Assembly: GCA_024277895.1 (NCBI GenBank)
Contig: JAJRUH010000138.1
Coordinates: forward strand, 1-33,890
Direction of reading: 5' to 3'
Length of the DNA: 33,890 nucleotides
Source: Bacteroidota bacterium
GTDB lineage: Bacteria; Bacteroidota; Bacteroidia; Bacteroidales; JAADGE01
Below are positions 1 through 33,890 of this stretch, one piece after another (the first letter of the stretch is position 1; each line of letters begins with the position of its first letter). Both the position numbers and the translations under genes were made by a program. The notes beneath the pieces are model-generated. The model worked only from the letters and a program-made list of their open reading frames with translations, was not told where the DNA came from and searched no databases.

Positions 1-746
1 AATGTGATTCGACCGAGAAGCCGTCCGATTTCATCAACAACAGGCAGTGCTACAAGGTCATATTTATCTGATAAATTTGCCGCATCTTCAGCTTTCATAT
101 CTGCCTTTACATAAATAACGTCATCATTATAAATATCTTTAATTTCGGAACCTTTAGAAGAAAGCAGCAGTTTTGTTAAAGAAACGGTTCCTTTTAACAT
201 ACTGTCATCATCAATGACGTAAACATAATAAATATCATCAACTTCATCAACTTGTTTTCTGATTTCAGAAATGGCTTTTTCAACATCATCATTAATATTA
301 ACGGTAATGATTTCTTTTCCCATCAAACCGCCTGCAGTATTTTCATCGTAAGATAATAAATCTACAATATCGCCTGCTTGGTCGATGTCTTTAATTTTCT
401 GCAGTACTTCTTCTTGTCTTTCATCAGGTAAATCGGCAATAACATCGGCAGCATCATCGGAATCCATATGATCGATAAATTTTGAAGCAAGAACCTCATC
501 AGGAAGCACTTTCAAAAACTTGCTCCTGTCGTTATCGTCTAATTCTGCAAGAACATCGGCAGCTTTTTCGCGATCTTCTATAAGCAAAAATAAATATTTT
601 GCTTGTTCGATATTAAGCTTGTTGTATATTTCGGCAATATCAGCTGCTCTTAATTCAGACATTAACTGAGCAGCTTTTTTATTATCTTTGTTATTGATAA
701 TTTCAATTAAACTATCAAAAAAATTGCGCGTTAATTCAAAATGCAT
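1..746 (-). CDS. mgtE: MgtE magnesium transporter, N-terminal part (cut by window edge)
   Basis: About 248 codons are visible, from the ATG at 746 to the left edge, where the gene runs out of the window. The visible part is the cytoplasmic sensor region of an MgtE Mg2+ channel. First comes an acidic helical N domain rich in Asp, with repeats such as DAADVIADLPDERQEEVL, then DLLSYDENTAGGLMG, which leads into paired CBS domains (ITVNINDDVEKAISEIRKQ, LVALPVVDEIGRLLGRI). In this family the N and CBS domains bind Mg2+ and close the pore when cytosolic Mg2+ is high. The pore-forming membrane domain would lie beyond the window. The gene starts 44 bases after the stop of the DUF2027/Smr gene on the same strand, and I saw no promoter in the gap, so the two are probably co-transcribed. 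Identity is confident; the start is the only suitable ATG. Confidence 0.93.
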   Translation of the reverse strand, partial: MHFELTRNFFDSLIEIINNKDNKKAAQLMSELRAADIAEIYNKLNIEQAKYLFLLIEDREKAADVLAELDDNDRSKFLKVLPDEVLASKFIDHMDSDDAADVIADLPDERQEEVLQKIKDIDQAGDIVDLLSYDENTAGGLMGKEIITVNINDDVEKAISEIRKQVDEVDDIYYVYVIDDDSMLKGTVSLTKLLLSSKGSEIKDIYNDDVIYVKADMKAEDAANLSDKYDLVALPVVDEIGRLLGRIT

Positions 747-790
747 AGCTGAATCTTTTTTATTAGTTGATAAAGTTAACAAAATAAAAT

Positions 791-1816
791 TTATCTGTGC
801 AGCAAAACCATTGTTGCTCCGTATCCGTATTCTTTGAAAGAAGCGTCTTGAAATTGATATTTTTTATATTTATGTTGTAACTCTGATCTTATTTTTAATT
901 TTAAACTTCCGCTGCCTACCCCGTGAATAAATACTATTCGCTTATATCCTTCTTTAATTGCCGATTGCATTTCTCTACGAAAAACATCCAATTGATATTC
1001 TAATTTTTCATAGTCGGTCATTCCTGTATCATCTTCAATTAATTCATGAATATGTAAATCTACTTCTTTTATATTTTTCGGTTCTTTCTTTTTAAATTCT
1101 TTAGGCTTATTTAATTTTTTATTTTGAATTTCTTTTTGGGAAACAATTTTTTCTATATCTGTATCTTTCAGGTTTTTAGTAATTTGTTCCATTGAATTAC
1201 TCTCATATATCGGCAGAATCATTGCTGACTCATCAAAAAAATCATTTTCGGTGTAACTTCCTTGTTTGAAAAATTTTACGGATCTTAAATTAAATTCTTT
1301 CTGAAAGGGTTCCAGAATATCGAATTCTTTTTTATCAAAAAATAATATTTGTATAATAATTTTGGTATTGTCAGGAAGCATATCTTTTTCGAGAGTTTTT
1401 ATTTTTTCTTTGACATTCGGTTCTAATGTTCCGGTAATGCCTTTATATTTTTTTGTGCCTTTAACGGCATAGTTATAATATAAAAAATAGTTGCTGTCGT
1501 TAATTAAATATATTTCGGAATTTGAATTATTTAATTGATTTTGATTTTCAGGAACAAAAGCCAAATATACATTTACTTCGTCTGTATTTGTATATATCGG
1601 TTCTTCTTCAGTAATTTTTTCTTCTTTTTTATTTTCTGTCGGGACAATTTCGTGTATGTTTTGCGAATAATCGGGCATTAGTTCTTCAATTAATACAGGA
1701 ATTTCAAAACCTGTATCATTTAAAACTTTTACGGTCTGGGTGTCAATAATTTCTGTGATAATACCACCGCCTACCTCATTTAAGAATTTCACTTTGTCTC
1801 CTGCTTTAATCTTCAT
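791..1816 (-). CDS. DUF2027 protein with C-terminal Smr domain
   Basis: A 341-residue soluble protein. The N-terminus (MKIKAGDKVKFLNEVGGG) is a small beta-barrel-like module, and the middle matches my recollection of DUF2027, a Bacteroidota family. The last ~92 residues (about 250-341) form an Smr domain, with DLHIHEL and then the HGVGSGSLKLKIR motif. Smr domains occur at the C-terminus of MutS2 and in stand-alone proteins, where they act as nucleases on DNA or RNA, some of them on stalled-ribosome mRNA. No MutS ATPase is present, so this is not MutS2, and its substrate is unknown. I chose the ATG at 1816. An upstream TTG at 1840 is in frame but lies inside a promoter-like -7 box (1838-1845), so it should not be translated. 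The gene is probably co-transcribed with mgtE downstream. Confidence 0.88.
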   Translation of the reverse strand: MKIKAGDKVKFLNEVGGGIITEIIDTQTVKVLNDTGFEIPVLIEELMPDYSQNIHEIVPTENKKEEKITEEEPIYTNTDEVNVYLAFVPENQNQLNNSNSEIYLINDSNYFLYYNYAVKGTKKYKGITGTLEPNVKEKIKTLEKDMLPDNTKIIIQILFFDKKEFDILEPFQKEFNLRSVKFFKQGSYTENDFFDESAMILPIYESNSMEQITKNLKDTDIEKIVSQKEIQNKKLNKPKEFKKKEPKNIKEVDLHIHELIEDDTGMTDYEKLEYQLDVFRREMQSAIKEGYKRIVFIHGVGSGSLKLKIRSELQHKYKKYQFQDASFKEYGYGATMVLLHR

Positions 1817-1837
1817 AACTTGTATTTTTTTATTTTG

Positions 1838-1845
1838 CAAAAGTA
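1838..1845 (-). promoter_or_regulatory. Bacteroidota-type -7 promoter element for the Smr gene
   Basis: On the minus strand the sequence reads TACTTTTG, an exact match to TAnnTTTG. The predicted transcription start is near 1831, about 15 bases before the ATG at 1816. I found no TTTG at the expected -33 distance, so the match is only partial. It argues that the more upstream in-frame TTG is not the start. Confidence 0.5.
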
Positions 1846-1870
1846 ACTTTTTTAAATTCTTATTTATAAA

Positions 1871-1902
1871 AAAAAGCAGTTCCTTTTAAAGAACTGCTTT
1901 TT
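1871..1902 (-). terminator. Rho-independent terminator after the T9SS cargo gene
   Basis: A perfect 12-bp inverted repeat (AAAAAGCAGTTC at 1871-1882, GAACTGCTTTTT at 1891-1902) with an 8-base loop. On the minus strand it is followed by a T-rich stretch. It lies 20 bases past the stop of the 1922-4885 gene and before the Smr gene, so it separates the two transcripts. Confidence 0.85.
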
Positions 1903-1921
1903 AAAAAACAAGTAATAACGG

Positions 1922-4885
1922 TTATTTTATCATTATTTTTGAAACAACGGGATTGTTATCGTAATTTATGTGAATAAAATATACTCCTTTTGAAACATTT
2001 GTTAAATTAATAAGGTTTAAACCTTTATTTAAATTTGATTTTTCAATTATTACTTTTCCGGAAATATCGGTTATTGTCATAGTTGCTTTTGTGAAATTGT
2101 TGTTAAGGACAATATTGAAATTTCCGTTTGACGGATTAGGGAATATTTTAATCTTATTTACAGCGTGTATTTTTGCAATATTCGCAGACCCTGTTTCGTC
2201 AATTTGTACATCGTCAATTGCAATTCCGTATCCGTATTGTCCTGTTGCCTCAAAAGCAATATAGTATGTACTGCTTAGGTTAGGCAAATTTATTGTTTCT
2301 TGTGTCCAAGAATTAATATTATTTGTATATGTAGTCAGTAAATTCCAAGTACCTCCGGAGCTTGTTTTATAATATACTCTCAATTCGTATTGATCTCCTG
2401 CCCAATTTGCTTGTGTATGCCAAAACGTTAATTCAGCACCTGTAAGGGTTGATAAATCTAAAACCGGTATTATTAATTTACTGATATCAGCAGCAGATGA
2501 ACTATTATAGAATAATGCATTATAGTTTCCGCTGTTAGCTGAAGCAGGATTTCCGCTGTGTCCGCCGCTTTGATATGTCCAATCAGTTCCTTCGTACGAC
2601 CAGCAATTAGGCAATGCAGCACCTTCAAAATCTTCCGTAAACGGAAAAGATGTAACTATGCCGCATAAAGTTGTTGCATCAACTTCCGTACCCGGAGAAT
2701 AATTTGTTCCGCTAAGATTCGACCACGCTTTGTAAAAATATTGGGTTGAAGAATTTAAACCGGAATGATTAAAAGAAGTTCCGTTACCATAAGATAAAAC
2801 CATACCGCCGCCGGGTATCGCATCGCCGGAATTATATGTTGTTCCGTCAACAGGTGTCCCGAATGTTCCGTCAGCAGACCATGCAACAAGAACATTATCA
2901 TTTGATGCATTTAAAGACCAATTTAAATTAATTTGTGAAGTTGATACTGCATTTGCAATAAAATCAACGGGGTCTCCTGTAAGTGTAGAACCGGTAATAG
3001 TTGTACCGTTAGAATAAGTATTTCCCGATTGATACGACCATCCTCTGTAATAGTAGGTGGTTGCAGGACTTAAACCGGTATGGCTGTATGTTGTCGGGCT
3101 GGTTCCGTATGCCAAAACAATTCCTCCGCCGGGTAAAGCATCACCGGGATTATATGTTGTTCCGTCAACAGGAGTTCCGAAAGTTCCGTCTGCCGACCAT
3201 GCAATTAATGCAGGTTCTCCCTGCGAATTTAAATTCCATGATAAATTAATTTGCGTAGTACTTACTCCTTGGGCAATAAAATTATTAGGATCATCGGGCT
3301 CCGAGATTCTGAATGCATAAACTCGTGTTCCTGCCGAACCTCCGGCTTTCATATATTCTCCTGTATGCCAAAAAGTGTATCCGTCAGGGTCTAAGCAAGT
3401 TTGTGCATAATCACCGTCTCTGTTAGATGAAGTCTGAGAACCGGCACCTGCTTGAGCAATAACTTCTGCAATAGGTAAAGTTCCCAATTGGTCTGAAGAA
3501 TGACGTCCTGCATAAGCTAAACTCATATAAGTATCTGTGCTGTTTGCTTTTGCATAGCTTAGAGCAATATCTCCGGCATTATTCATTGCAATACTGCTCA
3601 TCCAATAATAATCTGTTCCCGGAGCATAAATTCCTTGTTGATAAATAGACCAAGTTCCGGAATTTTGTCTAAGTTCACACCAAAAAATACCTCTTTGAGA
3701 AGTACTTACTTTTACTGCCCAACTCAAAACGACAGAATTATATGAGCCGAAATTTTTCCATTGTGCTCTGTACATCAAACAACCTCCGATACCGTCGAGC
3801 TTTTGAGAAGTTCCGGGTTGCGGAATATCGTCCCAACCGGAATCGTAAGAACCGTCAAAAGATTGTGTAGGTAATGCACCGACTGAAGTAACAGTCATTG
3901 AAGGTGTTCCGCTCCAATCAACCGAAGCATTATATATATTAACGGCATCAATATTTCCGCCTCCCCATCCGTTGTCGGAATAAGAGAAAATAGGACAAGG
4001 TGTTCCTGCACCCGGCATAATACCGTCTGAGGCATCTGCAGGCAGAGGAACAAAGAAACCGCTTTGCGGCGGTGCAAATGATTGATATACAGCTTCGGCA
4101 GTTCCGTCACCGGCAAGCATTTTTGTTCTGTTAAAAGCAAATATTTTTTGTGCATAATTTGCCGTCATATAATAACCGTCTTGCCAAGCTGAGAATTTTA
4201 AGTAATCAGGAAAATCAGGAGAAGTAAATGTATATGTGTACCATACTCCTGTAGGATCGTTAGTTTCGGAAATTGCAATATGAATATCATTGGAGCTATC
4301 ATCAAATTGGCTAAGGAACCATCTGTCGGCAGATTTGTCGAATAATACAATGGGGTCTCCGGCATTTCCGGTACTTGGTGTCCATAAATCACCAAGGATA
4401 CCGGTGAGAATAATATTTCCGTTTGATTTATCATAAATTTGATAAGTTGTTGCATTTATCATTTGAATATAATAATTTGAACTGACGGCACCGCTCGGGT
4501 CAAAAGGGCGAAAACCCGAAGCAGTTTGTCCTGCCCAATTTTGCAAAGGTGCTTTTTCTGCATATTTTCCGAGACTTTTTTGTATTAAAGAAGGATCATT
4601 CCCATATTTGATTCCGTTTTTTTCAACTGTAAACGGAAAGGTTTGAACAGGCCTCCCTTTTTCGTCAGGATATTCCGAAAATGAATATGTTTTGTTTTCA
4701 ACAATCGGATGTTCTGCAACAATTTCACGCAGAGGTTTTGTAATATTAAATTCAGAACAATGAATAATATGGGTTTTATTTTCCCATTTTATATTTAACA
4801 TATTGTTGGTTTCGGATTTTTGAGAATAACCGTAATTAATATATAAAAATGATAAACTCAAAAGTAAAAGAATCGTTTTTTTCAT
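1922..4885 (-). CDS. Secreted multidomain protein with type IX secretion sorting domain
   Basis: A 987-residue exported protein. It has a signal peptide (MKKTILLLLSLSFLYINYGYSQ). A ~450-residue aromatic and glycine-rich region follows, with repeated Trp, Asp and Gly patterns suggestive of a beta-propeller. Next are two fibronectin-type-III-like modules of about 106 residues, both containing WSADGTFGTPVDGTTYN. A MAM/jelly-roll-like domain follows (FPFTEDFEGAALPNCWSYEG ... GIAIDDVQIDE), and then a C-terminal Por secretion domain of ~75 residues (KIFPNPSNGNFNI ... GVYFIHINYDNNPVVSKIMIK). The last domain is the known signal for export by the T9SS and attachment at or release from the cell surface. 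I see no catalytic motif, so adhesion or binding is a guess. A strong terminator follows the gene. Confidence 0.9.
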   Translation of the reverse strand: MKKTILLLLSLSFLYINYGYSQKSETNNMLNIKWENKTHIIHCSEFNITKPLREIVAEHPIVENKTYSFSEYPDEKGRPVQTFPFTVEKNGIKYGNDPSLIQKSLGKYAEKAPLQNWAGQTASGFRPFDPSGAVSSNYYIQMINATTYQIYDKSNGNIILTGILGDLWTPSTGNAGDPIVLFDKSADRWFLSQFDDSSNDIHIAISETNDPTGVWYTYTFTSPDFPDYLKFSAWQDGYYMTANYAQKIFAFNRTKMLAGDGTAEAVYQSFAPPQSGFFVPLPADASDGIMPGAGTPCPIFSYSDNGWGGGNIDAVNIYNASVDWSGTPSMTVTSVGALPTQSFDGSYDSGWDDIPQPGTSQKLDGIGGCLMYRAQWKNFGSYNSVVLSWAVKVSTSQRGIFWCELRQNSGTWSIYQQGIYAPGTDYYWMSSIAMNNAGDIALSYAKANSTDTYMSLAYAGRHSSDQLGTLPIAEVIAQAGAGSQTSSNRDGDYAQTCLDPDGYTFWHTGEYMKAGGSAGTRVYAFRISEPDDPNNFIAQGVSTTQINLSWNLNSQGEPALIAWSADGTFGTPVDGTTYNPGDALPGGGIVLAYGTSPTTYSHTGLSPATTYYYRGWSYQSGNTYSNGTTITGSTLTGDPVDFIANAVSTSQINLNWSLNASNDNVLVAWSADGTFGTPVDGTTYNSGDAIPGGGMVLSYGNGTSFNHSGLNSSTQYFYKAWSNLSGTNYSPGTEVDATTLCGIVTSFPFTEDFEGAALPNCWSYEGTDWTYQSGGHSGNPASANSGNYNALFYNSSSAADISKLIIPVLDLSTLTGAELTFWHTQANWAGDQYELRVYYKTSSGGTWNLLTTYTNNINSWTQETINLPNLSSTYYIAFEATGQYGYGIAIDDVQIDETGSANIAKIHAVNKIKIFPNPSNGNFNIVLNNNFTKATMTITDISGKVIIEKSNLNKGLNLINLTNVSKGVYFIHINYDNNPVVSKIMIK
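2658..3293 (-). repeat. Two tandem ~318-bp repeats coding for FN3-like modules
   Basis: The two modules of the secreted protein are direct repeats at the DNA level with a period of 318 bases (106 codons): about 2976-3293 and 2658-2975. The best-conserved block (around 2831-2880 and 3149-3198) is nearly identical and codes for the segment with WSADGTFGTPVDGTTYN. The period is a whole number of codons, so gain or loss of a module would keep the frame. Confidence 0.8.
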
Positions 4886-5236
4886 ATTAGTGAAATTAAA
4901 ATTTGATTATTAAAATATTTGGCAATAAAAAATTTTCAGACTATTTATAATTTATAAATATCTTAAATTTAATATCAAAAACTATGATACAATATTAGTG
5001 TATTGGTTGCAATAAATTATTATTTTTTTTTACAAAATAACATTTAGTCGTTAAAAAGTTGTACTTTAATTACAGGGCTAAAACTTTGGTTGTTTTCAAA
5101 AGTTCAACAGCCGATATTTTTAAAGACTGTATGTATGCAGGAACCGGTATTTTGTATCGTGTTTATAAGGGATTTTTGTACAGATAAGTAAATTAATATA
5201 TCTTTCGGAAATTTAATAATTTAAGATAAGTTTTTA
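4886..5236. other. Divergent intergenic spacer of 351 bp
   Basis: This spacer separates the minus-strand T9SS cargo gene from the plus-strand reductive-dehalogenase-like gene, so it must hold promoters for both. I found no exact TAnnTTTG element in either direction; the nearest plus-strand partial match is GTATTTTG around 5148-5155. The right half is less AT-rich than the left. It holds a plus-strand open frame without a convincing start (about 5041-5188, ending ...YRVYKGFLYR), containing one internal ATG at about 5130 that would give 18 residues. I do not call this a gene. No RNA gene or riboswitch was recognised. Confidence 0.6.
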
Positions 5237-6586
5237 ATGTTTAAAATTATAACATTAATAATTGCTGTTGCTGTTTTAATATTTCTGATAAGTTCGGTGT
5301 TTATTTCATTGAATGAAAATGAAAAACATGCAGCATACAGATTATTGAGTTTATCCGTAATTTTTTCTTTATTGCTGTCAGTTCCTTTTATTTTTCACTT
5401 TAGTGAATTTTATTTTGCTGTTCTGTCGGGAATTTTTATACTCATAATTTTACTGTTGATTATTCCTGTTAAAGGAAAATTACATAAAACAGAAACACCG
5501 AAAACTCAGATTGATGAACGCAATATTATGTTTTCACGGGCAGAACTTATTCCGGAAACAGAAAGATTTATAAACTATTATTCCGAGCATCCCGAAAATC
5601 TTGAAAAGGATAATAAATTCAGAAAAAATTCCGGTTTATTACAAGCCGGAACTGCAAAATATAATTCCTTACTATTTGCACTTGCCGATGCGTCATTTTA
5701 TACCGTTGAAAGTTTCAAATATAGAGTTGACGGAAAATTATCTGAAACTAAAATACCTGTTTCTCCGGAAAAAATTACTGAATTTATTAAAAAATATATG
5801 GAGTTTTCAGGTGCGAAAGCGTGCGGTGTTACGGAATTAAAAAAATATCATTTATACAGTTACGGGGGCAGGGGAGGTGCATACGGTAAAAAACTTACAA
5901 ACACGCATAAATTTGCGATTGCAATAACTGTTGAGATGTCAAAAAAGATGACCGATACGGCACCGGCAGCCCCAACAGTTACCGAATCGGCAAGGCAATA
6001 TCTCGAAGTCGGTAAATTAGCGGTACAATTAGCTGCATTTATCAGAAATACAGGCTATTCCGCCAGGGCTCATATTGACGGAAATTATGAAGTAATTTGT
6101 CCGCTTGTTGCAAAAGATGCAGGATTGGGTGAAATTGGTCGTATGGGTTTGCTGATGACCCCGGAATTAGGTCCGCGTGTACGAATTGCAGTTGTAACAA
6201 CTTCATTAGAAATGATTCCTGATAATCAGTTTCAGGAAAATTCGGTAATTGATTTTTGTATTCAATGTAAGAAATGTGCTGTTACTTGTCCTTCACAAGC
6301 TATTTCATTTTCCGACAGAGAAAAAATAAACGAAGTAATTCGTTGGCAGATAAACCAGGAAGCTTGTTATACATATTGGACAAAATCCGGTACGGATTGC
6401 AGTAAATGTCTGCAAGTTTGTCCGTATTCACATCCAAATAATTTTTTACATAATATAGTGAGAAAAGGAATAAAAAATTCTGTTATTTTTCGTAAATTTG
6501 CTTTAACAGGTGATGATTTTTTATACGGTAAAAAACCAAAAGCAAAAGCATTCCCGGAATTTATGAAAATAGATGTTAATAACTGA
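5237..6586 (+). CDS. Membrane-anchored reductive-dehalogenase-like Fe-S protein
   Basis: 449 residues. The N-terminus has three hydrophobic segments (about 5-24, 37-56, 59-77) and no twin-arginine signal. The rest resembles the corrinoid-binding fold shared by reductive dehalogenases and epoxyqueuosine reductase (QueG). It includes KDAGLGEIGRMGLLMTPELG (293-312) and two ferredoxin-type cluster motifs: Cys341, 344, 347, 351 (CxxCxxCxxxCP) and Cys377, 388, 391, 395 (Cx10CxxCxxxCP). The segment ACYTYWTKSGTDCSK reads like a dehalogenase second-cluster region rather than QueG. Known relatives use a cob(I)alamin-type cofactor and two 4Fe-4S clusters to reduce organohalides. The substrate here is unknown, and the enzyme may not be a dehalogenase at all. 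No small RdhB anchor gene is adjacent; the protein's own helices may replace it. An SDR gene follows after 44 bases and is likely in the same operon. Confidence 0.8.
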   Translation: MFKIITLIIAVAVLIFLISSVFISLNENEKHAAYRLLSLSVIFSLLLSVPFIFHFSEFYFAVLSGIFILIILLLIIPVKGKLHKTETPKTQIDERNIMFSRAELIPETERFINYYSEHPENLEKDNKFRKNSGLLQAGTAKYNSLLFALADASFYTVESFKYRVDGKLSETKIPVSPEKITEFIKKYMEFSGAKACGVTELKKYHLYSYGGRGGAYGKKLTNTHKFAIAITVEMSKKMTDTAPAAPTVTESARQYLEVGKLAVQLAAFIRNTGYSARAHIDGNYEVICPLVAKDAGLGEIGRMGLLMTPELGPRVRIAVVTTSLEMIPDNQFQENSVIDFCIQCKKCAVTCPSQAISFSDREKINEVIRWQINQEACYTYWTKSGTDCSKCLQVCPYSHPNNFLHNIVRKGIKNSVIFRKFALTGDDFLYGKKPKAKAFPEFMKIDVNN

Positions 6587-6630
6587 TATACAGATAAACG
6601 CATACTTATAAAAATATTAAATAAAAGACT

Positions 6631-7446
6631 ATGGAACATGCAGTAATTACCGGAAGTTCTTCGGGAATAGGATTTGGTTTGGCAACAGAATTTTTAAAGA
6701 ACGGATTTTCTGTTACAATTTCGGGCAAAAACGATGAAAAACTTAACAGTGCGGGAGGAAAACTAATAAAAAGCTTCTCAAAAAATTCTGTGCATATTCA
6801 AACTTGCGATGTTCGTTCATGTTCTGATATAAAGAATTTATGGAATTCTGCAAAGAACAGGTTCGGACACGTTGATATTTGGATAAATAATGCCGGAACA
6901 GGACAAGATTTTATTTTTATTAAAGATTTAGAAGAAGATGCAATTAATTTAATTATTGATACAAACATCAAAGGTGTCATTCAAGCAAGTCGAATTATTT
7001 ATAATAAAATGTCGGAACAGGGTTTTGGTGCCGTTTATAATATGGAAGGTTTCGGAAGTGACGGAAGAAAAATGCAAAAAATGAGTATTTACGGAACATC
7101 GAAATCAGCACTGAGCTATTTTACCAAAAGTTTTATAAAAGAAACAATACATTCACCTGTGATAATCGGAACAATAAGTCCGGGAATGGTGTTGACGGAT
7201 TTGTTTTTAAGACCTGCCGACAGAGATGTGAAAGAAGCGAAACATTTTTTGAAAATTACAAATATTTTGGCAGATAAGGTTGAAACAGTAACACCTTGGT
7301 TGGTAAATAAAATGATAAATAATACGACACACGGTAAATCATTTAATTGGTTAAATTCAAGAAAAGTAACGGCTCGTTTTATAAGTTCTTTATTCAGAAA
7401 AAGAAAATTATTATACCCTGCAGACCTCAACATAAAAACAAATTAA
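6631..7446 (+). CDS. Short-chain dehydrogenase resembling chlorophyll b reductase NYC1/NOL
   Basis: 271 residues with a complete SDR core. TGSSSGIG (7-14) binds the dinucleotide, NNAG is at 86-89, and YGTSK gives Tyr154 and Lys158 as the catalytic pair. The region around the usual catalytic Ser reads NMEGFGSDG (138-145 approximately) and is followed by SPGMVLTD (183-190). From memory, this NMxGxGSxG plus SPGMVLTD combination, and a later stretch like ILADKVETVTPWLVNKMI, match plant NYC1/NOL chlorophyll(ide) b reductases better than ordinary SDRs. A Bacteroidota cell is not expected to make chlorophyll b, so the true substrate is probably another tetrapyrrole, aldehyde or ketone. It lies 44 bases after the reductive-dehalogenase-like gene and the two probably share a transcript. 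The SDR call is certain; the subfamily call rests on motif memory. Confidence 0.85.
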   Translation: MEHAVITGSSSGIGFGLATEFLKNGFSVTISGKNDEKLNSAGGKLIKSFSKNSVHIQTCDVRSCSDIKNLWNSAKNRFGHVDIWINNAGTGQDFIFIKDLEEDAINLIIDTNIKGVIQASRIIYNKMSEQGFGAVYNMEGFGSDGRKMQKMSIYGTSKSALSYFTKSFIKETIHSPVIIGTISPGMVLTDLFLRPADRDVKEAKHFLKITNILADKVETVTPWLVNKMINNTTHGKSFNWLNSRKVTARFISSLFRKRKLLYPADLNIKTN

Positions 7447-7476
7447 TAATTATTTTTTTTTAAATTAAAAATAGCT

Positions 7477-7484
7477 TAATTTTG
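7477..7484 (+). promoter_or_regulatory. Bacteroidota -7 promoter element of the tRNA-Leu gene
   Basis: TAATTTTG matches TAnnTTTG exactly and places the transcription start near 7490, just before the tRNA at 7497. The -33 region is a run of Ts without a clear TTTG. I saw no other such element before tig, so this promoter may also feed the downstream operon. Confidence 0.6.
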
Positions 7485-7496
7485 CACGCACAAATT

Positions 7497-7578
7497 GCGG
7501 ATGTGGCGAAATTGGCAGACGCGCTAGACTTAGGATCTTGTGCCGCGAGGCGTGGGGGTTCGAGTCCCTTCATCCGCA
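7497..7578 (+). tRNA. tRNA-Leu (anticodon UAG)
   Basis: An 82-base class II tRNA. The acceptor stem GCGGATG pairs with CATCCGC (7571-7577), followed by discriminator A at 7578. The anticodon loop is CTTAGGA with anticodon TAG (reads CUN Leu codons). The long variable arm contains GCC-GCGA-GGC, and the T loop is TTCGAGT. The anticodon stem has one U-U mismatch, and the T stem uses two G-U pairs. The 3' CCA is not encoded (only CA follows the discriminator), so it must be added after transcription. Confidence 0.95.
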
Positions 7579-7580
7579 CA

Positions 7581-7607
7581 AACCGCTTGTGTTACAGGCG
7601 GTTTTTT
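7581..7607 (+). terminator. Terminator hairpin after tRNA-Leu
   Basis: AACCGCTTGT (7581-7590) pairs with ACAGGCGGTT (7594-7603) through nine Watson-Crick pairs and one G-U, with a GTT loop, followed by a run of six Ts. This is a strong intrinsic terminator between the tRNA and tig, 26 bases before the tig start. Confidence 0.85.
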
Positions 7608-7632
7608 AATTTTTTAAATTGATTTTAATTTT

Positions 7633-8997
7633 ATGGAGATAACAAAAACAAACAAAGATGAATTGAATGCCGTAATTTCATTGAAAATATCGGCGGAAGA
7701 TTATGCCCCGGCAGTTGAAAAGGAACTTAAATCCTATCAAAAAACTGCACAAATAAAAGGATTTCGACCGGGTAAAGCACCTATGGGTTTAATTAAAAAA
7801 TTAGCAGGAAATCAAATTGTTATGCAGGAACTGGATAAAATGGTTTCTGATAAACTGACACAATATTTAATTGATGAAAAATTAGATATTCTCGGACAAC
7901 CATTACCGTCTGACGACCAACAACCTGTTGATATTATAAATGAAAAAGAACATGAATTTTTGTTTGATATCGGTTTGGCTCCTGAAATAAATTTTGAAAT
8001 TAATGAGAAAATCCAAATTCCGTACTATAAAATTAAAATTGATGATGCTTTAATTGACGAAGAAATTAAAAGACATCAAAATCAATTTGCAACTGCGGAA
8101 CAAAGTGAAAAAGTTGAAGCAAATTCATACCTTAAAGGAAATGTAACTCAAACAGATAAAACAGGAAAACCCGTTGAAGAAGGAATTTTTTCCGAAGATA
8201 CCCTTATTGCCGTTGATGTAATAAAAGATGAAAAAGAAAAAGAAAAATTTCTCGGTGCAAAATTAAATGATGTTGTTGTATTCGACATTAAAAAAGCATT
8301 TCCGAATAATACGGAAATTGCCGGTATTTTAAAAATTGATTCCGCTGAAGTTGATGCACTTGAGCCTGATTTTAATTTTTTAATTTCAGAAATTACAAGC
8401 TACACTCCGGCAAAAATTAATCAGGAACTTTTCGATAAAGTTTACGGAAAAGATACTGTGAAGAATGAGGAAGAATATCGTGAAAAAATTAAAGAAAATA
8501 TTGCAAAAGTGTATGCCGACGAATCAAAATATCGATTTGCCGTTGATGCCAAAGAAATATTAACTGAAACAGCTGCCGTAAAATTACCCGACGAATTTTT
8601 AAAAAAGTGGCTTAAAGTTACAGACCGAGAAGGTAAACTGAATGATGAAATTCTTGAAAAAGAATATCCTGTTTTCAGTAAAGATACTCAATGGCAATTA
8701 TTAAAAGGTGAAATTGCAAAAACTGAGGATATTAAAATAAGCGAAGAAGAAATACGAGAAGAATCAAAACGATTTACCGAAGCTCAATTTATTCAGTACG
8801 GTTTGCCTTTATCTTCAATAAGTGATGAACATATGCAAAGTTTCATTGATAAAAATTTGGAAAAACAGGAAGATCGTAATAAGTTTGCAGAAAAAGCAAT
8901 GGAAAATAAAGTCTTCGATTCTGTAAAAGAAAAAGTTAAAATACAAGAAAAAGAAATTTCGGTTGATGATTTTAAAAAATTATATGAACAAAATTAA
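7633..8997 (+). CDS. tig: Trigger factor, ribosome-associated chaperone
   Basis: 454 residues, a usual length. The N-terminal domain holds the ribosome-docking signature GFRPGKAP (43-50). The middle is the FKBP-type prolyl isomerase region (about 150-250), which looks divergent, and the C-terminal part is the long helical chaperone domain ending in KKLYEQN. Trigger factor binds near the exit tunnel through ribosomal protein uL23 and shields nascent chains. The gene is followed after 11 bases by clpP and then clpX, the conserved tig-clpP-clpX order. No promoter element was seen between the upstream tRNA terminator and the ATG. Confidence 0.93.
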
Positions 8998-9008
8998 AAT
9001 TCAATACT

Positions 9009-9683
9009 ATGAACGTTAATGAATTTAATACATATGCAACAAAGCATAAGGGCATCAGCAGCCTGAATTTACATAAATATTATAAAGCTGTTCAAAACAG
9101 TTATATTTCGCCGACTATTATTGAAGAACGACAATTAAATGTTGCACAAATGGATGTTTTTTCAAGATTGATGATGGACAGAATTATATTTTTGGGCTTA
9201 CCGATAGATGATTATGTTGCAAATATCATTCAGGCTCAATTACTGTTTTTGGAATCTTCAGATCCGTCAAAAGACATTCAAATTTATATTAATTCACCCG
9301 GCGGCGGAGTGTATGCCGGACTGGGAATTTATGATACCATGCAATATATAACACCTGATGTTGCAACCACGTGTACCGGAATAGCAGCATCAATGGCAGC
9401 CGTGTTATTGGCAGCAGGTGCTAAGGATAAAAGAGCCGCTTTAAAACATTCCAGAATAATGATTCATCAGCCGATGGGCGGTGCTCAGGGACAAGTTTCC
9501 GATATTGAAATTACATATAATGAAATTAAAAAACTTAAAGACGAATTATTTCAAATTATAGCGAAACATACCGGTAAAACTTTTAAAAAAATTGAAAAAG
9601 ATTCTGACAGAGATTATTGGATGAAATCGGAAGAAGCTAAAGCATACGGAATGATTGATCGTATTTTGGTAAATGACAAATAA
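9009..9683 (+). CDS. clpP: ATP-dependent Clp protease proteolytic subunit
   Basis: 224 residues. The catalytic triad can be placed by spacing against the E. coli enzyme: Ser128 in GIAASMAA, His153 in MIHQPMGG and Asp202 in DSDRDYWM. The oxyanion-hole segment [11 protein letters not shown] (94-104) is intact. The N-terminus is ~30 residues longer than the mature E. coli form, consistent with a propeptide that is cleaved. ClpP forms a double heptamer barrel that degrades substrates fed by ClpX, encoded 45 bases downstream. The clpP-clpX gap is an AT-rich stretch with small imperfect repeats around AATTC and no obvious promoter. Confidence 0.97.
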
Positions 9684-9728
9684 GAAAGCAATTAACAATT
9701 GAAAATTCATAATTTATAATTCATTTAA

Positions 9729-10955
9729 ATGGATAAGTGTTCTTTTTGCGGCAGGAAACGTTCTGAAGTTAATTTATTAATTTCGGGTGTTACAGGTTTT
9801 ATTTGTGATGAATGTTCTGCTCGTGCTTATGAAATAATTAAAGAAGAAAAACTTACAGGGAAAGAAAAAAGTAAATTTGATATTAACAAAATTAAAGTAA
9901 AAAAACCTGTTGAAATTAAAGAATTTCTTGATCAATACATTATAGGTCAGGAATACGCAAAAAAAGTTTTGTCTGTTGCCGTTTATAATCATTATAAAAG
10001 ATTATCTGTTTCAGATATTACAGATAATGACGGTGTTGAAATTGATAAATCAAACATTATTATGGTCGGTGAAACCGGAACCGGAAAAACGCTGATTGCA
10101 AAAACTATTGCAAAAATGTTACATGTTCCGTTTACGATTGTTGATGCAACGGTTTTAACCGAAGCCGGTTATGTGGGTGAAGATATTGAAAGTTTACTGA
10201 CAAGACTTTTGCAGGCGGCAGATTACAATGTTGAGAAAGCCGAACAGGGAATAGTTTTTATTGATGAAATAGATAAAATTGCCCGAAAAGGTGATAATCC
10301 TTCAATTACCAGAGATGTTTCCGGAGAAGGTGTTCAGCAGGGATTATTAAAATTATTGGAAGGTGCCGTAGTAAATGTTCCTCCCCAAGGCGGGCGTAAG
10401 CATCCGGAACAAAAAATGATTCCGGTTAATACAAAGCATATTCTTTTTATTGCCGGCGGTGCTTTTGACGGAATAGAAAAACAAATTGCCCGAAGATTAA
10501 ATACACAGGTTGTCGGTTTTGATAAGCAGGAAAAAAATCAGATTGATAAAGAAAATTTCCTGCAGTATGTTTCTCCTCAGGATTTAAAATCTTTTGGTTT
10601 AATACCGGAAATTATCGGCAGAATGCCTGTTCTGACTTATTTAAATCCTTTAGACAAAAAAGCATTGCGAGCCATTTTAACAGAACCCAAAAATTCTATC
10701 ATTAAACAATATATTAAGTTATTCAAAATAGATAAAATTGATTTACATATCAATGATAATGTTTTGGAATATATTGTGGATAGGGCAATTGAGTATAAAA
10801 TCGGTGCCAGAGGTTTACGCTCAATTTGTGAAGTAATTATGACTGATGCTATGTTTGAATTACCTTCAAAAAAAGTGAAAAAATTTACGATTGATTTGAA
10901 ATATGCAAAATCAAAATTAGAGAAAACGAATATTAAAAAATTGAAAGTTGCATAA
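9729..10955 (+). CDS. clpX: ClpX, ATPase and unfoldase subunit of the Clp protease
   Basis: 408 residues. The N-terminal zinc finger has Cys4, Cys7, Cys26 and Cys29. The AAA+ module has Walker A GETGTGKT (114-121), pore loop GYVG (147-150) and Walker B IVFIDEIDK (175-183), and ends in a C-terminal helical domain with GARGLRSICE (sensor II). ClpX recognises and unfolds tagged substrates and threads them into ClpP. It is the last gene of the tig-clpP-clpX unit. The next gene is convergent, 120 bases away, and I saw no strong terminator hairpin in that gap. Confidence 0.97.
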   Translation: MDKCSFCGRKRSEVNLLISGVTGFICDECSARAYEIIKEEKLTGKEKSKFDINKIKVKKPVEIKEFLDQYIIGQEYAKKVLSVAVYNHYKRLSVSDITDNDGVEIDKSNIIMVGETGTGKTLIAKTIAKMLHVPFTIVDATVLTEAGYVGEDIESLLTRLLQAADYNVEKAEQGIVFIDEIDKIARKGDNPSITRDVSGEGVQQGLLKLLEGAVVNVPPQGGRKHPEQKMIPVNTKHILFIAGGAFDGIEKQIARRLNTQVVGFDKQEKNQIDKENFLQYVSPQDLKSFGLIPEIIGRMPVLTYLNPLDKKALRAILTEPKNSIIKQYIKLFKIDKIDLHINDNVLEYIVDRAIEYKIGARGLRSICEVIMTDAMFELPSKKVKKFTIDLKYAKSKLEKTNIKKLKVA

Positions 10956-11075
10956 TTGATTATGAATCGACAAAGACAATAATTTTACCTCTTTCAGAAT
11001 GTCATATTTTATATAAATTATGGCTTAATCGTTGAATTTGTCGGAAAGAAAATAATAAACCGGAATACTTCGAGT

Positions 11076-13514
11076 TTAAAAATTCACATGAAATCCCAGA
11101 AATATACCGTTTTTGCGAATACCCGGTTTATGAATGTGAGTTATTCTGCGAAAATAATTAACACTTAAAAAATTCAGAATATTCTCAACACCCAAACCGA
11201 TTTCGATGTACGGAATTTTTACATCAGTCATATTATCCGGAAATTGAAGAACTTCTTTATTTTTATCGTTTATACTTCCCCAAACACCTTTTGCATATAT
11301 CACTTCACGAAATTTTAGTTTCCTGATTAAAGGTATTCTGTTTAAAATCAGACCGTTAAAATGATGCTCTGCAAAAAAACTGAGATATTCATCGCTTGCA
11401 AATTCATAATAATTAATCAGATTAAAAGAACGCATATTATATACAATGCCGGAATTGCCTTCATGCAGTTTCAGTAAAGGGAAAGGCACATTTCCGAAAA
11501 TTTTTCCGGCTTCAATGTAATAAACTGTTTTTCCGAGAAATCCGAATATTATAAAATGTTTTAACCCGACAGTAAATTTATGATATATATAGTTGCTGTT
11601 CCAAAAATTCGGAAAACCGTAAGTATATTGAAATTCTATAATCGGGAATAATGACCCTAAAGACTGGCGGTTAAAAACTGAAGAAATATATTCCTCATTA
11701 ATGCCGAAATGTGCACTTATCGTAATTTCAGATGCGTTAATTACCGGAACTGTATTTATAGACATATCATAAAAATGAATACTGTCGGTAGGCATAATTT
11801 TTTTATGCGTAAAAAAAACTGTTGCCGTTAAACTTTTAAAAACATCACGTTCAATTCCGGTTTCAAAATTTTCAATGTGTAATAATTTATCATTCTTTCC
11901 GGAAATAGAAAAGATATTATCCGAGCCGAAATCTCCGAGATTAGCACCGAGTTGAATTAAATCTCTGCTGAAATTAATACGTGCAAGAGTCCAAGGGCTG
12001 CGAGTTATTTTAATTTTTGATCCGACACCGAATTTAAATTTTTTATCTCTTGTTCCGTATGCCGTATAGCCGTTAAGTTCAATTAATTTGCTGAAATTAT
12101 TACTTGTTCTGAAACCTGCCCTGAAACGATTGCCTTCAATAGCATTTCTGCTGAAAATTTTATAATAAGGTCCTATTTCAATGTATTTTCTTTTTAAATA
12201 ACCGGTTCCGATTAAGTAAACAAAATTTTCAATTATTTTAAAAGTCGGTTGATTTTTAACCGAATCTACCATATTGTAAATCTGTTTTTCTTTAGGACTT
12301 AATTTTATATGGCGTAAATTTTTCCATTTTGCAGAATCATATTTTGCAGCATTATCTTCAATTTCAATATCTCTGAATTCCGAAGGAGGAAAAAAAATTG
12401 CCGGAAATTCAGGGTTTATTTTTATTTTACGTCGTGAGGTATATTTTCTGCCGAAAAATCCGGTTGTAAATTTTGATATATTAAAATCAATAAAAAATTC
12501 TTCTTTTGAAGGAAAGAAAAAACCGTTTTCTGTTTTTTCGTAATCTTTTTTTACGTAAAAGTCTGAAACAAAATCAAGATTTGCTGTTTTTGACATATTT
12601 GCGTCAATTCGTTTTAATGCAAAACTTGTATCCGCTATCCACATGTCTCCTTGAAAAGTATATTCATGCTTTCGTTTCGGGCTGAAAGTCAGGTGATAAC
12701 AGATTGAGTTGTCGATTAATGCCGTATCAATTAAGAAGTATTTGTAAACAAAGGGTCCGGAAAGAGATAAGGGGCTGACAAATTCTTTGTCAATAATTTT
12801 GATGTAGCTTTTATAAAAATTAAAATCAACATACATTTGTCCGGTAAATTGACTTACACTCAAATTTTTTACACCTGAAATATTGCTTGCAATTATTTTT
12901 TCTTTTCTGTGACGCGGAAAATTTTGAAAATAATAATCGGATAAGGTTTCGGAAAGAAGAAGCGGCATATATCTTTTTCCGGTTGCTGCCGAAGTGTCAA
13001 TACCGGCAAAAGCATAACTGAAATCTTTAAGAAATTTTTCGTTTTTTAATTTTTTACTGAAATTGTTTAAATCTATTTCAAATTTAGTATATTGCTCATA
13101 ACTATATGAAGATAAGCGATTTATATTATTTCTTTTTTTGTTCCTGATAACTTTTTTTATCAATATTAAAGCCGGGTTTTTCCCGGGTTTCACTATAACT
13201 TCTCCGAGCTTATACATATCGGGTTTAAGAAAAACGGTAATTTCCCGGTAATTTCCGGATTTTATTTTTACGGTATCACTATTGTATCCGATGCAGCTAA
13301 TAATAATATATTCTGAATTTGTATTTGATTTTATAAAAAAGTTTCCGTCATAATCTGACACACAACCGATATTTGTTCCTGAGAAAACAATACTTGCGAA
13401 AGGTATTCCTTCATGAGTCTCAAAATCACGAATTTCTCCTCTGATTTTAGTTTGAGACCGTAAGGCGGTTGATATTTCTAATAAAAGAAATAATATTGAC
13501 AGTAATTTGTTCAT
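11076..13514 (-). CDS. DUF5686 family outer-membrane protein with CarboxypepD_reg-like domain
   Basis: 812 residues with a signal peptide (MNKLLSILFLLLEISTALRS). A carboxypeptidase-regulatory-like beta-sandwich follows (about 23-108; GEIRDFETHEGIPFASI, GCVSDYDGNFFI), the module often seen at the start of SusC/TonB-type and related Bacteroidota outer-membrane proteins. The rest fits DUF5686: alternating beta strands with many aromatic residues and an end (GIFLGFHVNF) that closes a barrel with a terminal Phe. No TonB plug domain is evident, so it is not a standard SusC. Function is unknown; surface assembly or transport is an inference. The gene is monocistronic: recQ upstream ends in a terminator and clpX converges from the other side. 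Confidence 0.82.
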   Translation of the reverse strand: MNKLLSILFLLLEISTALRSQTKIRGEIRDFETHEGIPFASIVFSGTNIGCVSDYDGNFFIKSNTNSEYIIISCIGYNSDTVKIKSGNYREITVFLKPDMYKLGEVIVKPGKNPALILIKKVIRNKKRNNINRLSSYSYEQYTKFEIDLNNFSKKLKNEKFLKDFSYAFAGIDTSAATGKRYMPLLLSETLSDYYFQNFPRHRKEKIIASNISGVKNLSVSQFTGQMYVDFNFYKSYIKIIDKEFVSPLSLSGPFVYKYFLIDTALIDNSICYHLTFSPKRKHEYTFQGDMWIADTSFALKRIDANMSKTANLDFVSDFYVKKDYEKTENGFFFPSKEEFFIDFNISKFTTGFFGRKYTSRRKIKINPEFPAIFFPPSEFRDIEIEDNAAKYDSAKWKNLRHIKLSPKEKQIYNMVDSVKNQPTFKIIENFVYLIGTGYLKRKYIEIGPYYKIFSRNAIEGNRFRAGFRTSNNFSKLIELNGYTAYGTRDKKFKFGVGSKIKITRSPWTLARINFSRDLIQLGANLGDFGSDNIFSISGKNDKLLHIENFETGIERDVFKSLTATVFFTHKKIMPTDSIHFYDMSINTVPVINASEITISAHFGINEEYISSVFNRQSLGSLFPIIEFQYTYGFPNFWNSNYIYHKFTVGLKHFIIFGFLGKTVYYIEAGKIFGNVPFPLLKLHEGNSGIVYNMRSFNLINYYEFASDEYLSFFAEHHFNGLILNRIPLIRKLKFREVIYAKGVWGSINDKNKEVLQFPDNMTDVKIPYIEIGLGVENILNFLSVNYFRRITHIHKPGIRKNGIFLGFHVNF

Positions 13515-13544
13515 TAATGAATTTATATTTTGGTGCTAAAATAA

Positions 13545-13581
13545 AAAAAACTTTGCATGTAAGAACAGTGCAAAGTTTTTT
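13545..13581 (-). terminator. Rho-independent terminator after recQ
   Basis: A 13-bp perfect inverted repeat (AAAAAACTTTGCA at 13545-13557, TGCAAAGTTTTTT at 13569-13581) with an 11-base loop. It lies 18 bases after the recQ stop and, read on the minus strand, is followed by a T-rich tail. It separates recQ from the DUF5686 gene. Confidence 0.85.
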
Positions 13582-13598
13582 ATAAAAATAAGTATTAT

Positions 13599-15791
13599 TT
13601 AATTTGCCATTTCAGACATAAATTTTATTCTTACCAAACGAATTTCTTCTTCCGTAAAATTTTCTTCACCTAATTCTGTGAGGGCATCCTCAATTGAGTC
13701 GGTATCAGATTCAGAAAAATAGTCATAAATATCGTCAATATTTTCTTCATCAATTGTGAGGTCAATATAATAATCAATATTAAGTTTGGTCCCTGAATTA
13801 ATAATAGCTTCAATTTCTGTAATCAATTCGCTGATAGACAGCCCTTTGGATTTGGCAATATCTTCTAAATTTACTTTTCTGTCAATATTTTGAATGATAT
13901 ACACTTTTACGCCGGATTTTTTTACGACAGATTTTACTATTAAGTCCTGTGGTCTGTCAATATTGAATTCTTTAACATATTCGGCAATCAGTTTTATAAA
14001 TTCTTTTCCGTATTTTGCAGCTTTTCCGTTCCCTACACCTTGTATCGAAGTTAATTCGTCAAGTGTTACGGGAAATCTTGTTGCCATATCTTCCAGTGAA
14101 GGGTCTTGAAAAATAACATAAGGCGGGACTTCCATTTTTTTAGAAAGGTCTTTTCTTAAACCTTTGAGCATTTTAAAAAGAATTTCATCACCGGCACCGC
14201 TTCCGCTTCCGTGATTTAATTGAATATCTTCATCACCCTCTTCACCTTCTTCATAGCGGTGAGCTTCCGAAATTTCTATGGGATACGGTTTTTTTATAAA
14301 TGCTCTTCCGGCTTTTGTTAATTTTAAAATTCCGTATTGGTCAATATCTTTTTCTAAAAAATAATTGATTAATGTTTGTCTTGCTATTGATTCCCAAAAT
14401 CTTTCATCTTTTTCATCTCCGGAACCGAAAAGTTCTGATTGATCGTGTTTGAACGATTTAATTGCAGAAGTAGCATTTCCGGAAAGGATATTGGCTATGT
14501 GTTCGCTTTTGTATTGTTCGTTTAATGAATCTACGGCTTTTAAGAATTTCAGAATATAATCTTTACCTTCAAATTTTTTCTTCGGATTTAAACAGTTATC
14601 ACAATTACCGCAGTCTTCTTCTAATTTTTCGCCGAAATAATTTAGTAAAATTTTAGGACGACATACTGACGTTTCGGCATAGGCAATGGTTTCGAGCAGA
14701 AGTTGTTTTCCTATTTCCTGCTCGGCTACAGGTTTACCCTGCATAAATTTTTCAAGTTTTTGAATATCTTTATAGCTGTAAAAAGTAATACACTTCCCTT
14801 CGCCGCCGTCTCTTCCGGCTCTTCCTGTTTCTTGATAATAGCCTTCCAAACTTTTTGGTATGTCGTAGTGAATGACAAATCGAACATCGGGTTTGTCAAT
14901 ACCCATTCCGAAAGCAATTGTGGCAACAATTACATCAACTTCTTCCATTAAAAACATATCCTGATGTTTGGAACGTGTCTTTGAATCCATACCTGCATGG
15001 TATGCAAGTGCTTTAATATCATTAATTTGAAGAACTTCTGCAAGTTCCTCAACTTTTTTTCTGCTTAAACAATAAATAATACCGGATTTTCCTTTATTCT
15101 CTTTTATAAATCGGATAATTTGTTTTTCGGGTTTAACTTTCGGACGAACTTCATAGTATAAATTCGATCTGTAAAAGGATGCTTTAAAAATTGTTGCATC
15201 TAAAATATCTAAATTTTTAAGAATGTCGTGTTGTACTTTAGGCGTTGCCGTAGCAGTAAGTGCAATAATCGGAGCTCTGCCAATTTTATCGATTACAGGT
15301 CTTATTTTTCGGTATTCGGGTCTGAAATCATGCCCCCATTCAGAAATACAGTGTGCTTCGTCTATTGCATAAAATGAGATTTTTATGGTTTTTAAAAAGT
15401 CGGCATTTTCTTCTTTAGTAAGAGACTCCGGTGCCACATACAAAAGTTTTGTTTTACCTTTTATGACATCATCTCTTACTTGCTTTAATTGTGTTTTATT
15501 CAAGGATGAATTCATAAAATGTGCAATAGAATCATCTTTATTATAGCCTCGCATAGCATCAACCTGATTCTTCATTAATGCAATTAAAGGAGAAACGACT
15601 ATGGCTGTCCCTTCAATAATTAACGAAGGAAGTTGGTAAGTCAGTGACTTTCCTCCGCCTGTCGGCATCAATACAAAAGAATCTTTCCCGTTTAAAACAT
15701 TTTTAATAATTTCTTCTTGCTCTCCTTTATATGTGTCGAAGCCGAAGTTCTTTCGGAGTATTTTACTCAGATCTAAATTTTTAACATCCAT
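13599..15791 (-). CDS. recQ: RecQ family ATP-dependent DNA helicase
   Basis: 730 residues, as usual for Bacteroidota RecQ and longer than the ~610 of E. coli. The helicase core has Walker A MPTGGGKS (42-49), DEAH (144-147) with the aromatic loop HDFRPEY, and motif VI ETGRAGRDG (321-329). The RecQ zinc site has Cys377, Cys394, Cys397 and Cys400. A winged-helix region and an acidic Gly/Ser linker (about 510-530) lead to an HRDC domain (about 535-605; FQDPSLEDMATRFPVT, IQGVGNGKAAKYG). The final ~120 residues are an extra acidic helical tail of unclear role. RecQ unwinds DNA 3' to 5' in recombination and fork repair. The gene is transcribed alone, with a terminator after it. Confidence 0.96.
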   Translation of the reverse strand: MDVKNLDLSKILRKNFGFDTYKGEQEEIIKNVLNGKDSFVLMPTGGGKSLTYQLPSLIIEGTAIVVSPLIALMKNQVDAMRGYNKDDSIAHFMNSSLNKTQLKQVRDDVIKGKTKLLYVAPESLTKEENADFLKTIKISFYAIDEAHCISEWGHDFRPEYRKIRPVIDKIGRAPIIALTATATPKVQHDILKNLDILDATIFKASFYRSNLYYEVRPKVKPEKQIIRFIKENKGKSGIIYCLSRKKVEELAEVLQINDIKALAYHAGMDSKTRSKHQDMFLMEEVDVIVATIAFGMGIDKPDVRFVIHYDIPKSLEGYYQETGRAGRDGGEGKCITFYSYKDIQKLEKFMQGKPVAEQEIGKQLLLETIAYAETSVCRPKILLNYFGEKLEEDCGNCDNCLNPKKKFEGKDYILKFLKAVDSLNEQYKSEHIANILSGNATSAIKSFKHDQSELFGSGDEKDERFWESIARQTLINYFLEKDIDQYGILKLTKAGRAFIKKPYPIEISEAHRYEEGEEGDEDIQLNHGSGSGAGDEILFKMLKGLRKDLSKKMEVPPYVIFQDPSLEDMATRFPVTLDELTSIQGVGNGKAAKYGKEFIKLIAEYVKEFNIDRPQDLIVKSVVKKSGVKVYIIQNIDRKVNLEDIAKSKGLSISELITEIEAIINSGTKLNIDYYIDLTIDEENIDDIYDYFSESDTDSIEDALTELGEENFTEEEIRLVRIKFMSEMAN

Positions 15792-15842
15792 TTTTATCAG
15801 TCGTATCTTTAAATTTAAATATTGTTTGAAATATTTTTAATA

Positions 15843-15850
15843 TATATTTG
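15843..15850 (+). promoter_or_regulatory. Bacteroidota -7 promoter element for kdsD-tatC
   Basis: TATATTTG matches TAnnTTTG. A TTG at 15822-15824 lies 18 bases upstream as a possible -33 box. The predicted transcription start is near 15857, giving a ~55-base leader before the GTG at 15912. Confidence 0.5.
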
Positions 15851-15911
15851 TAGCTAAATTAAGAATAAAATTACACAAAAAATTAATTCTGCAAAAAAAT
15901 AAAAAAAAAAC

Positions 15912-16880
15912 GTGAAAAATCTACAGCAAATTGTTAAAACAGCACGCAAAGTTATACGTAAAGAATCGGAATCTGTTTCAAAACTTAGTGAATTTATTGA
16001 TGAAACGTTTGCAAAATGTGTAAATCTTATTCAAGAGAGTAACGGAAGGGTTATTATTACCGGAATTGGTAAAAGTGCAATTATTGCCGAAAAAATTACG
16101 GCTACTTTAAATTCTACCGGAACTCCTTCTGTTTTTATGCATGCTGCCGATGCTATTCATGGTGATTTGGGTATTGTAAAACCCGAAGATATTGTAATTT
16201 GTTTGTCAAAAAGCGGAAATACTCCGGAAATAAAAGTTTTAGTACCTTATATAAAGAGATTCGGTAATATTTTAATTGCTTTTGTATCTAATGCAGATTC
16301 ATTTTTGGCTAAACAAGCTGATTATGTAATCAGAACAACTATAGAATCTGAAGCGTGCCCGAATAATTTAGTGCCTACTTCCAGTACTACTGCACAGCTT
16401 GTAATGGGAGATGCTTTGGCAGTCAGTTTGTTAGATGCTCGAAATTTTTCTGACAGAGATTTTGCAAAATTGCATCCCGGAGGTGCACTTGGAAAACAGC
16501 TTTATATGCGAGTGAATGATTTATACAGAATGAATGAAGCACCGAAAGTTTTTAAGGATGACAAATTAAAAGAAGTAATTATTGAGATTTCCGAAAAAAG
16601 ATTGGGTGCGACTGCTGTATTAGATGAAAATAATAATTTGGCAGGTATTATTACTGACGGAGATTTAAGAAGGATGTTAGCTAAAACAAATTCGTTGGCA
16701 AATATTACGGCAGAAGATATTATGAGTAAAAATCCGAAGACAATCAATTCGGATGCTTTTGCAATTAATGCCTTTGAAATAATGCGAAAAAATAATATCA
16801 CATCTTTAATTGTTACTGAAGGAGAACAATATTTAGGAATTGTTCATCTTCATGATATGTTAAAAGAAGGATTTGTTTAA
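15912..16880 (+). CDS. kdsD: Arabinose-5-phosphate isomerase, KpsF/GutQ family
   Basis: 322 residues. The N-terminal SIS sugar-isomerase domain has GIGKSA (51-56), HAADAIHGDLG (77-87), SKSGNTPE (99-106) and PTSSTT (155-160), ending in LHPGGALGK (187-195). A CBS pair follows (about 205-322; LAGIITDGDLRRML, YLGIVHLHDML). The family converts ribulose-5-phosphate to arabinose-5-phosphate, the first step towards KDO for lipopolysaccharide. The start is GTG at 15912. I saw no ATG closer to the family start, and the N-terminal length fits. tatC follows after 41 bases, so the two may be co-transcribed, though they have no functional link I know of. Confidence 0.95.
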   Translation: MKNLQQIVKTARKVIRKESESVSKLSEFIDETFAKCVNLIQESNGRVIITGIGKSAIIAEKITATLNSTGTPSVFMHAADAIHGDLGIVKPEDIVICLSKSGNTPEIKVLVPYIKRFGNILIAFVSNADSFLAKQADYVIRTTIESEACPNNLVPTSSTTAQLVMGDALAVSLLDARNFSDRDFAKLHPGGALGKQLYMRVNDLYRMNEAPKVFKDDKLKEVIIEISEKRLGATAVLDENNNLAGIITDGDLRRMLAKTNSLANITAEDIMSKNPKTINSDAFAINAFEIMRKNNITSLIVTEGEQYLGIVHLHDMLKEGFV

Positions 16881-16921
16881 AAATGAATTTATAAAATATA
16901 AAAAGTAACATTAATTTAAAA

Positions 16922-17752
16922 ATGGGAAATAAAAAACCGAACGAAATGTCATTTTTGGAACATTTAGATGCTTTAAGAAAACATTTAATACGTTCAATTT
17001 TATTTATTATCATATTTGCTTTTGCAGCATTTTTTTTTAAAGATTTTGTTTTTAATGATATTTTATTAGCACCTAAAATGCCGAGTTTCATTACTAACAG
17101 AACAATGTGTCGATTGAGTGATTTTTTGGGGACGAAATCTCTTTGTATTAATCAAAAACCGTTCAGTATTATTAATATTAAAATGACAGGTCAGTTTATG
17201 ACCCATATTACTGTTTCATTAATTATAGGTTTGGTAGTTGCATTTCCCTTTGTTTTTAATGAGTTCTGGAAATTTTTAAAACCGGCATTGAAAAAGAAAG
17301 AGATTAGTAACAGCCGAGGGGCTGTATTTTTTGCTTCGGTATTATTTTCACTCGGTGCATTATTCGGTTATTACATTATTGTTCCCTTATCTATGAATTT
17401 TTTAGGTAATTATAATGTCAGTCCCGAAGTTGTTAATAAAATAAATTTAAATTCTTATATCCAAACGTTTACTTCTGTTGTTCTGGCATCTGCCGTTGTT
17501 TTCGAATTGCCGGTTCTGATTTTCTTTTTAAGTAAAATCGGTTTGGTTACCCCGAAATTTTTAAAAAAATATCGAAAACATTCCTTGGTTGTTATCTTAG
17601 CTTTATCGGCAATAATTACACCTCCCGATATTTTTTCTCAAATTTTAGTGAGTTTACCTTTGTGGCTTTTGTATGAAATCGGTATCGGAATTTCAAAACG
17701 TGTTGAAAAAAGAAATGCAAAGAAATTTTTACCGGATGTTGTCGAAAAATAA
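16922..17752 (+). CDS. tatC: Twin-arginine translocase subunit TatC
   Basis: 276 residues. The N-terminal signature MSFLEHLDALRKHL (9-22) precedes six hydrophobic segments, in agreement with the TatC fold. The conserved PALKKKE loop and the helix with SAIITPPDIFSQ near the end also fit. TatC binds the twin-arginine signal and exports folded proteins, often cofactor-containing ones. The loop after the first helix (about 45-80, with MCRLSDFLGTKSLC) is longer than in E. coli, a feature I associate with Bacteroidota forms. The stop is only 7 bases from the stop of the convergent oxidoreductase gene. No TatA/B gene is in the window. Confidence 0.95.
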   Translation: MGNKKPNEMSFLEHLDALRKHLIRSILFIIIFAFAAFFFKDFVFNDILLAPKMPSFITNRTMCRLSDFLGTKSLCINQKPFSIINIKMTGQFMTHITVSLIIGLVVAFPFVFNEFWKFLKPALKKKEISNSRGAVFFASVLFSLGALFGYYIIVPLSMNFLGNYNVSPEVVNKINLNSYIQTFTSVVLASAVVFELPVLIFFLSKIGLVTPKFLKKYRKHSLVVILALSAIITPPDIFSQILVSLPLWLLYEIGIGISKRVEKRNAKKFLPDVVEK

Positions 17753-17766
17753 AGTATTTTTACTTT
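17751..17766. terminator. Weak AT-only hairpin between convergent genes
   Basis: AAAGTA (17751-17756) and TACTTT (17761-17766) can pair around a TTTT loop, with A- and T-runs on either side, so it could work on both strands. It overlaps both stop codons. The stem is short and holds one G-C pair, so this is tentative. Confidence 0.3.
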
Positions 17767-19013
17767 TTACTTTCAATTTCATCGGCAATCATCCAGCCAT
17801 GGGCTGTTGCATATATGATGGAACGTGTTAAGCCTGAGCAATCTCCTCCGAATTTTAAATTGTTGAATTTTTTATTATCTAAAACATTTGAATAAAATTT
17901 TATTTCGGGTGCATAAACTAAATTATCATCAGCAGCAATTCCGGGAATAACTTTTTCTAAATTCTCAATAAAATCAATAATACTTTCAATAATTCTGCGA
18001 GGAAATGCTAAGTTTATATCACCTAAAATATAATGTTCGGATGAAAGTGTGGGCAGCACTCTGTACAAATGTTTTGATCTTTTAGAATTTTTGAATTTTG
18101 CATAAGTTTGCAGAATAACTCTATCTTCTCCGGCAAGGAGATTTGATAATTTAGCTATGTATGAACCAAAACCGGTAGGATCGTTAAACGGTTGCGTAAG
18201 TTCAACTGTTGTAAGAATTGCAAAGTTTGTATTCGTACTTTTTTCTTTGAGCTTTGCATGACCGTTTACCGTTACAAAATCACCGTAATTTTCTCTGACA
18301 ACATAACCCGAAGGATTGTTGCAAAAAGTTCGAACCATGTAACCCGTTCTGCTCTTGTATTTTATCTTAAATTCATACATTTCTTTATTTAAGTCGGCAA
18401 CAATATGGTCGGGGACTTCGTAGCGAATTCCCAAATCAAGATTCTTATTATTTAAAACTAAATCAGGATGTTTTTCAATAATATTTTTTATTAATTTATG
18501 ACCGCTTCTGCCGACGGCTGTCAAAACGAAATCGTAAGAATCATTTCTGTCAATAATAATTTTATTTCCTTCAAAATGTATATTTTCTACTTTATGATTA
18601 AAATGAAAATGTATATTTTTATGTGATTTAAATTCTTCAAAAATATTATAAAGGACTTTTTTTAATTGGTCAGTTCCCAAATGATAAAAATCAGATTTAA
18701 CGGGCATAAACCCTTCTTTATAAAAAGTTTCGTAATATTCTTGTGTTTTAAAAGATTTTCCGGTTTCATATTCGTTGCTGCCTGATTTTTCAATGTAATA
18801 ATCTGCCAGTTTTTTTTGCAAATTTACATCAATGTCAATATTTCCTCCCATTTCCTTTGAAACAAACAATTTACCGTCTGCTCTGATACCTGAAATACTC
18901 GAAGAGTAAATATCTTTTCCTTGTTCGAAAACATGAATTTCATGTTCTGTTCCTTTTAATCGTTCAATAAATCCTATGGCTGCTGCTCCGAACCCGATAA
19001 CTGCTGTTTTCAT
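17760..19013 (-). CDS. FAD-dependent oxidoreductase (COG2509-like)
   Basis: 417 residues. The N-terminal dinucleotide fold has GFGAAAIG (7-14) and an acidic end of strand 2 (VFEQG, Glu30). A second conserved part near the C-terminus (NLKFGGDCSGLTRSI, then ATAHGWMIADEIE) contacts FAD. The middle has a substrate region with DLGIRYEVPDHIV and LTAVGRSGHKLI. This order resembles the uncharacterised FAD-dependent dehydrogenases of COG2509, related to flavoproteins such as HI0933/YhiN. The substrate is unknown. It is a single gene with its own promoter (19028-19058), convergent with tatC and divergent from the glycan operon. Confidence 0.85.
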   Translation of the reverse strand: MKTAVIGFGAAAIGFIERLKGTEHEIHVFEQGKDIYSSSISGIRADGKLFVSKEMGGNIDIDVNLQKKLADYYIEKSGSNEYETGKSFKTQEYYETFYKEGFMPVKSDFYHLGTDQLKKVLYNIFEEFKSHKNIHFHFNHKVENIHFEGNKIIIDRNDSYDFVLTAVGRSGHKLIKNIIEKHPDLVLNNKNLDLGIRYEVPDHIVADLNKEMYEFKIKYKSRTGYMVRTFCNNPSGYVVRENYGDFVTVNGHAKLKEKSTNTNFAILTTVELTQPFNDPTGFGSYIAKLSNLLAGEDRVILQTYAKFKNSKRSKHLYRVLPTLSSEHYILGDINLAFPRRIIESIIDFIENLEKVIPGIAADDNLVYAPEIKFYSNVLDNKKFNNLKFGGDCSGLTRSIIYATAHGWMIADEIESKK

Positions 19014-19027
19014 ATTAAAATTTTGTA

Positions 19028-19058
19028 CAAAAATAAAGAGTTAAACTAAAGGGACAAA
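19028..19058 (-). promoter_or_regulatory. Canonical Bacteroidota promoter of the FAD oxidoreductase
   Basis: On the minus strand, TTTG (19058-19055) is followed by 19 bases and TATTTTTG (19035-19028), an exact match to TTTG-N19-TAnnTTTG. The predicted transcription start is near 19021, which leaves a very short leader (about 8 bases) before the ATG at 19013. Confidence 0.7.
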
Positions 19059-19119
19059 CAAAAAGTTTAATTGTTGAAACTTTGTAATTTATTTTAAAAT
19101 AAACTTTTATATTTCTTGT

Positions 19120-19150
19120 TTTGAAATCTCTTTTAATAATACTACATTTG
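19120..19150 (+). promoter_or_regulatory. Canonical Bacteroidota promoter of the glycan operon
   Basis: TTTG (19120-19123), 19 bases, then TACATTTG (19143-19150), an exact match to the Bacteroidota primary sigma pattern. The predicted start is near 19157, giving a ~39-base leader to the ATG at 19196. No other clear promoter was found before the following seven genes, so it may drive the whole unit. Confidence 0.7.
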
Positions 19151-19195
19151 TGCTTTTAATATCTTTTGTTAATCATATCTAATAAACAGACTAAA

Positions 19196-21675
19196 ATGAG
19201 TAAAAAAAACAATAAATATTTGCCGTATATTGTAGGAGTTATTCTTTTCTTTTTTTATCAATCTCCTATTTTTATCCGCAATTGGAAGGAAAAAAGTTAA
19301 TCCAGCACGATAAAAAAACTTGGATGGGCGGGTCTCATGAAATAAATAAGTATGAAAAAGAAACCGGGATTCATTCATTTTGGACAAATTCAATGTTCGG
19401 GGGTATGCCGACATATTTAGTTACAAATTATGCTCCTTCAAACGTAAATAAATATTTTTATCAAATACTGGATTTTAATCATAAAATGCGCCCGGCAAGT
19501 TTTGTTTTTATGCTTTTGTTAGGTTTTTTTATTGCTTTATTACTTTTTGGTGTTGATCCTTGGTTGAGTATTGTCGGAGCGATTGCTTTTGGTTTTTCAT
19601 CCTATTTTTTTATAATAATTGAAGCGGGGCATATCACAAAAGTTGTGGCTATGGCATACATGGCTCCGATTGTTGCGGGAATTTATCATGCATACAGGAA
19701 AGATATTTTAATCGGCACAATTGTAACTTCAATCTTTCTTGCATTACAATTACTTGTTAATCATTTGCAAATAACTTATTATACATTACTTGTCGTATTA
19801 ATTTATTTAGTATTTGAATTTGTTTATACTGTTAAAACAAAAGTGTGGAAGAAGTTTTTTAAAGCATCAAGTTTTCTTTTTATAGGTGCATTACTTGCAG
19901 TTTCTACAAATTTTTCTCAAATAATTACAACTTACGATTACGGAAAAGATTCTACAAGAGGAAAATCGGAACTTTCTGATAATCAACACAATAAAACTTC
20001 GGGTTTAGACAAAGATTATGCAACGGCATGGAGTTACGGAAAATTGGAAACTTTTAATTTATTGGTTCCCGATTTAATGGGCGGTGCTTCATCGGGAGAA
20101 TTATCAAAAGAATCGGAAACATATAAAACGTTAAAAAAATTAGGAGCACCGAATCCTGACAATATTATTAAAAGATTACCTCTTTATTGGGGTCCTCAAC
20201 CGTTTACTTCGGGTCCTGTTTACATCGGAGCCCTTGTTATATTTTTGTTTGTATTAGGAATGTTTTTGGTTAAAGGAAATATTAAATGGTGGCTTTTTGC
20301 CGCAACTTTATTGTCGATATTTTTAGCTTGGGGAAAAAATTTTATGCCTTTAACCGATTTATTTTTAGATTATTTTCCTATGTATAATAAATTCAGAACC
20401 GTATCAATGATATTGGTAATTGCCGAATTTACGATTCCCCTTTTGGGAATTTTGGCTCTGAAAAATATAATTGAAGGCAAAACAGACAAAAAAGAGATAT
20501 TAAAGGCTTTGAAATGGTCTTCAATTATACTCGGAGGTATTTTATTATTTTTATTAATACCCGGAGTTTTATCTTTTAAAGCAGATACCGATGCTCAAAT
20601 GTTTCAAAACTGGCCTAAAGAATTAGTAAGTGCATTAGAAAAAGACAGAGCATCTTTATTTTATTCGGATATTTTTCGGTCATTAATTTTTATTTTGGTC
20701 GGAATTGCTGCGATTTGGGCTTTTGTAAAACAAAAAATAAATAAAAAAGTATTCCTTGTAGTTTTGGGACTTGCTATTTTGGCTGATCTTGCAGGTGTTG
20801 ACAGCAGATATTTAAACAGTGAAGATTTTGTTTCTGCAAGAAAAGAGAAGCAACCTTTTATTGAGAGCCAAGCTGATAAATTTATCCTGAAGGATACAGA
20901 TAAAGATTTCAGAGTATTGAATCTTACGGTCAGTACGTTCAATGATGCAAGTACTTCATATTTCCATAAATCAATAGGCGGTTACCATGGTGCAAAATTA
21001 AGAAGATATCAGGATATTATTGACAGAGTATTGCAGCCTGAAATTTCATACTTAATTAATACGCTTAAACAGAAAGAAGTAACAGAACAAGATGTTCAAT
21101 CTGTATTATCTCAATTATCGGGATTAAATATGTTAAATACAAAATACATAATAATTGATCCTAATACTTTACCTTTAATGAATAATTTCAGTTTAGGAAA
21201 TGCTTGGTTTGTAAGTTATATAAAATCGGTACAAAATGCTGACGAAGAAATTAAATCAGTTCAAAAATTCAGTCCGGAACTGACAGCCGTAGTTGATAAA
21301 AGATTTAAAGAAAATTTCTTCAAATTCAGATTAGACAGTGCGGCAACCATCACATTAACAGATTATAAGCCTAATTATTTGTCTTATAAAACAAATACTC
21401 ACAGCGATCAGTTAGCTGTTTTCTCCGAGATATATTATGCAAAAGGTTGGCAAGCATATATTGACGGAAAACCCGTTCCTCATTTCAGAGCTGACTATAT
21501 TTTGCGAGCTATGAAAATACCTGAAGGTATTCATAAGATTGAATTTAAATTTGAGCCTTCGATTTGGAAAACCGGAAACAGTATTTCTCTGATAGGCTCT
21601 GTTTTATTTGTGTTGTTTATTTTGGGCGGTTTGTTTTGGATAATTAAGAAGAAGAAAATAAAAGAAAAACAATAA
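19196..21675 (+). CDS. YfhO family membrane protein, frameshifted near its start
   Basis: A large polytopic membrane protein (~826 residues once the frame is joined) with about a dozen hydrophobic segments and a C-terminal extracytoplasmic domain followed by a last helix. It fits the YfhO family of GT-C-like proteins, one of which is implicated in glycosylating lipoteichoic acid in Bacillus; the role in Bacteroidota is unknown. Translation from the ATG at 19196 gives MSKKNNKYLPYIVGVILFFF and then stops at 19296-19298. The family-typical continuation FYPQLEGKKLIQHD is in another frame. The frames meet at seven Ts (19250-19256), and one extra T would join them. If real, an upstream-truncated protein might start at the TTG at 19282, losing the first helix. 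This is the first gene of the glycan unit. Confidence 0.85.
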
Positions 21676-21720
21676 ATATGATATTTATTACAAATTTCAA
21701 TAAAAATAATTTATTCTTAG

Positions 21721-22632
21721 ATGAGAGCTGAAAAAGTATTAATAACAGGATGCGGAGGTATGTTAGGGAAATCCGTTTATAAGGAGTTTATATTAAAATA
21801 TACGGATGTATTGGCAACGGATATTGATTTAAATGAGGAATGGTTGTCTTACATGGATGTCAGAGATATTCAGAACTGTGAAAAGATTTTTGAACAGTTT
21901 AAGCCTGATATTGTATTGCATTTAGCTGCTCTTACCGATTTGGAATATTGTGAGACTAATCAAAATGATTCTTGGCTGACTAATGCCTTGGGTACTGAGA
22001 ATATTTCAATTCTTTCTGATAAATATAATGCAGAACTTATTTATATAAGTACTGCCGGTATTTTTGACGGGGAGAAAGAATATTTTAATGATTTTGACAG
22101 ACCAAATCCGTTGAGTATATATGCAAAATCTAAATATCATGGAGAAGTATTTGTACAACAAACAGTTGCACGATATTATATTTTTCGTGCCGGTTGGATG
22201 ATGGGTGGCGGAATAGAAAAAGACAAAAAGTTTATTGGTAAAATATTCAGGCAGATTTTTAACGGTAATAAAGAACTTTTTGTTGTTGATGATAAATTGG
22301 GAACACCGACTTATACTGCAAATTTTGCATTAGGAATATATAATACCATTCAAACAGGATATTACGGATTATACAACCAAGTCTGTAAAGGTTCTTGTTC
22401 GCGATTGGATGTTGCAAAATTATTTATTGAATATTTGGGAATTAAGGATGAAATAAAAATTACAAAAGTCAATTCCGATTACTTTTCTGAAGAATATTTT
22501 GCTCCGCGACCTTATTCTGAGAAACTTGTCAATCTTAAATTAGAAGCAAGAAAAATTAACTCAATGAAAGATTGGAAAGTATGTTTAAAAGAATATACTG
22601 ACGAATTTAAAAGTTATCTTGAAAATAATTAA
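21721..22632 (+). CDS. RmlD-like NAD(P)-dependent sugar reductase/epimerase
   Basis: 303 residues, extended SDR type. The dinucleotide motif is TGCGGMLG (9-16), HLAALTDLEYCE (67-78) is typical of RmlD-type enzymes, and YAKSK supplies Tyr134 and Lys138. RmlD reduces dTDP-4-keto-rhamnose to dTDP-rhamnose. No rmlA, rmlB or rmlC is next to it, so the real nucleotide sugar may be different. The start is ATG, 45 bases after yfhO, with no promoter between. The GT2 gene follows after 4 bases, so it belongs to the glycan unit. Confidence 0.85.
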   Translation: MRAEKVLITGCGGMLGKSVYKEFILKYTDVLATDIDLNEEWLSYMDVRDIQNCEKIFEQFKPDIVLHLAALTDLEYCETNQNDSWLTNALGTENISILSDKYNAELIYISTAGIFDGEKEYFNDFDRPNPLSIYAKSKYHGEVFVQQTVARYYIFRAGWMMGGGIEKDKKFIGKIFRQIFNGNKELFVVDDKLGTPTYTANFALGIYNTIQTGYYGLYNQVCKGSCSRLDVAKLFIEYLGIKDEIKITKVNSDYFSEEYFAPRPYSEKLVNLKLEARKINSMKDWKVCLKEYTDEFKSYLENN

Positions 22633-22636
22633 TTAA

Positions 22637-23551
22637 GTGAAATCACATCCTATTCTTTCGGTAGTTATTTGTGCATATAATCGGGCTGAGTTTCTTTATA
22701 AAAGTTTGACAGCTTTGAATAATCAGACTGCAAATAAAAATGTGTATCAAGTTATTGTAGTTGATAATAATTCAACAGATAACACAAAACAAATTTGTTT
22801 GCAATTTATTAAGGATAACCCCGATTTTCATTTGAAATATTATACAGAAACTAAACAAGGATTATCGTTTGCAAGAAATAAAGGTATAGAAGTTTCTGAT
22901 ACTGAATTAATATCATATATAGATGATGACGGTATCGCTCGGGAAGATTATGTTGAAAATTTGTTAAAAGCATTTGAGGAAAATTCAAAATACAGTGCAT
23001 TAGGAGGAAAAGTCGAACCCATTTATGAAAATGGAAAAGAACCTCTTTGGATGAGCAAATATGTTTTTGGGATTGTGTCAAAAGTAGATTACGGAAATAA
23101 GCAAAAAAAGTTTCCGAAGAAATTTCCTGTCGGATGTAATATGGCATTTAAAAAAGATATTTTAATTAAAATCGGAGGATTTAATACCGATTTGGTTTAT
23201 CGAGGTGATGAAAAATATGTTTTTTTAAAATTAAATAAAGCAAATGTTAAGACCTTATATGCTCCGAATGTATTTGTAAATCATTTTATCGAAACTTTCA
23301 GAACAAGTCCTGAGCATGTTAATAAAGTGAGCAAATCAATTGGAGCAAGTGAGAAATTACGGTTGCAGACAGAACCATGGTTTAAAACCGTGTTTAAATT
23401 TTGCGAATATATTTATAAATTTACGGGTGCTGTTATACTATACTTCTTATTTTTTTTAAAAAGACAACCATTAAAAGGTAAATATTGTGTTAAGGTTATG
23501 TATTATACTATATTAGGATTTTTTAAAGAAAATAAATTCAGTCAATTGTAA
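22637..23551 (+). CDS. Glycosyltransferase family 2
   Basis: 304 residues with a GT-A fold start: SVVICAYNRAEFL, VVDNNSTDNT (41-50) and the metal-binding acidic triad Asp96-98 in SYIDDDGIA. KKFPVGCNMAFKKDI and a later RGDEKY segment mark the acceptor side. A hydrophobic stretch near the C-terminus (AVILYFLFFL) suggests membrane association. These enzymes add one sugar to a lipid-linked or surface glycan; donor and acceptor cannot be read from sequence. The start is GTG, 4 bases after the previous stop; the next gene begins 12 bases after this stop. Confidence 0.9.
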   Translation: MKSHPILSVVICAYNRAEFLYKSLTALNNQTANKNVYQVIVVDNNSTDNTKQICLQFIKDNPDFHLKYYTETKQGLSFARNKGIEVSDTELISYIDDDGIAREDYVENLLKAFEENSKYSALGGKVEPIYENGKEPLWMSKYVFGIVSKVDYGNKQKKFPKKFPVGCNMAFKKDILIKIGGFNTDLVYRGDEKYVFLKLNKANVKTLYAPNVFVNHFIETFRTSPEHVNKVSKSIGASEKLRLQTEPWFKTVFKFCEYIYKFTGAVILYFLFFLKRQPLKGKYCVKVMYYTILGFFKENKFSQL

Positions 23552-23563
23552 AAAAGTATTATT

Positions 23564-24466
23564 ATGCAGGTATCATACATTTTAAAGTCCAAATTTCAAA
23601 TATTTATTGAAAATTTTCTTATATCAATAAAATCTATAATTAAGGTACTTACTCTTTCGAAAAAGAATCAATTTCCTAAAAATAAAACGATAAAAGAAGA
23701 ATGTGTAATTCTCGGAAACGGACCATCGCTTAATGAGACAGTTAATAATCATAGTCGTTTTATGTCAGATAAGACATTGATATGTGTAAATCATTTTGCA
23801 TCCTCTGAACTTTACGAAAAATTAAAACCGGAAATTTATGTAATTATTGCTCCTGAATTATGGTTAGATAATGTTGAAGACATTTACAAACAAAAAGGCA
23901 AAGTATTATTTCGAGATATTTCAACAAAAACTAAATGGCCTATTATGCTTTTTATTAGTATTGGAGCAAAAAAATACGAACATAAATTTGAAGAATTTAA
24001 AAAGAATAAAAATATCAGTATTTTTTATATTAATACCACGGGTGTTGAGGGATTTAAAAACTTAATTTTTTATTTATACAAAAAAAGACTGGGAATGCCG
24101 CGACCTCATAACGTTTTAATTCCTTCATTGATGTTATCAATATATTTTCGCTTTAAAAAAATATACTTGACCGGGACTGATCACGATTGGTTAAAATATA
24201 TAATTGTAGGACAAGACAATAAAGTTTATTTAACACAAAAGCATTTTTATGACGAAAAAACCGCAACACCGCAGCCAATGCTTCTTGTTGGCAAAGGGGA
24301 AAGGCGATTGCACGAAATTCTTGATAAATTCAGGATTTCGCTTAAAGGATATTTTATTATCAGAGAATTTGCAGAACAAAATAATTGTCAAATAATTAAT
24401 CTTACTCCAAATTCTTTTATTGATGCTTTTGAGAAAAAAATACTTGTAAATGGACAAATCAATTAA
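23564..24466 (+). CDS. Putative sialyltransferase-like glycosyltransferase (GT42/DUF115-like)
   Basis: 300 residues. After an N-terminal hydrophobic stretch (about 8-30) come GNGPSL (51-56), VNHF (75-78), YLTGTDHDW (201-209) and NLTPNSFIDAF (279-289). This order and these motifs recall Campylobacter CstII-type sialyltransferases (GT42), which have GNGPSL, CNQF, SGID and CPNS in the same places; a DUF115-like fold is the alternative. The next two genes make and activate a nonulosonic acid, so transfer of that sugar is a plausible role. The ATG of the next gene lies 17 bases inside this one, so the two are translationally coupled. The transferase class is an inference from motifs, not proven. 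Confidence 0.6.
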   Translation: MQVSYILKSKFQIFIENFLISIKSIIKVLTLSKKNQFPKNKTIKEECVILGNGPSLNETVNNHSRFMSDKTLICVNHFASSELYEKLKPEIYVIIAPELWLDNVEDIYKQKGKVLFRDISTKTKWPIMLFISIGAKKYEHKFEEFKKNKNISIFYINTTGVEGFKNLIFYLYKKRLGMPRPHNVLIPSLMLSIYFRFKKIYLTGTDHDWLKYIIVGQDNKVYLTQKHFYDEKTATPQPMLLVGKGERRLHEILDKFRISLKGYFIIREFAEQNNCQIINLTPNSFIDAFEKKILVNGQIN

Positions 24467-26090
24467 TATTCTTATAGTTATTCCTGCTCGAGGTGGATCT
24501 AAAGGAATTCCCAGAAAAAATATTAGAGCTCTTAATGGCAAACCTCTAATTTATTATTCTATTAAGACTGCTCTGAAATCAGTTTTTAAACCAACAGTTG
24601 TTGTCTCTAGCGATGATGAAGAAATACTTGGTATCGCTAAATTGTTTGGTGCTGAAACATTAAAAAGAGCAAAAGAACTGGCAGGTGACGAAATAACCTT
24701 AGACGCGGTAATTTTTGATGCTTACCTTAATGCTGAAATTTTGTTTAATACAAAATACGATTTTGTTGTTACTCTTCAGCCTACGTCTCCTTTGCTAAAA
24801 ACAAAAACTCTTGATGATGCCATTCAAAAACTTATTGACAATCCTGAAAAAGATTCTGTCATTTCAGTCAAAAATGATACACATCTTTGCTGGCGAAAAG
24901 ATAATAACAAATTTATTCCTATTTATAAAGAACGGTTAAACAGACAATATCTACCCAAAGTATATACTGAAACCGGAAGTTTTTTTATTACCAACACAAA
25001 AATTTTAACACAAAAAGACAGAATTGGAACAAATGTAGATATTTATCTGCTTAAAAGCGATGAAGGAATTGATATTGATTCGTTTGCAGATTGGAATTTA
25101 TGTGAATATTACCTCAGACGAAAAAAAATACTAATTGTCGTTTCCGGATACAACGAAATTGGAATGGGACACATTTACAGAGTTATAAATATTGCTAATG
25201 ACATATTAAATCATGAAATAATATTTTTAACAGAAAAAAAGAGTAATTTGGGATACGAAAAAATTAAATCATTGAATTACAATGTTTTGATGCAACAAAA
25301 TGAAGATATAAAAGATGATATTGTAAAAATTTCTCCTGATGTTATAATTAATGATATTTTAGATACAAGTATTGAATATATGAAAGGATTGAAGAAAATC
25401 TGTTCAAAAATAATTAATTTTGAAGATTGCGGCGATGGCAGTATTTATGCTGATATAGTTATAAATGCCTTGTATTCTGAAAAAAATATTTACAAAGAAA
25501 AATATTATTATGGTGATAAATATTTTATTGCACGTGATGAATTTATATTCTCAGAAACTAAACAAATCACTTCAAAAATAAAAAATATACTTATAACATT
25601 TGGGGGGACAGATCCCAACAATTTTACATTAAAAACTTTAGATGCAATTTATGAATATTGTAAAAAAGAGAACATTATTATTGATGTAATTCTTGGTTTA
25701 GGTTATTCAAGTTTTGATTCGCTGAAAAAATTTAAAAATATTACGATAAAACAAAACGTAAAAGATATTACAACTTATATGAATAAAGCAGATTTAATTT
25801 TTTCTTCTGCCGGACGTACAGTATACGAAATTGCAATTATTGGGACCCCAAGCATTATTTTATGTCAAAATCAAAGAGAAACAGAGCATCTGTTTGCTTC
25901 TGAAGAAAATGGGTTTATTAATCTTGGTGAAGGTAAAAATATTTCAACAGAAAAATTATTCAATACATTTATTGATATTGCAAATAATTACGCAAAACGA
26001 AAAATTTTAAATAAAAAATTATTAGTATCTGATTTAAAAAGCGGAAGGAAAAGAACATTGAAAATAATTAATGATTTTATTAACGAATAA
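24450..26090 (+). CDS. Fusion of CMP-nonulosonate synthetase and PseG-like NDP-sugar hydrolase
   Basis: 546 residues in two parts. Residues 1-220 are a CMP-acylneuraminate cytidylyltransferase (NeuA/PseF type): IPARGGSKGIPRKN (11-24), SSDDEEI (53-59), LQPTSPL (109-115), ETGSFF (174-179) and GIDIDSFAD (206-214). Residues 226-546 resemble PseG, the GT-B-fold hydrolase that removes UDP from the precursor of pseudaminic acid: GMGHIYR (238-244, with His241 in the position of the PseG catalytic His), FGGTDPNN (384-391), SSAGRTVYE (452-460) and CQNQRETEH (472-480). The two activities sit on either side of the synthase step encoded next, so one protein may make the substrate and activate the product. 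Which nonulosonic acid is made is not decided by the sequence. Confidence 0.88.
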   Translation: MDKSINILIVIPARGGSKGIPRKNIRALNGKPLIYYSIKTALKSVFKPTVVVSSDDEEILGIAKLFGAETLKRAKELAGDEITLDAVIFDAYLNAEILFNTKYDFVVTLQPTSPLLKTKTLDDAIQKLIDNPEKDSVISVKNDTHLCWRKDNNKFIPIYKERLNRQYLPKVYTETGSFFITNTKILTQKDRIGTNVDIYLLKSDEGIDIDSFADWNLCEYYLRRKKILIVVSGYNEIGMGHIYRVINIANDILNHEIIFLTEKKSNLGYEKIKSLNYNVLMQQNEDIKDDIVKISPDVIINDILDTSIEYMKGLKKICSKIINFEDCGDGSIYADIVINALYSEKNIYKEKYYYGDKYFIARDEFIFSETKQITSKIKNILITFGGTDPNNFTLKTLDAIYEYCKKENIIIDVILGLGYSSFDSLKKFKNITIKQNVKDITTYMNKADLIFSSAGRTVYEIAIIGTPSIILCQNQRETEHLFASEENGFINLGEGKNISTEKLFNTFIDIANNYAKRKILNKKLLVSDLKSGRKRTLKIINDFINE

Positions 26091-26100
26091 TTCATGAATA

Positions 26101-27147
26101 ATGAGGATCTTAGATTTTTTTAGAAACCCCGGTTCTTACTCTAAGCCATATATAATTGCCGAAGCAGGAGTAAACCATGAAGGGAAAATGGATTTAGCCA
26201 AAAGGCTTATTGATGAAGCAAAGGAAGGTGGTTCTGATGCTATAAAATTTCAAACTTATAAAGCTCATCTTATTGCATCAAAAAATTCTCCTTCTTACTG
26301 GGACACGAAAAAAGAATCTACAAAATCACAATACGAACTTTTTAAAAAATATGATAATTTTTGGAAAAAAGAATATGAAGATTTAAAAATTTATTGTGAC
26401 AAAGCAGATATTGAATTTCTTAGTACTCCTTTTGATTTAGAATCATCAAATTTTCTTAACGATATTATTGATGCCGTTAAAATATCTTCTTCGGACATTA
26501 CAAATAAACCATTCATTGAACATCTTTGTAAATTTAACAAACCGATTATTTTATCTACAGGTGCAGCAAATTTGCAAGAAATACGCGAAGCAGTCTCTTG
26601 GATTGATGAATATGGAAACGATCTTTCCTTATTGCATTGTGTGTTAAATTATCCCACCAGTTACGAAAATGCAAATCTGGGAATGATTTATGGGCTGAAA
26701 AAAGCATTTCCAAGTAAAATAATAGGTTATTCTGACCACACTTTTCCCGGAGATATGTCAATTTTAGAAACAGCTTTTTTATTAGGAGCAAGAATTATTG
26801 AAAAACATTTTACTTTTGATAAAAATATACCCGGAAATGATCATTACCACTCAATGGATAAAGAAGATTTGAAGATATTTATACAAAAATTAGATCAAAA
26901 AATAAAATATATAGGGAAAACTAATGTTGATTATATTCCAAGCGAAGAGTTATCACGGCTAAACGCACGAAGAAGCTTAGTTGCTCTTAAGAATATTCCG
27001 GAAGGAAAAATTATTGATAAATTTGACTTAACTTGGAAACGTCCCGGAATTGGTGTAAGTCCGAAATTTATTGAAGATGTTATCGGAAAAACAGCAAAAA
27101 AAAATATTCAGATTGATGAAATTATAAAGAATGATTTTTATGAATAA
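26101..27147 (+). CDS. neuB: Nonulosonic (sialic) acid synthase, NeuB/PseI/LegI family
   Basis: 348 residues. The TIM barrel has AEAGVNHEG (20-28), KFQTYK (49-54), STPFD, SSSDITN, STGAA, GYSDHTFPGD and the active-site segment EKHFTFDKNIPGNDHYHS. The last ~60 residues form an antifreeze-like SAF domain (NARRSLVALKNIPEGKI). The family condenses phosphoenolpyruvate with a six-carbon amino sugar to a nine-carbon nonulosonic acid. Whether the substrate is ManNAc (NeuB), 6-deoxy-AltdiNAc (PseI) or the legionaminic precursor (LegI) cannot be told, but the neighbouring PseG-like domain favours a diacetamido-trideoxy sugar. It lies 10 bases after the fusion gene; the next gene overlaps its end. Confidence 0.93.
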   Translation: MRILDFFRNPGSYSKPYIIAEAGVNHEGKMDLAKRLIDEAKEGGSDAIKFQTYKAHLIASKNSPSYWDTKKESTKSQYELFKKYDNFWKKEYEDLKIYCDKADIEFLSTPFDLESSNFLNDIIDAVKISSSDITNKPFIEHLCKFNKPIILSTGAANLQEIREAVSWIDEYGNDLSLLHCVLNYPTSYENANLGMIYGLKKAFPSKIIGYSDHTFPGDMSILETAFLLGARIIEKHFTFDKNIPGNDHYHSMDKEDLKIFIQKLDQKIKYIGKTNVDYIPSEELSRLNARRSLVALKNIPEGKIIDKFDLTWKRPGIGVSPKFIEDVIGKTAKKNIQIDEIIKNDFYE

Positions 27148-28177
27148 ACCATATATATTACTTTCAGGTGCAGTGAAAAATATTGGTGATTTTTTGATTT
27201 TTGACAGTGCCAAGAAATTAATTAAAAAACATGTTTCTGAAAATATTATTGAACTTAATCGATGGGAAAATCATTCAAATAAGATTGAATTGTTAAATGA
27301 CTCAAAAGCAATAATTATTTGCGGAGGACCCGGATTTGCTAAAGATATGTATCCTGATATATACCCGTTTATTGATAATCTTAAAAAGATTAAAGTACCT
27401 GTTACGACACTTGGAGTCGGATGGAGCGGAAAACCGGCATTGCATTATGAAAAATTCAGATTTTCAGAAAATTCAAAAAAATTATTGAATTACATGAAAG
27501 AATCATTCGGGCAAATCAGCTGCAGAGATAATTTAACTGATATGGTTCTAAAGCAAAACGGATACGAAAGTTCATTAATGACCGGTTGCCCGGTTTGGTA
27601 TAGAGAAATTGATTCGTTAAAGCCAAGAAAGATATTACAACCAAAGAAAATTGTTTTTACTACACCGGCTAACAGGAAATTGACGAACCAAACAATGAGA
27701 ATTATTAAATTGTTAAGAAAAAAGTATAAAGATTCTGAAATAACTGTTTCATTTCACAGGGGAATAATGCCTGATAAATATACCGGTGTCAGAGATTCTG
27801 CTTCATATCTTTCAATGTCCGCTTTTGCTAAATATAAAGGTTGTTCGGTAAAAGATGTATCCTATAATTTAGATAATATAGAATTTTATAAAAAGGCAGA
27901 TTTACATATCGGTTATAGAGTTCATGCCCATTTATTCTTTCTGGCAAATGGTCTTCCTTCTGTATTAATTAGTGAAGACGGAAGAGGTATCGGGATGTCA
28001 AGAACATTTGGTCTTCCTGAACTATATGTTTATAAGAATAATTTTATTGATAACTTTACAAAATATATTACTGAATTTAATGAGAATAGTTTGCTGATTT
28101 CAAAGAACAATTCTGAATTTATTATCAGAAAATATGAAGTAATAAAAAGTTTCTTAAAGAATTTAAAAGAACTGTAA
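27131..28177 (+). CDS. Polysaccharide pyruvyl transferase family protein
   Basis: 348 residues (345 if the second ATG at 27140 is used; both overlap the end of neuB, by 17 or 8 bases). GAVKNIGDFLIFDSAKKLI at the N-terminus, ICGGPGFAKDMYP and the C-terminal HIGYRVHAHLFFLANGLPS fit the polysaccharide pyruvyl transferase family (CsaB, WcaK-like). Such enzymes add a pyruvate ketal to a sugar; some relatives act on other donors. The context of glycan genes makes modification of the surface polysaccharide likely. One base separates it from the acyltransferase gene, so co-translation is expected. Confidence 0.85.
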   Translation: MIFMNKPYILLSGAVKNIGDFLIFDSAKKLIKKHVSENIIELNRWENHSNKIELLNDSKAIIICGGPGFAKDMYPDIYPFIDNLKKIKVPVTTLGVGWSGKPALHYEKFRFSENSKKLLNYMKESFGQISCRDNLTDMVLKQNGYESSLMTGCPVWYREIDSLKPRKILQPKKIVFTTPANRKLTNQTMRIIKLLRKKYKDSEITVSFHRGIMPDKYTGVRDSASYLSMSAFAKYKGCSVKDVSYNLDNIEFYKKADLHIGYRVHAHLFFLANGLPSVLISEDGRGIGMSRTFGLPELYVYKNNFIDNFTKYITEFNENSLLISKNNSEFIIRKYEVIKSFLKNLKEL

Positions 28178-28178
28178 A

Positions 28179-28835
28179 ATGAATTTTAAATTGGGGATTT
28201 CTAAAACAGAAAATTTCTTTATTAATAAATATATTAAAAAAAATGATATTTTTTGGAATACAAATATTGCAAACGGTACTGATTTAAATAACGTTAAAGT
28301 TCAAGAAAATGTGTCTTTTTCAAAGAATTCTTCTGTTAATAATTCAAAAATTGGTCGTTATACTTCAATTGGAAGATATACAAAAATTACACATACTGAA
28401 ATAGGTGCTTTTTGTTCTATTTCTTGGGATATTACAATTAATGCTATTGAACATCCTTATAACAGACTTACAATGCATGCTTTTCCGTATCTGCCGACCT
28501 ACGGTTTTGTAAATACCAGAGAAACTTTCTATAAAAAAGTAATTATAAAAAATGATGTTTGGATCGGAGCAAATGTAGTGATTATGCCGGGTATTACAAT
28601 AGGAAACGGAGCAATTATCGGTGCAGGTGCTGTTGTTACTAAAGATGTAAATGATTATGAGATTGTTGCCGGAGTTCCTGCAAAACACATAAAATATCGT
28701 TTTGATAAAGTAACAATTGAAAAGTTGTTGAAATTAAAATGGTGGAACAAAAATATGTCTGTTATTAAAAATGACATTTCTTTATTCAAGCAAGAACTAA
28801 CCCCTGAAGTCCTTAATTTCTTTTTATCTGTTTAA
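28179..28835 (+). CDS. Hexapeptide-repeat O-acetyltransferase (CatB-like)
   Basis: 218 residues with a left-handed beta-helix: repeated hexapeptide patterns (IGRYTSIGRYTKI, then VWIGANVVIMPGITIGNGAI) and the tail VAGVPAKHI typical of CatB/NodL-like acetyltransferases. The His in AIEHPYNR is the likely catalytic base. An O-acetyl group on the glycan is the natural guess; the enzyme could instead be the N-acetyltransferase needed for a diacetamido sugar, but its CatB-like C-terminus argues for O-acetylation. It is the last plus-strand gene of the unit and overlaps the 3' end of the convergent flippase by 12 bases. Confidence 0.87.
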   Translation: MNFKLGISKTENFFINKYIKKNDIFWNTNIANGTDLNNVKVQENVSFSKNSSVNNSKIGRYTSIGRYTKITHTEIGAFCSISWDITINAIEHPYNRLTMHAFPYLPTYGFVNTRETFYKKVIIKNDVWIGANVVIMPGITIGNGAIIGAGAVVTKDVNDYEIVAGVPAKHIKYRFDKVTIEKLLKLKWWNKNMSVIKNDISLFKQELTPEVLNFFLSV

Positions 28836-30311
28836 TTTTTTCTTAATATAAGTAACGGTTTTATCTGCATATTTGTTAACTTCTGTTGAAACTTTTGAGA
28901 TATAAATTAAGACGATATAAATTATTAAAATAATAAAACTTCTGGTTATTATATCAAAAATATAATTATCATTTTTAGGAATTAAATAATTAAAAATATA
29001 TACAAAAATTGATATCCCTAATATTATTATATGTTTATGTGAGTAAGGTTGCATTTTAAATTTTTTTAATAAAAAGAAGTATCTAATTAATAAAAAAATA
29101 ATTAAAGAAAGTGCCGAAGCAAAACCGGCACCTGAAATATTCCAAATAGGTATAAAAATTAAATTGAAAATTACTGTGTTGAAGAGAGTTAACAACATCA
29201 AATATGAAAATGTTTTATAGTATTTTGAACTTAATATAATCATAGAACTTACACCTGAACTCATCTCAAAAAAATAACCGATTACAATGAAAATAATAAC
29301 ATATCTCCCTGGAGCATAGTTCGGTATAATTTGAAAAATATTATCAAGATTAATAAGAATACCGATACTTAACAGGGCACCGATTATCATTTGGTTAATA
29401 GTACTCTTTTTGTAAATTGATTTTATGCCGGTAGTATCATTAATTTTCCAAGCATCTGATAATATAATTGATGATATTTTTCGTAATGATTTAGCCGGAA
29501 TAATGACTAACATACCAAAGAAGAAAGCAATAGAATATATTCCTGCTGCACTTAATCCTAAATAAACATTTACCATATATTTATCAATATTCATTATTGC
29601 AATTCCGCTGAAACCTGATATTATACCAAAACTTGCAACTTTAAATATTTCAATTTTATTTTTTTTAAATAATATATGATCTACTCTGCGCAATGAAAAT
29701 TCTTTTCGTTTAATTAAAACTGCAACAATTATAATGGTTGGTAAGATATATGTCAATACATAAAAAAATACAAATGTTTCAAAATTTAAAATTGAATAAA
29801 TAAATAAAATAATAATTATTAAATTTATAAATTTTACAAGAAAATCCCTTAAAAAAATCCCGGTAACAGCATCATATAGAGCTTTTGTATATGAATCAAA
29901 AAATAAAAAATAAGCAGTGAAAAATATCAAAACCGGTAAATAAAATATATTATCCCCAAGTAATGAAGACTTTTCAACATTACTTTTTATTAGATCTTCT
30001 TTAAATATCCAAAAAAATATTAATGATAATACTATTCCGAAAAGGGTTACTAACATTCCGAAAGATAAAATACCGTTATGATTATTTTCCGTATCCCTGA
30101 AATAAGGAAAAATACGTGTATTTACACTTGAAAATCCTAATGTTGAAAATTGTGAAAAAATTAAAGTTAATGCTATTAAAATATTAATTAGACCGACTTC
30201 ATCAGCCCTGAAAAATTTCGGCATAAGCAAACCGACATTTATAAAACCTATCGCTGCACCTGCATAAGTGTAAAAAGTTCCTTTTATCGATTGCTTTGCT
30301 ATTATTCCCAT
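28824..30311 (-). CDS. Oligosaccharide flippase (Wzx/polysaccharide biosynthesis family)
   Basis: 495 residues, hydrophobic throughout, with about 12-14 predicted helices, starting MGIIAKQSIKGTFYTYAGAAIGFINVGLLMP. The IKG.F.TY start and the basic C-terminus (TYIKKKLNR) are typical of Wzx-like members of the MOP superfamily, which turn lipid-linked oligosaccharide units across the inner membrane. It is on the opposite strand from the eight-gene unit but next to it, and its 3' end overlaps the acyltransferase gene tail to tail. A -7 element lies just upstream. The polymerase Wzy was not found in the window. Confidence 0.88.
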   Translation of the reverse strand: MGIIAKQSIKGTFYTYAGAAIGFINVGLLMPKFFRADEVGLINILIALTLIFSQFSTLGFSSVNTRIFPYFRDTENNHNGILSFGMLVTLFGIVLSLIFFWIFKEDLIKSNVEKSSLLGDNIFYLPVLIFFTAYFLFFDSYTKALYDAVTGIFLRDFLVKFINLIIIILFIYSILNFETFVFFYVLTYILPTIIIVAVLIKRKEFSLRRVDHILFKKNKIEIFKVASFGIISGFSGIAIMNIDKYMVNVYLGLSAAGIYSIAFFFGMLVIIPAKSLRKISSIILSDAWKINDTTGIKSIYKKSTINQMIIGALLSIGILINLDNIFQIIPNYAPGRYVIIFIVIGYFFEMSSGVSSMIILSSKYYKTFSYLMLLTLFNTVIFNLIFIPIWNISGAGFASALSLIIFLLIRYFFLLKKFKMQPYSHKHIIILGISIFVYIFNYLIPKNDNYIFDIITRSFIILIIYIVLIYISKVSTEVNKYADKTVTYIKKKLNR

Positions 30312-30330
30312 ATTGCTCTGAAATCCGAAA

Positions 30331-30338
30331 CAAATGTA
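30331..30338 (-). promoter_or_regulatory. Bacteroidota -7 element for the flippase gene
   Basis: The minus strand reads TACATTTG, an exact TAnnTTTG match, with transcription predicted from about 30324, 13 bases before the ATG. No TTTG is found at the -33 distance, so this is a partial match. Confidence 0.45.
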
Positions 30339-30389
30339 TCAAAAAATGATAAAATAACTAATATTTTGTTATTTGTCATACAATTAAGT

Positions 30390-30427
30390 CGAAAATAAAA
30401 ATAGGCTTATCTCTTTTTAGACAGCCT
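30390..30427 (-). terminator. Probable terminator after asnB
   Basis: On the minus strand, AGGCT (30427-30423) can pair with AGCCT (30407-30403), and TCT with AGA inside, after a small internal loop. A T-rich stretch (ATTTTTATTTT) follows. It lies 8 bases past the asnB stop. The stem is short and imperfect. Confidence 0.5.
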
Positions 30428-30434
30428 CATAATT

Positions 30435-32105
30435 TTATTTTTTATAACCTGATTTATGAATAAAGTTTACAGCTCTGCCTGACGGGTCCGTCATATTTTT
30501 AAATTTTTTATCCCATGTCAATGCTTCTTCTGTACTGCAGGCGATTGATGTTTCTGAAGGAACACATTTTGCTGCAGAATATGACGGAAAATGTTCGGTA
30601 AAAATAGTTCTGTAGTAATATTCTTCTTTAGTTTTAGGAGTATTTAAAGGAAATTTGTATTTTGCATTTTTCATTTGTTCATCCTTAACTGTTTTCTCGG
30701 ACAGTTCTTTCAACGCATCAATCCAAGAATAACCTACACCATCTGAAAATTGTTCTTTTTGTCTGTTAATGATATTTTCCGGAAGATTTTCTTTAAAAAT
30801 GTCTCTTAAAATTTGTTTTTCAATATTTCCGTTTTGAATCATTTTATCTTCGGGGCTTATAGCCATGGCAACATCTAAAAATTCTTTATCCAAAAAAGGT
30901 ACTCTGCCTTCTACACCCCAAGCCGAAAGTGATTTATTGGCTCTTAAACAATCGTATTGATGTAATTTCTTTAATTTTCTTACAGTTTCATCGTGAAATT
31001 CTTTTGCATTCGGAGCTTTATGAAAATATAAGTAACCTCCGAAAATTTCGTCGGCACCTTCGCCGGAAAGAACCATTTTTATACCCATTGATTTTATAAC
31101 TCTTGCAAGTAAATACATTGGTACAGAAGCTCTTACTGTGGTAACATCATAGGTTTCCAAATGATAAATAACATCTTTTAACGCATCTAAACCTTCTTGA
31201 ACGGTAAAATGTATTTCGTGATGAACGGTACCGATATAATCGGCAGTTTCTTTTGCTTTTTCTAAATCTTGAGAGTCTTTTAATCCTATTGCAAATGAGT
31301 GAAGTTGCGGCCACCATGCTTCATTTGTATCATTTGATTCAACACGTTTTGCAGCAAATGTTTTTGTAACAGCAGAAATAATTGACGAATCCAGTCCGCC
31401 CGATAATAATACACCGTATGGTACATCGGACATAAGCTGACGATGGACGGCATTTTCCAATGCCGATTTTAATTTTTGCTTATCGGTTTTGTTATTTTGA
31501 ATATTTTCAAATTTTTGCCAATCTCTTTTGTACCATTGCTTTATTATCCCTTCTTTACTGTACAGATAATGTCCGGGCGGGAATTCTTTGAAGTCGTTAC
31601 AAATACCTTCCAATGCTTTTAATTCGGATGATACATAAAAATTACCGTGTTCGTCATTACCGATGTATAAAGGAATGATGCCCAGATGATCGCGTGCGAT
31701 TAAATAAGAATTATTTTTTTTGTCATAAAGTGCAAAGGCAAATATTCCGTTTAAGTCTTCAAAAAAACCGGTTCCTTTTTTTTGATATAAAGGGAGAATA
31801 ACTTCACAGTCCGATTTTGTTAAATATTTATAATCTTCGTTTGTTTTGTTTTTTAATTCCTTATGATTGTATATTTCACCGTTTACGGAAAGAATTAGAT
31901 TCCCGTCTTCACTGTATAAGGGTTGCATTCCTGACTGAGGGTCAACAATTGATAAGCGTTCGTGTGCTAAAATTGCATTTTTTTAACAATAAATGCCTGA
32001 CCAATCAGGACCTCGATGTCTGATGCTTTTTGCCATTTCTAAAACCTGAGGACGCAATGTTTCCGAGTCGGTTTTTAAATCAAATACTCCGATTATTCCA
32101 CACAT
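30435..32105 (-). pseudogene. asnB: Asparagine synthetase (glutamine-hydrolysing) with one in-frame stop
   Basis: From the ATG at 32105 the frame codes for 556 positions, the usual AsnB length. The N-terminal glutaminase has Cys2 (MCGIIGVFD) and RHRGPDWSGIY. The synthetase domain has the PP-loop SGGLDSS and LSGEGADEIFGGYLYFHKAP. Codon 41 is TAA (31985-31983), just after GIYC and before KNAILAHERLSIVD, with the frame unchanged on both sides. The stop touches a run of seven As (seven Ts on the plus strand); T8-A1 instead of T7-A2 on the plus strand would give Lys. Restarting at Met60 would yield a protein without the Cys2 nucleophile. The enzyme makes asparagine from aspartate, ATP and glutamine. 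The gene is 54 bases after the CapA gene on the same strand. Confidence 0.9.
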
Positions 32106-32159
32106 ATATTTATAAATTGAAATTTATTTATTAAGTTTATTTGCAATGAGTCCTAATAA

Positions 32160-33362
32160 TTAATCCTGTTCCGGAAATAATTCTTTAACATTCAAGTTTT
32201 CTTCATTTAATAATTGACGGGAGTTCTTAAGATACAATTTCATTTTTTTAAAGTCTGTCGGATTTTTAAAGAATTTTTTTTTATTTTCGTAATCGGCAGC
32301 AGGTAAAATGAAATAATCATAAATGTCTCCTTTTCGGACTTTTTTATATACCCAAGTTAATATATAATTGCTTGTATCAATGTAGGTTTTGCCTTTCCTT
32401 TTTTTTAATACCAATCGTGCCGTTACGCCGCCGTCAGTTTTTGTTTTTCTTTGGTTTGATACAAAGTTCCCCAACGAATAAGCAACAAAATGCTCTTTTA
32501 TGCTGTCGTTCCCCGGCAAATACATCATTTTTTGTATTACGTGCGGATGTGAACCTATTATAATGTCGGCACCTTTATCAAAAAGAAATGAAACTAAGTC
32601 GGTTTGGGCTTTATTCGGATGCGATTGATATTCCGTTCCGAAATGTAAAATGATAATAAGTTTATCCAAACTATCTTTTTTTGATTTATTAATATCAACG
32701 TGCATAATTGCTGTGTCAATAAGGTTTACAACAGCCGGTTTCGGAATCGGTATTCCGTTTGTTCCGTATGTGTAGTTCAATAATCCTACTTTTATGCTGT
32801 CTTTTGTCAGAATAATAAGATTTGTTGTGTCGCGTGCATCTTTATTTTTAAATGTCCCGGTGTGTAAAATATTTAAGGTGTTTAATACATCAATTGTTCT
32901 GTTAATTCCTTGAAGTCGCCTGTCGCAGCAATGATTGTTTGCCGTAACAAATAAATCAATACCGGCATTTTTTCCGGCTTGAGCCAAAGCATCCGGTGAA
33001 CTGAATTGAGGATAACCTTTATACACAGGTCCTGCAAGTGTTACTTCTAAATTTGCAATTGTAAAATCGGGTTTCGACATTATGTCTTTTATATAATAAA
33101 AAACAGTGTCGTAATCATAATTTTTCGTTTTAAAATTATAAGCCGAACGAATTTGTGGTCCGTGTCCCATTATATCACCGATAAAAAGTAATGACATTGT
33201 ATTAAATTTTGTTATATCAAGTTCCGAAGTCGGAATTGTGTCTTTAGCGTAATTTGTTGTGTTATCGTGTGATATAAGTGTATCCGTTTGAGCAAATCCG
33301 AAATTGATTATTCCGAAAAGTAAAAAAGCTGAAAAAAAATATTCAGATATGATTTTTCTCAT
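32160..33362 (-). CDS. CapA family metallophosphatase-like protein
   Basis: 400 residues with a signal peptide (MRKIISEYFFSAFLLFGIINFGFA). The PGA_cap metallophosphoesterase-like fold follows: FIGDIMGHGPQ, IANLEVTL, FVTANNHCCDRR, IIGSHPHVIQ and YSLGNFVSNQ hold the expected metal-site residues. CapA-family proteins are linked to poly-gamma-glutamate capsule formation in Bacillus; in Bacteroidota the role is uncertain. I chose the ATG at 33362 because the signal peptide begins there. An in-frame extension up to 33479 is possible but would put ~39 unrelated residues in front and run into hypC. asnB follows after 54 bases and is probably co-transcribed. Confidence 0.87.
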   Translation of the reverse strand: MRKIISEYFFSAFLLFGIINFGFAQTDTLISHDNTTNYAKDTIPTSELDITKFNTMSLLFIGDIMGHGPQIRSAYNFKTKNYDYDTVFYYIKDIMSKPDFTIANLEVTLAGPVYKGYPQFSSPDALAQAGKNAGIDLFVTANNHCCDRRLQGINRTIDVLNTLNILHTGTFKNKDARDTTNLIILTKDSIKVGLLNYTYGTNGIPIPKPAVVNLIDTAIMHVDINKSKKDSLDKLIIILHFGTEYQSHPNKAQTDLVSFLFDKGADIIIGSHPHVIQKMMYLPGNDSIKEHFVAYSLGNFVSNQRKTKTDGGVTARLVLKKRKGKTYIDTSNYILTWVYKKVRKGDIYDYFILPAADYENKKKFFKNPTDFKKMKLYLKNSRQLLNEENLNVKELFPEQD

Positions 33363-33415
33363 ATTTAGTTTTTTTAATGTGTTGCAACTTTGTATCGTAA
33401 AAATAAAAATTTTGT

Positions 33416-33423
33416 CAAAGTTA
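33416..33423 (-). promoter_or_regulatory. Bacteroidota -7 element for the CapA gene
   Basis: The minus strand reads TAACTTTG, matching TAnnTTTG. The predicted start near 33409 gives a leader of about 47 bases to the ATG at 33362. A TTTG is present at 33442-33439, but with 15 rather than 19 bases between the boxes. It sits within the short divergent gap to hypC. Confidence 0.45.
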
Positions 33424-33445
33424 AAATTAAATAAATAACAAAAAT

Positions 33446-33691
33446 ATGTGTTTAGCAGTTCCGGGAAAAATAATTTCAATTAATAGTAACAATTCAGAAT
33501 TCAGAACAGCAAAAGTCAGTTTCGGAGGTGCTGTAAAAGAAATTAATATTCAATGGTTGCCCGAAGCAAAAACAGGAAATTATATTTTGGCTCATGTAGG
33601 AACGGCTTTGAGTATAGTGGATGAAGAAGAAGCAGAAGAAGTTCTTAAAACTTTTGAAGAATTTGAAGATATGCAGAAAGATTTAGATTAA
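33446..33691 (+). CDS. hypC: Hydrogenase maturation chaperone, HypC/HupF/HybG family
   Basis: 81 residues, the normal family size. It starts MCLAVPGKIISI, with the conserved Cys2 that carries the Fe(CN)2CO group during [NiFe] hydrogenase maturation, and keeps VSFGGAVKEINIQWLPEA and YILAHVGTALSIVDEEEA as expected. HypC works with HypD and delivers the iron centre to the large subunit. No other hyp gene is in the window; they may be beyond the right edge or elsewhere in the genome. It is divergent from the CapA gene. Confidence 0.95.
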   Translation: MCLAVPGKIISINSNNSEFRTAKVSFGGAVKEINIQWLPEAKTGNYILAHVGTALSIVDEEEAEEVLKTFEEFEDMQKDLD

Positions 33692-33890
33692 AGTTGAAAG
33701 TTGAAAGTTAAAAGTATATATAAATGAGGTTTGTTGATGAATATATAATAATGGTAATAAAACAAGGAATTTTCTGTGTTATTCGTGCTGTCTGTGTGGA
33801 ATTTAAATAATATTATGAAGTTTGTTTATGAATACAGAGATATAAAAAAATGGTAATAAAACAAGGAATTTTCTGTGTTATCCGTGTTAT
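33692..33890 (+). repeat. Imperfect direct repeat (~90-100 bp period) after hypC
   Basis: A 32-base block starting ATGGTAATAAAACAAGGAAT is identical at 33751-33782 and 33850-33881 (period 99) and is followed in each copy by t/c-CGTG. A weaker repeat precedes it: ATGAGGTTTGTTGATGAAT at 33724 and ATGAAGTTTGTTTATGAAT at 33814 (90 apart, so a ~9-base indel separates the parts). The stretch 33692-33716 also holds short GTTGAAA-type repeats. The second copy runs into the window edge, so the array may continue. No gene is seen here. Confidence 0.85.

Follow-up and report, generated by a model that had tools for sequence, protein, structure and literature searches.

The window analyzed here, a 33,890-nucleotide stretch of DNA from a draft Bacteroidota genome (3.19 Mb, 95.7% complete), encodes a 449-amino-acid protein that is a single-chain member of the published family of hybrid putative reductive dehalogenases (RDases). 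On balance, we think it probable, with considerable doubt left, that this membrane-anchored hybrid works as a reductive dehalogenase on the cytoplasmic side of the membrane and that the SDR encoded next to it acts separately. The adjacency of the two genes marks a single sub-clade within one genus and is of uncertain meaning. The features of the locus are collected in Table 1.

Table 1. Features of the RDase-SDR region, in window positions
Feature	Position	Strand	Remarks
Divergent protein with Por secretion tail	1922-4885	-	Precedes the RDase-SDR pair
Hybrid putative reductive dehalogenase, 449 aa	5237..6586	+	RdhA-type domain bearing two [4Fe-4S] motifs, preceded in the same chain by an RdhB-like three-helix anchor; predicted corrinoid enzyme
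Three N-terminal helices, residues 2-26, 30-52, 57-75	5240..5461	+	Secondary structure of the AlphaFold2 model
Tyr255 codon	5999..6001	+	Catalytic position; counterpart of Tyr246 in S. multivorans PceA and of Tyr337 in D. hafniense PceA
Arg316 codon	6182..6184	+	Aligns with PceA Arg305 / Arg396
Two [4Fe-4S] motifs, C341/C344/C347/C351 and C377/C388/C391/C395	6257..6424	+	
C-terminal stretch with H399, H405, R409, D426, Y430	6431..6526	+	Aligns with DhPceA menaquinone-pocket residues
SDR of NYC1/NOL-like family, 271 aa	6631..7446	+	Motifs, profile, tree
tRNA-Leu	7497..7579	+	Bounds the variable region; followed by tig, clpP, clpX

Family, fold, and active site of the hybrid RDase

According to PMC6797604 (Atashgahi 2019), hybrid putative RDases have three N-terminal helices, an EXE motif, and two iron-sulfur motifs but neither a Tat signal nor rdhB, and they are listed there in Marinilabiliales and many other groups; PMC12090745 reports RDase genes in Bacteroidota bins, some of them without rdhB. 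In our protein, the three helices appear both in the structural model and as hydrophobic sequence, and the first loop reads E27-N-E29, with E27 kept in 34/34 and E29 in 28/34 rows of alignment A1, which comprises 34 rows. Both iron-sulfur motifs of the hybrids, CxxCxxCxxxCP and CxxCxxxCP, are present (C341-x2-C344-x2-C347-x3-C351-P, next C377, and C388-x2-C391-x3-C395-P). By eye, no twin-arginine motif was seen at the N terminus and no rdhB-like ORF of at least 40 amino acids adjoins the gene on the plus strand between 4886 and 7481, where the sole ORF besides the two genes (42 amino acids, 5059-5187) has neither a helix nor EXE, so that the Tat signal and rdhB of respiratory RdhA are both lacking. 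The window also carries tatC at 16922-17749, and the missing Tat signal is therefore not due to want of TatC.

A sequence-only reading of this DNA had described the first protein as Tat-less, anchored by three helices, carrying both ferredoxin motifs, and lacking rdhB, all of which we confirmed by eye, by the model, and by the ORF scan; its coordinates, strand, and motifs for both genes were right. It had also proposed an undescribed route, which for the RDase part does not hold, given that hybrid RDases were already published in 2019 (PMC6797604).

The protein belongs to the reductive-dehalogenase family and lies outside QueG. The NCBIfam reductive dehalogenase profile TIGR02486 matched it at 1.2e-42 with 146.9 bits, below the curated cut-off of 160.35 (143.1 bits in the whole-genome search, also under that cut-off), and matched 34/34 aligned hybrid members, the best at 6.7e-55. 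The QueG profile TIGR00276 gave 2.8e-9 and 36.4 bits, short of its cut-off of 200, and it too matched 34/34 aligned members, all with E of at most 1e-5 and the best with 2.6e-12. We counted these QueG matches, together with the TIGR02486 score below its cut-off, against the RDase reading. A separate, full-score QueG (325 bits) is encoded elsewhere in the same genome. The best PDB sequence match was NpRdhA, followed by SmPceA and DhPceA and then by QueG. A quick tree built from 57 rows, with long branches flagged, has a branch with an SH-aLRT of 97 that separates 43 hybrids from the classical RDases (two rows) and catabolic RDases (four rows), with QueG lying far away; the PMC6797604 sequences were left out of it. 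The RDase set omits L001, L002, L006, L009, L023, L024, and L026 (L006 and L009 being the G018 copy), the tree alignment omits L003, L005, L008, L010, L028, and L029 (duplicates, along with the G033 fragment), and L095, from which no ORF was obtained, is in no tree. A corrinoid methyltransferase activase was also considered as an identity for the protein and was rejected, its match being weak and limited to residues 323-397.

Structure prediction, which the sequence-only reading had proposed as a check, gave a confident RDase fold that is nearer to NpRdhA and DhPceA than to QueG. The AlphaFold2 model (mean pLDDT 93; our RDase models carry no cofactors) matched NpRdhA (4ras) in VIA-align with a Z of 37.2 over 337 residues at 2.6 Å and DhPceA (8q4h) with a Z of 35.9 over 350 residues at 2.9 Å, followed by SmPceA at about 32 and QueG at 15.8; in Foldseek, 8q4h was the top match and QueG ranked far lower. 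From this fold, we infer that the enzyme binds a corrinoid.

The protein has the catalytic pair of reductive dehalogenases (Tyr plus Arg/Lys), and both Y255 and R316 are kept in 34/34 rows of alignment A1 and in 43/43 hybrid rows of the tree alignment. The corresponding D. hafniense PceA residues, Y337 and R396, are named as essential in PMC10624902. The same columns hold Glu and Phe in the genome's own QueG and Tyr and Lys in four catabolic plasmid enzymes. The Tyr and Arg pair also occurs in two classical plasmid enzymes and in seven short, uncharacterized RDase-like rows outside the shown hybrids, and the presence of the pair in those seven means that it is not proof of dehalogenation.

According to PMC6797604 and PMC10624902, what the hybrids do and whether they are active is unknown. 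We considered that an RDase-fold corrinoid reductase might instead carry out a reaction other than dehalogenation, for example a reductive removal of oxygen as QueG does, and we regard this as unlikely, if worth keeping in view. The hybrid clade stands apart from the RDases compared, both in our tree and in the cited text of PMC6797604, which for its part reports no carrier as dehalogenating with the hybrid. Against this stand the dehalogenase Tyr/Arg pair, invariant in the hybrids and lacking in the genome's QueG, and three loci of one genus with the hybrid RDase ahead of a fluoride-channel gene. At these loci (G625, G528, and G704; 3 of the 65 further hybrid loci), the RDase precedes DUF493 and crcB, as called by Pfam on the L079 copies; two of these loci have gaps below 30 bases. 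A crcB gene next to a hybrid RDase would fit halide release, and this neighbor in another genus makes fluorinated compounds substrates worth trying. No fluoride riboswitch was found beside the three crcB loci at E 0.1, and among the literature titles listed for reductive dehalogenases with CrcB or fluoride, none was on hybrid RDases.

Membrane orientation and electron donor

In the hybrids, both the catalytic domain and the EXE loop most likely face the cytoplasm, inverted relative to RdhA/RdhB, as predicted from the distribution of positive charges. Lysine and arginine were more numerous in the loop between helices 1 and 2 together with the flank after helix 3 than in the N terminus together with the loop between helices 2 and 3 in 34/34 rows. 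The means over the 34 rows were 2.94 for loop 1-2 and 4.06 for the flank, compared to 0.29 for the N terminus and 0.53 for loop 2-3, with loop limits taken from the model of the window RDase and the flank set at 17 positions after helix 3. In two RdhB controls from named plasmids, such residues numbered 0 and 1 around the EXE loop, compared to 5 and 4 in the C-terminal tail, so that their EXE loop is on the side poor in these residues, and the RdhB EXE loop is placed on the P-side in PMC10624902. It is the asymmetry in all the rows, read with these controls, that predicts a cytoplasmic EXE loop and catalytic domain in the hybrids. Mixed TMHMM orientations are given for hybrid RDases in PMC6797604; the charge test yields one clear orientation prediction, which can be checked.

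The C-terminal stretch of the RDase bears on the electron donor. K489, H495, R499, D515, and Y520 are among the DhPceA residues at the menaquinone, according to PMC10624902. H495, R499, and D515 align with H405, R409, and D426 of the window RDase, each kept in 34/34 rows; K489 aligns with H399 (His in 33/34), and Y430 (34/34) lies one residue off Y520. The retention of these residues in the hybrids suggests a retained quinone site.

We therefore weighed whether the hybrid is a one-chain menaquinol:organohalide oxidoreductase like DhPceA2B2 and coupled to respiration, and we judge this distinctly improbable. The kept pocket residues favor it, as do the position of the EXE loop on the side of the catalytic domain and the likening of the hybrids to the PceA2B2 complex in PMC10624902. 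The same source notes that some of the menaquinone residues are conserved also in organisms without quinones, which weakens the argument from the pocket. The cytoplasmic orientation would, moreover, put quinol oxidation opposite to the published redox loop. A search for menA (TIGR00751, which covers the menA route only) found it in 0/3 genomes of the genus, whereas the same search was positive in 9/14 control genomes, including a Bacteroides.

The neighboring SDR and the distribution of the pair

The 271-amino-acid protein carries the motifs TGSSSGIG, NNAG, NMEGFGSDG, YGTSK, and SPGMVLTD, and its N112, S143, Y154, and K158 are invariant in 21 rows. Pfam and NCBIfam assign it as a generic SDR only. 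NYC1 and NOL are plant chlorophyll b reductases. A profile built from 21 members of the family gave 206 bits to a provisional NOL sequence, compared to 105, 105, and 48 bits for three generic SDRs, and in a tree covering 26/29 green-sulfur loci (L044, L049, and L050 missing; L107 left out) the same provisional sequence grouped with the family at 98, at a point where long branches meet. The NYC1/NOL likeness put forward in the sequence-only reading is thus probably right as homology, and the protein probably does not fall inside the generic SDRs.

The SDR family also holds homologues from green sulfur bacteria. They came from the phylum sample, in which the SDR was found at E 1e-30 in 60/395 genomes, namely, our own and 59 of a single family (best per-genome identity, 32 to 44%). 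The chlorosome family PF02043 occurs in 10/10 tested genomes of that family, which marks it by content as green sulfur bacteria. At 20/29 green-sulfur loci, the SDR is adjoined by a homologue of an FrhB-type gene (called with Pfam FrhB_FdhB_N and _C and with NCBIfam on the L043 copy only), which we take to be BciB/HCAR-like. PF02043, the one phototrophy family searched, was found in 0/3 genomes of the window's genus, our own included. Among the 393 genomes of the order sample, 12 carry the SDR, and its neighbors in nonphototrophs were varied and indicated no function.

The pair lies before a tRNA-Leu followed by tig and clpP; the order tRNA-Leu, tig, clpP is conserved in the genus. In the sample of relatives, the RDase was found in 8/60 genomes (E 1e-10) and the SDR in 3/60 (E 1e-30), our own counted in both, and in all three SDR genomes (the window's genome G000, G012, and G005) the RDase lies directly upstream on the same strand. 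The intervening gap is 44 bases in the window, 150 in G012, and 155 in G005. In G005, the contigs break off near uvrA and shortly after the tRNA; G009 has uvrA directly before tRNA-Leu-tig, so a move of the G005 pair to an unrelated locus was rejected, and the pair probably lies in the same neighborhood with uvrA between. Most relatives lack the RDase, and it is split over two frames in G018 and matched over residues 3-214 only in G033, which indicates that it is dispensable. The RDase has a dN/dS of 0.19 to 0.21 and the SDR one of 0.16 (tig, 0.08, and clpX, 0.05, both for G000 versus G012), low enough that both genes look maintained.

Beyond the genus, the two genes part company. Across 65 further hybrid loci, the window excluded, this SDR adjoins the RDase only in the congeners G012 and G005. 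The pairs L015/L127, L017/L130, and L020/L140 among these loci probably each represent a single contig, many of the stretches run into the end of their contig, and fragmentary or nonhybrid matches (such as G466, G541, G561, G695, and G785) were left out, as were G018 and G033. L022 has a generic SDR at 26% identity that is not adjacent to its hybrid RDase. In a further contig collection, the SDR stood beside the RDase in 1/13 loci, that one being, by length and identity, the G012 contig. In the order sample, the RDase was found in 59/393 genomes and both genes in 6/393; the four both-carriers outside the genus (G542, G658, G687, and G769) have them on different contigs, with no such SDR on the RDase stretches. 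RDase-like matches at E 1e-15 numbered 8/395 in the phylum sample, our own included; the seven others (29 to 36%) start at residue 150 at the earliest and so are not shown hybrids. No neighbor family is shared by more than 7 of the 65 hybrid loci, which is what a self-contained enzyme would lead one to expect. No close relatives were found in viral contigs, and no plasmid record covers 80% of the RDase; ten plasmid records have partial matches to classical or catabolic RDases and one a 31% match to the SDR. Of the RNA families, only the tRNA reaches the gathering score in the window, and among the literature titles surveyed, none paired a hybrid RDase with an SDR. The conserved two-gene unit of the sequence-only reading, which had itself proposed counting how often the genes are neighbors, thus fails by that reading's own rule: the genes are rarely adjacent elsewhere, the two further loci both belonging to congeners.

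We nevertheless considered a two-step cytoplasmic pathway on one substrate, in which the corrinoid enzyme would remove a leaving group and the SDR would reduce a carbonyl, and we give it little credence. The order and strand of the genes are kept in all three SDR genomes of the genus over about 27% protein divergence, both genes have low dN/dS, and 6 of the 12 SDR genomes in the order sample also carry the RDase (hypergeometric P of 0.004, or 0.043 without our own genus, uncorrected for kinship). One of these, G769, encodes the SDR that is sister to those of the trio, and its RDase is a hybrid. The RDase gene is on another contig there, as in G542, G658, and G687, and the pathway must also be set against the 0/65 further hybrid loci with an adjoining SDR outside the two congeners, against the varying gap, and against the fourth RDase carrier of the genus, G001, whose RDase belongs to another subclade and in which no such SDR was found at E 1e-30.

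A bolder version would make the hybrids inverted, single-chain counterparts of PceAB that reduce organohalides from the cytoplasmic side, with the SDR recruited in this genus to act next, also in the cytosol, on the same substrate; what the pair reduces might then be an aromatic or chlorin ring that carries a formyl or halogenated group. The recruitment step is modeled on green sulfur bacteria, whose SDR often stands beside the FrhB-type reductase, and we find this version very doubtful.

Proposed activity and comparison with known systems

The reading we prefer remains that of a self-standing, membrane-anchored dehalogenase facing the cytoplasm. Electrons would pass through the two [4Fe-4S] clusters to the corrinoid, and the reduced cobalt would act on a carbon-halogen bond, with Y255 as the presumptive proton donor and R316 assisting. 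With the catalytic domain in the cytoplasm, the reaction would serve as a detoxifying step or as an electron sink fed from the cytoplasm and not as periplasmic organohalide respiration. We take the SDR to be, most probably, a carbonyl reductase of the NYC1/NOL-like type that uses NAD(P)H and acts separately from the RDase. That the first protein is a QueG paralogue acting on tRNA can be dismissed despite its weak match to the QueG profile, given that the genome has its own QueG (325 versus 36 bits), that tree, fold Z, and active-site residues all differ, and that a membrane anchor is present.

The SDR shares with NYC1/NOL and with the green-sulfur proteins the family motifs and full-length similarity, at 32 to 44% to the latter, and differs in that its host has no chlorosome protein found and its neighbor is an RDase instead of an FrhB-type gene. 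NpRdhA, a catabolic enzyme that is presumably cytoplasmic, resembles the window RDase in fold and in the catalytic Tyr; the window RDase differs from it in that the second catalytic residue is Arg and not Lys, in that a fused reductase domain is lacking, and in its membrane helices. Catabolic RDases as a group are described as cytoplasmic in PMC6797604. With DhPceA2B2 (8q4h; PMC10624902), which that source suggests the hybrids resemble, the likeness extends to the fold, the Tyr/Arg pair, the two clusters, the EXE-bearing anchor, and the quinone-pocket residues, whereas the window RDase is one chain and not two, lacks a Tat signal, has a predicted inverted orientation, and belongs to a genus in which menA was not found. 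With the hybrids of PMC6797604, as far as described in the portion used, the window RDase is alike in length, three helices, EXE loop, iron-sulfur motifs, absence of Tat signal and rdhB, and occurrence in Bacteroidetes, and we found no difference in the RDase itself; an SDR neighbor is not mentioned in that portion. The same text of 2019 asked whether hybrids dehalogenate and how exoplasmic ones would be exported without a Tat signal, questions of some reach given how widespread the hybrids are in Bacteroidota and candidate phyla. Relative to what these two sources contain in the parts cited, our analysis adds a probable cytoplasmic orientation and the apparent retention of the PceA menaquinone-pocket residues, and the latter, together with the conserved catalytic pair, make the question of dehalogenation by the hybrids directly testable.

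Surroundings of the RDase-SDR pair

The genes tRNA-Leu, tig and clpP are invariant in the 13 of 14 genus genomes that have a tig match (the window and L114-L126), whereas the content upstream of tRNA-Leu differs across the genus, with the RDase-SDR pair, uvrA or other genes found there. In the congener G005, the gap between the RDase and SDR genes contains, by eye, an apparent imperfect inverted repeat, and the two genes may therefore be separate transcripts there. Elsewhere in the window, cytidylyltransferase and NeuB genes (Pfam) probably represent a surface-polysaccharide gene cluster for a nonulosonic (sialic-type) acid.

Hybrid RDases beside crcB and incomplete copies

The order hybrid RDase (with a fused N-terminal membrane anchor), DUF493 and crcB, a fluoride channel gene, was found in 3/65 hybrid loci, all from one genus of the window's order. 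This placement of crcB would fit fluoride release. A fluoride riboswitch was not found at these three crcB loci in an Rfam search. The hybrid RDase is split over two frames in G018 (contig C296; L006, L009), and its N-terminal part occurs alone in G033 (contig C68; L008), reflecting either decay or assembly error.

Coordinates of the features discussed
Feature	Location	Additional ORF
tRNA-Leu, tig, clpP	window 7497-10955	
Cytidylyltransferase and NeuB genes	window 24450-27147	
G005 RDase-SDR gap	L066:6028-6187	
Hybrid RDase-DUF493-crcB	L079:1447-3978	
Hybrid RDase-DUF493-crcB	L084:1459-3908	112-113 aa
Hybrid RDase-DUF493-crcB	L086:1465-3898	112-113 aa

NYC1/NOL-like SDRs in other lineages

The SDRs of L104, L105 and L106, from one non-phototrophic genus, form a divergent subgroup of the NYC1/NOL-like family; nearby lie genes for a flavodoxin-like protein and a cation-efflux-like protein, both assigned by eye only. 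In the chlorosome-bearing family (L037-L065), an FrhB-type gene, which we take to be BciB/HCAR-like, adjoins the SDR in 20 of the 29 loci. Together, this SDR and FrhB-type gene resemble the plant enzyme pair that converts chlorophyll b to a.
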